From contig NZ_KQ758619.1 of assembly GCF_001457035.1 (NCBI RefSeq), forward strand, positions 62,001 to 126,000: DNA of 64,000 nt, given 5' to 3'. Below, in pieces: positions 1 to 64,000 of the stretch. The notes under the pieces are model-generated. The model saw only the letters and a program-made list of their open reading frames with translations, ran no database searches and was not told the DNA's origin. The stretch comes from Fictibacillus enclensis. Its GTDB lineage: Bacteria > Bacillota > Bacilli > Bacillales > Fictibacillaceae. The number at the start of each line of letters is the position of its first letter. The stretch's first letter is position 1. A program made the position numbers and the translations under genes.

Positions 1-2
1 TT

Positions 3-407
3 GATAAAAATAATGTTAACAAGAGTAACGAATATGCCATTCCAATCATTGAAGCCATCTACTTTGATGAAGAAATCCAGATCAATGCGGCGAACATGCC
101 CAATAAAGGAGCAATCAAAGGACTTCCGGATGACATGGTGGTGGAGACTCAAGCCATCGTGAACGGAAACGGAATCTCGCTTAAGCCGATGGAGATTGAA
201 CTGCCAACGGCCATACTCGGAACCATCAATATTCAGGGAAGCATTCATAAACTATTGCTTGAAGCCTATGTGGAACAATCCAAAACCAAACTGCTGCAGG
301 CCATATTGCTGGATCCTCAGGCCCCATCTTATTATCAGGCATGTGCCATGATCGACGAAATGTGCGAATTACAAAAAGATATTTTGCCAGAATTAGAGTG
401 GAAATAA
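3..407 (+). CDS. Glycoside hydrolase family 4 enzyme, C-terminal part (cut by window edge)
   Basis: The reading frame is open from base 3, so this is the last 134 codons of a gene that begins before the window. The first ATG in the window (base 96) is internal. The pattern of a short N..NKG motif, then GLPDDMVVETQAIV, then a helix ending in ALLDPQAPS-like residues (here ILLDPQAPS) is typical of the C-terminal domain of GH4 enzymes (MelA alpha-galactosidase, LplD alpha-galacturonidase, 6-phospho-glucosidases), which need NAD and a divalent metal. The catalytic N-terminal half is missing, so the substrate cannot be read. A galacturonidase would suit a pectin theme with the beta-helix protein at 5.8-7.5 kb, but that is inference. 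Confidence 0.7.
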   Translation, partial: DKNNVNKSNEYAIPIIEAIYFDEEIQINAANMPNKGAIKGLPDDMVVETQAIVNGNGISLKPMEIELPTAILGTINIQGSIHKLLLEAYVEQSKTKLLQAILLDPQAPSYYQACAMIDEMCELQKDILPELEWK

Positions 408-408
408 A

Positions 409-438
409 GAAGATATCCTCACCTGGGTATCTTTTTTT
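409..438 (+). terminator. Rho-independent terminator after the GH4 gene
   Basis: AGATATCC and GGGTATCT pair across a 6-nt loop and are followed by seven T residues. The structure lies between two convergent genes. Confidence 0.75.
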
Positions 439-443
439 CATCT

Positions 444-818
444 CTAGACATCAAGCTCGCTCATAAAGGCATGGGTGTTTCCTTCTGTATCCGTAAAGAA
501 GGCCATCCACGTTTCCCGTTGTCCCATTCTCGCAATGAGATGGGGTGCGCTGATGAATGATACTCCGCGGCCGGCCATCTCTTGATGTGCTTTTTGAATA
601 TCCTCGACCTGAAAGTAAATGACTGAGCTTGGATGCGCAGAGGCTTCGTTTTCAGGTAAATCAAGCAATAACCGCAGGCCATTGCACTCGAAAAATGCCA
701 TATTGCCCGTTTGGAATAATAGATTCAATCTCAATTTTTCCTGGTAAAAGGTAATGGCACGCTTTAAGTCGTTTACTGGGACTCCGATTTGACCTACTTT
801 ATGTATGACTGCTTCCAT
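444..818 (-). CDS. VOC (glyoxalase/bleomycin resistance) family protein
   Basis: 124 residues. HKVGQIGVPVNDLKRAITFYQEKL at the N-terminus (in part) is the usual opening of the vicinal oxygen chelate fold, followed by MAFFECNGLRLLL and a second beta-alpha-beta-beta-beta half containing IYFQVEDIQKAH and a terminal TDTEGN motif. Such proteins bind a metal and act in isomerisation, dioxygenation or drug binding; the substrate here is unknown. The start at 818 is chosen because AAAGGAGAG lies 7 nt upstream; an upstream ATG at 854 has no such site. It follows the AraC-family gene on the same strand by about 50 nt, so the two may be one transcript. Confidence 0.8.
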   Translation of the reverse strand: MEAVIHKVGQIGVPVNDLKRAITFYQEKLRLNLLFQTGNMAFFECNGLRLLLDLPENEASAHPSSVIYFQVEDIQKAHQEMAGRGVSFISAPHLIARMGQRETWMAFFTDTEGNTHAFMSELDV

Positions 819-866
819 TATCATCTCTCCTTTATTTGTATTCTTCATCAGCATACAGGGTGCCGC

Positions 867-1709
867 TTAATCTTTCTTATCCAAAATCACTTTTTTTCGG
901 TATGAAAGAGGGGAACATCCAGTTTGCTGCTTAAACATTTTGCTAAAAGAAGCCGGTGTTTCAAAGCCCAGCTCAAAGGCGATCCGGGTCATGCTTATTT
1001 CCGGCTGTTTCAGCAGTTGTATCGCCTTTTGTACACGGTAAGCGGTAATGTGCTGATGGGGCGTGCAGCCATACACAGCGGTATAGTTTTTGATGAGATG
1101 GTTTGGAGAGAGACAAGCGATATGGGAAATTTCCTTAAGTGTAAGCGGCAGATGAAAAAAGGCACGGATGTATTCGTGAGCCACACTGACTCTTCGGTAG
1201 ACTTCTTCTCTCGTTGATCGTTTTAATGCAGGCAGCGCAATGATTTCATTCTGGAGATGGCATTGCTCCGTGATAATATGCTCCATAATGGTATGAAACT
1301 GCTCTTCTTGCCAAGTGGCACTTTGGAATGACATATTTCCCCGGAAATAGTCGATTTGTTGGGAAAGATCCGCAGAGATAGGGTAGGTTTTTTCAAAAAA
1401 ACCTGCAGAACTTTTCGTTTTGAAGGGATCATCGAGCAGGCTGTGTTCGGCCTCGGATAATGTACTCATCACTTCACCCGCAAGTTCATCGGTGAAAAAT
1501 AAACAGAAGGATTCTACCTCTGTTTCTTCCTCAATGGAAATAGCATAATCACCCGCGTTCAGGAGCAGGTAGCTGTCTTCCTCCACCGCAAAAAAGCCGG
1601 AGTTCGTCTTGTAGTGCGCCCGGCCGTTTCGAAAGGTTTTAATGGAAAGCTGCCCTTTTCCTTCATAGTAAAACTGGTTGCTTTTTGCATTCAGAACGTA
1701 ATTCAGCAT
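867..1709 (-). CDS. AraC-family transcriptional regulator
   Basis: 280 residues. The N-terminal ~150 residues form a probable cupin-like ligand-binding domain (AVEEDSYLLLNAGDYAISI). The C-terminal 100 residues hold the two helix-turn-helix units of the AraC/XylS family: LTLKEISHIACLSPNHLIK and MTRIAFELGFETPASFSKMF, ending with the family signature QQTGCSPLSYRK. It probably activates nearby genes; the downstream VOC gene is one candidate. Start taken at 1709, where GGAG stands 6 nt upstream; an ATG 12 nt further upstream overlaps that site. The ligand is unknown. Confidence 0.85.
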   Translation of the reverse strand: MLNYVLNAKSNQFYYEGKGQLSIKTFRNGRAHYKTNSGFFAVEEDSYLLLNAGDYAISIEEETEVESFCLFFTDELAGEVMSTLSEAEHSLLDDPFKTKSSAGFFEKTYPISADLSQQIDYFRGNMSFQSATWQEEQFHTIMEHIITEQCHLQNEIIALPALKRSTREEVYRRVSVAHEYIRAFFHLPLTLKEISHIACLSPNHLIKNYTAVYGCTPHQHITAYRVQKAIQLLKQPEISMTRIAFELGFETPASFSKMFKQQTGCSPLSYRKKVILDKKD

Positions 1710-1857
1710 ACATTTCTCCATGGGATTTGTCCTGTTTACATTATATCCTCATGAAGGTCAGGTATAAAGATATCCATTGAAATATCGGGCATATCGGAGG
1801 GCGATACACCAAATCACTGACCGGGTTTCCATTTTTGTGGAAAGGGGGAAGATATAG

Positions 1858-1887
1858 ATGTGTCAAAGTTGCTCATACTGGGAGTAG
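1858..1887 (+). CDS. Possible 9-residue leader ORF upstream of rlmN
   Basis: ATG at 1858 stands 9 nt after AAAGGGGG and opens a nine-codon frame, MCQSCSYWE, that stops at TAG 1885-1887. The stop lies inside a small hairpin (GGAGT 1881-1885, loop AGCGAA, ACTCC 1892-1896). The arrangement of site, short peptide and hairpin 110 nt before rlmN resembles leader peptides that control ribosome-targeting resistance methylases. Translation is not shown, and there is no clear alternate pairing that would mask the rlmN ribosome binding site. Confidence 0.35.
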   Translation: MCQSCSYWE

Positions 1888-1994
1888 CGAAACTCCTCAA
1901 TGCCTGTTATTGTATGTTAAGATAACAATTGAAAATTAAGACCTTGTCTGTCCCGGTGGCAGTTCAATATAGAATCTGAAAAGAGGGTAACAAC

Positions 1995-3062
1995 ATGATG
2001 AAGAAATCCATTTATGGATTAACATTCGAACAGCTTTCTGCCTGGCTGCTTGAGCGCGGCATCAAGCGATTTCATGCGGCCCAGGTGTGGGATCAGTTAT
2101 ATCGAAAACGCGTGGCTTCATTTACGGAAATGTCCGGTGTAAAAGAAGAATGTGTGAAGCTTTTGTCTGAGCGCTTTTCGTTTCAGACGATGCAGCAGCA
2201 CGTCAAACAGGAATCAGAAGACGGAACGGTCAAATTCTTGTTTAAATTGCAGGACGGCAATTTGATTGAAACGGTGCTGATGAAGCATAAATATGGATTG
2301 TCGGTTTGCGTTACCACCCAGGTTGGCTGCAACATCGGATGCAGCTTCTGTGCAAGCGGTCTGCTGAAGAAAAGCAGAGACCTATCCAGCGGGGAAATCG
2401 TGGAGCAGATCATGAATGTCCAGCTGCACCTCGATGAGCGCAACAAGGACGAGAGAGTAAGCCATATTGTGGTCATGGGGATCGGTGAGCCGTTTGACAA
2501 CTTTGAAAATATGATCGATTTTATTAACGTGGTAATCGATCCTAAAGGACTTGCGATCGGCTCCCGCCGCATTACGGTATCTACCAGCGGGCTGGCGAAA
2601 AAAATTCGTGAGTTTGCCGATACGGGGCTTAATGTGAACCTTGCTTTGTCGCTGCATGCTCCCAACAACGAGCTGCGCACACGGATCATGAAGATTAACA
2701 AGGCGATTCCGCTTGAGCCATTAATGGAAGCCGTCGATTATTATATTACAACCACCAACCGCCGGATTACGATCGAGTACATTCTGCTGCGGGATGTGAA
2801 TGACCATCAGAAAGAAGCAGAAGAGCTTGCCGATCTGTTTCAGGATAAAAAACAGAAAGTATATGTGAATCTGATTCCTTACAACCCGGTGGATGAGCAT
2901 GGCCAATACCAGCGAAGCAAACAGGCTTCCGTTCTGGCTTTTTACGATACGCTGAAAAAGCGCGGCATCAACTGTAAAATCCGCCAGGAGCACGGCACCG
3001 ATATCGATGCGGCATGCGGCCAGCTGCGAAGCAAGCAGATCAAGAAAGAAAAAGCACAATAA
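1995..3062 (+). CDS. rlmN: Radical SAM 23S rRNA (adenine-2503-C2)-methyltransferase, RlmN family
   Basis: 355 residues. RlmN methylates C2 of A2503 in 23S rRNA and A37 of some tRNAs, using a [4Fe-4S] radical SAM centre. The cluster cysteines are in [12 protein letters not shown] (C112, C116, C119); C105 and C341 (DIDAACGQL) match the conserved structural and methyl-carrier cysteines. [11 protein letters not shown] and ITVSTSGLA are further family motifs. The C-terminal stretch [26 protein letters not shown] looks closer to the Lactobacillales RlmN that I recall than to the Bacillus one coded in the rsmB-prpC-prkC cluster, and the gene stands alone here. It may be a second copy or acquired. 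Start: AGAGGG 7 nt before ATG 1995. Confidence 0.9.
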
Positions 3063-3069
3063 GGATTTT

Positions 3070-3100
3070 AAAGGCTGAATTTGGTTTCAGCCTTTTTTTA
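3070..3100 (+). terminator. Terminator of rlmN
   Basis: AAGGCTGAA pairs with TTCAGCCTT around a 6-nt loop and runs into a T tract, 8 nt after the stop codon. Confidence 0.9.
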
Positions 3101-3246
3101 TCTTTTGTGATAACTCTATACCATTCTGCCGGTAGTCCAGAAAAGCTGTCAGGGAATTCGGCAGCTACACTGAGCAGGTTAACGGTCGAGGGGGAAAGGG
3201 TATAATAACAGCATTATCCCCTGAATACATTTAAAGGAGAAATCGT

Positions 3247-3729
3247 ATGATTCCCAGAACGATAGAAGAACTAGAGGAAATTCGCAAAGAGTGTAGAGCG
3301 CTAGTGAACAAGCGGGCATCTGCTTCGGCTGCTGCTTCAATCGTTCCCATTCCTGGCATGGATGTTGGGGCCGATATTACGATCATGATGGAGCTGCTCC
3401 CTACGATCAATGAAAAATTTGGCCTGGCACCCAATCAGATTGAAAAACTGGATGCCACGCTGAAGGGAAAAGTCATTGTGGTTCTTACCTCGATGGGAAG
3501 CGAGTTTGCCGGTAAGGTGATTACGAAGAAAATGATCGGTCTTCTGTTAAAGAAGGCTGGGAAGAAGATTGCGGTTAAGCAGATTTCGAAGTTTGTACCT
3601 TTGGTGGGACAGGCGGTGGCGGCCGGCATCAGCTTTGGAGCGATGAAATATCTTGGAAACTCCCACGTGGAGGAATGTTATCAAGCCTGCAAAAAGATGA
3701 TTGAAGACCAGCATGTACCCGTCGGTTAA
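3247..3729 (+). CDS. Small DUF697-like alpha-helical protein
   Basis: 160 residues, probably membrane-associated. The segment ASAAASIVPIPGMDVGADI followed by a helical region and a glycine-rich stretch (VPLVGQAVAAGISFGAMKYLG) resembles the DUF697/YcjF-type C-terminal domain that is often fused to small GTPases; here no GTPase domain is present. Function unknown. AAAGGAGAAATCGT precedes the ATG. It stands alone between two terminators and is convergent with the PhoX-like gene. Confidence 0.6.
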   Translation: MIPRTIEELEEIRKECRALVNKRASASAAASIVPIPGMDVGADITIMMELLPTINEKFGLAPNQIEKLDATLKGKVIVVLTSMGSEFAGKVITKKMIGLLLKKAGKKIAVKQISKFVPLVGQAVAAGISFGAMKYLGNSHVEECYQACKKMIEDQHVPVG

Positions 3730-3732
3730 CAA

Positions 3733-3786
3733 AAAACCCCCCTATACACCGGACGTATAAATCCAACTTATAGGGGGTGTTTTTAT
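3733..3786. terminator. Bidirectional terminator between DUF697-like gene and phoX-like gene
   Basis: CCCCCCTATA and TATAGGGGGTG pair around a loop of about 22 nt, with A residues on the left and T residues on the right, so it can end transcription from both sides. Confidence 0.8.
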
Positions 3787-5679
3787 TTATTTTTTTAGTT
3801 GGCCAGACGGAAGACCGGAGATATAACCGACACCGCCAGTTTCCTGAATGCCGATTCCTTTTTTCATCGCTTCTTCAAGCTTCGTCTTATCTACTGCTGT
3901 AATCTGTTTTCCTTCCAAATCCTCACCTGGGTGCTGGAAGTTGCTGAGAACATATCGTGAGTTCTTCACGTTGTCCACTGCACGTAAGCCGGTGGCTTCT
4001 GCTCCAACAGGTACAGATAAGATTCTTGATAGTTTCTTTGTTTTCACATTGTAGGCCCAAACAAAGTTATTCGTATGGTGTGCGCTGTCTTCACCAATGA
4101 ACAGGGTGTTCATGTCGTCAGAAAAGCTCAAGTTGTCAGGGTTGGCTACTTTATTTGGATTCGCTGTATTTCCATAGGCATCCGCTTTAGGATAATCTTC
4201 ACCGGCCAACAGGCCATTCATGCTCGAAGGCACATACTTGCTGTCAATTTGTCCTTTTTTATGATCTTTTTCACCAGGATTCAAATCCAGTTCAAAGGTA
4301 ACACCTGAGTCAATGACCGGAAGCTGGATATCATCCTGAACCCCGTCGATTTCTTCTTTTTTCATACTGTTGTTTTCATAGGAGATGGCAATATAGGCTT
4401 TGTTGTCCGCTTTATTTACTGCGATGCCTTCCATCTTGTTGAATTCGGAGGTTGCCCCAAGCAGTGCACCATATCGGCGGGATTCCAGGAATGCAGCTGC
4501 TTTTTCCATGCCCGGCTTCACTTTCAGGTACTCCACTTTTTTGCTTGCTGCGGTTTTAACGGCCTTAAAGCCGGGTGCAAGCTTGTCTGATGTTTCAAAG
4601 ATATCGCTGAACTTGGTGCCTTTGTCGATGATTCTCTTTACTTCTTTATCCGTAGAGTGGCCCAGCTTAATCCACTGCAGATCTCCTGCTCCACCGCTGG
4701 CCGTTGAAGTCTGCTTGAATTTTGCAGCATAAAGTGTGCCTGCAGAGAAGTCACGCTTTTTATCAGCAACATACATAAACATCATGGTATTTGAGCCGTC
4801 ATCTCCGAAAAGTGCGGTCTTTTGGTCTGGAAGCACCTGCATGATCTCATGAGAGAACCGGCCTGTACTATAATGCTTTACAACCGATGCCTTACCATTT
4901 GGATGTACGGAAATCTCAGGAATCCATCCGTAAAAATAAGGATTGGCTTTGGATGCATCACCAAAATACTGTTTGGCAAAGTTGGTGACGTCACGGTAGG
5001 AAGAGGAAGCTGGATCTTCAAATGCTCTTGCATCCGGTTCATATTCTTCAGATCCGAGATGAGTTCCCCATTCTGTTGTTGATCCATTACATGGTGTCCA
5101 TAGTCCGTTTACATTAGAGAAATCAATCTTTTTTGCATGATTTACGGTAAGCTTGCCGGTCTTCTTATCCCGGTCTACTTGTGTCAATGTCATGGACGCA
5201 GGAAGGCCGCTAATCTGTTTTCCGGAATTGTCCATTGAATCATACTCATAGTGAGAGATGATATAGTCTTTTCCAGCAATGGTGATGAAGCTGTTGGAAT
5301 CGGGTGCATCAGAAATGTAATAAGACGGCTTGTCCGGTAAGCTGCGGTCAATGATTGGGTTACCTTTTGCGTCTATTGGAGTGCCGGCTGGTATCTTTTC
5401 GCCTTTGTTGTCTACAATTTTATCCTTTGATAAGAAGAGCTGGTTGTAGTCTAGAGGCATTTCTTTCACTTCACCATTTTTATAAGTAATTTTTACTTTA
5501 GCGTCTGTATAGGTTTTGACCATGTTTTCGATGGAGCTGGGAGCGTTCATTGATGTAAACTCGATGTTCTTGATTTGATTATGTTTTTGCTTGTCTTGAT
5601 GGTTATGTGCAGCGAAAGCAGGAATGGCGCTTGAGGCCATGATTGCTAATGATAATCCGAAAGTAATGCCCTTTTTCAT
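3787..5679 (-). CDS. PhoX-like secreted phosphatase (DUF839 family)
   Basis: 630 residues with a clear Sec signal peptide (MKKGITFGLSLAIMASSAIPAFAA). The mature part has the features of the PhoX/DUF839 beta-propeller: WTPCNGSTTEWGTHLGSEEYEPDA near residue 195-215 (in part), MNKMEGIAV-like motif (FNKMEGIAVNKADNKAYIAI), and FSDDMNTLFIGEDS near the C-terminus. PhoX enzymes are Ca2+/Fe3+-dependent alkaline phosphatases that release phosphate from organic esters; members of the wider DUF839 family are not all proven phosphatases. Start is set by GGGAGGAATTAACC before the ATG. Upstream TTnACA-like boxes suggest PhoP control. Confidence 0.8.
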   Translation of the reverse strand: MKKGITFGLSLAIMASSAIPAFAAHNHQDKQKHNQIKNIEFTSMNAPSSIENMVKTYTDAKVKITYKNGEVKEMPLDYNQLFLSKDKIVDNKGEKIPAGTPIDAKGNPIIDRSLPDKPSYYISDAPDSNSFITIAGKDYIISHYEYDSMDNSGKQISGLPASMTLTQVDRDKKTGKLTVNHAKKIDFSNVNGLWTPCNGSTTEWGTHLGSEEYEPDARAFEDPASSSYRDVTNFAKQYFGDASKANPYFYGWIPEISVHPNGKASVVKHYSTGRFSHEIMQVLPDQKTALFGDDGSNTMMFMYVADKKRDFSAGTLYAAKFKQTSTASGGAGDLQWIKLGHSTDKEVKRIIDKGTKFSDIFETSDKLAPGFKAVKTAASKKVEYLKVKPGMEKAAAFLESRRYGALLGATSEFNKMEGIAVNKADNKAYIAISYENNSMKKEEIDGVQDDIQLPVIDSGVTFELDLNPGEKDHKKGQIDSKYVPSSMNGLLAGEDYPKADAYGNTANPNKVANPDNLSFSDDMNTLFIGEDSAHHTNNFVWAYNVKTKKLSRILSVPVGAEATGLRAVDNVKNSRYVLSNFQHPGEDLEGKQITAVDKTKLEEAMKKGIGIQETGGVGYISGLPSGQLKK

Positions 5680-5729
5680 GGTTAATTCCTCCCTAACGAG
5701 TGTGATTCGTACTCATTAAACCACTTTAC

Positions 5730-5778
5730 TGTTAAGGAGATATGAAGAAAAAGGGGGTGATTGTTGATTTAACGTAAA
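5730..5778 (-). promoter_or_regulatory. Candidate PhoP boxes upstream of phoX-like gene
   Basis: Read on the minus strand, TTTACG (5778-5773), 5 nt, TCAACA (5767-5762), and further on TTAACA (5735-5730). The PhoP consensus is repeats of TT(A/C/T)A(C/T)A with about 5-nt spacing. Only one of the three is perfect, so this is a weaker site than those at 30.75 and 52.97 kb. Confidence 0.35.
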
Positions 5779-5813
5779 TAAATTATGACAAATCATAGAC
5801 ATAGCAGTTGTCT

Positions 5814-7469
5814 TCAGGTCTGATTTCCTACCGCAATGGGTGTCTTGTAGCCTAAGGCATGAAATTCCGATATTTTTGGCTCTGATTGTCTGGCCACCAG
5901 TCCCTCTCTCCCTTTCTCGCACACGGCCTGAACGTTACTAATCTTGATTTGCTGGATTCCGGGCCCGATATGCAGAGCGGTAGGCGCTGAATCCTGAATG
6001 GTCACATTGCGGATCTCCACCGAATCTGACCCATGGGTGCCGCCAAATACCTTGATGTCCTCCCCTGCGGTTTTGAAATGCTTGATGTCCAGCCCGTTTA
6101 ATATAATATTCCTCGAACGGTATTGCACGGCAATGACCGGCTCTCCGCGGTAATCGTAGTCAGGGTCTCCAACGACGGTAAAGTGATTGATCACCACATT
6201 TCTGTAGGCAGAAATGACCATCGCCCTTGGCGTGGAATCCTTGTATAAAGGCGTTCTTATGGGAGCCACCGCGACAATATGGCTCGCTTTTATATTATAG
6301 GCGGTCATCGACTCTGGATCGGTTTCGATGTGATGGCCGATATGCCTGAAGTTATATGAGCGGTTGTCATGAATGGACAGGTGCCCGATAATCTGTGTGT
6401 TGCTTGCGGCTGCCGAATTATAATGAGCTTTGATTTCCACACCGCCGAAGCAGCGGGTTGTTGAATTGTTCACGAGGGTGACGTTCCTGGAGCCATCATC
6501 GACCTCGATCCCGTTGGAATTTGAAAATCCTTCTTTGTGCGCCCGGCCGCTTGGATCACACATATGGCAGTTTGAAATTAGAATATTATCGCTATGATGG
6601 GTGGTAATTCCATCATCCCCAAAGCCGTACCCATTTAACTGATCGAGCCAGATGTACCGGCTGCTCCTTCTGGCCCTTGTGCCATCCCCAAAATACGTGT
6701 AAACCGCAGAGGACACATCAAAACAGTGCAGTCCCGGGTTGATTCCTTCGACATCCTTCACCCAGCCGTAGGTGACGTGTGCAAAGGTAAGACAGCTTGA
6801 TTGATTGTTTCCGGATGCTGTCCGTTTATTGGGACCTAATCGTTCGACGTTCCAATCCAGACTCATACCCTGGACAAAAACATGGTGGTTGCCTCTCCAT
6901 CGCCCCGAATTGGTGAGCAGCTGCCGGCTTCTGGGTGCGCGGTCATGAAGCTTGATTACGGTTGTTCCTTTACCGGATCCAACCAACATCGTCCATGAAG
7001 GAAGCCGGATGCCTTTTGTGATAAACATGCCTTCAGGCACAATAACTTTTACCTTTCCATGGCCGATCGCTTTTTTGAACGCTTCCGTATCATCGGTTAC
7101 TCCATCGCCCGCTGCGCCAAACTCTTTGACATTAACCTCCCGGGTAATCTCTTTTTGAAGTCTGCTAAACTCCTGATCGAGTTCCTTTTTCCATGAGGGA
7201 AAAATCGTGTCATGCCCATCGGTCTCGACCATTGGCATGTCTTCGAGATGTTTGTGCCATGACGTCGACAGCAGTATTCGCGGAAAGCTGTGCAGCAATT
7301 TTTTAAACGAGAATAACGAGGAATGCAGCACGGCAGGCAAGGGTTTCAGTTCCTGAAAAAGAGTGTCTGTCTGTCCGATCACGTTTTTCAGGTTCTGTTT
7401 TTGGCTGAAATAGGAGGCAATCAGCTCCTTGTTTTCCAGTGGATTATGTTTTTTATCTAATGTCAGCAT
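5814..7469 (-). CDS. Right-handed beta-helix protein, pectate_lyase_3 type
   Basis: 551 residues and no signal peptide. Residues ~93-120 hold the entry motif of the pectate_lyase_3 superfamily, REVNVKEFGAAGDGVTDDTE (in part), which opens a right-handed parallel beta-helix; FGDDGITTHHSDNILISNCH in the middle is another typical turn region. The first 90 residues are a helical extension of no known family. Relatives include polysaccharide lyases, polygalacturonases and phage tail-spike-like proteins. Lack of a signal peptide suggests action inside the cell or on an imported substrate. Start at 7469 follows GAGGTG by 8 nt. Enzyme class cannot be assigned. Confidence 0.7.
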   Translation of the reverse strand: MLTLDKKHNPLENKELIASYFSQKQNLKNVIGQTDTLFQELKPLPAVLHSSLFSFKKLLHSFPRILLSTSWHKHLEDMPMVETDGHDTIFPSWKKELDQEFSRLQKEITREVNVKEFGAAGDGVTDDTEAFKKAIGHGKVKVIVPEGMFITKGIRLPSWTMLVGSGKGTTVIKLHDRAPRSRQLLTNSGRWRGNHHVFVQGMSLDWNVERLGPNKRTASGNNQSSCLTFAHVTYGWVKDVEGINPGLHCFDVSSAVYTYFGDGTRARRSSRYIWLDQLNGYGFGDDGITTHHSDNILISNCHMCDPSGRAHKEGFSNSNGIEVDDGSRNVTLVNNSTTRCFGGVEIKAHYNSAAASNTQIIGHLSIHDNRSYNFRHIGHHIETDPESMTAYNIKASHIVAVAPIRTPLYKDSTPRAMVISAYRNVVINHFTVVGDPDYDYRGEPVIAVQYRSRNIILNGLDIKHFKTAGEDIKVFGGTHGSDSVEIRNVTIQDSAPTALHIGPGIQQIKISNVQAVCEKGREGLVARQSEPKISEFHALGYKTPIAVGNQT

Positions 7470-7562
7470 GCATGCTTCACCTCAGCTCAAACGATATTAT
7501 CTTTCCTGTACCTTCTATTCCCGTTTTTTTCTCCAAATGAATCGCCATTCCTTCTAAAGGCA

Positions 7563-7589
7563 TAAGAAAACCCCTTCAGGTGAAGGGGG
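7563..7589 (-). terminator. Terminator of sspH
   Basis: On the minus strand CCCCTTCA and TGAAGGGG pair around CC and are followed by TTTTCTTAT, directly after the stop codon. Confidence 0.85.
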
Positions 7590-7590
7590 A

Positions 7591-7770
7591 TTAATGCTCA
7601 GTTAAGCTGCCCAGTGAAACCTGCTGTTCGTTTTCTGGTTGCCCGAGCGGATAGATGCGGGCGGTTTCTCCTTGTTCGTCGACATGCTGGATATATACTG
7701 GCACGCCATCTAAGGTCACGTTTGCCATCACAGGAGAAGATGCAATTTCTTGTGCGCGTTGCTTGTTCAT
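7591..7770 (-). CDS. sspH: H-type small acid-soluble spore protein
   Basis: 59 residues: starts MNKQRAQEIASSPVMANVTL, continues with GVPVYIQHVDEQGETARIYP and ends QVSLGSLTEH. This matches the H-type SASP family (SspH), minor proteins found only in dormant spores of Bacillus, made in the forespore. The gene is below the length of most automatic ORF cut-offs. A perfect AGGAGG lies 9 nt before the ATG, a terminator follows immediately, and a SigG-like promoter lies 26 nt upstream. All this marks it as an intact monocistronic forespore gene. Confidence 0.92.
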   Translation of the reverse strand: MNKQRAQEIASSPVMANVTLDGVPVYIQHVDEQGETARIYPLGQPENEQQVSLGSLTEH

Positions 7771-7795
7771 TTAAAAAAACCTCCTTTTTCGTCCT

Positions 7796-7825
7796 TACTA
7801 TGGCCGGGGAGGAGGTTTTTTATAC
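7796..7825 (-). promoter_or_regulatory. Candidate SigG promoter for sspH
   Basis: On the minus strand GTATA, an 18-nt spacer, then CATAGTA. The SigG consensus is gnATR-N17/18-cATnhTA, so seven-base -10 and -35 both fit with one mismatch. Confidence 0.55.
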
Positions 7826-7834
7826 GAGATGAAT

Positions 7835-7969
7835 TTATTGTGCCAAAAAGATCAGCTGATATAAAAACAGCACGGCGAACACGCAGACAAGCGGTCCGAA
7901 AAACGCGGCGATCATAAACAGGATGACGACGGTTACTCCGGTTAAGCCTGTTTTCCCGCCTGTAAACCT
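7835..7969 (-). pseudogene. Remnant of a membrane permease C-terminus
   Basis: An open frame on the minus strand reads RFTGGKTGLTGVTVV and then a hydrophobic stretch ending LYQLIFLAQ and TAA. The GGKTGLT..V...LF pattern followed by FF.P resembles a transmembrane segment of NCS2-type purine/uracil permeases. There is no start codon or ribosome binding site; an in-frame stop lies three codons upstream (7976-7978). It is therefore most easily read as the tail of a decayed transporter gene. Family assignment is tentative. Confidence 0.4.
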
Positions 7970-8134
7970 AAAAAATTACTTTACCACAAAAAAGAGGCAA
8001 ATGAAGTGAGGGAGTTTTTCCAAGAAAATATTCAGAAACTTCTGAGCGGGGTATTTCTTTAAAATAGAAGGTGTTACTCTAAAATTGTCAAATATTATTA
8101 AGTAGAGGAGTGTCGGAATCTATTCAAATCGTTC

Positions 8135-8157
8135 GAAGTTCTATATAGTAGAACTTC
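8135..8157. promoter_or_regulatory. Perfect inverted repeat upstream of parM-like gene
   Basis: GAAGTTCTA (8135-8143), TATAG, TAGAACTTC (8149-8157): nine-base arms with no mismatch, 115 nt before the ParM-like start. The central TATAGT could serve as a -10 element. A second small palindrome, TCAGAA-AC-TTCTGA, lies at 8032-8045. Candidate operator or centromere-like site for the ParR-like protein. Confidence 0.5.
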
Positions 8158-8272
8158 AGCCACTATTATTTCAGACTCTCTTCTTTAACAGCATACATAT
8201 TTTAACGTATGGCTGAGTAATACCTTGTGCCACCAGGTAGTTTTAGATAAAATATTAGGAGGAATAGATACT

Positions 8273-9469
8273 ATGCAATATCATTTTTTAGTAGGTAATG
8301 ACAACGGAAACAGCGAGCATGATATTTATATTGATGGACGTTTGTTTCAACAGCCGAACGTCAACTGCGCAGTGGACCAGCTGCCTTGGAGCGAAGAGCA
8401 GGCTCCTGAAACCATCGTACGCAACCTTCAGGAAAACCTGATTGTAACGATTGATTCTCCTGCTGCACGTGCGGGTATGTACTATGTGGGCAAGTTCGCG
8501 CTTGAGAGCGGCGAGCTGATTGAAAACATCCAGGTGGGTGTGGACTACAAATACGAGATTGACCTTCCAGTCGTGAATACGCTTGCTCAAATTGCAGCTG
8601 TAGCGGTTCAAAAAGGATTTGCAGAAGAAAAGAAGCTGCCTGCATCCATCGATGTATCGGCCGATATGGCAACTGCACTTCCGATTACCCAGCATTCCGA
8701 CGAATCTGCAGCAAAATTTGAAAAGCGCTTCATGAATGGCCCGCACCACGTAACTGTTCATGTGGGTAAACAGCGTGTAGCTGTAAAGGTAGAATTTGAG
8801 TTTGTAAAAGTTATTCCTGAAGCAACTCCAGTAACTTTCTCTCTTCAAAAGGATGCAGATGGCAACTGGAGAAAAGGCGATATTTTTGATGCTTTTGTTG
8901 AAGAAAATGATCTTCCGAATAACTTTAACGGAAGCTTCTTTAAAAACAAGCGAATCCTACACACGGATATTGGGGACGGTTCTACCGAGTACCCAATTAC
9001 TGAAGGAAATAAATTCTTGCGCCAGTTCGTGCACGGTACCAACCACGGTGCAGGGTATGCGATCGAGGAAGCGCTCAGCGAGTTTAACCGTCTGATTCAC
9101 CTTCCGGACAGCCCGCGTCAATTTTTCAGTGACGTGATCAAAAACCCGAACCACAAATATCATGCGCGTGCGATGAACACGTTGAAAAGACCGCTTGAAG
9201 GACAAGCGCGCCAAATCATCAACAATATCCGCAAGCAATTGACAAAGGCCAGAAACGAAATCGATTTGATCTGCGTATATGGCGGCGGAAGCATTCTTAT
9301 GCAGCCGATCCTTGCTCCGATGCTGAAGGAACTTTGTGAAGAACGCGAAATCCAGCTTCTTTACATCCCTGCAAAATATGCAGTGACGATGAATGCAAAC
9401 GGACTGGATGCGTTTGTACGCGGAAAAATCTACGGTGCGATCAAAGACCGTGCGAAACAGCCGGTTTAA
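8273..9469 (+). CDS. ParM/StbA-family actin-like ATPase
   Basis: 398 residues. The actin-fold nucleotide motifs are present in order: phosphate-1 loop VGNDNGNSEHDI (7-18), phosphate-2 loop DIGDGSTEYP (232-241) and adenosine motif VYGGGSILM (335-343). The protein fits bacterial ParM/StbA/Alp polymerising ATPases in length and layout; it is not MreB. ParM filaments push apart plasmid copies bound by ParR at parC. An AGGAGG at 8256-8262 decides the start at 8273; an upstream in-frame ATG (8225) has no such site. A ParR-like gene follows after 32 nt. Chromosomal location next to core genes is unusual. Confidence 0.85.
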   Translation: MQYHFLVGNDNGNSEHDIYIDGRLFQQPNVNCAVDQLPWSEEQAPETIVRNLQENLIVTIDSPAARAGMYYVGKFALESGELIENIQVGVDYKYEIDLPVVNTLAQIAAVAVQKGFAEEKKLPASIDVSADMATALPITQHSDESAAKFEKRFMNGPHHVTVHVGKQRVAVKVEFEFVKVIPEATPVTFSLQKDADGNWRKGDIFDAFVEENDLPNNFNGSFFKNKRILHTDIGDGSTEYPITEGNKFLRQFVHGTNHGAGYAIEEALSEFNRLIHLPDSPRQFFSDVIKNPNHKYHARAMNTLKRPLEGQARQIINNIRKQLTKARNEIDLICVYGGGSILMQPILAPMLKELCEEREIQLLYIPAKYAVTMNANGLDAFVRGKIYGAIKDRAKQPV

Positions 9470-9501
9470 GTTTTAATTTTAAATGGTAAGGGGGTGTAAT
9501 G

Positions 9502-9810
9502 ATGAAGAAACAAAAAAAGCCAGGCGATAATATTTCATTGAAGACGAAAAAGAATGAAGCCCCCGCCATTATTGACTGGATCAACTCACAAACGAACCTG
9601 ATGGATTCCATCCGCTATCTCGTCGAAAATGAAATTAAAGCCAACGGTGTGCGAAACCTCCAGCAGCATGTGCCTGCTGACCGGGGCTTTGCCTTCGGGG
9701 ATGAAGCCCAGGGTATGGTGCAGGAAGATCCGAAGCATTCACCGGAGTATGATAATGTCACCGATGATGAGGAAGAAATCGACGAGGACGATATTGAGTC
9801 CTGGACATAA
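9502..9810 (+). CDS. ParR-like small DNA-binding partner of the actin-like ATPase
   Basis: 102 residues. Lysine-rich N-terminus, then PAIIDWINSQTNLMDSIRYL and VENEIKANGVRNLQQ, which resembles the ribbon-helix-helix region of Firmicute ParR centromere-binding proteins (DW.N.Q.N...SIR.LIE..I...G). The last 20 residues are strongly acidic (DDEEEIDEDDIESWT), as in ParR tails that contact ParM filament ends. Start 9502 has GGGGG 7 nt upstream; ATG 9499 is too close. It is co-transcribed with the ParM-like gene and ends at a strong terminator. Assignment rests on motif memory and gene order. Confidence 0.65.
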   Translation: MKKQKKPGDNISLKTKKNEAPAIIDWINSQTNLMDSIRYLVENEIKANGVRNLQQHVPADRGFAFGDEAQGMVQEDPKHSPEYDNVTDDEEEIDEDDIESWT

Positions 9811-9827
9811 TAAGAATACTGAACTTG

Positions 9828-9872
9828 AAAGCCGGCTTGGGAGATATACTCCTGAGCCGGCTTTTTTTTTTG
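9828..9872 (+). terminator. Terminator of the parMR-like operon
   Basis: AAAGCCGGCT and AGCCGGCTTT pair around a 17-nt loop and are followed by ten T residues. Confidence 0.92.
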
Positions 9873-9906
9873 CGGATTTGTCTGTCGTACCGATTTTTCG
9901 GCAAGG

Positions 9907-9970
9907 TTGCCCGGAAACTTCGTATAGTTGCCCGAAATATCCCAGAACTTGCCCGCAAACAGACTCTCAT
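9907..9970. repeat. Three phased 21-bp direct repeats
   Basis: TTGCCCGGAAA, TTGCCCGAAA and TTGCCCGCAAA begin at 9907, 9928 and 9949, that is, exactly 21 bp apart (two helical turns). The core TTGCCCG is identical in all three; flanks differ. They lie between the parMR-like terminator and the lia promoter region and could be binding sites for ParR-like protein or a regulator. Confidence 0.55.
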
Positions 9971-10016
9971 CACCCTCAAAAATCCCCCCCTCTCCCCTGT
10001 TCTCTATGAAAATACG

Positions 10017-10056
10017 CCTCAAGTCTTAGCAGAAATATAGCTGGAGTACATTATAG
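10017..10056 (+). promoter_or_regulatory. Candidate promoter region of liaIHFSR
   Basis: CTCAAGTCTTAGCAGA (10018-10033) may be a LiaR-type box; TTATAG at 10051-10056 may be the -10. There is no good -35, as expected for a response-regulator-dependent promoter. The LiaR site is judged by eye only. Confidence 0.3.
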
Positions 10057-10105
10057 GAAAATTCACCAGAAGGTAAGCTAGAGTTAAGAAAGGAGGAAAC
10101 AACAA

Positions 10106-10450
10106 ATGAAAAAATTTGGTTTGTTTTTACTCGGAGGCATTGCGGCGGTTATCCTGCTGGCGAACCTCGGACCGATGATCGGCCTCGCGATCGGGCTGGT
10201 GATTCTATATTTTGCCGTCAAGGGCTTCATGAAGGCGGAAACGACATCCAAGAAAGTAATCTGGGCCGTAATCGGCATAATCGCGGCGTGCTCCGCTATA
10301 TCCAATATTCCGGCATTGCTGGGAATTGCAGCAGTTTATGTACTATACGTGGTGTATAAGAGCTGGAGCGGGAAAAAACAGGATTCGAACGATGACAGTG
10401 ACCCATTTGTAAACTTTGAAAAACAATGGGCAGAAATGAACAGAAACTAA
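10106..10450 (+). CDS. liaI: LiaI-like membrane protein
   Basis: 114 residues with a glycine-rich hydrophobic N-terminal half of probably three to four membrane segments (FGLFLLGGIAAVILLANLGP, then IGLAIGLVILYFAVKGFMK, IWAVIGIIAACSAIS, LLGIAAVYVLYVVYKSW) and a polar tail ending in FEKQWAEMNRN. LiaI is the membrane anchor for LiaH and the first and strongest induced gene of the Lia cell-envelope stress response (bacitracin, lipid II-binding antibiotics). AAAGGAGGAAACAACAA precedes the ATG. First of the order I-H-F-S-R. Confidence 0.88.
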   Translation: MKKFGLFLLGGIAAVILLANLGPMIGLAIGLVILYFAVKGFMKAETTSKKVIWAVIGIIAACSAISNIPALLGIAAVYVLYVVYKSWSGKKQDSNDDSDPFVNFEKQWAEMNRN

Positions 10451-10468
10451 CAAAAGGAGAGAGGATTA

Positions 10469-11113
10469 ATGAGTACATTGTTTACAAGAATCAAGAATTC
10501 TATTGTGGCGGATTTTCATGAAATGCTGGATCAAAAAGAACAGAAAAACCCGATTGCCCTGCTCAACCAATATTTACGGCAGTGCGAGCAGGAAGCGGAC
10601 CGGGTCAGAAAGCTGGTGGAACGCCAATATACGCTGACTGAGGAATTTACAAAAGAACATCGGGAAGCAAAGGCCCACGCAGAAAAACGAAAGCGGCAGG
10701 CGGATTTGGCACTTCAAGCCGGTGAAAGCGAGCTGCATGAATTTGCAGTGGCTGAACAGCAGCAATACGAGGAACGTGCAGCCCGGCTGAATCAATCAAG
10801 AGAAGAAGCGGCACGCGAGCTTCAAAATTTGGAGCAAAAGTTTGAGCAAATGAAGCATAAATTAAAGGATATGTATGTGAAGCGCATGGAATTAATGGGC
10901 CGTGAGAATATTGCCCGGGCAAACCGGGGCATGAACAAGGTGCTTGATGCGAGTGCAGGCGCTAAGCCGGGGCTGCGTTTCGATGAAATGGAGCGTTATC
11001 TTGAGCGGCTTGAGCATCAAGTCAATTCCGACTACCACCGCAACACGATCGATGAGCGTTTTGCCCAGCTTGAAAAACAATGGGAAAGTAAAGAAAAACC
11101 TACGATTTCCTAA
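10469..11113 (+). CDS. liaH: LiaH, PspA/IM30-family phage shock protein homologue
   Basis: 214 residues, almost all charged coiled coil (for instance REAKAHAEKRKRQADLALQA, then the helix ELQNLEQKFEQMKHKLKDMY), opening with LFTRIKNSIVADFHEMLDQKEQKNP as in PspA/LiaH. These proteins form large ring or rod oligomers on the inner face of the damaged membrane. The tail repeats the FAQLEKQWES pattern that is also found at the LiaI end (FEKQWAE). AAAGGAGAGAGG site 9 nt upstream; 18 nt after liaI, so co-transcribed. Confidence 0.92.
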   Translation: MSTLFTRIKNSIVADFHEMLDQKEQKNPIALLNQYLRQCEQEADRVRKLVERQYTLTEEFTKEHREAKAHAEKRKRQADLALQAGESELHEFAVAEQQQYEERAARLNQSREEAARELQNLEQKFEQMKHKLKDMYVKRMELMGRENIARANRGMNKVLDASAGAKPGLRFDEMERYLERLEHQVNSDYHRNTIDERFAQLEKQWESKEKPTIS

Positions 11114-11128
11114 GATAAAAATGGTATT

Positions 11129-11158
11129 CTAAAAGGCGTAGAGCTCTGCGCCTTTTAG
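11129..11158 (+). terminator. Long hairpin between liaH and liaF
   Basis: CTAAAAGGCG pairs with CGCCTTTTAG, and the inner TAGAG/CTCTG also pairs, giving a nearly continuous 15-bp stem. No long U run follows (GAATATTT). It may reduce read-through or stabilise the liaIH mRNA rather than stop all transcription; in B. subtilis liaIH is also far more abundant than the distal genes. Confidence 0.6.
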
Positions 11159-11200
11159 GAATATTTAGGAGCCGGAGACTGAGAGAGAAGGGGGTGCACC

Positions 11201-11932
11201 ATGTTTAGCGGTAAGAAAACAGATTTAATCAGCTGGCTGCTATTGATCGGTCTATTTCTTCTTATTCTTGAACTTATTTTTCGCGGCGGCGAACTGATTT
11301 TCATTTTTGCCGTTATGGCAGGCTGCATCTATGTTGGAGGGAAAAGAAGGACTCGGACATTCGGGAAGCTCCTCTATTGGGGAGGATGGTTTGGAGCAGC
11401 AGTTACATTGCTGAATATGATGGCATTCAAATTTGTGCTTGTTGCTATTCTCATTTATCTGCTGATCCAGGTGTACCAGAACAAAAAACGGCCGGCATGG
11501 ATTAAGCCGGAAATCAGAGAACCGGATTCCAGGCTGTCCGAGTCACTCTTTAAAAAGAAAAATTTATTTAAAAACATTGTGTACGGACCTCAGCAAACCC
11601 CGGACCATGTGTACGAGTGGGAAGATATTAATATTCAATGCGGAATCGGCGACACGGTCATTGATCTCAGCAATACGGTCCTCCCTGAGGGCGAGTCAGT
11701 AATCACGGTTCGAAACATTGTCGGCAATATCAAAATTTTCGTTCCGTACGAAGTGGCCGTCAGCGTCCATCACTCAGTGTTTGCAGGCAACGCGACCATT
11801 TTTGATATCCATGAACCGAGAGTGTTTAATCAGCTTTTTTCCTACCATACGGATAACTACTATGAAGCGTCACAGCGGATTAAGATCATCACGACGTTGG
11901 CGGTTGGGGATTTAGAGGTGAAGCGGACATGA
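11201..11932 (+). CDS. liaF: LiaF, membrane inhibitor of LiaRS signalling
   Basis: 243 residues. Four short membrane helices in the first ~95 residues (LISWLLLIGLFLLILELIF onward), then a soluble C-terminal DUF2154-type beta domain with YEWEDINIQCGIGDTVIDLS, VRNIVGNIKIFVPYEVAVSV and TTLAVGDLEVKR. LiaF keeps LiaS off in unstressed cells. AGAAGGGGGTGCACC precedes ATG. It overlaps liaS by 4 nt (ATGA). No liaG homologue lies between liaH and liaF, unlike in B. subtilis. Confidence 0.92.
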   Translation: MFSGKKTDLISWLLLIGLFLLILELIFRGGELIFIFAVMAGCIYVGGKRRTRTFGKLLYWGGWFGAAVTLLNMMAFKFVLVAILIYLLIQVYQNKKRPAWIKPEIREPDSRLSESLFKKKNLFKNIVYGPQQTPDHVYEWEDINIQCGIGDTVIDLSNTVLPEGESVITVRNIVGNIKIFVPYEVAVSVHHSVFAGNATIFDIHEPRVFNQLFSYHTDNYYEASQRIKIITTLAVGDLEVKRT

Positions 11933-12972
11933 GTATGTTAATGCGCAGTGTCGTCATGTCCCTTGCCATCGCTTTTGTCGTTATGTTGGTGATCTTCATT
12001 ACGGTGTTTATGGCGTTTCCCCTGCCTGATGTCTCTTATTTATGGGAGCAGCATCTGTTCAGCCTGCCGTTTATAGTGGTTGTTCCTGCCTTGAGCCTTG
12101 TTATTGGCGGTTTTTTTGGTTTGTTTCAGGGCATCACTGCACGCCGGCAGCTGAAGCAGGTGGAAGAAGGATTGCGGGAAATCGAGAACGGCAGACCCAT
12201 CTATCTTCCGGTGGTGTCCGAGGGCACGGAAGTGGATGCGCTCTGGAAAAGAATGAAAAATGTTCAGCGCCATGCTGCGGAGCAGGCAAGGGCATCCCAG
12301 AAGCTGGCAAATGAGAAAGCGGAAGACCAGGAAAAAGTCATTCAGGAAATGATCTCAAGAGAGCGGCACCGTTTGGCAAGGGAACTGCATGATTCCGTCA
12401 GCCAGCAGCTGTTTGCCGCCTCTATGCTGATGTCCGCCATTAATGAATCCAAAGATCCGGATGCACCCGAAAACCGTCAGCTCAATTTGGTGGAGCAGAT
12501 GATCCATCAGTCCCAGCTGGAGATGAGAGCCTTATTGCTCCATCTTCGCCCTGCCGCTTTGAAAGGAAAGTCATTGCAGGAAGGAATTAAAGAGCTACTC
12601 GATGAACTGACTCAAAAAGTACCGATTGACATTCATGAAAAAATTGAAGACATGCGTTTGGATAAAGGTGTGGAAGACCATCTGTTCCGGATTTTGCAGG
12701 AGTCGGTTTCCAATACATTAAGGCACGCAAATGCCACCTCGTTGGAGATTTTGCTGATCGAGCGGGAAGGCCTGATTATTTTACGGGTGTCCGACAATGG
12801 CGTTGGGTTTGCACTTGATGAAAATAAAGCAGGCTCATATGGTTTACAAAATATGCAGGAACGGGCGCTGGAAATTGGCGGTACGTTAAAAGTGGTGAGT
12901 CTGCCCGACAAAGGGACCCGACTGGAAGTGAAAGTACCCGTAATTTCGATGGAGGAGGATCAAAATGATTAA
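11929..12972 (+). CDS. liaS: LiaS, NarL-type sensor histidine kinase
   Basis: 347 residues. Two membrane segments (residues ~8-30 and ~44-66) with only a very short outside loop (intramembrane-sensing type), a HAMP-like linker, then the HisKA_3 box [18 protein letters not shown] (phosphoacceptor His in ELHDSVSQ) and the ATPase motifs [19 protein letters not shown] and [12 protein letters not shown]. It senses lipid II-cycle interference and phosphorylates LiaR. Overlaps liaF upstream and liaR downstream (8 nt), so translation is coupled. Confidence 0.95.
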
Positions 12973-13597
12973 AGTATTGTTTGCGGATGATCATGAAATG
13001 GTGAGGATCGGTGTTTCATCCTACCTTTCCGCCCAGCAGGACCTGACCGTGGTCGGTGAGGCGGAAAATGGAAAAAAGGCCGTAGAGCTGGCTCTTGAGC
13101 TGCGTCCGGATGTGATCTTGATGGATCTTGTTATGAATGAAATGGATGGCATTGAGGCAACCAAAAAGATTATCGAACAATGGCCCGAAGCCAAAATCAT
13201 TATTGTCACCAGCTTTCTGGATGATGAAAAAGTGTATCCCGCCATTGAGGCCGGTGCGGTAAGCTATATGCTAAAAACCTCCAAAGCCAGCGAGATTGCG
13301 GATGCGGTTCGAAATACATATTATGGCCAGTCCGTTCTGGAGCCCGAAGTGACAGGCAAAATGATGAACCGCATGCGGCAAAGGAACCAGCAGCAGCCGC
13401 ACGAGGAACTCACGAGCCGCGAGCTGGAAGTCCTCTTCCTCATGACAGAGGGGAAATCCAACCAGGAAATCGCCGATGCCCTCTTCATCGCCCAGAAAAC
13501 CGTAAAAGTCCACGTAAGCAACATCCTGAGCAAACTCGACGTACAAGACCGCACCCAGGCCGTCATCTATGCTTTTAAGCATAATTTGGTAAAATAG
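12965..13597 (+). CDS. liaR: LiaR, NarL/FixJ-type response regulator
   Basis: 210 residues. Receiver domain with [13 protein letters not shown], the phosphorylated Asp in [25 protein letters not shown] and conserved Lys in [11 protein letters not shown]; then the LuxR-type [23 protein letters not shown] and [17 protein letters not shown]. It activates the liaI promoter. GGAGGAGGATCAAA upstream. Last gene of the operon; the next recognisable terminator is 140 nt downstream. Confidence 0.95.
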
Positions 13598-13654
13598 TAG
13601 AGCTTTCTTTAGTTTTGCTTGCTTTGAGGAATTTTTAAAACTTCCTTGAGCAAT

Positions 13655-13700
13655 TGATTGAAGTGGAAAGCGAGCACCTTGGAACGGAGATCATCCTTTC
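13655..13700 (+). repeat. Remnant of a dispersed repeat shared with 51.1-51.4 kb
   Basis: GGAAAGCGAGCACC and TTGGAACGGAGATCATCC parallel AAAAGCGAGCGGCC and TGGAACGAAAATCAACGG at 51372-51403. A short imperfect hairpin (TTGAGGAA/TTCCTTGA) at about 13623-13653 belongs to the same block. It looks like a shortened copy of the mosaic hairpin element described there. Confidence 0.5.
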
Positions 13701-13737
13701 AAGAGTAACAATAAAAAATAGGCTTGGTTTAAATATC

Positions 13738-13771
13738 ACCGCCAGCATAACCTTCATGCCGGCGGTTTTTT
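13738..13771 (+). terminator. Terminator downstream of liaR
   Basis: ACCGCC-A-GCAT and ATGC-C-GGCGGT pair around AACCTTC and are followed by T6. The rest of 13598-13992 shows no gene; it holds the repeat remnant, this terminator and an AT-rich leader with TATAAT-like sequence at about 13866-13877 upstream of kbl. Confidence 0.85.
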
Positions 13772-13992
13772 GCATTCACCGATAAATCCTTGAGAAACGG
13801 GGAATAAAATAGTAGACAGAGAAGTGTGAATATTGTCCACATGATGTAAACAAAATCGAAATATGATAATATAATTTAAGAACGAGATACTTATCATCAC
13901 TGACTAAACTCTGAATAAAAGTGTCTTTCTCACGTGTACATTTGTTCAGACTCACATAACATATTTTTTTATCCATGAAAGGAGAGTAAATT

Positions 13993-15186
13993 ATGTCAAG
14001 TCATGTACTGGACCAATTTTTACAAGAAAACCTTGGAGATTTAAAAGAAAAAGGGCTTTATAACGTGATTGATCCGCTCCAAAGTGCGAACGGACCGGTC
14101 ATCAAGGTTGGCGGAAATGAACTGATCAACCTCTCTTCCAACAACTATCTTGGATTGGCGACGGATGAGCGCCTGAAGAAGGCTGCCAAAGAGGCCATTG
14201 AAGAATATGGTGTTGGTGCAGGGGCAGTGCGTACGATCAACGGTACGATGGAGCTTCATTTGAAGCTTGAAGAAAAGCTGGCGGAATTCAAACATACGGA
14301 AGCCGCGATCGCTTATCAGTCCGGTTTCAACTGCAACATGGCTGCCATCTCTGCTGTCATGGATAAAAATGACGCAATCCTTTCTGATGAATTAAATCAT
14401 GCCTCCATTATCGACGGTTGCCGTTTATCAAAAGCAAAGATTATCCGGGTGAACCATTCCGACATGGACGATCTTCGTGCGAAAGCGAAGGAAGCCAAGG
14501 AATCCGGCTTATATAACAAAATCATGGTCATTACGGACGGTGTTTTCTCCATGGACGGAGATATTGCCAAACTGCCTGAAATCGTTGAAATTGCAGAAGA
14601 ATTTGACCTGATTACGTATGTGGATGATGCCCACGGTTCTGGCGTGCTGGGCAATGGCGCAGGAACGGTAAAGCACTTTGGGCTGTCCGACCGAGTAGAT
14701 TTCCAAATCGGTACACTTTCAAAGGCAATTGGTGTGGTCGGCGGATATGTGGCCGGCAAGAAGGATTTAATCGACTGGCTCAAAGTCAGAAGCCGTCCAT
14801 TCCTATTCTCCACCTCCCTTACTCCAGGAGATGTGGCCGCTTGTACAAAAGCCATCGAAATCCTGACTTCCAGCACAGAGCTGCAGGAACGTCTTTGGGA
14901 AAACAGCAAATACTTAAAACAGGGTCTTGAAAAGCTCGGTTTTGATATTGGGAACAGCGAAACACCTATTACACCGGTAATCGTTGGGGATGAAGTCAAG
15001 ACGCAGGAATTCAGTAAAAAGCTGAACGAAGAAGGCGTATATGCGAAGTCCATTGTTTTTCCTACCGTACCAAGAGGGACTGGCCGAGTAAGAAATATGC
15101 CTACTGCCGCCCATACAAAGGAAATGCTCGACCAAGCTCTTGCCATTTACGCAAAAGTCGGCAAGCAGATGGGGATTATCTCCTGA
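13993..15186 (+). CDS. kbl: Glycine C-acetyltransferase (2-amino-3-ketobutyrate CoA ligase)
   Basis: 397 residues, class II PLP aminotransferase fold, alpha-oxoamine synthase family. It splits 2-amino-3-oxobutyrate with CoA into glycine and acetyl-CoA, the second step of threonine catabolism. Visible motifs: [56 protein letters not shown], and the PLP lysine in [34 protein letters not shown] precedes the ATG. The tdh gene follows after 33 nt, which fixes the role as Kbl rather than another alpha-oxoamine synthase such as BioF. Confidence 0.95.
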
Positions 15187-15219
15187 TCGCACAACCGGCG
15201 TAGATTTGGAGGAATGATG

Positions 15220-16182
15220 ATGAAGAAGATTCTGATTACAGGGGCGCTTGGCCAAATCGGTTCAGAGCTGGTCATGCATGCCCGTAACATATATGGAAAT
15301 GACAATGTTATTGCAACGGATATCCGAAAAACCGACAGCGCGGTCGTCCATTCGGGACCATTTGAGGTGCTGGACGTTACCGATCCGCAAGCGATGGCAA
15401 GCATTATGAAAAAACATCAGGCAGATACCATGATCCACCTTGCAGCCCTGCTCTCTGCCACTGCAGAAGCAAAGCCTTTGCTCGCGTGGAACCTGAATAT
15501 GGGTGGACTGGTGAATGCGTTGGAGGTGGCCAAAGAAATGAACTGTCAGTTCTTTACGCCAAGCTCCATTGGCGCTTTTGGCCCGTCTACACCGAAGGAC
15601 CAGACACCGCAGGATACGATTCAGCGTCCAACCACGATGTACGGAGTCAACAAAGTAGCTGGCGAGCTGCTCTGTGATTATTATTATCACAAGTTTGGAC
15701 TGGATACACGGGGTCTTCGTTTCCCTGGGTTAATTTCATATGTAACGCCTCCTGGGGGCGGAACAACCGATTATGCGGTCGAAATTTATTACGAAGCGGT
15801 ACGCCAAGGAAGCTATACCTCTTTCATTGATGCAGAAACCTACATGGATATGATGTATATGCCGGATGCCTTGAATGCGATCATCAACCTGATGGAAGCA
15901 GACCCTTCCAAGCTGATACACCGCAATTCGTTTAATGTGTCGGCCATGAGCATCGAACCGGAACAAATCGCAGCATCTATCAAAAAGCAGATGCCTTCCT
16001 TTAGGATGGATTATGATGTGGATCCAATCAGACAGGCAATTGCCGAAAGCTGGCCCAACCATATCGATTCATCTGCTGCTGCCAATGAATGGGGCTTTAA
16101 AACAGACTATAATTTAGATAAAATGACAGCAGATATGCTGTCAAAGCTTACTGATAAGCTGAACAACAAAGTGGCAAATTAA
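15220..16182 (+). CDS. tdh: L-threonine 3-dehydrogenase, short-chain (epimerase-like) type
   Basis: 320 residues. N-terminal Rossmann motif [14 protein letters not shown], acidic [10 protein letters not shown] for NAD binding, and the SDR catalytic pair in [16 protein letters not shown]. It oxidises threonine to 2-amino-3-oxobutyrate, the substrate of Kbl encoded just upstream. This is the NAD-epimerase-like TDH and not the zinc alcohol dehydrogenase type of E. coli. Three ATGs in tandem follow GGAGG; the third (15220) has the best spacing of 7 nt. Confidence 0.93.
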
Positions 16183-16192
16183 ATACTAAAGA

Positions 16193-16222
16193 AAAAGGAA
16201 GCCTGAACTGGCTTCCTTTTTT
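16193..16222 (+). terminator. Terminator of kbl-tdh
   Basis: AAAAGGAAGCC and GGCTTCCTTTT pair around a 6-nt loop with a T tail. Confidence 0.92.
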
Positions 16223-16243
16223 AGAACGGAAAGGAGTACATAA

Positions 16244-17458
16244 ATGGCTGATTTTAACTTCATGCATCTGAACCAGCGGCTTTTGGAATCACTGAAGAAC
16301 CAGGGGATTTACGAGCCGACGCCGATCCAGGAACAGGTTATCCCTCTTCTATTGGAGGGAACGGATGTGATCGCCAAGTCACAGACCGGAACAGGGAAAA
16401 CCATGGCATTTGCCTTGCCTGTTCTGCAGCGGATAGATCCAAAAGTCAAAAATGTCCAAGCATTGATTGTGGCACCAACAAGAGAACTGGCCATCCAGGT
16501 GGCGGAGGAAGTAAGAAAATTAAGTGAACCGATGGGCATTGATGTTTTATCCGTGTATGGAGGACAGGATGTAGCCGCGCAAATCCATAAGCTCGGCGGA
16601 AGCGTGCAGATCATTATTGCTACCCCAGGCCGCCTTCTCGACCATGTCAGGAGGGGCACAGTGGATTTATCGCAAGCCTCCATGCTTGTTCTGGATGAAG
16701 CCGACCAAATGCTTCATATAGGATTTCTTGAAGACGTGGAAGAAATTATCCGGCAGACATCCAAAGAGCGCCAAACGATGCTTTTTTCCGCTACAATGCC
16801 TCCTGAGATTGTGAAACTGGCAGAAACCTATTTAAACCACCCGAAAGAGATTTCCGTACGAAAAAAGGAAATCACCGTGAAAGAAATCAGGCAGCGGGTT
16901 ATAGAAACAACCGACCGCTCCAAGCAGGATGACTTAAAAAAACTGCTTCGGATGCACCGGCCGTATCTGGCAATCATTTTTTGCCGTACGAAACGCAGAG
17001 TGAGCAAATTGTATGAAGCCTTGAGGGAAGCCGGGCTTGAAGCGGACCAACTGCACGGAGATCTATCACAGGCTAAGCGGGAAGCAGCAATGCAGCGCTT
17101 CAGGCAGGGAGAGACCCGTTTCCTTATTGCAACCGATGTGGCTGCACGGGGACTGGATGTCGAGGGCGTTACTCATGTGATTAACTATGATATTCCCCAT
17201 GATACCGAAAGCTATATCCACCGGATCGGACGTACAGGGCGTGCAGGCAGCAAGGGGCTGGCCATCACCCTGGTTGCTCAAAAGGACCGAAAGTATCTGG
17301 AGCTGATTGAAAAAGGAATCCGGCAGCCGATCCAAAAGCAAGTACTGGAAAAGCCGGAACGGAAGGATATCATCTCACCAGAAGCGAAAAAAAATGGGCA
17401 GAACCCCCGTGAGCCATATCAATCAAGCTTTAAAAAAGGCAAAAGGCCCCGGAGGTAA
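16244..17458 (+). CDS. DEAD-box ATP-dependent RNA helicase
   Basis: 404 residues with all helicase motifs in order: Q motif PTPIQEQVIP, Walker A AKSQTGTGKT, PTRELAIQ, TPGRLLD, DEAD in LVLDEADQM, SAT, then domain 2 with ARGLD and HRIGRTGRAG. C-terminal tail is short and basic (SFKKGKRPRR), without the RNA-binding domain of DbpA or the long tail of CshA, so it is closest to small helicases such as CshB/YfmL; exact orthology is not clear. Such proteins act in cold adaptation, ribosome assembly and RNA decay. AAAGGAGTACATAA lies before ATG. Confidence 0.93.
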   Translation: MADFNFMHLNQRLLESLKNQGIYEPTPIQEQVIPLLLEGTDVIAKSQTGTGKTMAFALPVLQRIDPKVKNVQALIVAPTRELAIQVAEEVRKLSEPMGIDVLSVYGGQDVAAQIHKLGGSVQIIIATPGRLLDHVRRGTVDLSQASMLVLDEADQMLHIGFLEDVEEIIRQTSKERQTMLFSATMPPEIVKLAETYLNHPKEISVRKKEITVKEIRQRVIETTDRSKQDDLKKLLRMHRPYLAIIFCRTKRRVSKLYEALREAGLEADQLHGDLSQAKREAAMQRFRQGETRFLIATDVAARGLDVEGVTHVINYDIPHDTESYIHRIGRTGRAGSKGLAITLVAQKDRKYLELIEKGIRQPIQKQVLEKPERKDIISPEAKKNGQNPREPYQSSFKKGKRPRR

Positions 17459-17482
17459 TGACTCATATGGGAGCAATGATCT

Positions 17483-18157
17483 ATGAAAGTTTTATTGGCT
17501 GAAGACGATCGCCGTCTCGCCCGTCTGGTCATAAAAATGCTTGAAGATGAAGGATATCGGCTCGAGTGGTGTGAAGATGGCGAAACCGCTTTGTACCGTG
17601 GCCTTGAAGAACCTTTTGATATTATGATTTTAGATTGGATGCTTCCGAAAAAAGACGGAATTGCTGTCTGCCGTGAACTGCGGGAAGAAGGCTATAATGG
17701 CGCCATTCTTATGCTTACTGCAAGGAATCAGGTGGATGACCTTGTTCTCGGATTTGAATCGGGTGCCGACGATTATCTGGCAAAACCTTTTGAGTTCAAG
17801 GAGCTATTTGCCAGGCTGGCTGCGCTGGGCAGAAGACGGACATTTCAATATGAAGAAAGCTGGATGGAAATCGGGGATTTACGTCTCGATATTCAACGCC
17901 ATGTGCTAAAGCGAAAAGATGAAACCATACAGCTGACGCCAAAAGAATTTCAGCTTCTTGAGTTGTTTGCCCGCCATAAAAATCAGGTGCTGACACGAGA
18001 AGTTATTCTTCAACATGTTTGGGGAGCAGAAAGTGACGTGACGATGAATACACTTGAAGCATTTATCAAATTATTGAGGAAAAAGCTGGATCCTTCCGGC
18101 AAGAAAAAATACATTCAAACCGTCAGGGGAATCGGTTACCAAATGGTGAGAGACTGA
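17483..18157 (+). CDS. OmpR-family response regulator
   Basis: 224 residues. Receiver motifs LLAEDDRRLARLV, phosphorylated Asp in MILDWMLPKKDG, MLTARN and Lys in DDYLAKPFEFKEL; winged-helix C-terminal domain with LTPKEFQLLELFARHKNQVL, IQTVRGIGYQM. It begins 24 nt after the helicase gene and shares its stop region with the kinase start (TGATG), so the pair is translationally coupled. Direct repeats at 19412-19430 downstream are the likely binding site. Confidence 0.92.
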   Translation: MKVLLAEDDRRLARLVIKMLEDEGYRLEWCEDGETALYRGLEEPFDIMILDWMLPKKDGIAVCRELREEGYNGAILMLTARNQVDDLVLGFESGADDYLAKPFEFKELFARLAALGRRRTFQYEESWMEIGDLRLDIQRHVLKRKDETIQLTPKEFQLLELFARHKNQVLTREVILQHVWGAESDVTMNTLEAFIKLLRKKLDPSGKKKYIQTVRGIGYQMVRD

Positions 18158-19398
18158 TGCTGCAACAATTGAGACGGAAACTGACATGGAATTACAGCAG
18201 CTGGTTCTTTATTACGCTGTTTATTATTTTTGTACTGTTATATTTTTTAGTAAAAGGCATGATGTTTGAGACTGCCAGAGAGGACATCCAGGATATTCTT
18301 CATTACGAGCTGAATAAAGACAAGGCTTCAGAGCTCAATGAAGATTCTGTAACACAGGATCAAGGTTCACCCTATTATTCAGTAGTCGTAAAAAACGGAT
18401 CCGGTAATTCAACAGGAAAAACGAATCAGGCGTTTAACCGATTTGTTCAATCCAAATCATGCTGTTCCCGGAAAGGCAAACTCGCAGAATTAAACGGAAA
18501 GAACGGCCATGAGAAACAGCACATCATCTATGCAAGTGCACGTCTGAATGAGAAAACGGTCCTGTATGTCGGAAAAAACATCAGTGGCGTCCATGAAAAG
18601 GTGGAGCGCTGGTTTTTCCTGCTTTCCCTTCTGGGTCTGGCGGTCTTTATTTTATCCGTCGTCATGGGAGAACGACTGTCCAGAAAAGCGTTAAAGCCGG
18701 TGATTCAGAATATGGAGAGCCAGAAAAAATTTATTGCTGATGCTTCCCATGAACTCCGGACACCCATAAGTATCTTTTCTGCTTCACTTGAAGTATTGGA
18801 AAAAGAGGAAAAAAGCAAGATGTCGTCTTTTTCCCAGGAAACGCTCAATGAATTAAAGGAAGAGGTTCATCAGATGAAAAACCTGGTGTCTCATCTCCTG
18901 ACGCTGGCCAAAGACCAGGAACGGCAAGAAATTCATAAAGATTCTTTCTCGATTAATGAGCTTGCAAGGAAAATGGCCAGTCAATATGAGCGGCTCTCTC
19001 AAAGCACACGAACTGTCAAAGTGATTGCCCCTCCTGAAGATCTTATAGTGGAAGCGGACAGGGTGAGAATTAAAGAACTGCTTCAACTATTGCTCGATAA
19101 CGCGCTTAAATACTCTGACGCGGGTTCTCCAGTTGAAATCAGGCTTAAAGCGCAGGCAAAGAATAATTTGGTGATTGAAATAAGAGACGAAGGAGAAGGC
19201 ATTCCTTCGGCGGATTTGCCTTATCTGTTTGACCGTTTTTATCGAGTGGACAAGGGAAGGTCCCGGACACAGGGCGGGGCAGGTCTTGGTTTATCGATTG
19301 CTAAAGAAATCACCAGTCTATATAGAGGAAGCATAGAGGCCGAAAGCCAGCCGGGCAAAGGCACTACCTTCAGAGTAGAGCTGCCGGTCCTGGCGTAA
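18157..19398 (+). CDS. Sensor histidine kinase paired with the OmpR-type regulator
   Basis: 413 residues. TM1 at about 14-36, an outside domain of about 115 residues with an unusual Cys pair (SKSCCSRKGK, C102-C103), TM2 at about 151-171, no obvious HAMP domain, then HisKA with phosphoacceptor H198 in FIADASHELRTPIS, and ATPase motifs LLLDNALKYS, IRDEGEGIPS and GGAGLGLSIAKEI. The Cys pair could sense redox state or a metal such as copper, which would fit the neighbouring oxidase genes, but that is inference. Stimulus unknown. Confidence 0.92.
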   Translation: MLQQLRRKLTWNYSSWFFITLFIIFVLLYFLVKGMMFETAREDIQDILHYELNKDKASELNEDSVTQDQGSPYYSVVVKNGSGNSTGKTNQAFNRFVQSKSCCSRKGKLAELNGKNGHEKQHIIYASARLNEKTVLYVGKNISGVHEKVERWFFLLSLLGLAVFILSVVMGERLSRKALKPVIQNMESQKKFIADASHELRTPISIFSASLEVLEKEEKSKMSSFSQETLNELKEEVHQMKNLVSHLLTLAKDQERQEIHKDSFSINELARKMASQYERLSQSTRTVKVIAPPEDLIVEADRVRIKELLQLLLDNALKYSDAGSPVEIRLKAQAKNNLVIEIRDEGEGIPSADLPYLFDRFYRVDKGRSRTQGGAGLGLSIAKEITSLYRGSIEAESQPGKGTTFRVELPVLA

Positions 19399-19411
19399 TA
19401 TATAATGTTTT

Positions 19412-19444
19412 TTTCAGTTTAATTTCAGTTTCTTTGTGTATGTT
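19412..19444 (+). promoter_or_regulatory. Direct-repeat operator and -10 upstream of DUF2231 gene
   Basis: TTTCAGTTT occurs at 19412-19420 and again at 19423-19431, 11 bp apart. This one-turn spacing is typical for OmpR-family dimers bound at the -35 region. TATGTT at 19439-19444 may be the -10. It lies directly between the kinase gene and the DUF2231 gene. Confidence 0.55.
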
Positions 19445-19474
19445 AAAAAAAACACAAGGGAGCTGAAATTTTTA

Positions 19475-19924
19475 ATGCTATCTACTCCGCTTCATCCATT
19501 GTTAGTTCACTTCCCTATTGCCTTGCTTATCATTGGTGTGATTGTACAGATCATCGCTGTTTGGAAGAAACCATTTTTTGACCGGCTGGCATTATTCCTA
19601 TTCTCGACCGGCTTTTTGACAGGAATCCTTGCTTATGTGTCAGGAGACGGGGCTGAACACTTTTTAAGAGACCAGGCAGGTCACAGTATTGAGAGTGCGG
19701 TTCATATTCATGAAACCTATGCACTGGTCACTCTTTTTATTTTTGGAGCTGTCGTTTTGCTGAAACTGCTCCATATGTTTGGATTCATTAAGCCTCTTTT
19801 ACCGCTGGTGCTTGTCCTTTCATTAGCCGGTGCGGTTACATTGTCTCTTACAGGGCATTACGGCGGCAAAATGGTATACCATCCGGAATCCATTACTTCT
19901 GACTCTTCGCCCGCCAATAAATAA
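19475..19924 (+). CDS. DUF2231 membrane protein, probable target of the upstream two-component system
   Basis: 149 residues with four membrane helices. The N-terminus LSTPLHPLLVHFPIALLIIG is the DUF2231 signature, whose conserved histidines (HPLLVHFP; later HIHETYAL and LTGHYGGKMVYH) have been taken as possible haem or metal ligands. Function is not known. The start at 19475 fits the family; AAGGGAG lies 12 nt upstream, a rather long spacing. An ATG 39 nt upstream has no ribosome binding site. Confidence 0.75.
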   Translation: MLSTPLHPLLVHFPIALLIIGVIVQIIAVWKKPFFDRLALFLFSTGFLTGILAYVSGDGAEHFLRDQAGHSIESAVHIHETYALVTLFIFGAVVLLKLLHMFGFIKPLLPLVLVLSLAGAVTLSLTGHYGGKMVYHPESITSDSSPANK

Positions 19925-20041
19925 GGGAATGATGGGAAAAAAATAAGACCTAAGAATGGAAAAACTTAAGTGTTGAAATTATTTTTCGGAAGTGGTTTAA
20001 TATGAAACGCAGAGGGAAATAACATAGTTAGAACTTAAATG

Positions 20042-20070
20042 AGTCGCCGTAGACGGCGGCTTTTTCTTTT
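20042..20070 (+). terminator. Terminator after DUF2231 gene
   Basis: AGTCGCCG and CGGCGGCT pair around TAGA, followed by T5CT4. The region 20071-20304 up to qoxA is gene-free; it holds an extended -10 candidate TGGTATTAT at 20220-20228 without a good -35, and a small GTGAG/CTCAC hairpin at 20261-20274. Confidence 0.75.
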
Positions 20071-20304
20071 CTTGCGTATGGAAATAATTCGGAAATGGAA
20101 GCGTAAGAAGGAAATCCCAGAAATATGAACATTCTTTGAAAAATATGTGATGAAGTCGTGAAATTTAGTTGAAGAACTTATGACAGTTTATAAAAGGGTA
20201 TCTATTTTTGGTGGGAATTTGGTATTATGTGAACAAAAGCACAATGTTAGTTATTTTGCAGTGAGAAACCTCACACGATGTTGAAAGGAAGGAAGGTGGG
20301 CCTA

Positions 20305-21258
20305 GTGTTTAAGCGGTTTAAACCGTTTTTTGCGTTGGGACTTTTGCTGTCCGTTTTCTTCTTGGGCGGATGCAGCAATTATATAGTTCTTGATCCGAAA
20401 GGGCCTGTTGCTGCGCAACAGAAGGATCTTATTCTTTACTCTATTGGGTTTATGGCACTTATTTGCGTTGTGGTTTATGTCTTATTCACAGTCATCGTTA
20501 TTAAATACCGCGACCGAAAGAACGATGATAACTTTGAACCGGATCATCATGGAAGCAAAAAGCTTGAAACGATCTGGACAGTTATTCCGATTTTGATTAT
20601 TATCGCTCTTGCTATTCCGACGGTTACATCGATTTATGATCTCGAGAAGGCGCCGGTTTCTGCTTCAGGCGAAAAGAAGGAACCTCTTGTCATTACTGCT
20701 ACAGCAGTAGACTGGAAATGGATCTTCTCCTATCCGGAGCAGGGCATTGAAACGGTCAACTACATTAATATTCCAAAAGACCGTCCGGTTCAGTTTAAAT
20801 TGACCTCTGCAGATTCAATGTCTTCATTCTGGGTTCCAGCACTTGGGGGCCAAAAGTACGCGATGCCAGGTATGGAAACGAAATTATACTTACAAGCCGA
20901 CCATACCGGAACATTCTCCGGCAGAAACTCGAACTTTAATGGTGAAGGATTCACTCACCAGATTTTTGATGTGCATTCTGTTTCACAAAGTGATTTTGAC
21001 AAATGGGCAAAAGATACGAAGAGCAAGGCGCCTAAGTTGTCTAAAAAACAGTATGATCAGTTAATGCTTCAAGGCGAAGCAAAAAAGATGACATTCTCAT
21101 CCACACATTTAAAATGGGTAGATCATGCTAAAGATAGAGACTATGCAGTGAAGACCCGTGAACGCTTAGGAGTAGTTCCGCAAAACCCGCACGGTTCAAA
21201 AGCGAAAGATGCGAATAATCCGGAACAAGACTCTCATGGGGTATCTCATTCTCATTAA
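20305..21258 (+). CDS. qoxA: Cytochrome aa3-type quinol oxidase subunit II
   Basis: 317 residues. Lipoprotein signal with lipobox LGGC (VFFLGGCSN), then two membrane helices and an outside cupredoxin domain. LDPKGPVAAQQKDLILYSIG and DWKWIFSYPEQGIETVNY match QoxA; the copper A ligands of cytochrome c oxidase subunit II are absent, which marks a menaquinol oxidase. Start taken at GTG 20305, which follows GGAAGGTGG and puts the signal peptide at its usual length; an upstream ATG (20278) overlaps that site. C-terminal tail is His-rich (DSHGVSHSH). First gene of qoxABCD. Confidence 0.93.
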   Translation: MFKRFKPFFALGLLLSVFFLGGCSNYIVLDPKGPVAAQQKDLILYSIGFMALICVVVYVLFTVIVIKYRDRKNDDNFEPDHHGSKKLETIWTVIPILIIIALAIPTVTSIYDLEKAPVSASGEKKEPLVITATAVDWKWIFSYPEQGIETVNYINIPKDRPVQFKLTSADSMSSFWVPALGGQKYAMPGMETKLYLQADHTGTFSGRNSNFNGEGFTHQIFDVHSVSQSDFDKWAKDTKSKAPKLSKKQYDQLMLQGEAKKMTFSSTHLKWVDHAKDRDYAVKTRERLGVVPQNPHGSKAKDANNPEQDSHGVSHSH

Positions 21259-21276
21259 TAGAGGAGGCACAAAATT

Positions 21277-23220
21277 ATGAAATGGGATGAATTTTTTGTT
21301 ACCGGTGACCCGCTGATTTACGGTGCGGACGTTTCCATCGGTTTAACAGTAATCGGAATTCTATTTTATCTGACATATTTTAAAAAATGGCAGTGGCTAT
21401 GGAGAGAATGGCTTACTACCGTTGACCATAAGAAATTAGGAATTATGTACATCGCTTCCGCAGTGCTCATGCTGTTCCGTGGCGGTGTCGATGCTTTGCT
21501 TATGCGTGTGCAGCTTGCTACACCGGATTCCAAGTTTCTGGATGCACAGCACTATAACGAAATTTTCACAACACATGGTACGATCATGATCATTTTCATG
21601 GCCATGCCGTTCTTGATTGGACTTATCAACGTTGTTATTCCGCTTCAAATCGGAGCACGTGACGTGGCTTTTCCATATTTGAATGCCGTCAGTTTCTGGA
21701 CATTCTTTATTGGTGCCATGCTGTTTAACATTTCCTTCGTTATCGGGGGATCACCATCTGCCGGCTGGACCAGCTATATGCCGCTTGCCGGTAATGAATT
21801 GAGTCCCGGGCCTGGCCAAAACTACTACTTGCTCGGACTGCAGATCGCGGGGATTGGTACCCTGTTAACGGGTATTAACTTCCTTGTCACGATTCTTAAA
21901 ATGCGTGCACCTGGTATGACATTGTTCAAAATGCCGATGTTTACCTGGTCAGCATTGATTACTATGATTATCATCGTGTTTGCGTTCCCTATTCTTACTG
22001 TGGCGCTTGCGCTTATGACATTTGACCGTTTGTTCGGTGCCCATTTCTTTACCCTTCAAGGGGCTGGAATGGATATGCTTTGGGCCAACCTTTTCTGGTT
22101 ATGGGGCCATCCGGAAGTATATATTGTTGTCCTTCCTGCTTTTGGTATGTTCTCAGAAATTATCAGTACTTTCTCACGCAAAGTACTTTTCGGTTACAAA
22201 GCAATGGTTTGGGCGATGGTTATTATCGCCGGTTACAGCTTCTTGGTTTGGGTTCACCACTTCTTTACCATGGGTCAAGGAGAGCTTGTTAACTCAGTAT
22301 TCTCCATTACAACAATGATTATTGGTATTCCTACCGGGATCAAGATCTTCAACTGGCTGTTCACGATGTACAAAGGTAAGATTTCCTTTACGACACCAAT
22401 GCTTTGGTCACTTGGCTTTATCGTAAACTTTGTAATCGGTGGGGTTACAGGCGTCATGCTTGCGATGGCTGCAGCTGACTACCAGTACCATAACACGTAC
22501 TTCCTGGTTGCCCACTTCCACTATGTATTGATCGCTGGTACCGTATTCTCATGTTTCGCAGGACTTATTTTCTGGTATCCGAAAATGTTTGGTTACAAGC
22601 TGAACGAAGCGATAGGAAAATGGGTATTCTGGGTGTTCAACATTGGCTTTAACGTATGTTTCATCCCTCAGTTCATTCTGGGTCTTGACGGAATGCCGCG
22701 TCGTGTTTACACATACAGCGCTGCATCCGGCTGGGGGGGCTTAAACATGCTCTCCACTGTTGGTGGATTCTTGATGGGTATCGCGTTCTTGATTCTTGCT
22801 TACAATTTTTACTACAGCTTCCGTTATTCAGAACGGGAAAATACGGGCGATTCCTGGGGTCTTGGACGTACACTTGAGTGGGCAACCACTTCTGCCGTAC
22901 CGCCGCATTATAACTTTGCGGTTACACCGACCGTTACTGCCATGGATCCGTTGATTCAAATGAAACGGGACAAACAAGATGTTAAACCGAAGATTGAGGA
23001 TATTAAAAAGATTCACATGCCGGACAATTCAGGAGTTCCATTCTTCATGGCTTCCTTCTTCTTTGTCGCAGGATTCGGTTTAGTGTTTGAATGGTATTGG
23101 ATGGGTATTGTTGGTTTGATCGGTGTGTTTATTACCTTGATCATCCGCTCATTCGATAAAAACGAAGGATATTATGTAAGTGAAGAAGAAATAAAAGAAA
23201 CTGAACGGTTAACCGTTTAA
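21277..23220 (+). CDS. qoxB: Cytochrome aa3-type quinol oxidase subunit I
   Basis: 647 residues, about 14-15 membrane helices. The haem-copper oxidase centre is visible: [11 protein letters not shown] (haem a ligand His), [15 protein letters not shown] (CuB His and cross-linked Tyr), VHHFF (two CuB His) and VAHFHYVL (haem a3/a ligands). It reduces O2 to water and pumps protons. AGAGGAGGCACAAAATT precedes the ATG, 18 nt after qoxA. Confidence 0.96.
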
Positions 23221-23234
23221 AGGAGGCGTGAACA

Positions 23235-23855
23235 ATGGCACATGCAGAAGTACACGATCATAACACGCCTTTAGAATATCAGTCAGAGACCGGGCGCTTA
23301 AACATCCTCGGTTTCTGGGTTTTCCTTGGGGCGGAGATTGCGTTGTTTTCGACGCTGTTTGCAACATACCTGGTTTTGATGTACAGAACAGCCGACGGCC
23401 CTACCCCACATGAGCTTTTTGAATTAAAAGGTGTGTTGATTGAAACTTTCCTTCTACTGACAAGTAGTTTCACGTGCGGTATTGCTATTCACGAAATGCG
23501 ACGCCGCAATCGAAAAGGTTTATTTATTTGGATGATCATCACATTGGCCTTGGGTGCAGGATTCCTTGGCTATGAGATCTACGAGTTTGTAACCTATGTG
23601 CATGAGGGCGCTGCTCTTGGAACGAGCGCATTCTGGTCCGGTTTCTTCGTTATTGTAGGAACACACGGACTGCACGTAACAATGGGTATCGCTTGGATTA
23701 CCTTAATCTTGATACAGGTGGCAAGACGGGGACTAACACCTCAAACGTCTGCTAAAGTCTTTATTTCAAGTCTTTACTGGCACTTCCTTGACGTGGTGTG
23801 GATCTTTATCTTTACCGCCGTGTATTTAACAGGGATGGTGTTGCATAATGGCTAA
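23235..23855 (+). CDS. qoxC: Cytochrome aa3-type quinol oxidase subunit III
   Basis: 206 residues, five membrane helices; NILGFWVFLGAEIALFSTLFATYL and THGLHVTMGIAWI are the subunit III signatures. AAAGGAGGCGTGAACA precedes ATG; ends 8 nt inside qoxD. Confidence 0.95.
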   Translation: MAHAEVHDHNTPLEYQSETGRLNILGFWVFLGAEIALFSTLFATYLVLMYRTADGPTPHELFELKGVLIETFLLLTSSFTCGIAIHEMRRRNRKGLFIWMIITLALGAGFLGYEIYEFVTYVHEGAALGTSAFWSGFFVIVGTHGLHVTMGIAWITLILIQVARRGLTPQTSAKVFISSLYWHFLDVVWIFIFTAVYLTGMVLHNG

Positions 23856-24264
23856 TCCACAAGATTCACTTTCCAGAGAGCATGGCGGAATTCCGTGGAA
23901 ACACGTGATTGGATATATTTTGTCCATTGTTCTTACAGCACTCGCTCTTTGGGTGACGTTTGAAACCGGATTTTCCACCCGCACCATATTGATTATCATT
24001 TTTATCTTTGCCTTTTTGCAAGCGGCTCTTCAGCTTCTCATGTTCATGCATATGACAGAGAGCTCTGAAAAGAACAATACGCTTACGGGCAAGACACAGA
24101 CAGGAAACATCCTGTTTGCGGCTTTCATCGCGATTGTTATCGTTGCCGGTTCTGTATGGGTTATGGGTGCAGGCCATGCGAAACATGATCACCATAAGAT
24201 GGAAATGGATCATGATATGAAAATGGATGGCGACATGAAAATGGACCACGGTGATCATAAATAA
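23848..24264 (+). CDS. qoxD: Cytochrome aa3-type quinol oxidase subunit IV with His/Met/Asp-rich tail
   Basis: 138 residues. Three membrane helices of the subunit IV family (HVIGYILSIVLTALALWVTF, TILIIIFIFAFLQAALQLLMFMHM, then GNILFAAFIAIVIVAGSVWV). After these comes an extra tail of about 30 residues containing seven His, six Met and seven Asp, with a repeated DMKMDGDMKMDH unit. B. subtilis QoxD (about 124 residues) is shorter, so the tail appears additional. Such His/Met tails often bind copper and it could take part in CuB delivery; that is inference. Overlaps qoxC by 8 nt. Confidence 0.93.
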   Translation: MANPQDSLSREHGGIPWKHVIGYILSIVLTALALWVTFETGFSTRTILIIIFIFAFLQAALQLLMFMHMTESSEKNNTLTGKTQTGNILFAAFIAIVIVAGSVWVMGAGHAKHDHHKMEMDHDMKMDGDMKMDHGDHK

Positions 24265-24272
24265 GAACACAG

Positions 24273-24308
24273 AAAAGCACCTTGCAGATTCTGCAAGGTG
24301 CTTTTTTA
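24273..24308 (+). terminator. Terminator of qoxABCD
   Basis: AAAGCACCTTGCAG and CTGCAAGGTGCTTT pair around ATT, followed by T tract. It lies between convergent qoxD and ywcE and may serve both. Confidence 0.95.
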
Positions 24309-24315
24309 TATGGTT

Positions 24316-24600
24316 TTATTTAGACTCACGGTACAATCTGCGTCGTTCACGCTCACGGCGGATAAACGGAATCGCATAGATCCTGAAGGCCGCTACATGG
24401 GCGAACACGACGTTTGCAACGAATACAATATTAAATATTAGATGTGCTAAAGGATTTAAATCTCCCATAACGTACAGTCCTACATACAGCCACATGACAG
24501 CAATAAATGGAATCTGCCATAAGGCAAGTTTTCTATGATCATGCCATAGGAATAACGGAGTTGCAGTAGCAACGAAAAGATAGACAACATAAACATCCAT
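24316..24600 (-). CDS. ywcE: YwcE, holin-like spore morphogenesis protein
   Basis: 94 residues, three membrane helices (VYVVYLFVATATPLFLW; IPFIAVMWLYVGLYVMG; LIFNIVFVANVVFAHVAAF) and a basic tail IRRERERRRLYRESK. In B. subtilis YwcE is also encoded next to the qox operon and is needed for proper spore coat/cortex structure and germination; AbrB represses it in growth. Gene order and helix pattern both support the assignment. The 230 bp upstream are AT-rich and hold no other gene. Confidence 0.85.
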   Translation of the reverse strand: MDVYVVYLFVATATPLFLWHDHRKLALWQIPFIAVMWLYVGLYVMGDLNPLAHLIFNIVFVANVVFAHVAAFRIYAIPFIRRERERRRLYRESK

Positions 24601-24831
24601 TATAATCAGCTCCTTAAAATTGTGACAGCGTTTCCAATTGTGTCGAAGTTAGGTCTGTTTTGTGAACAATTTGTTACAGTTAGTATACCACATTTGAAAA
24701 AATTTACTACAGAAAAACAAAAAATTGGGACAAAATTTCTATATTTTCCTAAATGGATGGGAAATTCACTGGGACAATCGAGGGATTATTAACCTGTTCA
24801 GTCGTTAAAACCATCTGAAATTCCCGCACGT

Positions 24832-24866
24832 AAAAAAGCATGGCGCCGATACGCCATGCTTTTTCT
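24832..24866 (-). terminator. Terminator of proBA
   Basis: AAAAAGCATGGCG and CGCCATGCTTTTT pair around CCGATA; T tracts on both sides make it usable on either strand. Confidence 0.93.
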
Positions 24867-24874
24867 CTTCATTT

Positions 24875-26146
24875 TTATCGGATTTGTCCGTCGCCTGTCA
24901 TGCAGTACTTGGTGGTGGTCAGTGCAGGTAAGCCCATAGGACCGCGAGCATGGAGCTTTTGGGTGGATATACCGATTTCAGCCCCAAAGCCGAGTGCAGA
25001 GCCGTCAGTGAAGCGTGTGGACGCGTTATGGTACACAGCTGCTGCATCAACGCGGTTCATGAAATTTGCTGCTGCACGGGCATCTTCTGTAACGATGGCT
25101 TCAGAGTGTTTTGTTCCGTAGCGGTCAATATGCTCAACGGCTTCATCAATGCTGTTTACGGTTTTAATCGCAATGGAAAGGCTGAGAAATTCCTCTGCCC
25201 ATTCTTGTTCAGTAGCAGGAAGGGCCTCGGAGAAAGTAGAAACGATGTGTTCATCACCATGGACCGTAATGCCTTGCTCCTTCAATGCACGTTCGAGTTC
25301 CTGCTGATTTGCGTCCAGCCAGTTTCGGTGAACGATCAGTGTCTCTGCAGCATTGCATACGGCAGGACGATCCGTTTTGGCGTTAATCAGGATATTCAGC
25401 GCTTTGTTAACATCTGCTGTTTCATCGAAATAAATATGGCAGTTCCCCACTCCGGTCTCCAGAACGGGTACGGTGGCTTCGTTCACTACGGTATTGATGA
25501 GTGAACCGCCTCCCCGGGGGATAAGAACATCAATATGTTCCTTCATTGTAAATAGTTCAGCTGAAGCCTTTCTGTCGGTCGTTGCAATGAGCTGAGCCGC
25601 ATCAGATGGTATCTTTGTTTTGGATAAAGCCTGTTGAATGACGCGGATGATCCCTTTATTGGAATTTAGAGCGCTTGAACCGCCCTTTAATACGATAGCA
25701 TTTCCTGACTTGAGCGCCAGTCCTGTGGCATCCACCGTGACGTTAGGGCGTGCTTCATAGATCATGCCGATCACGCCGAGTGGAACACGCTTTTGTTCGA
25801 CTTTCATGCCATTATCGAGTGTCCATTCACTTACAATCTCACCGATTGGATCGTTTTGTCCCGCAACCTGTCTCAGTCCTTCAGCAAAGTCGGCAATTCG
25901 TTCTTCTGAAAGGGAAAGACGGTCCATAAAGGCTTGGGTAAAGTCTTTTTCTCTGCCGTTTTGCAGATCTTTTTCGTTTTCTTTTAAAATGAAGGCAGCC
26001 TGCCGTTCCAGCTCGTCTGCCAGGATATGCAATGCTTCGTTCTTTTCCTGTTCAGAAAGGCCTGCCAGTGTTTTGGACGCCATTTGCGCAGCCTTTGCCT
26101 GTTCTTTTACACTCAAATGGGTTACTTCTTTTTCTAAAATACTCAT
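24875..26146 (-). CDS. proA: Gamma-glutamyl phosphate reductase
   Basis: 423 residues, aldehyde dehydrogenase-like fold. Converts glutamyl-5-phosphate to glutamate semialdehyde with NADPH in proline synthesis. PLGVIGMIYEARPNVTVDA, VLKGGSSALNSN, LIPRGGGSLI, the catalytic Cys in DRPAVCNAAETLI and the C-terminal GLPALTTTKYCMTGDGQIR are ProA motifs. Start at 26146 follows AAGGAGGCGTTTG; an ATG 48 nt further upstream lies inside proB. It follows proB after 11 nt. Confidence 0.96.
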   Translation of the reverse strand: MSILEKEVTHLSVKEQAKAAQMASKTLAGLSEQEKNEALHILADELERQAAFILKENEKDLQNGREKDFTQAFMDRLSLSEERIADFAEGLRQVAGQNDPIGEIVSEWTLDNGMKVEQKRVPLGVIGMIYEARPNVTVDATGLALKSGNAIVLKGGSSALNSNKGIIRVIQQALSKTKIPSDAAQLIATTDRKASAELFTMKEHIDVLIPRGGGSLINTVVNEATVPVLETGVGNCHIYFDETADVNKALNILINAKTDRPAVCNAAETLIVHRNWLDANQQELERALKEQGITVHGDEHIVSTFSEALPATEQEWAEEFLSLSIAIKTVNSIDEAVEHIDRYGTKHSEAIVTEDARAAANFMNRVDAAAVYHNASTRFTDGSALGFGAEIGISTQKLHARGPMGLPALTTTKYCMTGDGQIR

Positions 26147-26157
26147 CAAACGCCTCC

Positions 26158-27303
26158 TTATGATAGTAGCGGTACAGCTAAACTGGTGTGGCATACAAGA
26201 TCAGCATTGTTAATAGCTTCCTGAGGACCCACATCAATGATATCTGCAATTTCTTCCTTCGTATGTCCTTTAATCTTGATTAAGTCCTTCGAAGAGTAAT
26301 TGCTCACGCCAAGTCCAATCTGAATGCCGTCCATATCTTTGATGCGCACCACTGCACCTTTTTTAAAATAACCTTCCACATATTCAATTCCTGTAGGGTA
26401 CAAACTTTTATGCTCTGTAATCTCAGCTTTTGCTTCATCTGACACCACGATTTCACCTTCTGGACCTGAATGAAACGCGATCCATTGTCTTCTGACATCA
26501 AGATTTTCACTGTCCTCCTGCGGTGTGAAATACGTTCCTCTTGCTGTTTCCTGAACCGCATTATAAATAATGTTGGGTTTTGCAGCATCTCCGAGGAACG
26601 ATGGAATACCGGAAGCCATCGCAATTTTTACAGCGTCAATTTTTGAACGCATGCCGCCTGTTCCTACTTCACTTGCGGAATCGCCGGCAGAGGCCTCAAT
26701 TTCCGGTGTAATCTCATATACCTCTTCCAATAATCGGGCATCCGGGTTATTTCTTGGATCTTCCGTATACAGACCATCAATATCTGATAAGATCAGAAGC
26801 TGGTCGGCATTGACCAGGCCTGATACTTTGGCGGAAAGGGTGTCATTATCTCCGAACTTCAGGCGTTCCACCGTAATCGTGTCATTTTCATTAATGATCG
26901 GCACGATGCCGCGGTCCAATAAAACATTTATGGTGTTCCTTGCGTTCGTGTATCGTTTTTTATCAGAAAAATCACTTCGCGTAATCAGGATTTGAGAAGC
27001 GGTATATCCGTGAGAAATAAATCTTTCCGAATAGGCTTCCATTAAAAGTCCCTGTCCGATTGAAGCAGCAGCTTGCTTTTCCGGAAGAGATGTCGGTCTT
27101 GAAAGACAACCGAGCTTTCGGTATCCGGCAGCCACAGCACCTGAAGAAACGAGCACTACCTCATGTCCGTCATCCTTAAGCATGACAATTTCGTCCACCA
27201 GGCGCTCCAGTTTTCTCCGGCTGATTTCACCATGACGGCTTGTTAAGGAACTGGATCCAATTTTTACGACAATGCGTTTATTTTTAATAGTAGATAGACT
27301 CAA
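26158..27303 (-). CDS. proB: Glutamate 5-kinase
   Basis: 381 residues. Amino acid kinase domain with IVVKIGSSSLTS, VLVSSGAVAAGYRKL, INENDTITVERLKFGDNDTLSA and VGTGGMRSKIDA, then a C-terminal PUA domain (VVRIKDMDGIQIGLGVSNY). First step of proline synthesis, feedback-inhibited by proline in most family members. The start is TTG at 27303, preceded by GAGGAGTG; there is no ATG nearby that would keep the conserved N-terminus. Confidence 0.95.
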   Translation of the reverse strand: MSLSTIKNKRIVVKIGSSSLTSRHGEISRRKLERLVDEIVMLKDDGHEVVLVSSGAVAAGYRKLGCLSRPTSLPEKQAAASIGQGLLMEAYSERFISHGYTASQILITRSDFSDKKRYTNARNTINVLLDRGIVPIINENDTITVERLKFGDNDTLSAKVSGLVNADQLLILSDIDGLYTEDPRNNPDARLLEEVYEITPEIEASAGDSASEVGTGGMRSKIDAVKIAMASGIPSFLGDAAKPNIIYNAVQETARGTYFTPQEDSENLDVRRQWIAFHSGPEGEIVVSDEAKAEITEHKSLYPTGIEYVEGYFKKGAVVRIKDMDGIQIGLGVSNYSSKDLIKIKGHTKEEIADIIDVGPQEAINNADLVCHTSLAVPLLS

Positions 27304-27355
27304 AAACTTTCACTCCTCATGTGTTCTTTATCCGGTTCAATAAGCAACGGTTACG

Positions 27356-27384
27356 AGTATAACGAAGCATGAAAATCGATACAA
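27356..27384 (-). promoter_or_regulatory. SigA-type promoter of proBA
   Basis: On the minus strand TTGTAT, 17-nt spacer, TATACT, about 50 nt upstream of the TTG start. No T-box sequence is present in the leader. Bases 27385-27620 show no gene or clear signal. Confidence 0.65.
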
Positions 27385-27623
27385 CCAATCCCCACGAGAA
27401 AGTGTGGATGATCACCATAAAGGGAGGAATATGGAGGATACAGGATTTATTTTCATCATGGGGTGTGAGAGCACGTGAAGGAGGAGGAGGGGATGGATTA
27501 TGTAAGGATAGAAATCGCGCAAAATGAAAAAATGTGGGTATTTTCGGAAATTTCAAGCAAGCGAAACCGTTGCCGTGAAAGGGTTTTCACTGGTTTTCAA
27601 AAATTGAAGCTTTATGAAGGATA

Positions 27624-27660
27624 AAAAAAGAAACTGCCCCGAAAGACAGCTTCTTTTCAT
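27624..27660 (-). terminator. Terminator of the marR-hlyD-MFS operon
   Basis: On the minus strand GAAGCTG and CAGTTTC pair around TCTTTCGGGG and are followed by T7. Confidence 0.8.
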
Positions 27661-27665
27661 TGAAT

Positions 27666-29459
27666 TTATTTTCCTGACGGTATAACCCGCTTGATGAAAA
27701 AGGAGAGAACCAGGGCCACAAAGGCGATTCCTGTTGCGACGATAAAGGCATCGTTAATTCCATCGATCGCTGCCTGCTTTGCGGCTGTGCCGTAGATCAC
27801 CTGAATCCCCAATGAACTTCCTGCGCTTGAAGGCAGTCCGGCCATCTGGGCAAGTCCCTGGCCCAAAGCACCGATTTTCTCTGAAACGATCGGATTGGAG
27901 GTGGTTACGACATTGGCGTAATCAGCGGTATGGAATTCCTGACGGTTGGAAAAGATCGTCACCAGGAAGGCCGTACCGAGTGAACCTGCAACCTGTCTCA
28001 TCGTGTTGGACGTTGCTGTACCATGGCTGTTTAAGTGCCGCGGCAGCTGGTTCATCCCTGCGGTCATTACGGTCATCATCAAAAACGACATACCAAACAT
28101 TCGGGACACATACATGAACAAAATATGTCCATAGGTGGTGTCGGTCGAAAGATGGCTGAATTCCCATGTGGTGATTACCGTGATGGTCAACCCGATGATG
28201 GCCAGCGGGCGCGCACCGATCCGGTCAAACAACGCTCCGGATATCGGAGACATAATCCCCATAATAATGGCTCCCGGCAATAATAGCAATCCGGACTCCA
28301 GTGGGGTAAATCCACGGATGTTCTGCAGATAAATCGGCAGCAGGATCATGGCTGCAAACATTGCCATATTGATGATCATGCTGATGACGGTTGTCAGTGC
28401 AAACACATCATATTTAAAGACACGCAAATTCAACATTGGTTTATCGGTGGTAAGCTCCCTCCATGTAAAAGCAGCAAGGGAAATTAACCCGATCATAATG
28501 GTAGATAATACGATGGTACTGGTCCAGCCTTCGCTTCCGGCTTCACTAAAGCCGTATAAGAGGGAACCAAAACCAATGGTAGAAAAGAGAAATCCTGCAA
28601 AATCGAACTTTGGATTCGATTTTTGAATAACGTCTTTCATCCATGCAAAAGCGATAATCAGGTCAACGACACCAAACGGAATGATGATGTCAAAGAGCAG
28701 TCTCCAGGAGTAATGCCCCACAATGTATCCTGAAAGCGTCGGGCCGACAGCGGGTGCAAAAAGCATCGCAATTCCCATGGTCCCCATCGCCTGGCCGCGC
28801 TTTTCAATAGGAAACACAGTAAGAAAAACGGTCATCATAAGAGGCATGATAATACCTGCTCCAGCAGCCTGAACCACACGCCCCACCATTAACAAGCCAA
28901 ACGACGTGGAAATGGAACAAATGACGGCTCCTGCTGTAAACAGAAACATAGCGGCGATGAACAGGGTTCTTGTTCCAAACCTTTCGATCAAATAGGCTGT
29001 AATCGGAATACATACCCCGTTCACCAGCATATACCCGGTGGAAACCCATTGAACCGTTGTAGCAGAAACATTCAGGTCATTCATGATGTGGGGAATCGCT
29101 ACATTGAGCAAGGTTTGGTTCAAAATAGCGATAAAAGCCCCGAGCATCAGTACAGTCAGTATTCGCCCCACTGGAATGGGTTCATCCTGCTTTACTTTTT
29201 TAATGGTCTGAAGTGAACTTTCTTCCTGCCGCTTTTCGGCAGCGGACGTCACATATTCGAGAGCAGGTTCAGAGATCGCTGTATCTTCCAGAGTCGCATC
29301 AATCAGTTCGTTGGATTCATACGGATGGCCCGAAGCCCGCTCCGAAATATGGTCCTGCTCTTCCCATTGTTTTCTCCGGTTTGCACGGACTGCAATAAAG
29401 TTCACTGTCAGCAAAAGAACAATGGATATAAGGACATAGCCTATGATATAAATTGACAT
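27666..29459 (-). CDS. DHA2-type (14-helix) multidrug MFS transporter with N-terminal extension
   Basis: 597 residues. From residue ~96 it is a standard EmrB/QacA drug:H+ antiporter: FIAILNQTLLNVAIPHIMND, motif C-like GWRLLF region (HYSWRLLFDIIIPFG), QWVSTGYMLVNG and GIIMPLMMTVFLTVFP. The first 95 residues are additional: one membrane helix (YIIGYVLISIVLLLTVNFI) and a charged, probably disordered linker. Family members normally start directly at the transporter core. It acts with the HlyD-type adaptor encoded upstream. GGTGGTGAGACG precedes the ATG. Confidence 0.92.
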   Translation of the reverse strand: MSIYIIGYVLISIVLLLTVNFIAVRANRRKQWEEQDHISERASGHPYESNELIDATLEDTAISEPALEYVTSAAEKRQEESSLQTIKKVKQDEPIPVGRILTVLMLGAFIAILNQTLLNVAIPHIMNDLNVSATTVQWVSTGYMLVNGVCIPITAYLIERFGTRTLFIAAMFLFTAGAVICSISTSFGLLMVGRVVQAAGAGIIMPLMMTVFLTVFPIEKRGQAMGTMGIAMLFAPAVGPTLSGYIVGHYSWRLLFDIIIPFGVVDLIIAFAWMKDVIQKSNPKFDFAGFLFSTIGFGSLLYGFSEAGSEGWTSTIVLSTIMIGLISLAAFTWRELTTDKPMLNLRVFKYDVFALTTVISMIINMAMFAAMILLPIYLQNIRGFTPLESGLLLLPGAIIMGIMSPISGALFDRIGARPLAIIGLTITVITTWEFSHLSTDTTYGHILFMYVSRMFGMSFLMMTVMTAGMNQLPRHLNSHGTATSNTMRQVAGSLGTAFLVTIFSNRQEFHTADYANVVTTSNPIVSEKIGALGQGLAQMAGLPSSAGSSLGIQVIYGTAAKQAAIDGINDAFIVATGIAFVALVLSFFIKRVIPSGK

Positions 29460-29470
29460 CGTCTCACCAC

Positions 29471-30130
29471 CTACTTGTGGATCCGTACGGTTACATTCAT
29501 TCCAGGAACAATATCAAGGCCAGAATAACTGTCTAACGAAATTTTAACAGGAATAACCTGGGTGACTTTTGTGTAGTTTCCAGTGTTATTTGAGCTTGGC
29601 AGCATGGAAAACGTGTTGGCAGTTGCAAGGCCAATCTCTTCCACTTTTCCTGAGAGTGTGTTGTTAGGGAACGAATCGACATACACATCAACGTCTTGGT
29701 TTTTTTTCACATCGTCAATATCTGTTTCCTGCACGTTGGCTGTTACCCATAGGTTACCCATGTCATAAGCGTGAGCAAGCGGTGTTCCAGCAGCCACAAA
29801 AGAATCCTCCACAGCGGATTGCTGTACGATCGTTCCATGCTTTGGTGCATCAATTTTTACTTTGGACATTCCAGTTGATCCTTGGGAAGGAGCAGCAGTA
29901 ATGGTTCCAATTTCAGAGCCTTTATTGAACTCTTTGCCCACTTCACCCTTCCAGTCTGTCAGCTTTCCGTTGGCAGGAGCTGCAATGGTTACCTGTTGGC
30001 CCGCTATTTGGGCATTATCTGTTTTGATGTAGTTTGCAGATTGGTTGTAATAGTAGTATGCTGCAATGCCACCACCGATTAAAATGATTAAAATAATTAC
30101 GTTTAAGACCGCTAGACGGCGCATGTTCAT
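29471..30130 (-). CDS. HlyD/EmrA-family membrane fusion protein
   Basis: 219 residues: an N-terminal membrane anchor (LNVIILIILIGGGIAAYYYY), then the biotinyl-lipoyl-like hairpin (YIKTDNAQIAGQQVTIAAPANGKL in part; APKHGTIVQQSAVEDSFVAAGTPL) and beta-barrel (LWVTANVQETDIDDVK). It is shorter than E. coli EmrA because the long coiled-coil is missing, as is usual in Gram-positives. It partners the MFS transporter 11 nt downstream. Its start overlaps the marR stop (ATGA). Confidence 0.9.
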   Translation of the reverse strand: MNMRRLAVLNVIILIILIGGGIAAYYYYNQSANYIKTDNAQIAGQQVTIAAPANGKLTDWKGEVGKEFNKGSEIGTITAAPSQGSTGMSKVKIDAPKHGTIVQQSAVEDSFVAAGTPLAHAYDMGNLWVTANVQETDIDDVKKNQDVDVYVDSFPNNTLSGKVEEIGLATANTFSMLPSSNNTGNYTKVTQVIPVKISLDSYSGLDIVPGMNVTVRIHK

Positions 30131-30576
30131 GAATGGTTTTCCTCCTTGGTTGTTAAAATCGTCATGATTTGCTGATGAATTCTCAGCAGGTGGTCTTTAT
30201 CTTCAGGGTCCATTTTTGTGATCTCCATAATCCTCTTTGTGAAAGAAGAATCATCTCCAGTAGCTTCCTGAAGCTTTTGTTCGCCATCCTCCGTTAGTTT
30301 CAGGGTAATGGCTCTTCTGTCAGCGGTTGATACTTCCCGTTCCAGCAAACCGTTGGATACCAGCCGGTCAACCACACCGCTCATCGTGCTGTTTGTTAAT
30401 TTTAAACTGGCTGCAAGCTCCCTCAGGCCAGTGTTTGGTGAACGGTGGATTTTGTACAGCGCTTTTAACTGCACCACCGTCAATCCTGCCCTGTCAGCGT
30501 CTTCCTTCATCAGTGAGTATAAGGCTTTTTGTATTCGTATAAAGGAATCCAGCAGCTCATTGTTGAGCAGATTCAT
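30127..30576 (-). CDS. MarR-family repressor of the efflux operon
   Basis: 149 residues, winged-helix MarR fold: LTVVQLKALYKIHRSPNTGL, ELAASLKLTNSTMSGVVDRL, wing LEREVSTADRRAITLKLT. Such proteins repress their own operon and release DNA on drug binding. The operator-like palindrome at 30624-30645 and the overlap with hlyD support control of all three genes. Confidence 0.92.
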   Translation of the reverse strand: MNLLNNELLDSFIRIQKALYSLMKEDADRAGLTVVQLKALYKIHRSPNTGLRELAASLKLTNSTMSGVVDRLVSNGLLEREVSTADRRAITLKLTEDGEQKLQEATGDDSSFTKRIMEITKMDPEDKDHLLRIHQQIMTILTTKEENHS

Positions 30577-30623
30577 TAAACTATCATCCCCACTTTCTCA
30601 TTTTGTGAACAGTTTGTTTTATT

Positions 30624-30645
30624 AATAGTTCGCATACCAACTATT
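30624..30645 (-). promoter_or_regulatory. Palindromic MarR operator
   Basis: AATAGTT, 8 nt (CGCATACC), AACTATT. Extending inward, ATAGTTCG and its mirror ATAGTTGG agree in seven of eight bases. It lies 48 nt upstream of the marR start. Confidence 0.65.
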
Positions 30646-30753
30646 TATGAACAAAATATATAATAAATGCTTGCCGATTGAATTGTCAATAAAAAACATT
30701 GCATACAAATTTTATTTTGCGCGATTTTTTTCAGGTTAATCTTTTTTTCACTT

Positions 30754-30781
30754 TTTACAAAGTTTTAACAGCCTGTAACGC
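30754..30781 (+). promoter_or_regulatory. Candidate PhoP boxes upstream of phosphodiester glycosidase gene
   Basis: TTTACA (30754-30759), 5 nt, TTAACA (30765-30770), 5 nt, TAACGC (30776-30781). The first two fit TT(A/C/T)A(C/T)A and have the 5-nt spacing of PhoP tandem sites. TACACT at 30801-30806 could be the -10. Confidence 0.5.
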
Positions 30782-30844
30782 TCTCTCCACAACCATCCGT
30801 TACACTTAACGTGAATTGACTAAAAAAGGAAAAGGGGGATAACT

Positions 30845-32401
30845 GTGAAAAGATTTGCGAAGAATCGAATGGGCCGTGTTGCTATGTTTATAAGCGTAAT
30901 GGGAATCCTGCTTCCAGCTCCGCTTGCCAACGCTCAAGAAGAACCATTTACCACACCAAAAACCAAAGAGGTACAAAAACTGGAGAAGGGTCTTACATAT
31001 ACCAAGTCTGTATATGGGAAGGTGAGCGGCCCCTCTGGCTATATGATCGATGCTGCGTTTACAGAGGACCAGTCTGAAGCCGGACAGCTTTCAAAGGAAC
31101 TGACGGAAAAAGGCTATAAGGCGACGGTCAAAACGCTGGCGGACCGGGCACAGGATGACCCTGAACACGGAAAACCTCTGGGCTATCTCGTACGAACGGG
31201 CCCTTTCCAAAAGGAATCGGCTGCAAAAAGCGAACAAAAGAAATTGGTCTCTGAAGGATACAGCAAATCGAAAGTAGTCTATATCCCTGAAGATGGGGAA
31301 GAATCCACAGGCCCATGGGCTGTACGCATTCTGGAGATAAACACCCGCCAATGGAATGGAAGTCTTAAGCCAGTACTGGCTCAAGGTGTCGTTCCCGGCA
31401 AGGAAAAGCTAAGTGATATGGCGAAAACCACACATGCTGTGGCGGGAGTCAACGGCGGTTATTTTGTCATGGGACCGCAGGATGGAACAGAAGGGGACTT
31501 GGCGGGGGTTTCTGTTATTAATGGAGACCTTATCAGTGAAGCGGTTAAAGGAAGAACCAGCCTGGTACTGAACCGGCAAAAACAAGCCAGCATCGCCTCT
31601 GTCAAGACGAAACTGACGATCAAAGGGAACCATGCTACCAGGGCAACGCTCGATGGATTGAACCGGGTTCCGGGGCTTATCCGAGGCTGTGGCGGAATTG
31701 GTGACACAGAAACCGTTCTTCCCCGGCATGACTTTACATGTACGGATCCGGATGAATTGATTCAATATACCTCTGCGTTCGGAAACAGGACACCGGAAGG
31801 ACCAGGAACGGATGTCGTGCTAGATCGCAATGGAAGGGTGCTCGATGTCCGATTTTCACGCGGTACCAGCATACCGTTTGGCGGTTCAGTCATTGCCGGA
31901 ACTGGAGATTCTGCTGATTGGCTAAAAGAGCATGCGGTAGCTGGAAAGAAGCTTTCAGTAAAAAAGACTGTTACGGCTGATAACAAAACTCTCCCATCGT
32001 CCGCGAAATATGGAGTGGTTAACGGCGGTCCAAGGCTGTTAAAGCATGGAAAAGTCTATATTAACGCCACAAAGGAAGGGTTTCATCAGCCCGTTGATCC
32101 TGAATTTTACTATCGTTTTGGCGAGCGGAGGAATCCACGAACCATCGCCGGCATCAAACCGAACGGAACTTTGCTTCTGGTGACGGTGGATGGCAAGAAT
32201 CCCGGATATAGCATCGGGATGACGTTTGAAGAAGAAGCTCGATTAATGAAAGCACTGGGGGCAATGGAAGCAGTGAACCTGGATGGCGGGGGATCCACCA
32301 CCATGAATGTGAACGGTGAGCTGGTGAATGATCCATCCGACGCAGCGGGTGAACGGCCAATCGGTGATGGCTTACTTTTACTGCCTTCAACCAACCAGTA
32401 A
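30845..32401 (+). CDS. Secreted phosphodiester glycosidase (NAGPA domain) with SPOR-like region
   Basis: 518 residues. Signal peptide MKRFAKNRMGRVAMFISVMG followed by ILLPAPLANA. Residues ~50-155 look like two SPOR-type repeats (TYTKSVYGKVSGPSGYMIDA; GYLVRTGPFQKESAAKSEQK), a peptidoglycan-binding fold. From ~190 to the end is the NAGPA/PF09992 domain: AVAGVNGGYFVM, GVVNGGPRLLKHGK, RNPRTIAGIKPNGTLLLVTV and NLDGGGSTTM. This family splits sugar phosphodiesters, for instance on wall or exopolysaccharide chains. GTG start after AAAGGGGGATAACT. Possible Pho regulon member. Confidence 0.82.
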   Translation: MKRFAKNRMGRVAMFISVMGILLPAPLANAQEEPFTTPKTKEVQKLEKGLTYTKSVYGKVSGPSGYMIDAAFTEDQSEAGQLSKELTEKGYKATVKTLADRAQDDPEHGKPLGYLVRTGPFQKESAAKSEQKKLVSEGYSKSKVVYIPEDGEESTGPWAVRILEINTRQWNGSLKPVLAQGVVPGKEKLSDMAKTTHAVAGVNGGYFVMGPQDGTEGDLAGVSVINGDLISEAVKGRTSLVLNRQKQASIASVKTKLTIKGNHATRATLDGLNRVPGLIRGCGGIGDTETVLPRHDFTCTDPDELIQYTSAFGNRTPEGPGTDVVLDRNGRVLDVRFSRGTSIPFGGSVIAGTGDSADWLKEHAVAGKKLSVKKTVTADNKTLPSSAKYGVVNGGPRLLKHGKVYINATKEGFHQPVDPEFYYRFGERRNPRTIAGIKPNGTLLLVTVDGKNPGYSIGMTFEEEARLMKALGAMEAVNLDGGGSTTMNVNGELVNDPSDAAGERPIGDGLLLLPSTNQ

Positions 32402-32405
32402 CATG

Positions 32406-32455
32406 CAAAAAGGCTGAGCGCCTGGTCTTCGAATGGGGCCATGCGTCAGCCTTTA
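32406..32455. terminator. Terminator between convergent glycosidase and SASP genes
   Basis: AAAGGCTGA-GCG and CG-TCAGCCTTT pair across a partly paired loop; T-rich ends on both strands. Confidence 0.7.
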
Positions 32456-32456
32456 T

Positions 32457-32735
32457 TTAATGTTGCTTGTTCAGATGCTGTTTCGCCTGTCGGATGAGTT
32501 CACTCACCATCCGGCCGCCGATCTGGCCGCCAACCGTTCCGGCCTGCTTGGCCGTCAGCTGTCCGTTGTAATCCTTTTGCATCGGCACATTCATGCCTTT
32601 TGCTACTTCATATTTAACCGCGTCGGGCTGGGACGGATCTACAGCATAACCAACTTCTTTCATTACCTTTGCCTTCAGCTGGTCCAGTGCGGGCCTTGAT
32701 TCAGGTACTAAGGGCGTGCGGCTTCTTCTTGCCAT
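32457..32735 (-). CDS. Alpha/beta-type small acid-soluble spore protein
   Basis: 92 residues. LDQLKAKVMKEVGY, KYEVAKGMNVP and GTVGGQIGGRMVSELIRQAK are the two conserved blocks of alpha/beta SASPs, which coat spore DNA and protect it from UV. The germination protease site is of the form E-V-A here and differs from the usual E-(I/F)-A. The protein is longer than most family members (about 60-75). AAGGAGG lies 9 nt before the ATG. No convincing SigG promoter was found upstream. Confidence 0.9.
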   Translation of the reverse strand: MARRSRTPLVPESRPALDQLKAKVMKEVGYAVDPSQPDAVKYEVAKGMNVPMQKDYNGQLTAKQAGTVGGQIGGRMVSELIRQAKQHLNKQH

Positions 32736-32823
32736 GCATTTTATCCTCCTTACTTGCCGTTCTTGCCTCTAGTTTGCCCGTTTACGGGAAGTTCAACCGG
32801 GGTGGATTGGCTGCATATTAGTT

Positions 32824-33300
32824 GACGCTAGAGACTCGATCGTTTCACTCTCTCACTACAACACAAAGAGCATGTTGTTGTTCAAGAGTTCCAACGACTT
32901 CGCTTTTAAACGGTCGCTTCAGCTTTTCTAGCTATGATCCAGCTTCAGCGACCAAAAGCTCGATCGTTTCACTCTCTTACAAAAATACAAAAAGCGTATT
33001 TGTGTTCAAGAGTTCCAACGACTTCGCTTTTAAACGGTCGCTTCAGCTTTTCCAACTATGATCCAGCTTCAGCCGCTAGAGACTCGATCGTTTCACTCTC
33101 TCACTACAACACAAAGAGCGTGTTGTTGTTCAAGAGTTCCAACGCTTGTCGTCTCTAAACAGCGGCTTCAGCTTTTCTAGCTATGATCCAGCTTCAGCGA
33201 CCAAAAGCTCGATCGTTTCACTCTCTCACAAAAATACAAAAAGCGTATTTGTGTTCAAGAGTTCCAACGACTTCGCTTTTAAACGGTCGCTTCAGCTTTT
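32824..33300. repeat. Array of four ~124-bp tandem units, each a long imperfect hairpin
   Basis: GATCGTTTCACTCTC recurs at 32838, 32962, 33086 and 33211 (period 124-125). Units alternate between type A (1, 3) and type B (2, 4). Unit 2: GCGACC-AAAAGC (32948-32959) pairs with GCTTTT (33026-33031) and GGTCGC (33036-33041) with AAAC bulged. Unit 3: GCCGCT-AGAGAC (33072-33083) pairs with GTCTCT (33151-33156) and AGCGGC (33161-33166), again with AAAC bulged. Inner stems TCGTT/AACGA, ACTCT/AGAGT and a 7-nt AAARAGC apical loop are shared. Unit 1 has an A-type left arm and a B-type right arm that cannot pair. Short ORFs through the array are by-products. Confidence 0.85.
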
Positions 33301-33391
33301 CTATTTAAGCATTATTTTTTTAAAATGTGTGATACTTGTTTTATGATAGGGATAATGGATTTAAGATTTCCAAAGAAATGGAGTGAGGTTT

Positions 33392-34366
33392 TTGGGTACT
33401 CAAGAGAATCAGCAGCTTGCTACGTTTGCGGGAGGTTGCTTTTGGTGCATGGTTTCGCCGTTTGAGGAACAGCCGGGCATCATTTCAGTGGTTTCAGGAT
33501 ATACGGGCGGCCACACCGAGAATCCGACGTACGAGGAAGTCTGCTCCGATACGACCGGACATTACGAGGCCGTGCAGATCACTTATGATCCGGATGTTTT
33601 TCCATACGAAAAACTGCTGACTCTTTTTTGGCAGCAGATTGATCCGACAGATCCCGGCGGCCAGTTTTATGACCGCGGCGATTCTTACCGCACCGCCATT
33701 TTTTATCATACAGAACAGCAGAAGGAACTGGCGGAAGCGTCCAAACAGGAGCTTGCCGAAAGGGGCCGTTTCCAGAAACCGATTGTGACGCCGATTCTTC
33801 CGGCATCCACGTTTTACCCAGCAGAGACGTACCATCAGGATTACCATAAAAAGAACCCTGCGCATTACCAACGGTACCGCAAAGGTTCAGGGAGGGAAGA
33901 TTTTATCAAACAGAATTGGAGCAACAAACCAGACAAAAATGAACTGAAGAAAAAGTTAACACCGATTCAATATGAGGTGACCCAGAACGATGCGACGGAA
34001 CCTCCGTTTCAGAACCCGTACTGGGATCATAAAGAAGACGGTATTTATGTAGATATTGTCTCAGGAAAACCGCTGTTCACCTCTCTTGACAAGTTTGATT
34101 CCAATTGTGGCTGGCCGAGCTTTACGAAGCCTATCCAGCAGTCGGAAGTTGAAGAGAAAAAGGACTTCAGCCATTTTATGGTCCGTACTGAAGTCAGAAG
34201 CAAATCGGCCGATTCCCATCTCGGACATGTGTTCAATGACGGACCGCAGGATAAAGGCGGCTTGCGGTATTGCATCAATTCTGCCGCATTGAGGTTCGTC
34301 CCGAAAAGCGACCTCGAAAAAGAAGGATATGGAGAGTACCTTTCCTTATTTGAAAAAAGTGAATGA
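33392..34366 (+). CDS. msrAB: Bifunctional peptide methionine sulfoxide reductase MsrA/MsrB
   Basis: About 324 residues. N-terminal MsrA domain ([13 protein letters not shown] with catalytic Cys, [30 protein letters not shown]) reduces the S-sulfoxide; C-terminal MsrB domain (from ~180; [31 protein letters not shown] with catalytic Cys) reduces the R-sulfoxide. No signal peptide, so cytoplasmic repair of oxidised proteins. Start is not certain: TTG 33392 has GGAG 8 nt upstream, GTG 33383 overlaps that site. Confidence 0.92.
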
Positions 34367-34373
34367 CGGGGAG

Positions 34374-34404
34374 AAACAGGCAGGTGAAAAACTGCCTGTT
34401 TTTC
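34374..34404 (+). terminator. Terminator of msrAB
   Basis: AAACAGGCAG and CTGCCTGTTT pair around GTGAAAAA, followed by T tract. Confidence 0.92.
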
Positions 34405-34461
34405 TTATGTTAAACCAGGGAAGTCTAGGAAGGCACAGCGGTCCTGAACGGGGGAATGACG

Positions 34462-35508
34462 ATGGATGAAAAACAAAATCTTACTGAAAAAAGGAAAACC
34501 GAGCACATTGATATCGCGCTGAACAAAGAGGTGCAAAGCCGAAACGTAACGACCGGATTTGAGAGGTATTCGTTTAAGCATAATGCGCTTCCTGAAATCA
34601 ATTTCCGTGATATCGATCTTTCCACTGCCTTTATGAAAAAGGGCCGGCGTACCCCGTTCTTAATCAGCTCAATGACAGGGGGCACAGAACGGGCCTACCA
34701 GATCAACAGGAGGCTTGCCATGGCTGCCGAGAAAATGGGCTGGGCAATGGGTCTCGGTTCGATGAGAGCAGCGGTGGAGAATGAGGGTGTAGCTTATACA
34801 TTTAACATACGAAAATATGCACCGACTGTACCGATTATCGCCAATTTGGGGGCCGTCCAGTTCAATTATGGCTACGGCACCAAGGAGTGCCTCCGGGCGG
34901 TGGAGATTGCCGAAGCAGATGCACTCGTCCTGCATCTCAACAGTATGCAGGAGGCCTTTCAGCCGGAAGGGGATACCAACTTTTCAGAGTTGCTCCCCAA
35001 GATTGAAGAGGTGGCCGCAAGCCTCCCCGTTCCAGTGGGGGTTAAAGAAGTGGGAATGGGCATTGATGGCGAGACCGCCAAAAAATTAAGAGAGGCAGGC
35101 ATTCAGTTTCTTGATGTGGCGGGAGCAGGGGGAACGTCCTGGATTCAAGTGGAAAAGTACCGTTCAAAGAACAAAATGAGAGAGCAGGCAGCAGAAGCGT
35201 TTCAACAATGGGGACTGTCTACCGCCGATGCCTTGATTGAGGTACGAAAAGAAACCGCATTCGAAAATATCATTGCAAGTGGTGGTATGAAAAATGGAGT
35301 GGATGCTGCAAAAGCTTTGGTTCTAGGGGCTGATGTGGTTGGATTTGGCCGGTCCTTGCTGCCAGCAGCCGCTGATCAGGACGAGGTCGCTATCATTTCC
35401 AAGCTGGAACAGATTGAATTTGAGCTGAGGGCGGCGATGTTCGGAATCGGTGCTGGGACCATTTCTGATCTTAAAGCGACGAACCGGCTTCTTAAGATTG
35501 AAAATTAG
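34462..35508 (+). CDS. fni: Type 2 isopentenyl-diphosphate delta-isomerase
   Basis: 348 residues, FMN-dependent TIM barrel. Isomerises IPP to DMAPP in isoprenoid synthesis. RKTEHIDIALNKEVQ at the start, FLISSMTGGTE, MAMGLGSMRAA-like (GWAMGLGSMRAAVE), LHLNSMQEAFQPEGD, GVKEVGMGI, AGAGGTSWIQVE and IIASGGMKNGVDAAKALVLGAD are family motifs. ATG 34462 is chosen over 34456 because of its 7-nt distance to GGGGG. Its 3' end overlaps the convergent DUF3298 gene by 17 bp. Confidence 0.95.
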   Translation: MDEKQNLTEKRKTEHIDIALNKEVQSRNVTTGFERYSFKHNALPEINFRDIDLSTAFMKKGRRTPFLISSMTGGTERAYQINRRLAMAAEKMGWAMGLGSMRAAVENEGVAYTFNIRKYAPTVPIIANLGAVQFNYGYGTKECLRAVEIAEADALVLHLNSMQEAFQPEGDTNFSELLPKIEEVAASLPVPVGVKEVGMGIDGETAKKLREAGIQFLDVAGAGGTSWIQVEKYRSKNKMREQAAEAFQQWGLSTADALIEVRKETAFENIIASGGMKNGVDAAKALVLGADVVGFGRSLLPAAADQDEVAIISKLEQIEFELRAAMFGIGAGTISDLKATNRLLKIEN

Positions 35509-36112
35509 TTTTTAGCTCCGGAATAAGAATGGAAGAAAGGCTTGTCAAAGGGATTGGGAACTCGGGAAGACCGATATAATACGGGGTGTACTCATAGCTC
35601 TGATAATAAATCACAAGATTTTTGGAGGTTAAAAAAAAGCGGTCGTCCTCTTTGACGCTTTCATATGGCTGAATGAGAGGAAACTGGTATTCCTTAAATT
35701 TTTTCTTGATGATGGAGGTCAGTCTTGTTTTGTAAAAGCTGTTCGATTTAAATAAATCGCTCAGCTTTTCGATTTTGCCCATATTAACATCCATGGTGAT
35801 TGAATCCTGGAGGGTTAGGCCGTGTGCGGCTTCTTTCCAGTATGCGTAATTGGTAAAAACGATACTGAGCCACTTTCCCTGATTAAGCTTCACTTCAAAA
35901 CTCCCTGTCATCTCCTCCAAATTTTTACCCTTGATCCCGTTCTCGGCCATCAGCCCAAAGACCTTATTCTTTATCGTGTTGTTCAGCTTGTTCTGTGTCT
36001 CCAAATTGGCAAGATCAATAATCTGAGGGTACTGAACATTTACATTATCGGTGTGGTGCTGTTGAATGAGCAGGTTGGTATAGGGATGGCGTTTTGGTTT
36101 TTGCACAGTCAT
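35492..36112 (-). CDS. DUF3298-type protein without signal peptide
   Basis: 206 residues. The second half (ITMDVNMGKIEKLSDLF, YKTRLTSIIKKKFKEY, DRFFLTSKNLVIYYQSYEYTPYYIG) is the RsiV/DUF3298 fold that binds lysozyme in RsiV; the first half resembles DUF4163. Relatives are normally secreted or membrane-anchored, but no signal or membrane helix is seen here. Start is uncertain: GTG 36115, ATG 36112 and GTG 36106 are all in frame after TTGAGG; the last has the best spacing. Confidence 0.7.
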   Translation of the reverse strand: MTVQKPKRHPYTNLLIQQHHTDNVNVQYPQIIDLANLETQNKLNNTIKNKVFGLMAENGIKGKNLEEMTGSFEVKLNQGKWLSIVFTNYAYWKEAAHGLTLQDSITMDVNMGKIEKLSDLFKSNSFYKTRLTSIIKKKFKEYQFPLIQPYESVKEDDRFFLTSKNLVIYYQSYEYTPYYIGLPEFPIPLTSLSSILIPELKTNFQS

Positions 36113-36123
36113 CACCTCAAGCT

Positions 36124-36573
36124 TTATACATATTTTGAAATGGGGCCATAAGGTTTGAGCTGGCGGAATTCGGGATAGACCGATTCAAATTGAATATAGA
36201 CAGGAGCTTCCTTGTATTCAGGGTGGGCGTCGAAAAAATAGCGGTCGCCGTATCGGAAAGCTTCAAGAACACGTGGCAACTCCCGCAAAAAGATCTCATT
36301 TCGTTGTCTGGCCACTGATTCGGTTGTATTCTCATCTGCAACCAGCACATAACCGTACAGCACTTTTTCGCGATTAAATGTTTTCCATTCGGCATATACT
36401 TCATCCCGCATCGGATTTGCGGTATCGTGGGCAAATTCAGGGCCAACCACTAAAAAAAGCTGGGCGGTCGTGTCGGAATGGGTCAGCGTGTAGCGGCGTG
36501 GGGATTTGGGGTCTGTCGGTGCGGCGTTTGGGCGGTATTGAACAAAAAGCTTTTTAGGATCAAGCATCTTCAT
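36124..36573 (-). CDS. Staygreen-family protein
   Basis: 149 residues. LDPKKLFVQYRPNAAPTDPK, RRYTLTHSDTTAQLFLVVGPEF, RDEVYAEW and IFLRELPRVLEAFRYGDRYFF fit the staygreen (SGR) family, whose plant members remove magnesium from chlorophyll a. Bacterial homologues occur in some Bacillaceae that have no chlorophyll; their natural substrate is unknown. TTG-ATG-AAG-ATG are in frame; ATG 36573 is 7 nt after GAGG. It is 11 nt upstream of the DUF3298 gene on the same strand. Confidence 0.8.
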   Translation of the reverse strand: MKMLDPKKLFVQYRPNAAPTDPKSPRRYTLTHSDTTAQLFLVVGPEFAHDTANPMRDEVYAEWKTFNREKVLYGYVLVADENTTESVARQRNEIFLRELPRVLEAFRYGDRYFFDAHPEYKEAPVYIQFESVYPEFRQLKPYGPISKYV

Positions 36574-36657
36574 CAATGTTCCTCAATTCCGTTTTTGTTC
36601 CAATGTATACAGAGGGAAGCCAAACGGTGAACTATTTCCCTAAAAAAACTTGCTCCA

Positions 36658-36690
36658 AATAAAAACGCCCCGGAAATGAACCGGAGCGTT
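36658..36690 (-). terminator. Terminator of the yfmJ-like gene
   Basis: On the minus strand AACGCTCCGG and CCGGGGCGTT pair around TTCATTT, followed by TTTATTT. Confidence 0.85.
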
Positions 36691-36695
36691 ACTAA

Positions 36696-37721
36696 TTATG
36701 ACTGGCTGGGTTCAGCCACTTTCACGAGCTGTTTTCCGAGGTTTTCTCCCTTGAACAAGCCCAGGAATGCATCGATGGTGTTCTCGAAGCCTTCAACGAC
36801 GTTTTCTTCGTATTTCAACTTTCCTTCTTGCAGCCATTGTCCCAGCTGCTTTGCGCCTTCCCCAAATTGGGAGGCATAGTTGCTGACAATGAATCCCTTG
36901 ATCAGTGCGCTGTTGATCAGCAGCTGCCCTTGAATGCGTGGACCCACGTCCTGTTTTTCAAGATTATAAAGGGAAATCTGCCCGCACAGCGGAATTCTCG
37001 CATATTTGTTCAGCAGGCTGATGACGGCATCCGAGATTTCTCCGCCAACATTGTCAAAATAAACATCTACGCCATCCGGGCATGCTTCTTTCAGTGCCTG
37101 GCGGATGTTGCCGGCCTCGCGGTAGTTGACCACGGCGTCAAAGCCCAGTTCATTTTTCAGGTAATTCACTTTTTCTTCTGATCCGGCAATGCCGACGACC
37201 CGGGCGCCTTTAATTTTGGCGATTTGGCCGACGGTGCTGCCCACTGCCCCGGCTGCCCCGGATACTACCACGGTTTCCCCTTCCTGCGGGTTACCGATAT
37301 CAAGCAATCCGAAGTAGGCGGTAAGGCCAGGCATGCCAAGGATGCCAAGATTGGTCGTAATCGGAGCGAGCTCAGGATCAAGCTTGCGTACTTCCTGTTC
37401 TCCTGCAGTGGTGTAAAGAGCCCATGGCAGATTGCCGATGACCAGGTCTCCCTCCTCAAATTCGCCTGAGCGGGACTGGACCACTTCGGCAACAATTCCC
37501 CCACTGACGGGCTGATTTAATTCAAACGGTGGTACATAGGATTTTGTGTCATTCATTCTTCCCCGCATATAAGGGTCTACAGATAGGTACAACGTTTTAA
37601 GCAGTACTTGACCGTTTTGCGGTTCTGGAATCTCGATGTCTTCAAATGTAAAGTTCTCCATGGAAGGCATACCTTTAGGACGGCTTGTTAATAAGATGTG
37701 CTGATTTTTTTGTTCTGTCAT
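36696..37721 (-). CDS. yfmJ: NADP-dependent medium-chain oxidoreductase (YfmJ/leukotriene B4 dehydrogenase-like)
   Basis: 341 residues. Zinc-free MDR enzyme: SVDPYMRGRMND, QPVSGGIVAEVVQS, GMPGLTAYFGLLDIG, VVSGAAGAVGSTVGQIAKIKGARVVGIAGSEEK (nucleotide fold), VDVYFDNVGGE and FIVSNYASQF. Members reduce double bonds of 2-alkenals, enones or prostaglandin-like lipids, so a role in aldehyde detoxification is likely. Closely resembles YfmJ of B. subtilis as remembered. Single gene with its own terminator. Confidence 0.88.
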   Translation of the reverse strand: MTEQKNQHILLTSRPKGMPSMENFTFEDIEIPEPQNGQVLLKTLYLSVDPYMRGRMNDTKSYVPPFELNQPVSGGIVAEVVQSRSGEFEEGDLVIGNLPWALYTTAGEQEVRKLDPELAPITTNLGILGMPGLTAYFGLLDIGNPQEGETVVVSGAAGAVGSTVGQIAKIKGARVVGIAGSEEKVNYLKNELGFDAVVNYREAGNIRQALKEACPDGVDVYFDNVGGEISDAVISLLNKYARIPLCGQISLYNLEKQDVGPRIQGQLLINSALIKGFIVSNYASQFGEGAKQLGQWLQEGKLKYEENVVEGFENTIDAFLGLFKGENLGKQLVKVAEPSQS

Positions 37722-37897
37722 ATCTTCTTCACCAAACCTTTCATCTATTATTATTGCAATGCCTCTTAGCCATCATAAAGGGAAATTTACAGGAAAGCCA
37801 ATGAATTTGCTTTTTCAAGGGTAAAAGAAGGTTTGCTCCGTTCTGTCAAAGAACTAGTTAAGGATTGTGCAAAAATGAGTAAGAAGGTGGTGGGAAA

Positions 37898-38743
37898 ATG
37901 AAGCTGGAATCTTACAGCAATGTAAACGAATTTTATAGAGCTGCAAAACAATTTTTGATGAAGCAGGAAGCAGCCAGCGGCAATATGCTATCCAGCTGCA
38001 TGAAACAACTAGATAAGCAATCAACTATACATAATCCGCCTTTTCTGTGCTGTGTGAAGGAAGATAAGGATATTCGGCTTGCGGCGTATATGGCGCCCCC
38101 AGGTCCTCTGCAGCTATTTGGAGAGGAAGAAGGGGTAGAATCCGTCGTTCACAAGCTGATTGATGAGGACTGGGGCATTGTACGGCTTTCCGCTCCTGCT
38201 GCACTGGCCCATACGTTTGCAGAAGAGTGGATTCTTCAAACCGGTAATTCGTACCGCGTGATGTCGAGTATGAAGCTCTATGGAACAGCTAATATTTCAT
38301 TTCCCTTAAGCTGCGGTGGGGAGCTCCGGAAAGCAACTCCGGAAGACAGGGAAATGACAGGAAGGTGGCTGTATGAGATGGGTATAGAAAACCGCTCATT
38401 GCTTACGAAGAATGAAGCATTGGAAAAGGCAAAAGAAATGATAGGGAAAGATAGCATCTATTTATGGGAAAATGAGAAGTCCGAACCTGTCAGTATGGCT
38501 GCACTAACCCGGCAGACTCCAAGCACGATGACGATTAATATGGTGTATACTCCGCAGGAACAAAGGAGAAAGGGCTATGCCAGAGCATGTGTAGCGAATC
38601 TCAGCAAACGGTTGCTTGAAACAGATATCACTTATTGCACCCTTTATGCCGATGGATCGAATGCCGCTGCGAACGAGTTATACAGCAGCATTGGCTACCA
38701 GGAGATTGAACAGTACACAGAGCTGAGTTTCAGCCAAAGATAA
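37898..38743 (+). CDS. GNAT-family N-acetyltransferase with N-terminal extension
   Basis: 281 residues. The last ~130 residues form the GNAT domain: TINMVYTPQEQRRKGYARACVANLS is the acetyl-CoA binding motif A (V.P..RR.GYA), followed by CTLYADGSNAAANELYSSIGYQEI. The first ~140 residues are a second, degenerate GNAT-like half (LAAYMAPPGPLQLFG). Substrate unknown. A GGTGGTGGGAAA site precedes ATG. The next GNAT gene follows after 18 nt. Confidence 0.85.
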   Translation: MKLESYSNVNEFYRAAKQFLMKQEAASGNMLSSCMKQLDKQSTIHNPPFLCCVKEDKDIRLAAYMAPPGPLQLFGEEEGVESVVHKLIDEDWGIVRLSAPAALAHTFAEEWILQTGNSYRVMSSMKLYGTANISFPLSCGGELRKATPEDREMTGRWLYEMGIENRSLLTKNEALEKAKEMIGKDSIYLWENEKSEPVSMAALTRQTPSTMTINMVYTPQEQRRKGYARACVANLSKRLLETDITYCTLYADGSNAAANELYSSIGYQEIEQYTELSFSQR

Positions 38744-38761
38744 TCAAAAGGAGAAATGAAG

Positions 38762-39205
38762 ATGGAAGCGATCATTCGAATGAGTAAAAAGGCAGATGCC
38801 CCACAGTTAAAGGCGCTCATGCTTGAATATATTGTGGATTTCTACAAGAGCCCGAAGCCGGCTGATCAGAAGCTGGATGACTTGGTTGCTGTTCTATTGG
38901 AGAGAGAAAAAGGGCTTCAGTTTGTAGCCGAACAGGATGGAGTTCTTAAGGGATTTGCCACGCTTTATTTTACATACAGCACCACACGGGCAGATAAAAT
39001 CACGGTTATGAATGACCTCTATGTGGCAGAGGACAGCCGGGGAACCAATGTGGCCACCGGTTTATTTCAAGCCTGCAAGAAGTATACCGGCGAAAACGGG
39101 TATGCGGCCATGCTTTGGGAGACCGCACAAGACAACCACAGGGCACAACGATTTTATGAAAAAATGGGCGGGCACAAAGGCGATTTTCTCACGTATTCCA
39201 TTTAA
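38762..39205 (+). CDS. GNAT-family N-acetyltransferase
   Basis: 147 residues, single GNAT domain: IRMSKKADAPQLKALMLEYI, VMNDLYVAEDSRGTNVATGL (motif A, with SRGTNVATGL in place of R.RGIG..L) and WETAQDNHRAQRFYEKMG. Substrate unknown. ATG 38762 is 8 nt after AAGGAG; ATG 38756 is too close. Same transcript as the preceding acetyltransferase. Confidence 0.85.
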   Translation: MEAIIRMSKKADAPQLKALMLEYIVDFYKSPKPADQKLDDLVAVLLEREKGLQFVAEQDGVLKGFATLYFTYSTTRADKITVMNDLYVAEDSRGTNVATGLFQACKKYTGENGYAAMLWETAQDNHRAQRFYEKMGGHKGDFLTYSI

Positions 39206-39258
39206 ATCCTTTATATTTGGGACACAATGCTCTTATGTTGATAAAAAGGAGTATTGCC

Positions 39259-40227
39259 ATGGGAGCATATGCAAAGCCAAGGCTTGTGGTCAGCCGGTGT
39301 CTGGAGTTCGATAACTGCCGGTATAATGGGGATGTCATCCATCATCCGACCATCCGGAAGCTGATGAAATACGTAGATTTTTTAACGGTTTGCCCTGAAG
39401 TGGAAATCGGGCTGGGTACACCGAGAGAAACCATCCGCATCGTTCTGCAGGATGGGGAGCAGCGGTTGGTGCAGCCCAAAACGGAACGGGATGTAACAGC
39501 GGATATAGAGCGATTTTCGGATGCATACCTGCAGTCTCTGGAACACATCGATGGTTTTATTTTAAAAAGCCGTTCTCCTTCCTGCGGGCTTAAGGAGGTT
39601 AAGCTGTACACCTCAACTGAAAAAGGGCCCGCCGTCGGCTCGAGCAGCGGGCTTTTCGGGGGAAAAGTCCTTAAGAAGTTCGGCCACTTGGCGGTAGAGG
39701 ATGAAGGCCGGCTGAATAACTTTTTGATCAGAGAACGGTTTTTCACAAAAATTTTTCTGCTTGCCGCCTACAGGGAATTGAAGAAAGAAGGTTCCTTGGA
39801 GCGGCTTCATGATTTTCATGAAAACAACAGATATCTGTTCCTGGCTTACAGCCGGCCGACACTGAAGCTGTTAACCCGCATCTTAAAAAACAAGGACCAG
39901 CATGCGCAGGATGAACTTTTTTCACTGTATGAAAAAGGGCTGCAGCGCCTATTTCTACGGACCGCACGATATGATTCAAGCTTGAATGCTGCAAGAGAAA
40001 TGGTTAAAACCTTTGAAGTGCAATTGAATGAGAGGGAAAAATCACATTTCCTTGAAATGATGGAAAAGGTGGAAGAGAAAAAAGAGCCTTTTTCCAGTGT
40101 ACTGGCCATGCTGAAATCTTGGGCGTACCGTTTTGAAAACGAAGAGCTGCTTCGTCAGAGCTGGTTTCAGCCATACCCTGAGGATCTGCTTGAAATCTCG
40201 GATTCCGGTAAAGGAAGAGATTATTAA
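39259..40227 (+). CDS. DUF523-DUF1722 (YbgA-type) fusion protein
   Basis: 322 residues. N-terminal DUF523 domain with VVSRCLEFDNCRYNGDVI, LTVCPEVEIGLGTPRE and ILKSRSPSCGLKEVKLY (cysteines likely to bind a metal or cluster); C-terminal DUF1722 domain with FLIRERFFTKIFLLAAYREL and FHENNRYLFLAYSRPTLKLL. The same two-domain protein occurs next to photolyase genes in other bacteria; function not settled. AAAAGGAGTATTGCC precedes ATG 39259; the upstream in-frame ATGs lie before that site. Confidence 0.82.
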   Translation: MGAYAKPRLVVSRCLEFDNCRYNGDVIHHPTIRKLMKYVDFLTVCPEVEIGLGTPRETIRIVLQDGEQRLVQPKTERDVTADIERFSDAYLQSLEHIDGFILKSRSPSCGLKEVKLYTSTEKGPAVGSSSGLFGGKVLKKFGHLAVEDEGRLNNFLIRERFFTKIFLLAAYRELKKEGSLERLHDFHENNRYLFLAYSRPTLKLLTRILKNKDQHAQDELFSLYEKGLQRLFLRTARYDSSLNAAREMVKTFEVQLNEREKSHFLEMMEKVEEKKEPFSSVLAMLKSWAYRFENEELLRQSWFQPYPEDLLEISDSGKGRDY

Positions 40228-40244
40228 AGGGCCAACCGCCTTTA

Positions 40245-40275
40245 TTGACATGGTATAGTTGTAGAAGACTATACA
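40245..40275 (+). promoter_or_regulatory. Promoter of crp-like gene with dyad in the spacer
   Basis: TTGACA (40245-40250) and TATACA (40270-40275) with a 19-nt spacer. Inside, GTATAGT (40253-40259) and ACTATAC (40268-40274) form a perfect inverted repeat with 8-nt centre. The long spacer with a central dyad suggests tight control by a dimeric protein. Confidence 0.65.
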
Positions 40276-40290
40276 AAGAGGTGGACGAGC

Positions 40291-40785
40291 ATGTTTTTAC
40301 ATAAAGGAGAAGTGTTATTTCGGCAAGGGGAAAGTGGTCCGCTTTTTGAACTGAAAAGCGGGCTTCTTAAGGTGGTCCGTGTCCATGAGGATGGAACCGC
40401 ATCTTTGCTTAATTTAATTCTGCCTGGAGAAGTGATTCCCCATCATTCTTTGATCAGCCAGAAGGATTATCATGGAACTGCCATTGCCCTGCTTCCGGCT
40501 GAAGTAGAAGTGATTCCGGAAAAGCAGTGGTACAGGGGGCTCTCGGAAAACCCTGAAAAGTACCGGGAAGTGGCGCTTCTGCTGCAAACCAGGCTTCGGA
40601 TGATGCAGCAGCGCATCGATCAGCTGACGGCGGTTTCAACAAAGGATCGTGTCCTGCTGCTCGAAAGCTGGTTTCAGCAATACTTTCCTGATCTATCGGT
40701 GAAGGATGTACTGACGCAAGAGGAAATCGGGCAGTTTGTCGGCCTGCGCAGGGAAACGGTAAACCGGATACTCCGTCACCTTTAA
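40291..40785 (+). CDS. Short Crp/Fnr-family transcriptional regulator
   Basis: 164 residues; most relatives have 210-230. N-terminal cyclic-nucleotide-like beta barrel is shortened (LHKGEVLFRQGESGPLFELKSGLLKVVR), then a dimer helix (LLLQTRLRMMQQRIDQLTAVS) and a C-terminal HTH (LTQEEIGQFVGLRRETVNRILRHL). There are no Fnr-type cysteines, so it does not look like a direct oxygen sensor through an iron-sulfur cluster. GAGGTGG before the ATG. The dyad in its promoter may be its own operator. Confidence 0.85.
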   Translation: MFLHKGEVLFRQGESGPLFELKSGLLKVVRVHEDGTASLLNLILPGEVIPHHSLISQKDYHGTAIALLPAEVEVIPEKQWYRGLSENPEKYREVALLLQTRLRMMQQRIDQLTAVSTKDRVLLLESWFQQYFPDLSVKDVLTQEEIGQFVGLRRETVNRILRHL

Positions 40786-40881
40786 GTCATTATGAAAAAA
40801 ATCACATAATGTTTTTCCTATATTTTCTTATTTCCTGTCCACACTAATGATGTATCACCCAATAAAAGGAGGATGAACATC

Positions 40882-41391
40882 ATGAAACGTGTGATAATGC
40901 TGGCTGCAGCTTTCTGTTTTGGTATCGGTATTTTTGCCGGAGCCCTGGCCGCACATGCTCAAGGTACAAACAGCGAACAGCCTCACCATATGCACAGAGA
41001 TCATATGTGGAAGCAGCTTGCACCCTACAAGAACAAGCTGCATGAGAAAAACCAGTTGAAGGCGGAGTATTACGGGCTGAAAAAAGAAGCGTTGCTGAAA
41101 AAGGATACTCTTTTACAGCTTCATTCAGGAAATCAGCCGGGAAGCTGGCACAAAAATCCGAAAATGAAGCAATATCATCAAAGCATGAGAAAGCTTCATA
41201 TGGAAATGAAATCGCTCAAGGATAAGGAAAAGGCAGAAAAGAAAAATCTGAAAGCTGCTCTTAAAGCGAAGGATAAAGCAAAAATCGGTTTTCATTTAGA
41301 CCAGATGCTGCTCATCCAAAAACAAATCAATCATAAGCTGGCCGAGCGAAATAAGATGCTGGACACCATGATCAAAGAAATGAAAAAATAG
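40882..41391 (+). CDS. Secreted basic, His/Met-containing helical protein
   Basis: 169 residues: signal peptide MKRVIMLAAAFCFGIGIFAG then ALAAHAQ, followed by PHHMHRDHMWKQ and a long lysine-rich helical body (MRKLHMEMKSLKDKEKAEKK). The layout recalls periplasmic chaperones of the Spy/CpxP kind, but no LTxxQ motif is present, so no family is claimed. The N-terminal HHMHRDHM cluster could bind metal. ATG 40882 is 9 nt after GGAGG; an in-frame ATG 40873 touches that site. Confidence 0.6.
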   Translation: MKRVIMLAAAFCFGIGIFAGALAAHAQGTNSEQPHHMHRDHMWKQLAPYKNKLHEKNQLKAEYYGLKKEALLKKDTLLQLHSGNQPGSWHKNPKMKQYHQSMRKLHMEMKSLKDKEKAEKKNLKAALKAKDKAKIGFHLDQMLLIQKQINHKLAERNKMLDTMIKEMKK

Positions 41392-41398
41392 TAAGAGA

Positions 41399-41432
41399 CC
41401 AAAAGGCAGGGCAGCGTCCCTGTCTTTTGCAT
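41399..41432 (+). terminator. Terminator after the secreted helical protein gene
   Basis: AAAAGGCAGGG and CCCTGTCTTTT pair around CAGCGT. Confidence 0.8.
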
Positions 41433-41457
41433 TGGCTGGAGCGGAGGGAGAAAAAAG

Positions 41458-42435
41458 ATGAAGAATATCTATAGTGACGATTTATATGGGGAATTTGAAT
41501 TGGAAGACGTATTGTGCCGGTTGATTGAATCGGCTCCCATTCAGCGACTGAAGGGGGTACTGCAGGGCGGAGCAAGCTATTTGGTCTGTCCGGAGTGGAA
41601 TGTTACCCGGTATGAACATTCCCTTGGAGTCATGCTCCTGATCCGACGGCTCGGTGGAAGCCTTGAAGAACAAATTGCCGGCCTGCTTCATGATGTATCC
41701 CATACGGCCTTTTCACATGTGGTGGATACGGTACTGAAACGGTCGGAAGAGGATTATCACGAAGAAATCTTTCACACGGTCATTGAGGATTCAGAAATTC
41801 CATCCCTATTGCAAGACTATGGCTACAGTACTGATCTATTGAACGGCGATTTTTTTATTATGGAACAGAATCTTCCCGACCTCTGTGCCGACCGGATTGA
41901 CTATACACTCAGAGATATGTACCAGCAAGGGAAAATTACGAAGGATGAGACCCTGGCGTTTCTTCGATCCTTGAGCGTTCATGAAGGAAAACTGTATGTA
42001 CGGTCACTGGAGGATGCCCGCTGGTTTGTGGAAACCTACTATAAAGAAGTGATTGAGTACTTTCTTCATCCCCTGAACGTGTACAGCTATGAGGCTCTTT
42101 CCTCCATTTTGAAAAGAGCTCTTGAATGCAAGATCATTACCATGCCGGACTTTTTACTGGATGACGCTGGTTTGCTGCAAAAAGTACAGAAGCATGGGGA
42201 TGAGGAGATTCAAAGAGCGGTAAATGAGCTGATGAACTTTTCAGGTGAACTGGAGGAAACGGAAGATGACTATGAGATCCACAGAATCAGCAAGCTCCGG
42301 TTGATTGATCCTCTTGTCATGCAGGATGGACGGTTGGGGCGGGCATCCGTTCTGTCGGAGGAAATCCGTTTGATGAATCAAGCAGCGCGCGAAAGGGCAA
42401 CAAAAGGAGTTTATCTCAGAGTGAAGGTTATTTAG
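41458..42435 (+). CDS. HD-domain phosphohydrolase
   Basis: 325 residues. HD metal-binding motifs: YEHSLGVMLLIRRLG (first His), AGLLHDVSHTAFSHVVD (HD pair) and CADRIDYTLRDMY (distal Asp). This is the dGTPase-like/YdhJ branch of HD proteins, which hydrolyse nucleotides or related phosphates; substrate not known. GGAGGGAGAAAAAAG precedes the ATG. Confidence 0.88.
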   Translation: MKNIYSDDLYGEFELEDVLCRLIESAPIQRLKGVLQGGASYLVCPEWNVTRYEHSLGVMLLIRRLGGSLEEQIAGLLHDVSHTAFSHVVDTVLKRSEEDYHEEIFHTVIEDSEIPSLLQDYGYSTDLLNGDFFIMEQNLPDLCADRIDYTLRDMYQQGKITKDETLAFLRSLSVHEGKLYVRSLEDARWFVETYYKEVIEYFLHPLNVYSYEALSSILKRALECKIITMPDFLLDDAGLLQKVQKHGDEEIQRAVNELMNFSGELEETEDDYEIHRISKLRLIDPLVMQDGRLGRASVLSEEIRLMNQAARERATKGVYLRVKVI

Positions 42436-42535
42436 TGCAAGATTTGTTGTTTTGAGAGAGCTGGAAGAAGGAGCTGGGGTGGTTACTTGCGGTTCGGCAA
42501 AGAATACTTGCATATTACGTCATTTTCATAAATTC

Positions 42536-42574
42536 AAAAAAAGCGAAGCCCCGACTCAGGCTTCGCTTTTTTCT
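42536..42574. terminator. Bidirectional terminator between HD gene and QPT transporter gene
   Basis: AAAAAAGCGAAGCC and GGCTTCGCTTTTTT pair around CCGACTCA. On the minus strand it overlaps the last codons of the transporter gene. Confidence 0.9.
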
Positions 42575-43248
42575 GTCTTAAATTTAAAGCTTCTTGCAAT
42601 ATAAATAACGGGAGTCGAAGCTGCCGATACAATAAATTTAAGTAAATAGGTGGTAATGAAGATTTCAAACCATACATTCCACTCGTACACGCCGGCAAAG
42701 GCGATGGTACAAAATACGAGAGAATCGATCAGCTGGCTCAGCAGCGTGCTTCCGTTGTTCCGGATCCAGAGCTGTCCGTATCCGGGAAAGGCCGCCTTCA
42801 GCATGGAATACAGTCGCACATCAATAAACTGGCTGATCAGATAGGCAGCAAGGCTGGCAGCAGCAAGACGAGGCATCAACCCGAACAGTGTTTCCATCGG
42901 CGTTTGAGCAATATCGCTCTGTGCCGGTTCAAAAAACAAGGTCATCTGCATGATGATCGTCGTCATGATAAGGGTGAAAAATCCAAACCAAACCGCTTTT
43001 TTGGCTTCTTTCTGACCGTACTTTTCATTCAGCAAGTCGGTAGAAAGGTATATTGTGGAATACATAGTATTACCGAGTGTCATCACCAAACCTAACATTT
43101 CTATCGTTTTGACGACCTGAATGTTGGCCAAAATGGTGGCTGCACCTACCCAGACATATAAACCCTGCTTTCCGAACACTCGGTAACAGGTTAAAAATAA
43201 TATAAAGTTCACGAGGGCGAACAAAATGCCATAGTAAACGTTAAACAC
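42556..43248 (-). CDS. Queuosine precursor transporter (YhhQ/QPT family)
   Basis: 230 residues, about six membrane helices. TLGNTMYSTIYLSTDLLNEKYGQKEAKKAV (in part) and LLSQLIDSLVFCTIAFAG, together with ISQFIDVRLYSMLK, are QPT family motifs. It takes up preQ0/preQ1 or queuine for tRNA modification. Start is GTG 43248, 8 nt after GGAGG. A preQ1-I aptamer whose 3' end reaches that GGAGG confirms the function. Confidence 0.93.
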   Translation of the reverse strand: MFNVYYGILFALVNFILFLTCYRVFGKQGLYVWVGAATILANIQVVKTIEMLGLVMTLGNTMYSTIYLSTDLLNEKYGQKEAKKAVWFGFFTLIMTTIIMQMTLFFEPAQSDIAQTPMETLFGLMPRLAAASLAAYLISQFIDVRLYSMLKAAFPGYGQLWIRNNGSTLLSQLIDSLVFCTIAFAGVYEWNVWFEIFITTYLLKFIVSAASTPVIYIARSFKFKTEKSEA

Positions 43249-43256
43249 ATTAATAA

Positions 43257-43297
43257 CCTCCTAGTTTTGATACAGCGGGAGTTCTCGAACCGCATAG
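43257..43297 (-). ncRNA. PreQ1-I riboswitch
   Basis: On the minus strand: GCGG, TTCGAGAACTC, CCGC, TGTATC, AAAACTAGGAGG. This has the compact preQ1 class I layout: a short P1 stem (GCGG/CCGC), loop beginning TTC.AG, C-rich 3' side, and an A-rich tail AAAACTA that docks into the P1 groove. The tail runs directly into the GGAGG of the transporter gene, so ligand binding would block translation. Confidence 0.85.
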
Positions 43298-43402
43298 TAT
43301 TTAGTTTTTGCACAAGGCTTTATTATAGGAGAAACCAAACAAGAAAGCAATGGTGACGCTGATTTCGACAAATTATTTACCGGGAAATATAATCCTTAAC
43401 AA

Positions 43403-43446
43403 AAAAACACCCTCCCCTCTTGGACAAAAGAAGGAAGGGTGTTTCA
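43403..43446 (-). terminator. Terminator of ald
   Basis: On the minus strand AACACCCTTCC and GGGAGGGTGTT pair around a ~16-nt loop, followed by T7. Confidence 0.85.
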
Positions 43447-43454
43447 ATTATTCA

Positions 43455-44588
43455 TCAGATTGCCTGGAATGCTTTTTCAAGTGCTGATTCTGCAGAAAGA
43501 TATTCGTATCCAAGATCTTTAGCTACTGCTTCATACGTGATATGGCCGCCAGCAACGTTTAGACCCAACTTCAATGCCGGATTTGAAAGAACTGCCTCAT
43601 TCACGCCTTTGTTTGCGATTTGAAGGGCGTAAGGAACAGTCACGTTTGTTAGTGCAATCGTAGAAGTACGGGGCACTGCACCAGGCATGTTGGCCACTGC
43701 ATAGTGAACCACGCCATGCTTCACATACGTTGGGTTATCGTGAGTCGTGATATGGTCGACCGTTTCAAAGATTCCGCCCTGGTCAATCGCCACGTCCACG
43801 ATGACAGATCCTGGTTTCATGGACTTGATCATTTCTTCGGTTACAAGCTTAGGCGCTTTTGCTCCCGGAATGAGTACGGCACCGATTACGAGGTCAGACT
43901 CGGCCACTGCATCTGCGATGTTCAGCGGGCTGGACATCAAGGTTTGTACGCTCTTTCCAAAAATATCCTCAAGCTGACGGAGACGGTCAGGGTTCAAGTC
44001 GATGATGGTTACGTCTGCACCAAGTCCTGCCGCTACTTTAGCTGCGTTTGTTCCAACGACACCGCCGCCGATGACGGTAACTTTCCCGCGTTTTACTCCT
44101 GGTACGCCGCCAAGCAAAATTCCTTTTCCACCTTTTGGTTTTTCAAGGAATTGCGCTCCGATTTGAGCGGACATGCGTCCAGCAACTTCACTCATTGGAG
44201 TCAGCAATGGAAGTGTGCGATTGTGTTCCACTGTTTCATAGGCGATGGCTGTCACACCGCTTTCGGTAAGAGCAGCTGCAAGCTCAGGCTCGGCTGCAAG
44301 GTGAAGATAGGTGAAAAGAATCAATCCGGAGCGGAAATACTTGTACTCGGAAGCAAGTGGTTCTTTTACCTTCATGATCATATCGGATTTCGCCCAGACA
44401 TCTGCAGCACTGTCGATCATTGTAGCGCCGGCTGAAGCATAATCTTCGTTCGGAAAGCCGCTTCCTTCACCTGCGTTCGTTTCTACCAATACTTCATGTC
44501 CTGCTTTTATTAATGGCACAACACCCGCAGGCGTCAAAGCTACGCGATTCTCGTTGTTTTTAATCTCGGTAGGTACACCAATAATCAT
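43455..44588 (-). CDS. ald: Alanine dehydrogenase
   Basis: 377 residues. Oxidises L-alanine to pyruvate and ammonia with NAD+, used in alanine utilisation and in sporulation. [50 protein letters not shown], the nucleotide motif [17 protein letters not shown] and AIDQGG..ET are Ald signatures. AAGGAGGATTTACA precedes ATG 44588. Its promoter has a good -10 (TATACT, about 44643-44648) but no -35, as expected for an activator-dependent gene; adeR lies just upstream. Confidence 0.96.
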
Positions 44589-44692
44589 TGTAAATCCTCC
44601 TTGCGCCGTCAAAATGATGGCGTTTTCATTTCTGTGTTTTCAGTATAATCCTTTCTTTTTAAAATTTCTTTGTGGGGAAAAGAAAAAAGAAA

Positions 44693-44726
44693 GAGAAGCA
44701 TTTGTGAAATTTCACAAATGCTTCTC
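44693..44726 (-). terminator. Perfect 34-bp palindrome, terminator of adeR
   Basis: A 17-base arm from 44693 (GAGAAGCATTTGTGAAA) is followed by its exact complement to 44726, with no unpaired centre. On the minus strand it is followed by CTTTCTTTTTTC, so it can terminate adeR, whose stop codon lies inside the stem. Being upstream of ald it might also be a protein-binding site. Confidence 0.75.
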
Positions 44727-45966
44727 AAGAAAAAAGACGCTGTATTTGTAAGTCCAGATAAAGCATCGTTTTCTGGTTCGTATTTTTATAATCAATCTGC
44801 CCAACCTCGGCAATACGTTTCAGCCGGTAGGTCAGGGTATTTAAGTGGATGTGCAGCACCGCTGCGGTCTGATGAGCATTGGAGCCGGCTGAAAGATAGG
44901 TGTCGAGCGTTTGGTACAAATCTGTCTTGTGGAGCCGGTCATATTCCTGCAATTTGGCAAGTGAGGGATTGTGATAGCGGCTCGCCTGCTGCTGTTCATG
45001 GATCACGTCGAGAAATTGATAGATGCCAAGGCTTTCATAGCCAAAAAGGTCTTCTACCCCCTCTGAAAACCGGTCTTTGATCTTGATGACCTGCTGAGCT
45101 TCCTTAAAGCTTTTTTCAGTAAGCTGATAGGCATTGTAGACACCACCAAACCCGGCAGTAATCCCCTTGACACCGAATCGTTCAGCCATCTGCTGGGTAA
45201 AGGAGCGGATAAATTCCTGCAGGATGTCGCGCAGATCCTCTTTTCGTGACGAGGTCACAAGCATGATCATCTGGTTTTCATCTGCTGCTGTCAGCTGTGC
45301 CTTTACGCTTTGGTTTACCGAAGTAATATAGCTTACGTTTTTCCCAAAGGCAGCATCAATTTCCTGAGGGAATTGAAAAATAAGGACAGAGACGGGTGAA
45401 CATGGCATGATTCCAAGATCTCTCAAACTGTCAAGAATCGCTTCTTCACTATTCATATGCCCGGTTAACAGCTTCCAAAAGAACTCTTGAAGGCTCTCCT
45501 GTTTTCTTCTTGAACCTGTATAATGCTGCAGCAGCTGGTTCTTTGCTGATTGTGCCGCCTTCTTTAACAGTTTCAAATCTTCCTCCGCCAAGTGACGGTC
45601 GACTTCAAGCGCCCATATGTAGCCGAGAACTTCCTCGTTTTTGCGTATCGAAACCGCTACACGGTCGCCTAGTCCCACCTTTGAAATGGATGAGACACGA
45701 AGAGGTTCATCGCTGGACTGCAGACGGGGAATTACTCCATCCCTCCAAAGGCTGTTAATGACTTTTTCCGGTACACGTCGACCGATAATGGTGGCAATCC
45801 GTGCGGGGTCTGTGCTGTCTTCATGCGTGCTGTAAGCCAGCAAACGGTGATTGGCATCCTCAATGGTAACCGGGCAGTGAAGAACCTCACTGATAGTATC
45901 TGCCAGGTTCTCCAGACTTCCAAATGTCCCCTTGAACGGATCTTGTGGATGAGAAAAAGAGTTCAT
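44725..45966 (-). CDS. adeR: PucR/CdaR-family regulator, probable activator of ald
   Basis: 413 residues. N-terminal GAF-like part (LADTISEVLHCPVTIEDANHRLLAYS), a central GGDEF-like PucR segment (FGVKGITAGFGGVYNAYQLTEKSFKEAQQV in part) and the C-terminal PucR HTH (TLDTYLSAGSNAHQTAAVLH, LNTLTYRLKRIAEVG). In B. subtilis the PucR-type AdeR, encoded next to ald, activates ald in response to alanine. Same family and position here make the same role likely. Confidence 0.85.
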   Translation of the reverse strand: MNSFSHPQDPFKGTFGSLENLADTISEVLHCPVTIEDANHRLLAYSTHEDSTDPARIATIIGRRVPEKVINSLWRDGVIPRLQSSDEPLRVSSISKVGLGDRVAVSIRKNEEVLGYIWALEVDRHLAEEDLKLLKKAAQSAKNQLLQHYTGSRRKQESLQEFFWKLLTGHMNSEEAILDSLRDLGIMPCSPVSVLIFQFPQEIDAAFGKNVSYITSVNQSVKAQLTAADENQMIMLVTSSRKEDLRDILQEFIRSFTQQMAERFGVKGITAGFGGVYNAYQLTEKSFKEAQQVIKIKDRFSEGVEDLFGYESLGIYQFLDVIHEQQQASRYHNPSLAKLQEYDRLHKTDLYQTLDTYLSAGSNAHQTAAVLHIHLNTLTYRLKRIAEVGQIDYKNTNQKTMLYLDLQIQRLFS

Positions 45967-46135
45967 ACGCTACGCTCCTGTAAAAGTACTGTTATCTCTA
46001 TGATAAAACACCTATTGCTAAAGAAACTAGCTTTTTTATTATTTACCAAAGGATTCACTCCCAACAGCTTCTTCAAAAAAGGAAAAAGCGGGCGTTTTGT
46101 TGAATTCAGGACAGGTAGAGAAAGGGGAAGATCAT

Positions 46136-47842
46136 ATGAAATTTAGTCAGTTTGAGTATAAACGCCCTGATATGAACCAACTTCAACAGGATTTTCAGGA
46201 AAGGCTGAAAAGGTTTGAGTCAGCCCCGTCTTTTGAGGTCCAGGATCAGATATTAACAGAGCTGGTATCGCTGCGTAACCATTTTGAAAGCATGCAAAAT
46301 ATCGTACATATTCGTTACACGAGTAATACAGAAGATGCCTTTTATAAACAAGAACATGATTTTATGGATGAAAATGGCCCGCTTTATCAGGGGATGGTCA
46401 GCGACTTCTTCCGTGCACTCGTTAAGTCGAAATATCGAAAAGAACTGGAAAGCCACTGGGGCAAGCATTTATTCAACCTTGCGGATACAGAATTGAAGAC
46501 GTATTCTCCTGAAGTGCTGGAGGATTTGAAACAGGAGAACCGGTTAAAAAGCCAGTATGTGAAGCTGCTTTCTTCTGCTCAAATCGAGTTTCAGGGAAAG
46601 AAAAGAACACTTGTCCAATTGATGCCGTTCACCCAATCTCCGGACAGAAACATAAGAAAGCAGGCGGTAAGTGCGCATTTCGGCTTTTTTAATGATCACA
46701 GAGAAGAACTCGACAGGATATACGATGACATGGTGAAGCTGCGTACCTCCATCGCCAAAAAGCTCGGGTTTTCAAACTTTGTGGAACTGGCTTATAACCG
46801 GCTGAACCGGACCGATTATAACAAAAATATGGTTAAGGTTTTCCGCGATCAGGTGAAAGAACAAATTGTTCCGTTCTGTAACAATCTGCGTGAGAAACAG
46901 CGGGTACGCATCGGTGTGGATTCGCTGAAATTTTATGATGAATCCTTCAGCTTTCCAGAGGGCAATCCGAAGCCAAAGGGAGATGCGGAGTGGATTGTGG
47001 CTCAGGGGGCAAAGGTATTCAAGGAGCTGTCTCCCGAAACAGATGAGTTCTATACGTTTATGGTGGAAAATGAACTGCTCGACCTGGTCGCGAAGGAAGG
47101 AAAGGCACCAGGTGGGTATTGCACGTATATCAGCGAATATCAATCTCCGTTCATTTTTACAAATTTCAATGGCTCCCAGGGTGATGTGCGGGTATTGATG
47201 CATGAAGCGGGTCACGCCTTTCAGGTTTATACGAGCAGGGGCTACGAGGTGCCGGAATACCAGTTTCCTACGCTCGAGGCCTGTGAGATTCATTCCATGA
47301 GCATGGAGCTGATCACCTATCCGTGGATGGACCGTTTCTTTGGTGAGGATACCGACCGGTTTTTGTATGACCATCTGGCGGCCGCTGTGAAATTTATTCC
47401 TTACGGCGTGGCCGTGGATGAGTTTCAGCATTTTGTGTATGAGAATCCGGACGTTTCGCCGCAGGAGAGGAAACAGGAATGGCGCCGGCTGGAGAAGAAG
47501 TATTTGCCGCACCGGGATCATGACGGTATACCATTCTTGGAAGAAGGCGGATATTGGCAGATGCAGACGCACATCTACAGGACCCCGTTTTATTACATTG
47601 ACTACACGCTGGCACAGGTATGTGCTCTTCAGCTCTGGAAGCGCTCGAGGGAAAATCATAAAGCTGCCTGGCAGGATTACCTGGAGCTTTGTGAACAGGG
47701 TGGCAGCCTGCCGTTTACCGAGCTCGTCAATATCGCTGGGCTAATGTCTCCGTTTGAAGAAGGCTGTGTTGAATCGGTCATGAGTGAAGTGAGAAAATGG
47801 GAAGCACAGATCGATGACAAAACGTTTTTGCAAAAAACATAG
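46136..47842 (+). CDS. M3-family oligoendopeptidase (PepF-like)
   Basis: 568 residues. Zinc protease motif MHEAGHAFQVY with downstream glutamate in EACEIHSMSMELI, plus APGGYCTYISEYQSPFIFTNFNGSQGD (in part), all as in oligoendopeptidase F. Cytoplasmic cleavage of short peptides. Start at ATG 46136, 8 nt after AGGGG; the open frame extends 39 nt upstream without another site. Confidence 0.92.
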   Translation: MKFSQFEYKRPDMNQLQQDFQERLKRFESAPSFEVQDQILTELVSLRNHFESMQNIVHIRYTSNTEDAFYKQEHDFMDENGPLYQGMVSDFFRALVKSKYRKELESHWGKHLFNLADTELKTYSPEVLEDLKQENRLKSQYVKLLSSAQIEFQGKKRTLVQLMPFTQSPDRNIRKQAVSAHFGFFNDHREELDRIYDDMVKLRTSIAKKLGFSNFVELAYNRLNRTDYNKNMVKVFRDQVKEQIVPFCNNLREKQRVRIGVDSLKFYDESFSFPEGNPKPKGDAEWIVAQGAKVFKELSPETDEFYTFMVENELLDLVAKEGKAPGGYCTYISEYQSPFIFTNFNGSQGDVRVLMHEAGHAFQVYTSRGYEVPEYQFPTLEACEIHSMSMELITYPWMDRFFGEDTDRFLYDHLAAAVKFIPYGVAVDEFQHFVYENPDVSPQERKQEWRRLEKKYLPHRDHDGIPFLEEGGYWQMQTHIYRTPFYYIDYTLAQVCALQLWKRSRENHKAAWQDYLELCEQGGSLPFTELVNIAGLMSPFEEGCVESVMSEVRKWEAQIDDKTFLQKT

Positions 47843-47850
47843 TGATAGAG

Positions 47851-47893
47851 AACACCCCCCCCCCCGGCCTTTTTGAAGCCGGGGGTGTTTTAT
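47851..47893 (+). terminator. Terminator of the oligoendopeptidase gene, with C11 tract
   Basis: AACAC followed by eleven C and GG pairs with CCGGGGGTGTTTT. The C11 run (47855-47865) can slip. Confidence 0.85.
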
Positions 47894-48048
47894 GAAAGGG
47901 CTTAGGATTGACATCCATCACAGTGAAATTTGTAGTTTTTTTGACAGATGGTCCAAACCCCCTGTTTCAAGGGGGAGTTAGCTTGGGGTTTATTGTCTAC
48001 AATGGTAGAATAAGAAGCGACAGTAGATGATTTGAGGAGGACCAAGCT

Positions 48049-48594
48049 ATGAGCGACCATTCGAATTCTGAAGTGAAACAGAGAAACTATACGCCTCTTG
48101 TGATCGGGCTTTCAATAGCGATTAACGTTCTTGTTGTTATTTTATTTTTCCTGCCGGCCTACAACGGCCACGTGGCATTTGATGTTCATTTACTGCCGCG
48201 CCTGAATGCGATTTTTAACAGCTTTACTTTTGTGTTCTTGCTTGCAGCATTGTTTTTTATCTTAAGAAAGAACATTACGATGCACAAGCGGTTTATTTAC
48301 GCAGCGTTTACGACCACTTTTTTATTTTTACTCTCGTATGTGACGTATCATTATTTGTCAGAGTCCACAAGCTACGGTGGAGAAGGGCCATTACGGTACA
48401 TTTACTTCTTTATTCTGATCACTCACATTATCCTTGCTGCATTGATTGTCCCGCTTGCCTTGTTTACACTCGCCCGCGGACTGAATATGCAGGTGGCCAA
48501 GCATAAGAAAATCGCCAGATGGACCATGCCGCTTTGGCTGTATGTCAGCTTAACCGGTGTTATTGTTTATTTGATGATCTCCCCGTATTATTAA
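48049..48594 (+). CDS. ctaM: CtaM (DUF420), haem-copper oxidase maturation factor
   Basis: 181 residues, four to five membrane helices. IAINVLVVILFFLPAYNG, LPRLNAIFNSFTFVFLLAALFF, HKRFIYAAFTTTFLFLLSYVTYH and HIILAALIVPLALFTLARG are DUF420/YozB motifs with conserved histidines. CtaM is needed for function of aa3-type oxidases in Staphylococcus and Bacillus, so it serves the qoxABCD product at 20-24 kb. GAGGAGGACCAAGCT precedes the ATG; TTGGGG-N17-TAGAAT at about 47984-48012 is a possible promoter. Confidence 0.88.
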   Translation: MSDHSNSEVKQRNYTPLVIGLSIAINVLVVILFFLPAYNGHVAFDVHLLPRLNAIFNSFTFVFLLAALFFILRKNITMHKRFIYAAFTTTFLFLLSYVTYHYLSESTSYGGEGPLRYIYFFILITHIILAALIVPLALFTLARGLNMQVAKHKKIARWTMPLWLYVSLTGVIVYLMISPYY

Positions 48595-48626
48595 GAAGCA
48601 GGAAACGTTCCTGCTTCTTTTTTACA
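48592..48626 (+). terminator. Terminator of ctaM
   Basis: AAGAAGCAGGAA and TTCCTGCTTCTT pair around ACG, followed by T tract. Confidence 0.92.
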
Positions 48627-48698
48627 TAAAAAGAACCGAATAGCTTTGAGGCAAACGGGTAGTAATAAGAATGAATCCGAAACAAGGAGGAATACGAT

Positions 48699-48938
48699 AT
48701 GAGCAATCAGCAAAAACTGGAAGATGCGATACTGTATATCAAGGACAGTACGACTTACAGCGAGGACAACATCCGCCTCGTATTGAAAGAGGAAGGTCAT
48801 TATTTTGAATTGCAGAATGCAGATGTCGACATGGATGAGCTTGTTGATTATCTGACCAGAAAGACTAACCTCACTGAGCTGGAAGTGAACGATATTTTGG
48901 AAAAAGAACTTGAATATTTCGAGGAAACCGAAGAGTAA
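48699..48938 (+). CDS. Small acidic protein of unknown function
   Basis: 79 residues, about one third acidic, all-helical by appearance: KLEDAILYIKDSTTYSEDNI, then VDMDELVDYLTRKTNLTELE and VNDILEKELEYFEETEE. No family recognised. Strong AAGGAGGAATACGAT before the ATG and a terminator after the stop show a genuine single gene. Confidence 0.75.
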   Translation: MSNQQKLEDAILYIKDSTTYSEDNIRLVLKEEGHYFELQNADVDMDELVDYLTRKTNLTELEVNDILEKELEYFEETEE

Positions 48939-48945
48939 AACCATA

Positions 48946-48984
48946 ACAGCCCGGCAGGCGAACCTGTCCGGGCTGCTTTTTTAT
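48946..48984 (+). terminator. Terminator after small acidic protein gene
   Basis: AGCCCGG-CAGG and CCTG-TCCGGGCT pair around CGAA, followed by GCT6. Confidence 0.88.
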
Positions 48985-48990
48985 GAAATA

Positions 48991-49611
48991 TCAATAAGCT
49001 ATGCCAACACGGGAATGAAGAAATTCTTCAGAAGATAGCTGCTTATAAGCGAATTGAGCTGTATCTCCTGTGCTGATCTGCTTTCCTTCTAGAGGCAAAA
49101 AATCCTTTTCTGTCCGGTAACGGCCGGTTGGCGGCCCGTCTGGCAAATACGTGGGACAAACGATGGTCCAATCCAGGGACGACTCCTTGATGGCAAGGTA
49201 CGCATCATGATGCTCGCGGGCGGCACGGGTCAATTTCCGTTTGGACTCACTGGATTGATAGCGAAGCAAACCAGGATCCGTACGGCTGTTCAGAATCCCT
49301 GCTGTACCAATTGTCAGCAGGCGCTTGATGCAGCGGTCTTGCATCGCCTTGATCACCAATGGAACAGCTTCCGTAAGAACGGTCCCGCCATCGGAACTGA
49401 GCGTGCTGACTACGGCGTCACATCCCTCGATGGCCTGTTCGATGTCTTCTTTCACGGTTGCATCTCCCCTGTACACTTGAAACGCGTTCATACCGGACGG
49501 AAGTTTTTCCGGGGTTCTCGCCAGAACATTCACCTGATGTCCATCCTTGGCGGCAAGGCGGGCGATTTCGTTTCCGACACGGCCGGTCGCCCCAAGTAAT
49601 AATAATTTCAA
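48991..49611 (-). CDS. NAD(P)-binding atypical SDR (YwnB-like)
   Basis: 206 residues. KLLLLGATGRVGNEIARLA is the NAD(P)-binding loop; YRGDATVKEDIEQAIEGCDAVVSTL and LLTIGTAGI follow. Similar to NmrA-like/flavin-reductase-type proteins such as YwnB. Substrate unknown. Start is TTG 49611, after GGGGGAG; no ATG is available in the conserved N-terminus. Divergent from the next gene with ~127 bp between. Confidence 0.85.
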   Translation of the reverse strand: MKLLLLGATGRVGNEIARLAAKDGHQVNVLARTPEKLPSGMNAFQVYRGDATVKEDIEQAIEGCDAVVSTLSSDGGTVLTEAVPLVIKAMQDRCIKRLLTIGTAGILNSRTDPGLLRYQSSESKRKLTRAAREHHDAYLAIKESSLDWTIVCPTYLPDGPPTGRYRTEKDFLPLEGKQISTGDTAQFAYKQLSSEEFLHSRVGIAY

Positions 49612-49738
49612 TGCGTTCTCCCCCTGTTTTGTTCTCTACCATTAACCATACTTGATGTGAGCTTTGTTTAGCAAAAGATTAGTATGTTATCTGTATATTC
49701 TCTATAATGAAACCAAGATAATAGAAGGAGGATGAAGC

Positions 49739-50611
49739 ATGAGCGAGAAAAAGACAGTTGGTTTTGTGGGAACAGGCGTCATGGGGAAAAGCATGGCCGC
49801 CCATCTGCTAAAGGCAGGACATCCGGTACATATTTATACGAGAACAAAGGAAAAAGCGGAAGACTTGATCAAGCAGGGGGCACAGTGGAAGGAGACGGTT
49901 GCGGAAGTTGCGCAAACCTCTCAGGTTGTCATTTCCATGGTAGGCTATCCTTCGGATGTGGAAGAGGTGTATTTTGGGGAAAAGGGCATTCTCGAAAACG
50001 CTGAAGAAGGCACCTATTTGATTGACATGACGACCTCCAGCCCCTTGCTTGCACAGAAAATCGATGCCCGTGCGAAGGAATTAAACCTACATGCGCTGGA
50101 TGCCCCGGTATCAGGTGGGGATGTAGGAGCCCGGGAAGCAAGGCTTTCCATCATGGTCGGAGGAGAAAAGGAAGATTTTGAAGCGGTTCTTCCTGTTTTT
50201 GAGTTAATGGGGCAAAATATCGTTTATCAGGGAAAAGCGGGTGCGGGCCAGCATACAAAAATGTGCAACCAAATCGCCATCGCATCGGGCATGATTGGTG
50301 TTTGCGAAGCTGTCATTTACGCCGAAAAAGCCGGTTTGGATCCAAACACAGTATTGAAAAGCATTGAATCTGGAGCAGCAGGAAGCTGGTCACTTTCCAA
50401 TTTGGCCCCGCGGATCATCAAAGGAAACTTTGAACCTGGATTTTACGTGAAACATTTTATTAAAGATATGAAGATTGCGCTCGAATCAGCAGGTGAGATG
50501 GGGATTTTGACACCCGGATTGCAGCTGGCCAAGGATTTGTACGAGGAGCTGGCCGAAATGGGCGAAGAGAACAGCGGCACTCATGCCCTGTATAAACGCT
50601 TAAAGGCCTGA
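49739..50611 (+). CDS. NAD(P)-dependent beta-hydroxyacid dehydrogenase (YkwC-like)
   Basis: 290 residues. VGFVGTGVMGKSMAAHLLKAGHPV (nucleotide binding), LDAPVSGGDVGAREARLSIMVGG (substrate binding) and catalytic Lys in GAGQHTKMCNQIA are the signatures of 3-hydroxyisobutyrate dehydrogenase/tartronate semialdehyde reductase. Closest in memory to YkwC of B. subtilis. AGAAGGAGGATGAAGC precedes ATG; a TATAAT at about 49702-49707 is the likely -10. Confidence 0.92.
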   Translation: MSEKKTVGFVGTGVMGKSMAAHLLKAGHPVHIYTRTKEKAEDLIKQGAQWKETVAEVAQTSQVVISMVGYPSDVEEVYFGEKGILENAEEGTYLIDMTTSSPLLAQKIDARAKELNLHALDAPVSGGDVGAREARLSIMVGGEKEDFEAVLPVFELMGQNIVYQGKAGAGQHTKMCNQIAIASGMIGVCEAVIYAEKAGLDPNTVLKSIESGAAGSWSLSNLAPRIIKGNFEPGFYVKHFIKDMKIALESAGEMGILTPGLQLAKDLYEELAEMGEENSGTHALYKRLKA

Positions 50612-50636
50612 ATGGTAAACAGAAGGAGGTGATCGT

Positions 50637-51014
50637 ATGCAGCGTCTTATCTATGAAAGTGCATGGGACAAGACCATCGCAGCACAAGATCGGAAAATGA
50701 TCGAGGAAATCTTTAATGAGACGTTAGAGGAGAACGGACTAAACGTTACGTTCCCGCTCATACGCTCCGCATTGAACCATAAAGGAGATCTTCTCGTTAC
50801 GTGCCTCATTCATAACTTTGGCAGCGAACCGTTCTTCATCGAAGATACAGAGCTAACGTATAAGGAAGACGGTGCGTTGATCGCGGAAATGGCATTTACC
50901 ACTCCGCAGGTTCAACTGCCTCCCCAAACCAGCATGCCCTGGACCTTTATATTTCCTAAAGCCTTGATTCATAAGGAACCTGCTCATACTGGCGGCAAGC
51001 TGGATTTTAAATAG
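50637..51014 (+). CDS. SLAP-domain protein
   Basis: 125 residues, no signal peptide. The core from VTFPLIRSALNHKGDLLVTCLIHN to SMPWTFIFPKALIHK is the SLAP domain found in surface-associated and cytoplasmic proteins of Bacillaceae; function unknown. AGAAGGAGGTGATCGT before ATG; 25 nt after the dehydrogenase, so probably the same transcript. Confidence 0.78.
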   Translation: MQRLIYESAWDKTIAAQDRKMIEEIFNETLEENGLNVTFPLIRSALNHKGDLLVTCLIHNFGSEPFFIEDTELTYKEDGALIAEMAFTTPQVQLPPQTSMPWTFIFPKALIHKEPAHTGGKLDFK

Positions 51015-51068
51015 AAAAGGGGATGCCTGAAAGTCAAAAATTGACCTACAGGGATCCCCTTTTTGCGT
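51012..51068 (+). terminator. Terminator after SLAP gene
   Basis: AAAAGGGGAT-CCTG and CAGGGATCCCCTTTT form a long stem with an inner GTCAA/TTGAC hairpin, followed by T tract. Confidence 0.85.
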
Positions 51069-51109
51069 AAAAAAGCTTAGTGGAAGGTGCGAGATCCTCG
51101 AAAATGAAC

Positions 51110-51425
51110 ACCGCATTTTCTTCGTGCGATGTATCGCTGCCGAAGCCTTCCTTGTCCTGCGGGACTAGCGTGACAGGTGAGACTAAGGAGGTGCTAGCAC
51201 CGGTACCGCAGGCGCTTGCGCCAGAAGGTAGGCGTTCACGCCGGTAAGGTAGGCGTTCACGCCGGTAAGGTAGGCGTTCACGCCGGTAAGGTAGGCGTTC
51301 ACGCCGGTAAGGCTCACCGCACGCCCCGCGAAATTAGGCGCTCGCGCCGGTAAGGTAGGCGTTCACGCCGGTAAAAGCGAGCGGCCTGGAACGAAAATCA
51401 ACGGCTTCCAGACTTCTTAGACAGC
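51110..51425. repeat. Mosaic hairpin element with an expanded 21-bp tandem repeat
   Basis: Nested arms GAAGCC/GGCTTC, GCGGG/CCCGC, GCGTG/CACGC and GGTGAG/CTCACC enclose a tandem array. In the array GGCGTTCACGCC recurs at 51231, 51252, 51273 and 51294 (period 21) and once more at 51358; GGCGCTTGCGCC (51211) and GGCGCTCGCGCC (51337) are related. Each unit is itself a 4-bp hairpin with tetraloop. The right end (AAAAGCGAGC..CCTGGAACG) is shared with the remnant at 13655-13700. No gene is present in 51069-51432. Confidence 0.8.
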
Positions 51426-51432
51426 CCGATTT

Positions 51433-51930
51433 TTATCGATAGTTAATGAACTGTACATCAATCGGCAAATCTGCCTGGCGGATGGCCGAGATGATCTGCT
51501 GAAGATCGTCCCGGCTTTTGCCCGATACCCGCACTTGGTCATCCTGGACCTGGCTTTTTACCTTAACACCGGAATTTTTGATGATCGTGTTGATCTTTTT
51601 GGCATTATCTTTGTCAATGCCCTGTACAAGCTTGGCACGCTGGCGCACCGTTCCACCTGACGCCTGCTCGATTTTGGAATAATCCAGGTTTTTAATGGGA
51701 ACTTCACGCTTGATCAGTTTGCTGATCAATACGTCCTTCAACTGCTCCATTTTGTATTCATCATCGGAAACCAGTGTGAGCTCCTCGCTGCTTTTGTCCA
51801 GGGAAATGTCACTTTTGCTTCCCTTAAAATCATAGCGGTTTTTAATTTCTTTCATCGCGATGTTAATCGCATTGTCCACCTCGGAAAGGTCAACCTTTGA
51901 AACAATGTCAAATGAGCTTTCTTTACTCAA
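51433..51930 (-). CDS. yajQ: YajQ-family nucleotide (cyclic di-GMP) binding protein
   Basis: 165 residues. [35 protein letters not shown] and [11 protein letters not shown] are YajQ motifs. The protein has two ferredoxin-like halves; some proteobacterial members bind c-di-GMP, the role in Bacillus is not clear. TTG 51930 is chosen because AAGGAGG lies 8 nt upstream and it gives the usual family length; an ATG 30 nt upstream precedes that site. Confidence 0.92.
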
Positions 51931-52117
51931 TCGATCCGCCTCCTTTATGTAATCTATCAATCTTCTATACTCATATTATATTAGCTGACCATAGTTTTGA
52001 CAAAATCCTGTAAAAATATAATGGGGGCCCTTGCGATAATGATGAATCCTATCAAAAGAGACCAACTTACGAGTGGATTGTCTAGGGCGAAAAGGTTATC
52101 CGAGTGAATCCTCAATA

Positions 52118-52163
52118 AAACAAAAAGGAGGCAGACTTCATGAAAGAAGTCCGCCTCTTTTAC
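52118..52163 (-). terminator. Terminator of yflT-like gene
   Basis: On the minus strand AAAAGAGGCGGACTTC and GAAGTCTGCCTCCTTTT pair around TTTCAT, with T tail. The ~190 bp up to yajQ contain no other supported gene. Confidence 0.85.
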
Positions 52164-52169
52164 CTATGA

Positions 52170-52520
52170 TTAAACCCAAGTATCCAAGTTGTTTTCACCT
52201 TTAACGAGTACAAGCACTTTTCCCTGATCAAGCTTCTTTTCGTATTCATCGGCTTCCAAAGAGCTTAAGCCGATCTCTTCTAATTTACTGCGAAGCTCAT
52301 CTCCACGTTTTCGGAAGACATTTTTAATGGCAGTTCCGAGTCCTTGTTCAGGAGTACCAATGGTGTTGGCATCTGCTGCATCAGCGATCGCCCTGGTATC
52401 ATCCTTTTCATGAGCAAGTACATAGACGTCTTCCTGGTCAATTCCTCTTGTTTCAAGTTCCTGAACAGCAGTAATGACTTCCTGGTCTGTTGTAAATTCA
52501 CGTACTAATGGTTTTGCCAT
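52170..52520 (-). CDS. yflT: General stress protein (YflT/heat-induced family)
   Basis: 116 residues. PLVREFTTDQEVITAVQELETRG, DVYVLAHEKDDT and LGSSLEADEYEKKL-like (GLSSLEADEYEKKLDQGKVLVLV) are YflT-family motifs; in B. subtilis the gene belongs to the SigB general stress regulon. AAGGAGGTATTTTACCC precedes ATG. A 16-codon ORF ends exactly where this ribosome binding site begins. Confidence 0.85.
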   Translation of the reverse strand: MAKPLVREFTTDQEVITAVQELETRGIDQEDVYVLAHEKDDTRAIADAADANTIGTPEQGLGTAIKNVFRKRGDELRSKLEEIGLSSLEADEYEKKLDQGKVLVLVKGENNLDTWV

Positions 52521-52535
52521 GGGTAAAATACCTCC

Positions 52536-52586
52536 TTATAATTCGTTACAGTTGTTCAATACACGTTTTCCGGATGTGATAAACAT
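52536..52586 (-). CDS. Possible 16-residue leader ORF upstream of yflT
   Basis: MFITSGKRVLNNCNEL, with a strong AAGGAGG 8 nt before its ATG (52586). Its TAA (52538-52536) overlaps the AAGGAGG of yflT. The good ribosome binding site and exact placement suggest that it is translated and coupled to yflT. No family can be assigned. Confidence 0.5.
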   Translation of the reverse strand: MFITSGKRVLNNCNEL

Positions 52587-52604
52587 GGAAGAATCCTCCT
52601 TGGT

Positions 52605-52630
52605 GTTTGAGTCGCCTTTGTTTAGGGGAA
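52605..52630 (+). promoter_or_regulatory. Candidate SigB promoter of the small membrane-protein gene
   Basis: GTTTGA, 14-nt spacer, GGGGAA; the SigB consensus is GTTTAA-N12/15-GGGTAT. It ends 40 nt before the next ATG. Confidence 0.45.
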
Positions 52631-52670
52631 AATAATGCATATAAAACAGTAAAGAAAGGATGAGAGACAA

Positions 52671-52820
52671 ATGTTATGGACCATTATTGGAATACTGATC
52701 CTGCTTTGGATATTAGGCCTTGTATTCAAAATTGCGGGCGGCCTTATTCATATTCTCCTGATCGCAGCGGTTATCGTTCTGATCTTTAAATTCATCAAAG
52801 GACGAGCAACGAGACATTAG
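52671..52820 (+). CDS. Small lmo0937-family membrane protein
   Basis: 49 residues: MLWTIIGILILLWILGLVFK, then IAGGLIHILLIAAVIVLIFK and a basic end FIKGRATRH. Two membrane helices with the GG.IH.LL.IA motif identify the lmo0937 family of stress-associated tiny membrane proteins. AAAGGATGAGAGACAA before the ATG and a strong terminator after the stop. Too short for common ORF cut-offs. Confidence 0.88.
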   Translation: MLWTIIGILILLWILGLVFKIAGGLIHILLIAAVIVLIFKFIKGRATRH

Positions 52821-52849
52821 TGACAAAATTTAACAAATAATAATCAAAA

Positions 52850-52885
52850 AGAAACTGCCGGCCTATTCAGCCGGCAGTTTTTTAG
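52850..52885 (+). terminator. Terminator of the lmo0937-family gene
   Basis: AAACTGCCGGC and GCCGGCAGTTT pair around CTATTCA, followed by T tract. Confidence 0.95.
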
Positions 52886-52968
52886 TGCCATTTTCTTTGT
52901 TTAAAAGTGAACGATAAAACAAAACATAGGTGAAACGTACCGATTTACTTAGGTGTTTTTCCTTATTT

Positions 52969-52985
52969 TTTACAAAAAATTAACA
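52969..52985 (+). promoter_or_regulatory. Candidate PhoP boxes upstream of yfkN-like gene
   Basis: TTTACA (52969-52974), 5 A, TTAACA (52980-52985). Same two boxes and spacing as at 30754-30770. A TATAAT lies at about 53035-53040. Confidence 0.5.
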
Positions 52986-53084
52986 CATTTACCTTTATTT
53001 TATCAATAAAGTCTTTTATTTTTATTTTCAAAATATATAATGAGATTGGCAGCAAAATAACTAAAAGACTTTAGGGGGATACAT

Positions 53085-56000
53085 ATGGGGAAAAAGTCCT
53101 TTTCAGCAATGGGGCGCACATTACTGGCATCAACGATGGCATTATCTGTGCTGGCCTCGCCGTTAACGTTTGATTCAGTGCAGGCAGCAGCCAAAAGCCA
53201 AAAGCAAAGCAAAACGGAAGCCGTTCAGCTAAGAATTTTAGGAACCACGGATATTCACACCCACATCGCCAATTACGATTACTATAAAGATGCTGAAACC
53301 GAAGAGTTCGGCTTGGCCAAAACCGCGACTCTGATCAAGAAGGCAAGAAGCGAATCCAAAAACAGTATGCTTTTTGACAACGGAGACCTGATTCAGGGTA
53401 ACCCTCTTGGCGATTACAAAGCAAAGGTTGACAAGCTGAAACCCGGAGAGGTGCACCCGGTCTACAAAGCGATGAAGCTTTTGGATTATGATGCTGCAAC
53501 GGTTGGAAACCACGAATTCAACTATGGACTTGACTATCTTCAGGAAGTCCTTAATGATGCTCCGTTTCCTTATGTAAATGCCAATGTCTATAAAGATGAC
53601 CATGACAAGAATCCCAACAACGATAAAAACTATTTCAAACCCTATAAAATCATCAAGAAAAAAGTCACCGACCAGCACGGAAGAAAACAAGTCATTAAGG
53701 TAGGCGTAATCGGTGCTGTTGCTCCGCAGATTACTTTGTGGGACAAGGCTAACCTTGATGGAAAAGTCATCACAAAGGATATAGTGGACAGCGTCAAAGC
53801 CAATATTCCTAAAATGAAAAAAGACGGTGCCGACCTCATAGTGGTTCTGGCCCACTCCGGAATCGGCGATGCCGACCGAAAGCAAATGGAAGAGGATGCG
53901 GCTTATGATCTGACAAAGGTCAAAGGCATCGATGCCATTATTTCGGGTCACAACCATAAAACCTTCCCAGGTGATTTTGCAGACCTACCAGGGGTGGATG
54001 AGAAGAACGGAACCATTAACGGCAAGCCTGTCATCATGCCTGGTAACTGGGGCAACCAGCTTGGCGTAATGGATCTCAGTCTTGTTAAGGCTAAAGGAAA
54101 GTGGATGGTTGCCAGAGCGAAGACGCAGCTTAGAGCAGTCTACGACAAAAATACGAAGAAAAGTCTTGCGAAAACCGATGAAAGCATCATAAGGGCGATC
54201 AAAAAGGACCATCAGGGAACGATTGATTATGTCCGCCAGCCAGTCGGACAAACGACGGCAGACATTAACAGCTACTTTGCACTCGTACAAGATGATCCAT
54301 CGATTCAAATCGTAACCAACGCGCAAAAGTGGTACGTTGAAAAGCAATTAAAAGGAACAAAGGATGAAGGCCTTCCAGTTCTTTCTGCAGGAGCGCCATT
54401 TAAAGCAGGCGGCCGAAACGGAGCCAGCTATTATACCAATATTCCAAAAGGAACCATTGCGATTAAAAACGTTTCTGACTTGTATTTGTATCCGAATACG
54501 GTTGCGACCGTTAAGGTAAAAGGATCAGACGTAAAAGAATGGCTTGAAATGTCTGCGGGACAGTTCAATACCATTGATGCATCCAAAAAAGAGGAACAAC
54601 AGCTTGTTAACAATGATTTCCCAACCTACAATTTTGATGTCATTGATGGCGTAACTTATGATATCGATGTGACACAGCCGGCGAGATATGATAAAGACGG
54701 AAATGTCATTCATGGAGACAGCAGCCGTATCAAAAATCTTCAGTACAACGGCAAACCAATCGACAACAACCAGGAATTTATCGTGGCAACTAATAACTAT
54801 CGTGCGAGCGGTCTGTTCCCGGGCGTGAAAAACAAATCCGAAGTAAATCTGTATCCGGATGAAAACCGGCAAGTGATCATCGATTATATCCGCGATCTTG
54901 GCACAATCGACCCTTCAGCCGACCAAAACTGGAAGTTCGCGCCTGTTGCAGGAGAACCAAGTGTAACATTTGAGTCTGCACCGGATGCACAGAACGCTGT
55001 TCCGGCAGATGGGTCCATCAAATACGAGGGAGCCGCTGCAGAAGGGTTCGCTAAATATTCGTATAAATTGAAAAAGCTGCAAAACATCAGTGTACAGCTT
55101 TTGGGCATTAATGATTTTCATGGACAGCTCGACACCTTCAATGCAAAACTGAATGCCGGAGGAGCGGAATATTTGGCTGCCTACTTAAAGCAGCGTGAAG
55201 CCACGAACCCGAACACTCTTCTTCTCCATGCGGGTGATGCGGTTGGCGCAAGTTCCCCGGTATCCGCATTGCTTCAGGATGAGCCTACGATCCGCTTTTT
55301 AAACAAGCTTGGATTTGATGCAGGGACCCTCGGAAACCATGAATTTGATGAAGGTGTAAAAGAAATGCTCCGCCTCATCAAAGGAGGAAGCCACCCCAAA
55401 ACCGAAGCGAAGTACGGACCGTTTGAAGGAGCCAACTTCCCGTATGTTGCAGCAAATGTTTTGGATTCGAAGACAGGCCAGCCGATCCTTGATCCGTATG
55501 TGATTAAAGAAGTTGGCGGAGCTAAAATCGGAATTATCGGGGTTGTTTTGTCTGATACGCCAAGCATTGTGATCCCGAGCGGGGTAGAAGGTGTAGTCTT
55601 TACAGATGAAGCGGAAGCCATTAATAAGTACGCGAAGGAACTTGAAAATAAAGGTGTGAAATCCATTGTTGTGCTTGCCCATAACCCGGCAACCTCTACA
55701 GCAGACGGGCAAAACGCTACGGGTGAGCTGGTTGATATCGCCAATAAAGTAGATGATGAAGTGGATGTGATGTTCGGCGGCCATAATCATGCGCTGACTA
55801 ATGCTGTCGTCGACAACAAGCTTCTTGTTCAGTCCTATTCGTCAGGAACGGCTTTCTCGGATGTGGATTTGGAAATTGATCCTGTAACTCAGGATATTGT
55901 TAAGAAAAAAGCGGAAGTCGTTAATGTAGACCGCAGCAAGATTGCACCAGATTCTGAAATTAAGGCATTTGTAGACCATTATGTGGCAGACGTGGCTCCT

Positions 56001-56582
56001 ATTTTGAATGAAGTGATTGGAACCACTCCAAACTATATCAGCAAAGACATTAATGCAGACGGGGAATCCACAATGGGGAACCTGATCGCAGATTCAATGA
56101 AGGCCCAAACCGGAACGGATTTTGCCTTTATGAACCCGGGAGGCGTACGGGCTGATATTGATGCGGGAGAAATTACATGGAAGGAAGCTTTCACCGTGCA
56201 GCCTTTCGGCAATGATCTCGTAACTATGGATTTGACCGGCGCCCAGGTAAAAAGCCTGCTGGAAGAACAATGGGCGGATCCAACCCGTGCTAAAATTTTG
56301 CAGATCTCTGGATTGAAGTTCACCTATGACGATTCAAAACCTGCAGGTGAACGGATTGTGAGCATTACGCTTCCAGATGGAACGGCTGTGGATGCAGCCA
56401 AAACGTATTCTGTTACGGTGAATAATTTTATGGCCGGCGGCGGAGATGGGTACACAACGTTACTTGATGGTAAAAACTCAAGTGTAAACATTGTGGACCT
56501 AGATGCTCTCGTCAAATACATCAAAGCCAAAGGAAGCGTTGATCCAAAAATCGAAGGAAGAATCACAAAGCTTAACAAGTAA
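53085..56582 (+). CDS. yfkN: YfkN-like secreted bifunctional cyclic phosphodiesterase/nucleotidase
   Basis: 1165 residues. Signal peptide (TLLASTMALSVLASPLTFDSVQAAA, in part). Two complete metallophosphoesterase plus 5'-nucleotidase C units: unit 1 begins LRILGTTDIHTHI, with DNGDLIQGNP, GNHEFNYG and SGHNHKTF; unit 2 (from ~660) begins VQLLGINDFHGQLD with HAGDAVGASSP, GNHEFDEG and GGHNHAL, followed by NPGGVRADI and NNFMAGGGDGY. B. subtilis YfkN (2',3'-cyclic phosphodiesterase/nucleotidase) is about 1460 residues and carries a wall-anchor signal; here the protein ends after the second unit (RITKLNK), so it is probably released. It scavenges phosphate from extracellular nucleotides. Confidence 0.92.
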   Translation: MGKKSFSAMGRTLLASTMALSVLASPLTFDSVQAAAKSQKQSKTEAVQLRILGTTDIHTHIANYDYYKDAETEEFGLAKTATLIKKARSESKNSMLFDNGDLIQGNPLGDYKAKVDKLKPGEVHPVYKAMKLLDYDAATVGNHEFNYGLDYLQEVLNDAPFPYVNANVYKDDHDKNPNNDKNYFKPYKIIKKKVTDQHGRKQVIKVGVIGAVAPQITLWDKANLDGKVITKDIVDSVKANIPKMKKDGADLIVVLAHSGIGDADRKQMEEDAAYDLTKVKGIDAIISGHNHKTFPGDFADLPGVDEKNGTINGKPVIMPGNWGNQLGVMDLSLVKAKGKWMVARAKTQLRAVYDKNTKKSLAKTDESIIRAIKKDHQGTIDYVRQPVGQTTADINSYFALVQDDPSIQIVTNAQKWYVEKQLKGTKDEGLPVLSAGAPFKAGGRNGASYYTNIPKGTIAIKNVSDLYLYPNTVATVKVKGSDVKEWLEMSAGQFNTIDASKKEEQQLVNNDFPTYNFDVIDGVTYDIDVTQPARYDKDGNVIHGDSSRIKNLQYNGKPIDNNQEFIVATNNYRASGLFPGVKNKSEVNLYPDENRQVIIDYIRDLGTIDPSADQNWKFAPVAGEPSVTFESAPDAQNAVPADGSIKYEGAAAEGFAKYSYKLKKLQNISVQLLGINDFHGQLDTFNAKLNAGGAEYLAAYLKQREATNPNTLLLHAGDAVGASSPVSALLQDEPTIRFLNKLGFDAGTLGNHEFDEGVKEMLRLIKGGSHPKTEAKYGPFEGANFPYVAANVLDSKTGQPILDPYVIKEVGGAKIGIIGVVLSDTPSIVIPSGVEGVVFTDEAEAINKYAKELENKGVKSIVVLAHNPATSTADGQNATGELVDIANKVDDEVDVMFGGHNHALTNAVVDNKLLVQSYSSGTAFSDVDLEIDPVTQDIVKKKAEVVNVDRSKIAPDSEIKAFVDHYVADVAPILNEVIGTTPNYISKDINADGESTMGNLIADSMKAQTGTDFAFMNPGGVRADIDAGEITWKEAFTVQPFGNDLVTMDLTGAQVKSLLEEQWADPTRAKILQISGLKFTYDDSKPAGERIVSITLPDGTAVDAAKTYSVTVNNFMAGGGDGYTTLLDGKNSSVNIVDLDALVKYIKAKGSVDPKIEGRITKLNK

Positions 56583-56598
56583 TTTGCATCAAACATTG

Positions 56599-56629
56599 AA
56601 ACCAGCTCAGCACCCGAGCTGGTTTTTTC
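56599..56629 (+). terminator. Terminator of yfkN-like gene
   Basis: AACCAGCTC and GAGCTGGTT pair around AGCACCC, followed by T6. Confidence 0.93.
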
Positions 56630-56710
56630 TTGTCCGTGCTGTAAGTACGCTCTGTAACTTGTGATATAATCCAGTTATTGGCGCACTTTTCGTACAAAGG
56701 AGTCATGATT

Positions 56711-58297
56711 GTGAATGAATACCGTTCAGAGCAAATCGATGTAATAAAAGGAAGAAATCATCTTTTGTATAAGGTGCTGTGGGGCTTCTTTATCGTGGAT
56801 CTTCTTATCGATTTTTGGGTTGATCCAGAGATCGCCTTATTTATGCTGCCGCTTGGTGCTGTTGTCTTTGGTATTGTTACATATCTGGCTATCAGTAACA
56901 GGCATCCTGTCTTCACCATGTATTTTACCGTTTCGAGTTTTTACTTTTTTCTGTTTTGCCTTTTATGGGTGCAGCCCATTATGGTGAATTACCTCTATAT
57001 ATGGTTTTGTTTTATATTGAGCACCATTTATCATCAGTACCGTGTGATTGTCTATGCCGGAGTTCTGTCGATTGCCATGTCTTCCTATTTCTTTTTGGCC
57101 GATAGAGAGCTTTTTGCCAATGTGGAAGACTTTGATCTTATTTTTATCATCCTGTTTTTTGTATTTGTAACGCTTTTTTTCAGCCTGTCTTCCCAGTTCA
57201 CGGAAACGCTCCGTCTGAATTCCGAGAAACGCGAAAAACAGACGGCAAGTAAGCTGACAGAAACAAGAGAATATTTTCATTCCATCATCTCGCAAACCGC
57301 GGATGCCATTCTGGTGCAAAGTAAAAATGGCGATGTAATGACAGTGAACAGAGCATTTCTCGAGCTGTATGGATGGAATGAGGAGGAAATGAGAAATATT
57401 CCTTTTCAGCATATTCCTGCCACGCAAAAGACGGTGTTCAATGAGGTGTTAAGCAAAATTGTAAATGGAGAAGCCGTTTCGGGGTATGAAATGGTCAATC
57501 AAAAAAAATCAGGCGAGCTGTTCCCTGTTTCAGTCACCTTTTCCCCGATTCGGAATGTGGATGGCTCAATCAGGGCCATTGCAGGGATATACCGGGACAT
57601 TACGGAAGCAAAAAGGACAGAAGAATTAATTATACAATCTGAAAAATTATCGGTGATCGGCCAGCTGGCGGCAGGTGTGGCACACGAAATCAGGAACCCG
57701 TTGGCGATCTTGTCAGGATTTGTGCAATTTATGCGGGAGGAAAAAATCTCTGAAGAGTACACCGGAATCATGCTGACAGAAATCAACCGGATGAATCAAA
57801 TACTTGAAGAATATATGCAGCTGGCCAAGGCGAAACCGTTTACCACAAGCGAGCTGGATCTCACCGCTCTTGTTAAAGAAACGCTTGTATTAATGGAAGC
57901 TTTCGCAAGCCTTTCAAATATATCCATCCATTATACAATGCAGGCCGATAACTGCATGATAAAAGGAGATGCCAATTCCCTGAAGCAGGTATTAATCAAT
58001 CTGATAAAAAATGCTGTTGAAGCCTCCGAGCAGGGAAGCAAGATTGAGGTTATCGTTAAACGGACGAACGGTTATGCCACCATTGAAGTAAAGGACGAGG
58101 GACAGGGGCTTGCTCATGAAGACTTAAAAAGACTGGGAGAGCCATTCTTTACAAAAAAAGAAACCGGAACAGGTCTCGGTTTGATGGTGAGCTTTAAAAT
58201 TATCGAACTGCATCAAGGAGAAATTACAGTGACGAGTGAACCTAATACAGGCACCATCTTTTCCGTTATGCTCCCTGAGCTTAATAAAAACAAGTAA
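56711..58297 (+). CDS. PAS-domain sensor histidine kinase (sporulation kinase-like)
   Basis: 528 residues. Five to six membrane helices in the first ~165 residues, a short coiled linker, PAS domain (~180-300; TADAILVQSKNGDVMTVNRA, ELYGWNEEEMRNIP, GIYRDITEAKR), HisKA with phosphoacceptor in AAGVAHEIRNPLAILSGF and ATPase motifs LINLIKNAVEAS, VKDEGQGL, GTGLGLMVSFKIIE. The AHEIRNPL form of H-box and lack of a partner regulator are typical for kinases that feed the Spo0 phosphorelay (KinB/C/E type). Start GTG 56711 is 8 nt after AAAGGAG. Confidence 0.88.
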   Translation: MNEYRSEQIDVIKGRNHLLYKVLWGFFIVDLLIDFWVDPEIALFMLPLGAVVFGIVTYLAISNRHPVFTMYFTVSSFYFFLFCLLWVQPIMVNYLYIWFCFILSTIYHQYRVIVYAGVLSIAMSSYFFLADRELFANVEDFDLIFIILFFVFVTLFFSLSSQFTETLRLNSEKREKQTASKLTETREYFHSIISQTADAILVQSKNGDVMTVNRAFLELYGWNEEEMRNIPFQHIPATQKTVFNEVLSKIVNGEAVSGYEMVNQKKSGELFPVSVTFSPIRNVDGSIRAIAGIYRDITEAKRTEELIIQSEKLSVIGQLAAGVAHEIRNPLAILSGFVQFMREEKISEEYTGIMLTEINRMNQILEEYMQLAKAKPFTTSELDLTALVKETLVLMEAFASLSNISIHYTMQADNCMIKGDANSLKQVLINLIKNAVEASEQGSKIEVIVKRTNGYATIEVKDEGQGLAHEDLKRLGEPFFTKKETGTGLGLMVSFKIIELHQGEITVTSEPNTGTIFSVMLPELNKNK

Positions 58298-58336
58298 AAA
58301 AGGAACAGCTGCATATGCAGGCTGTTCCTTTTTCCT
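58296..58336. terminator. Bidirectional terminator between kinase and carbonic anhydrase genes
   Basis: AAAAAGGAACAGC-TGCAT and ATGCAG-GCTGTTCCTTTTT pair with almost no loop; convergent genes on both sides. Confidence 0.92.
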
Positions 58337-58339
58337 TTA

Positions 58340-58909
58340 TTATCCGTTGTTTTTGTAGCCATCGATGACCACATCAAGCTTTCCTGTCTCAGGGTCGATA
58401 ACAAGGCCATGGACGGGGACTGATTGGGGAAGCAATGGGTGGTGCTTTACAAGATTAACGCTGCTTTCCACGGCATCCTCTACCTTATCAAATCCTCTGA
58501 GCCACTGGTTGAGGTCCATCCCTGAGTATTTCAACGTGTTAAGCGTTTCTTCGGTGATGCCCTTGCCTTTCATTTTTTCCATGAAATCGTCCGGGTTCAT
58601 GGCGCTCATACCACAGTCATGGTGGCCGATGACACACACCTCAGACGCTTTTAAGGCGTAAATGGCAACCAGGATGCTTCTCATAACGCTTCCGAATGGA
58701 TGGGCGATAATAGCTCCCGCCGTTTTAATAATTTTTACGTCGCCGTTTTTTACATTCATAGCTTGAGGAAGCAGCTCCGTAAGCCTGGTATCCATACATG
58801 AAATAATGACCAGCTTTTTCTCTGGATACTTGGTTGCTTCATATTTTTCATACTCTTTATTCGCCACGAATTTCTCGTTAAACGATAGGATTTCATTTAG
58901 AATTGCCAC
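58340..58909 (-). CDS. Beta-class carbonic anhydrase
   Basis: 189 residues. Zinc ligands in VIISCMDTRL (C38, with D40 and R42) and VIGHHDCGMSAMN (His and Cys). Interconverts CO2 and bicarbonate for carboxylation reactions. Start is GTG 58909 after GGAGGGAAAACAGAC. The 380 bp between here and 59289 hold no other gene; a TATAAT at 59154-59159 without good -35 may start the next transcript. Confidence 0.93.
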   Translation of the reverse strand: MAILNEILSFNEKFVANKEYEKYEATKYPEKKLVIISCMDTRLTELLPQAMNVKNGDVKIIKTAGAIIAHPFGSVMRSILVAIYALKASEVCVIGHHDCGMSAMNPDDFMEKMKGKGITEETLNTLKYSGMDLNQWLRGFDKVEDAVESSVNLVKHHPLLPQSVPVHGLVIDPETGKLDVVIDGYKNNG

Positions 58910-59288
58910 GTCTGTTTTCCCTCCATTTTATTATACTGTTATCTATTTTAGCGAATTTCCCGCAAAAATCAAAATTTCTATTGTTTTTATTAGACGAAAC
59001 AAGCCTGTTATCGATAAAAAAACAGGGAGTTGGAACGCGTGTTTGCAGGCTGGTCATTAAAATCCTTCGTTTTTTGTAGGACAACGAAAACATATGTAGG
59101 AAAAAAACAAGCAAACCAAGCACATTGTGACAAACATTTCCATTGTCTCTTCGTATAATCAAACTATCAAGAACATAAGCATATAGGTTACTCCAACATC
59201 ATGTCAGGAAGGAAGGGGGACAGGCAGAAGGAAGACGGAAGATCATCCATTTAAAATAGATGGACCAATTAAAAGGGGGATAACGGAT

Positions 59289-59522
59289 ATGGAATCCATG
59301 TATTTACTTGCTATTATTCTATTTACGGTGAATGTGATGTTTCAAAAAGCGGTTGCTTTGATGGTGACAAGAGTGGAACAAGCCGTTCTGGTGAATGAGC
59401 AAAAATTCAAACTGACGGGCTTACTGGCCAAGATGGTGAAAAAGAAGGAACGGCCTTTCCTGACTAAGATCAATGTCTTTGCTCGCGAACGACGCAATGT
59501 GCAGTGGGTGGATACCTCTTAA
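59289..59522 (+). CDS. Small single-helix membrane protein of unknown function
   Basis: 77 residues: one N-terminal membrane helix (MYLLAIILFTVNVMFQKAVA) and a basic cytoplasmic tail (KMVKKKERPFLTKINVFARE). No family recognised. AAAGGGGGATAACGGAT precedes the ATG. Confidence 0.6.
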   Translation: MESMYLLAIILFTVNVMFQKAVALMVTRVEQAVLVNEQKFKLTGLLAKMVKKKERPFLTKINVFARERRNVQWVDTS

Positions 59523-59568
59523 CTAACATAAAAGTGAATGAAATATGAGGGGAGAGGGTAAATGGCAA

Positions 59569-59706
59569 ATGATATTACTTAGGATGGCTAGATATTATTT
59601 AGTAATACTTAAAGAGTTTGATCAACAAAAAGGGCATTCTGCTGGCAGATCCAAACGTCTTATAAAACGAATAATTCATATTGTTTTGCGGCCTGGATCA
59701 CCGTGA
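59569..59706 (+). CDS. Possible 45-residue basic peptide ORF
   Basis: ATG 59569, with GAGAGGG about 10 nt upstream, opens MILLRMARYYLVILKEFDQQ and a basic end ending LRPGSP. A competing six-codon ORF begins at 59562. No homologue is recognised and coding signal cannot be judged from one short sequence. Otherwise 59523-59836 shows only a weak hairpin with T tract (59746-59775). Confidence 0.25.
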   Translation: MILLRMARYYLVILKEFDQQKGHSAGRSKRLIKRIIHIVLRPGSP

Positions 59707-59836
59707 GCCTCTATGAATTAAATAATTATGCGCGGAGTATGTCGGGCAGTCTCTTTAGGGCTGTCTTTTTTTCGTGTGCAAAAAATATGGTAGAATAAAA
59801 TTACCATTAAAGGCTACTAAAAAAGGAGAACACGCT

Positions 59837-60115
59837 ATGAGTATTTCTCTCCGTCACATTATTAATCAGATGGAAAAGCATGTGAATGAATTAAAACAGC
59901 TGCCGGAACGGTCTTCCAAAGTGAAAGAGCATGCAGCCGCGATTCGTGCGCTGAGTGACCTGATGCTGGATGCCGGTGAAACGACTGAAGAGAACCAGTG
60001 GACACCACCCTCTCAAATTTCCGCCCCTCCAGGTTTTTCAGGAACGTTGCCTAAAAAACCACAGAAAATGGATGATGATGAGGACGGCAATGGTGAATCG
60101 ATCTTTGATTTTTAA
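59837..60115 (+). CDS. ywdI: YwdI-like (DUF5327) protein
   Basis: 92 residues. SISLRHIINQMEKHVNELKQ and VKEHAAAIRALSDLML form a short helical domain; a Pro-rich linker and acidic end (DDDEDGNGESIFDF) follow. This matches YwdI/DUF5327, of unknown function. AAAAGGAGAACACGCT precedes ATG 59837; the open frame runs 63 nt upstream without another site. Confidence 0.8.
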   Translation: MSISLRHIINQMEKHVNELKQLPERSSKVKEHAAAIRALSDLMLDAGETTEENQWTPPSQISAPPGFSGTLPKKPQKMDDDEDGNGESIFDF

Positions 60116-60160
60116 AAAAGCTCATTCCCTAAATTAAAAAGGGATGAGCTTTTTCTTTAA
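60113..60160. terminator. Bidirectional terminator between ywdI and GH13 gene
   Basis: AAAAAGCTCATTCCCT and AGGGATGAGCTTTTT pair around AAATTAAAA. Confidence 0.92.
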
Positions 60161-61776
60161 AGCTGATAAATTCTCGCTTCGTGAGGCTGCAACGCAGTAA
60201 GCTCCTGAATGTCCTGATAGTTTCCAAGAATAAGCTTCTTGCCGCTGATGGACAATGTATCGGGCAGCGATACGGTATTCGGCTCATTGCTGTGGTTCAG
60301 TAGAATCAGCCAGGTTACATCCCCAAGGCTTCTCGTATAGGCATAGATGTGCGGGTCCCCTTTAGAATGATCATGATAGTCGCCATAAACCATCACATCA
60401 TGCTCTTTACGGAGAGAAATGAGTTTTTGATAAAAGTAAAAAACGGAGTCAGGATCCTTTAACGCGTCTTCCACATTGATTTTTGTATGGTTCGGATTGA
60501 CGGCAATCCATGGTTCTCCATTCGAAAACCCTGCATTGGTGCTTGCATCCCATTGCATGGGAGTACGTGAATTATCACGGCTTAACGGCTGCAATTCGGC
60601 CAATACTTCTGAAGGCTCCCTCCCCTTTTGGGTTTCTTCCTCATATTTGTTTTTCATGGCAATATCCTGGTAGTCGTCGATCGATGAAAATTTGACGCCT
60701 GTCATCCCGATTTCTTCACCTTGGAAAATGTAAGGCATGCCAGGAACCGTATGCAGCATAGTGGCAAGAAGCTTTGCCGATTCGCGGCGGTACTCCTTGT
60801 CATTTCCGTATCGGGTGACCTGGCGTGTATGATCGTGGTTATTCAGAAATTGTGAGTTCCATCCTTTTCCGTGCAATCCCTCATACCAGGTTTCCTGAAT
60901 TGCTTTGTATCGCAGCATATCCCAAGATGGCATATCATCGGCCACCTGAAAATGAAATAGCGTATTTAATTCATGTCGGTCCTCTCCTACGTACTTTAAG
61001 CCGTCTTCAGGCGTCACAAATGGAATTTCCCCGACTGTCATCACATCATACTGGCTCAATACCTTTTCATTCATTTCTTGAAGATACTCATGAATGCCCG
61101 GATTATTTCCCAGGTAATCGATCTTTTCAGGGTGTTCGGCGTTTGGGAATCCCTCTTGTTTGGCCAAAAGATTGATCACATCCATACGGAAGCCATCGAT
61201 TCCTTTATCAAGCCAAAACCTCATCATGCTGTATATTGCTTCCCGTACCTCTTTGTTCTCCCAGTTTAAATCAGGCTGCTGAACCGCAAAGGAATGCATA
61301 TAATATTGTCCGGTAGGCTCGTCCCATTCCCACACAGATGGGGTGAAATAGGAGCGCCAGTTGTTCGGCTTCCCGCCATTGACAGGTTCTTTCCAGATAT
61401 ACCAATCCCGTTTGGGGTTATCTTTAGAGGAACGGGACTCCAGAAACCATGAATGCTCATCTGATGTATGGTTAACCACCAGATCCATAATCAGTTTTAA
61501 CCCGCGTTGATGGGCTTCGTCGAGCAGCCGTTCCCACGTTTCCATGGCGCCTGCCTTTTTCATAATAGACCCATAGTCTGAAATATCATAGCCGTTGTCC
61601 AGATCGGGTGATTCATAGACCGGATTCAGCCAGATGACATCCACGCCCAGTTTTTTTATATAATCAAGCTTGGCGATTACACCCTCCAAATCACCAAATC
61701 CATCACCGTCTGTGTCATAAAAGCTTCTCCAGTAAACCTGGTAAACGACTGCTTCTTTCCACCATGTTCGTTTCAT
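60157..61776 (-). CDS. GH13 alpha-glucosidase / oligo-1,6-glucosidase
   Basis: 539 residues. (beta/alpha)8 barrel with WWKEAVVYQVYWRSFYDTDG, DLVVNHTSDEHSWF, nucleophile region GIDGFRMDVINLL, acid/base region VMTVGEIPFVTPED and FLNNHDHTR. The layout is that of GH13_31 enzymes (oligo-1,6-glucosidase, alpha-glucosidase, trehalose-6-phosphate hydrolase); the V after RMD (DVIN) favours enzymes acting on alpha-1,6 links. No signal peptide, so intracellular. Start at ATG 61776, because GAGAGG is too close to ATG 61785. Divergent to an MFS transporter gene with 150 bp between. Confidence 0.9.
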   Translation of the reverse strand: MKRTWWKEAVVYQVYWRSFYDTDGDGFGDLEGVIAKLDYIKKLGVDVIWLNPVYESPDLDNGYDISDYGSIMKKAGAMETWERLLDEAHQRGLKLIMDLVVNHTSDEHSWFLESRSSKDNPKRDWYIWKEPVNGGKPNNWRSYFTPSVWEWDEPTGQYYMHSFAVQQPDLNWENKEVREAIYSMMRFWLDKGIDGFRMDVINLLAKQEGFPNAEHPEKIDYLGNNPGIHEYLQEMNEKVLSQYDVMTVGEIPFVTPEDGLKYVGEDRHELNTLFHFQVADDMPSWDMLRYKAIQETWYEGLHGKGWNSQFLNNHDHTRQVTRYGNDKEYRRESAKLLATMLHTVPGMPYIFQGEEIGMTGVKFSSIDDYQDIAMKNKYEEETQKGREPSEVLAELQPLSRDNSRTPMQWDASTNAGFSNGEPWIAVNPNHTKINVEDALKDPDSVFYFYQKLISLRKEHDVMVYGDYHDHSKGDPHIYAYTRSLGDVTWLILLNHSNEPNTVSLPDTLSISGKKLILGNYQDIQELTALQPHEARIYQL

Positions 61777-61926
61777 GTGCTCCATCCTCTCTTTTTTCTT
61801 TTATTATGAAGCAAGTCTTCATTACTTGAAAGGACAAAGGGGGACCGGTGTCTGGATTTAACGCCAATGTTTTAGGGAAAGGGTGCTTAAAGCAAGCATT
61901 CTATTAAACAAGGGACGTGATAAATC

Positions 61927-63111
61927 ATGAAAAGAAGCGGCAATATCACGGCATTAATTATTATGGGGTTTACGATGTTTGTTTTGGGAGGGCTTTCAAG
62001 TACCAAGGGCATTGTGCTTGATGAGGTGAAAAAGGATATCGGACTGGACTTGAATCAATTTGGGTTGGTTGTATTTATTTTTCAATGGGGGTTCACCCTT
62101 GCCAGTGTTGTTATCGGTTACCTTGTCGATAAAAAAGGGCTGAAACTGATGATTATCATCGGCTCGATTATTATGGGTGCAGGCCTGTTTGGAACAGGTT
62201 CGGCTCAAACCATTCTGTTTTTTCTCGGCTTTTATATGATTGTTGGGTTTGGGCTCGGGGCAATGACAGTGGCCTCGAATGCGATTGTTCCTTCCGTCTA
62301 CCCGGACAAGCAGGGGCTGATGTTTAACCTCACGATGGGTGTTTACGGCTTGGGCATGTTTGCTACCCCTCTGATTCTCCGTTGGATGTTCTCCTCCAAT
62401 ATTTCCTGGCGGGTGTTCTATATTGGAATTGCGATCCTTCTTATCGGCTTGATTCTCTTTGTACTGCTGACTAAGGTACCGGATGGAAAAGCTGACCGTG
62501 CAAGCTTGTCAGCGTTTAAGGTCATGTTGAAAAATGCTCAGTTCATTTTTGTGATGTTTATACTTATCTTCTATGTATCTTCTGAGGTCTCATTTTTAAA
62601 CTTCTTTCCAAGCTATTTAAAGTCACTGAATTTAAGTGGAATGAGCATGTCGGATAAAGGGAAGCTGGCCACAACGATCCTCTCCATTTTTTCGCTTCTT
62701 TTCACGATTGGAAGGCTCGGCGGGGGCTGGATTGCCGAAAAGATCGGCGAGAAAAAGACCATTTTGATCTTTGCCTTTCTATCGGTAGCAACAGTCTTGA
62801 TCAGCAAGTTTTTTGCAGATCAATGGGTCTACCTGTTTGCAGCAGCGGGACTTTTCTTCTCTGTTTTGTTTCCTACCGCAACAGCCATCGGAACGAAGCT
62901 TTCCGAAACGGGAGGCTCTGCATTGGGACTTGTATACGTTGCTTCAGGTATCGGCGGAGCATTTGCAGGCTGGCTCGTTGGCGCGGTTTCCGAAAAAGTC
63001 GGATCCGCAGCGGGTTTCAATCTTCCCATTATCTTTTTGGCGATCCTTCTCATCTTCTCCTTTTTCGTCAAAGATGTACCTGATGACAAGGCAAAAACGA
63101 CCAATGCCTGA
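61927..63111 (+). CDS. MFS transporter, possibly sugar uptake
   Basis: 394 residues, 12 membrane helices. MGFTMFVLGGLSSTKGIVLD, the loop 2-3 motif GYLVDKKGLKLMII, and GRLGGGWIAEKIGEKKTIL in the second half. It resembles FucP/GlcP-like sugar symporters more than drug exporters, and the divergent neighbour is an intracellular glucosidase, so oligosaccharide or glucose uptake is a fair guess. No cre operator was recognised in the 150-bp intergenic region. Confidence 0.8.
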   Translation: MKRSGNITALIIMGFTMFVLGGLSSTKGIVLDEVKKDIGLDLNQFGLVVFIFQWGFTLASVVIGYLVDKKGLKLMIIIGSIIMGAGLFGTGSAQTILFFLGFYMIVGFGLGAMTVASNAIVPSVYPDKQGLMFNLTMGVYGLGMFATPLILRWMFSSNISWRVFYIGIAILLIGLILFVLLTKVPDGKADRASLSAFKVMLKNAQFIFVMFILIFYVSSEVSFLNFFPSYLKSLNLSGMSMSDKGKLATTILSIFSLLFTIGRLGGGWIAEKIGEKKTILIFAFLSVATVLISKFFADQWVYLFAAAGLFFSVLFPTATAIGTKLSETGGSALGLVYVASGIGGAFAGWLVGAVSEKVGSAAGFNLPIIFLAILLIFSFFVKDVPDDKAKTTNA

Positions 63112-63202
63112 GAAGAAAAGAGCAAGCAGTTCCTGGGTCTTTCGACCTGTTTTTAAAAACGGTATAAGGTATGATGGTAAATTTTTCTGTTCGGGTTTAT
63201 AC

Positions 63203-63232
63203 TATTTTTACGAACATTTGTTCGTAAAAATA
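63203..63232 (+). promoter_or_regulatory. Perfect SOS (LexA/DinR) box
   Basis: TATTTTTACGAACA, TT, TGTTCGTAAAAATA: 14-base arms without mismatch. The centre CGAACATTTGTTCG has the GAAC-N4-GTTC core of the Bacillus LexA site. TATACT at 63198-63203 is a fitting -10, so LexA bound here would cover the transcription start of the gene at 63258. Confidence 0.75.
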
Positions 63233-63257
63233 CATGGTGAAGTGAGGGAGATCCAAA

Positions 63258-63494
63258 ATGAATACAGCTAATGATTGGCTAGGGCTTGTTAATCTCCTAG
63301 GGAACGTAGGTTTTCCGGTCTTGCTTGCTGGTTATTTAATGCTACAGTTTGAAAAGAGGATTCAAAGTCTCGAAGGGGTCGTCAAAGGATTGCGGGATGA
63401 ACTGGTGGATAAGGAAGAATTGGAAAAAAAGATAGAGCATTACGGAAAAAAGCTGAAGGAAAAAGAAGAGTCGAAAAAAACCGATGTTTCATAA
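63258..63494 (+). CDS. YvrJ-like small membrane protein, probably SOS-regulated
   Basis: 78 residues. One N-terminal membrane helix (LVNLLGNVGFPVLLAGYLML) and a long charged helix (FEKRIQSLEGVVKGL, EELEKKIEHYGKKLKEKEES). The NVGFPV..A.YLL..FE..L..LE pattern is that of the YvrJ family (function unknown). Small membrane proteins under LexA in Bacillus include cell division inhibitors (YneA type), but this one lacks a LysM domain and has its own layout. GTGAGGGAG lies 9 nt before the ATG. Confidence 0.72.
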   Translation: MNTANDWLGLVNLLGNVGFPVLLAGYLMLQFEKRIQSLEGVVKGLRDELVDKEELEKKIEHYGKKLKEKEESKKTDVS

Positions 63495-63545
63495 CTTCCT
63501 TCCGTTTCTGGTATGATAAAAGAAAACCAGAGGAGTGGGTTTAAC

Positions 63546-63917
63546 ATGAAGCTGTTTTTGATTTTGGGGGCAGCCAACGCGGCGGTTGCGGTTATGCTGG
63601 GTGCGTTCGGCGCACATGGGCTGGAAGGCAAGCTGTCAGAACGCATGCTCGAAGTGTATAAAACAGGTGTTCAATATCACATGTATCATGCTATTGGTCT
63701 GCTGGCGGTTGGTCTTCTCGCAGGAAAATTAACAGGATCCGGGCAGTTGCACTGGGCAGGGTGGCTGATGTTCATCGGAATCATTCTGTTCTCGGGAAGC
63801 TTGTACGCATTAAGCACAACAGGCATCTCCAAGCTTGGCATCGTTACACCATTTGGCGGCGTTGCGTTTATCGCCGGATGGGTGCTATTTATTGTAGCTG
63901 CAGCAAAAGGACTTTAA
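63546..63917 (+). CDS. ywdK: DUF423 (YwdK-like) membrane protein
   Basis: 123 residues, four membrane helices: LFLILGAANAAVAVMLGAFGAHG, YKTGVQYHMYHAIGLLAVGL, WLMFIGIILFSGSLYAL and ITPFGG-type motif GIVTPFGGVAFIAGW. These are DUF423 signatures; function unknown. ATG 63546 follows GGAGTGGGTTTAAC; the open frame extends 33 nt upstream without another site. Confidence 0.9.
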   Translation: MKLFLILGAANAAVAVMLGAFGAHGLEGKLSERMLEVYKTGVQYHMYHAIGLLAVGLLAGKLTGSGQLHWAGWLMFIGIILFSGSLYALSTTGISKLGIVTPFGGVAFIAGWVLFIVAAAKGL

Positions 63918-63921
63918 TAGG

Positions 63922-63956
63922 AAAAGAGCTTTGCGTCATACAAAGCTCTTTTTTGT
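63922..63956 (+). terminator. Terminator of ywdK
   Basis: AAAGAGCTTTG and CAAAGCTCTTT pair around CGTCATA, followed by T6. Confidence 0.95.
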
Positions 63957-64000
63957 ATATCGTTACCTTGGGCTGTACGTAGCCATTCCTTGTGATTGTC

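Follow-up and report, generated by a model that had tools for sequence, protein, structure and literature searches.

The tandem hairpins found in the window, the whole 64,000-nt stretch of the Fictibacillus enclensis genome that was analysed, were members of a family of imperfect hairpins of about 115 nt that is spread through much of the order Bacillales. The explanation that we favoured, and to which we gave an even chance, was that this family represents a non-autonomous, protein-free mobile repeat with one-ended copying in the form of a folded single strand. The elements looked like small parasitic DNA.

A preliminary description made from the letters alone had proposed four units in the order A-B-A-B. 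The tandem array was confirmed, with four units at 32818-33301 whose starts were spaced by 124, 124, and 125 nt (Table 1), and two TRF rows covered it (32835-33303 and 32826-33301). Two unit types in tandem were indeed present, since units 2 and 4 were 99% identical and formed one subtype (A), and unit 3 represented another (B). The alternation was imperfect, because unit 1 was a chimera. Namely, its letters on the plus strand were of the unit-3 type up to 32878 and of the unit-2 type from 32897 onward. In the folding direction, which was that of the minus strand (see below), this corresponded to an A-type 5' arm followed by a B-type apical part and 3' arm. The order was therefore chimera(B/A)-A-B-A on the plus strand and A-B-A-chimera on the folding strand, where unit 4 came first and its 5' end, 33301, was the fixed end of the array. 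The genes on the two sides, of the SASP and msrA-msrB types, were divergent. Two other kinds of repeats were seen in the course of this work: a 21-bp tandem repeat with 7.1 copies at 51225-51374 of the window, with a similar repeat, GGAGGCGTTTACGCCGGTAAG, visible in L311, and short repeats such as TTGCGGTTCGACA upstream of msrAB in sister species (L110, L111, L112), with several copies per intergenic region.

Table 1. Features of the window array and its surroundings (window positions; units numbered along the plus strand), and the loci of genome G032 with RF01690 matches.
Feature	Position or locus	Strand	Remark
Alpha/beta-type small acid-soluble spore protein gene (neighbour)	32457..32735	-	Pfam PF00269, 5.4e-19
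Unit 1, chimera	32818..32928	-	CM match 72.7 bits; weak fold, 3' end truncated
Linker ATCATAGCTA (minus strand)	32929..32938	-	between units 2 and 1
Unit 2, type A	32939..33052	-	CM match 126.7 bits
Linker ATCATAGTTG (minus strand)	33053..33062	-	between units 3 and 2
Unit 3, type B	33063..33177	-	CM match 134.8 bits
Linker ATCATAGCTA (minus strand)	33178..33187	-	between units 4 and 3
Unit 4, type A	33188..33301	-	CM match 127.4 bits; z -5.4 as DNA
5' flank in folding direction, AAAAAATAATGCTTAAATA	33302..33320	-	like flanks in G004, G006, G002, G005
MsrA-MsrB type methionine sulfoxide reductase gene (neighbour)	33383..34366	+	Pfam PF01625 and PF01641
G032 loci with RF01690	L365, L368, L370, L373, L376, L378, L381, L383, L384, L072, L304

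Units 2, 3, and 4 folded far better than shuffled sequences, with z from -4.8 to -5.4 as DNA on the plus strand and from -5.7 to -7.2 as RNA on both strands. Pairing was kept in these three units and failed in one of the four copies, unit 1, where the outer stem had lost its pairing; on the plus strand its z was -0.9 for DNA and -0.8 for RNA, and on the minus strand it was -1.7 for RNA. When units 2 and 3 were compared, the compensatory changes of the arms were reproduced: 7 of the 32 pairs predicted by RNAalifold differed, and all seven differences were two-sided and preserved Watson-Crick pairing, with no pair broken. The first description was also correct on the bulge (AAAC), the loop (AAARAGC), and the swap of two apical pairs. 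The hairpin unit had conserved internal loops in addition to the conserved bulge, and two internal loops resembled tandem G.A motifs.

Covariation extended to the whole family. In an alignment of 136 distinct copies fitted to the covariance model, two-sided changes occurred at 28 of the 34 pairs. Such changes were present in 836 cells in comparison to a shuffled mean of 222, and 95.3% of the cells were paired versus 28-45% when the partner was slid. For five measures of covariation in the 136 copies, none of 500 shuffles reached the observed value and all six slides stayed below it. The result from the fitted alignment was upheld by 25 copies aligned without fitting to a structure, with two-sided changes at 21 of 32 pairs. 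The 136 copies did not show arms that change independently and break the pairing as often as they keep it, so that the refuting condition set in the preliminary description did not arise, and both alignments supported its proposal that a folded nucleic acid is selected for or serves as an intermediate of copying.

Since an A.C cell on one strand is a G.T cell on the other, mutation of the duplex alone should make the two equally frequent, and an asymmetry between them is informative about the strand that folds. The unfitted 25-copy alignment had 3 G.T and 28 A.C cells on the plus strand. For the minus-strand model and the fitted alignment, the counts were 77 G.T versus 10 A.C in the copies of the F. 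enclensis genome and 188 versus 31 in the others; the summed 265 G.T versus 41 A.C included 117 G.T cells from one constitutive pair. The minus strand of the window is therefore the strand with the conserved fold, and the asymmetry pointed to a folded molecule of this polarity, either RNA or single-stranded DNA.

A covariance model, R1, was built from 22 units. In the F. enclensis genome (G000), blastn found 29 places at E up to 10, the last of which were chance-like, and R1 found 39 matches at E up to 1 (38 elements in the survey of the order). Within the order, R1 matched in 35 of the 40 genomes surveyed, F. enclensis included, and in 16 of 20 genera. The counts among relatives varied from 0 to at least 92 per genome, and the high ones were lower bounds because 93 candidates were scored per genome; there were 45 elements in G002, about 51-52 in G006, and 69 in G032. 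This distribution supported the suspected kinship with dispersed repeats of this bacterial group. The tandem A/B array, on the other hand, turned out not to be unusual. At least two matched units were present at 14 of the 18 loci of the F. enclensis genome and at 35 of the 91 loci over seven species of the genus, the arrays of G001 to G006 in the locus comparison being the better-scoring ones, and mixed unit types were also found in other arrays of at least three units (L002, L008, and L009).

In 148 further genomes sampled across the phylum, one of them from the same order, a scan under stricter filters gave no match at an E cutoff of 1e-4. Blastn searches of plasmids with the window query and the G023 query, and of phages with the G023 query, were negative. 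Among viral contigs, none of the 29 matches to a sequence pattern was confirmed by the model, and a second pattern had no matches. The msrAB loci of 80 named records contained one match, in Lentibacillus salicampi. Rfam gave nothing at gathering scores for the window (when E was relaxed to 5, two miRNA matches of chance level appeared), and the hairpin family had no Rfam 15 match of its own. A search of mostly open-access literature, with two founding bcr papers outside it, found no description of the family, which is weak evidence of absence. Two variants of the unit were also observed. A longer one with extra hairpins in the 3' arm occurred in L018 (1500-1700) and in several of the loci L316-L335 (from G006, G002, G004, and G005), and many low-scoring R1 matches of model positions 24-98 seemed to be this longer variant. 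In G023, the hairpin was followed by an AT-rich tail of 45-50 nt (ACATTRCATCTATGC..ATACTTTCT) in most of the fetched copies (L196-L222).

Along the folding strand, the 5' end of the unit was fixed at GAAAAGC, the foot of the hairpin, and its other end was GCTGGA. Both ends carried GCTGAAGC as part of the hairpin, and the 3' ends differed between lineages. The distance from the fixed end to the neighbouring gene was much alike in most orthologous loci. With genes taken from a simple ORF picker rather than a gene finder, the fixed end was located 0-5 nt after a stop codon at several loci and 16-20 nt from a divergent gene start at others. The letters at the fixed foot were AT-rich and often TAA. 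Namely, the first unit was immediately preceded by TAA in 19 of 29 G023 arrays, in 17 of 89 arrays of the Fictibacillus genus (orthologous loci included), and in 4 of 21 arrays of G032; its background in the 80 nt upstream of arrays was 2-3%. The G023 copies with other 5' letters had no matching 3' triplet, as judged by eye.

Incomplete units were strongly one-sided. Of the 85 of 91 arrays kept for this count, 52, from 26 of 34 loci, had a partial unit on the 3' side, and a single one, L182, had it on the 5' side; in the 5' flank of L182 lay the end of a further unit that was not reported by the model. Among the 52 partial units on the 3' side, 23 resembled their own array more than any unit found elsewhere, and many were too short to tell. 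Linkers were identical in 22 of 40 pairs within arrays versus 99 of 4094 pairs between loci. Moreover, the suffix of the linker matched the 5' flank of its own array over 1.34 letters versus 0.69 +- 0.12, a value reached by none of 5000 permutations (61 of 89 arrays, those with a linker of usable length, in 26 clusters). At L163, a unit present in G006 was absent in G005, with CTAG on both sides of the G006 unit and CTA in the empty site; this was a single case, the two genomes were 82-85% alike there, the G of CTAG was missing from the empty site, and a loss in G005 was a possible explanation. The divergence of the hairpin and that of the tail in G023 were uncorrelated (r -0.11, 28 copies), which argued against plain copying of the whole element.

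Orthologous loci demonstrated that the arrays are not static. On the folding strand, the window locus had the composition B-C-partial in G004 and a C unit with a short partial one in G006. Partial units only were found in G002 and G005; the near-empty site of G003 held a short unrelated stretch, and no unit was seen in G001, which was too diverged there to judge an empty site. The flanks in G004, G006, G002, and G005 were like that of the window, but the units were of other types or partial. Unit 3 (type B) shared 97% identity with a unit of the orthologous G004 locus. Outside the array, the A units of the window had their best match at another locus of their own genome (92-93%) versus 78-79% at the orthologous locus. 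The simplest reading of these identities was that A-type units would have entered an older window array after the split from G004. For a wider count we used 131 of 137 matches (shorter ones were dropped), 121 of which had an orthologous comparison. The closest relative was a unit at the orthologous locus in 82 of the 121 cases, suggesting that most change was slow, and 22 of the 121 units were more than 5 points closer to a unit of another locus than to any at the orthologous locus. Shared sites formed 27 multi-member clusters, 3 of which held at least two loci of one genome. Units of other subtypes have entered existing arrays, and unit types have been replaced at fixed sites.

In G032, the Bacillaceae-1 RNA (RF01690) is a module of the hairpin arrays. 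Nine of 20 fetched array loci held 13 RF01690 matches and two further loci held one each, so that RF01690 was located beside or inside hairpin units at 11 of the 22 loci examined. All 15 matches were on the same strand as the units of their locus, and 11 of them abutted a matched unit within 2 nt. One RF01690 match was found near a unit in G007 (L068), on the opposite strand. The same scan of six loci of the Fictibacillus genus (L002, L004, L008, L018, L316, and L335) gave no match, nor did the window, with none at E up to 5 in 32700-33400. The wobble cells of the 15 RF01690 copies (1 G.T versus 13 C.A, read as one shared change) were uninformative and, if anything, leaned against the strand implied by contiguity. 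In the accessible part of the report by Weinberg and colleagues, the Bacillaceae-1 motif was marked 'n' under cis-regulation (PMC2864571). The available portion of a later paper stated that the discoverers were unsure of the strand and that the reverse complement matched CsrA sites (PMC4333381). No description of Bacillaceae-1 as a module of such arrays was found in the searched literature on this RNA, as far as the accessible portions of these sources go.

The protein that mobilises the units, which the preliminary description had proposed to identify, was not found: the F. enclensis genome had no match to PF01797 (Y1 transposase) or PF00078 (reverse transcriptase), the two families covered by the search. 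PF01797 was matched in 33 of 40 genomes. The seven genomes without it included F. enclensis, G003, and G004, and five of the seven held 12 to 38 elements. Many relatives had one weaker-scoring Y1 gene of about 180-310 aa that was RAYT-like by hand reading. PF00078 was missing from 25 of the 40 genomes, among them G002, G006, and G032. When 30 Y1 loci from relatives were scanned together with flanks of up to 1.5 kb, a single one, L086, had an R1 match; there the element was next to an IS200-like gene in G023, a high-copy genome. A Y1 transposase was thus rejected as a necessary resident mobiliser, since there were element-rich genomes without PF01797 and Y1 loci were nearly free of elements. 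A reverse transcriptase was rejected in the same role because PF00078 was absent in G000, G002, G006, and G032. Neither enzyme need be resident today, although both may have been active in the past.

The orientation of the arrays was biased relative to replication. The folding strand was oriented against fork movement in 34 of 45 G006 arrays (those from the listed part of 52 matches), 32 of 47 in G032, 9 of 10 in G014, and 6 of 8 in G007, with array positions copied by hand, the origin placed at dnaA, the terminus assumed opposite, and the length of G032 rounded. Between tandem genes, the folding strand was antisense at 14 loci and sense at 5. Gene orientation, which is confounded with replication polarity, may explain part of the fork bias.

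Together, the constant start and varying stop of the copies, the presence of local target letters in the linkers, and a polarity like that of the nascent lagging strand suggested one-ended copying at replication forks. According to this model, new units would be laid down as a folded single strand, either ssDNA or RNA, and this strand would be attached to a 3' end present at the target or synthesised from it. Copying would begin precisely at the hairpin foot, pass through at least one unit, and halt at a variable point, and a few target letters would be duplicated in the process. If this happened at the junction of an array already in place, the array would grow, and recombination between units would produce chimeras such as unit 1. 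Forks were a likely setting of the copying since the folding strand tended to share its polarity with the nascent lagging strand. A more specific version, which we considered unlikely, was a replication-coupled one-ended spread with no dedicated transposase or reverse transcriptase, where Bacillaceae-1 would be an exchangeable array module and not a free-standing small RNA or a CsrA sponge. In this version, a nascent lagging strand ending at TAA-like letters would switch to, or join, a folded copy of the repeat, and copying would proceed from the hairpin foot through a whole number plus a fraction of units.

A different explanation, doubtful although deserving serious weight, was that these are old repeats that no longer move. 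Unequal crossing-over, slippage, and gene conversion among dispersed copies would then account for changes in the arrays, and selection or conversion would keep the arms paired. The sites common to different loci in the 27 clusters (3 of them with two or more loci of one genome), the chimeric unit 1, the separate divergence of hairpin and tail in G023, and the similarity of linkers within arrays (22/40 versus 99/4094) were all consistent with recombination alone. However, recombination by itself did not explain the one-sided partial units and the TAA junction, nor did it account for the empty site with repeated letters and for the range of element numbers in related genomes (0 to at least 92). 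It was also quite improbable in our view that the family represents a functional RNA element of transcripts, such as UTR hairpins or a small RNA, with the fold under selection. The strand-specific tolerance of G.U pairs, the conserved internal loops and bulge, the copies that begin 0-5 nt after a stop codon, and the adjoining module in G032 that is an Rfam RNA family would fit such a role. Yet both orientations occurred, with antisense prevailing over sense between tandem genes (14 versus 5 loci), no common gene partner was noticed, and the number and type of units at one site differed between close species.

Very improbable was the movement of REP-like elements, now or formerly, by a Y1 transposase (RAYT or IS200/IS605-type) acting on folded ssDNA. 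A conserved hairpin, one tagged end, and strand polarity resembled what such a system would produce, and 33 of 40 genomes encoded PF01797, although F. enclensis was not among them. The 7 genomes without this domain, 5 of them with 12 to 38 elements, and the presence of the element at 1 of 30 Y1 loci of relatives spoke against it. In addition, the ssDNA of IS608-type transposition is expected on the lagging-strand template, but the folding strand tended to the opposite polarity.

The one-ended repeat that we favoured was closest in kind to transposase-free repeats such as bcr1 or MITEs. According to the accessible parts of the sources (PMC6542083, PMC3446304), the repeats bcr1-bcr18 of the Bacillus cereus group are interspersed, 100-400 bp long, with bcr1 in tens of copies, and bcr1-3 were called MITE-like with mobility tied to repeats of a TTTAT motif. 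In contrast, the hairpin family was order-wide, formed tandem arrays of mixed subtypes, and had partial units at one end; this separation from bcr1 was made by description, based on these partial sources, and not by sequence. A partly accessible survey of computed stem-loop families (PMC2267715) listed Bhal-1, Bhal-2, and Bant-1 from Bacillus halodurans and B. anthracis; compared by description only, their 72-76 bp differ from our unit of about 115 nt. Bacillaceae-1 RNA is also structured and comes from the same bacterial group, but it is a 67-position motif with two hairpins versus a 115-nt unit. Similar to REP, REPIN, and BIME sequences with their RAYT, the family had many intergenic hairpins, mosaic arrays, and one distinct end. 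However, REPs are 20-40 bp long with a GTAG or CGTC tag in the available text of PMC3733652, while our unit is about 115 nt, starts with GAAAAGC, occurs in a genome with no Y1 match, and flanked a Y1 gene at 1 of 30 Y1 loci of relatives. Like the MITEs ERIC, RUP, and NEMIS, the elements were short, non-coding, foldable, and apparently mobile. A target duplication was hinted at by the letters repeated at one empty site and by the linker ends; the non-TAA copies of G023 had no matching triplet. They seemed to differ from MITEs in that terminal inverted repeats outside the hairpin were not evident by eye, the 3' end varied, and the search for PF01797 found no parent transposase. Unlike group II introns, retrons, or other elements borne by a reverse transcriptase, they were present in genomes where PF00078 was absent (G000, G002, G006, and G032). 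The hairpin family was distinguished by its one-sided partial units, by a fold specific to one strand, and by units and modules that are exchanged.

The fixed end, the one-sided partial copies, and the strand-specific wobble make the mode of spread of this family testable. The arrays differed between species of one genus beside core genes and thus created variation next to core operons; for example, the L004 array was located between genes that we take to be atpA and atpG. Moreover, the link to Bacillaceae-1 bears on the proposal, as given in the accessible part of its source, that the reverse complement of this RNA binds CsrA (PMC4333381).
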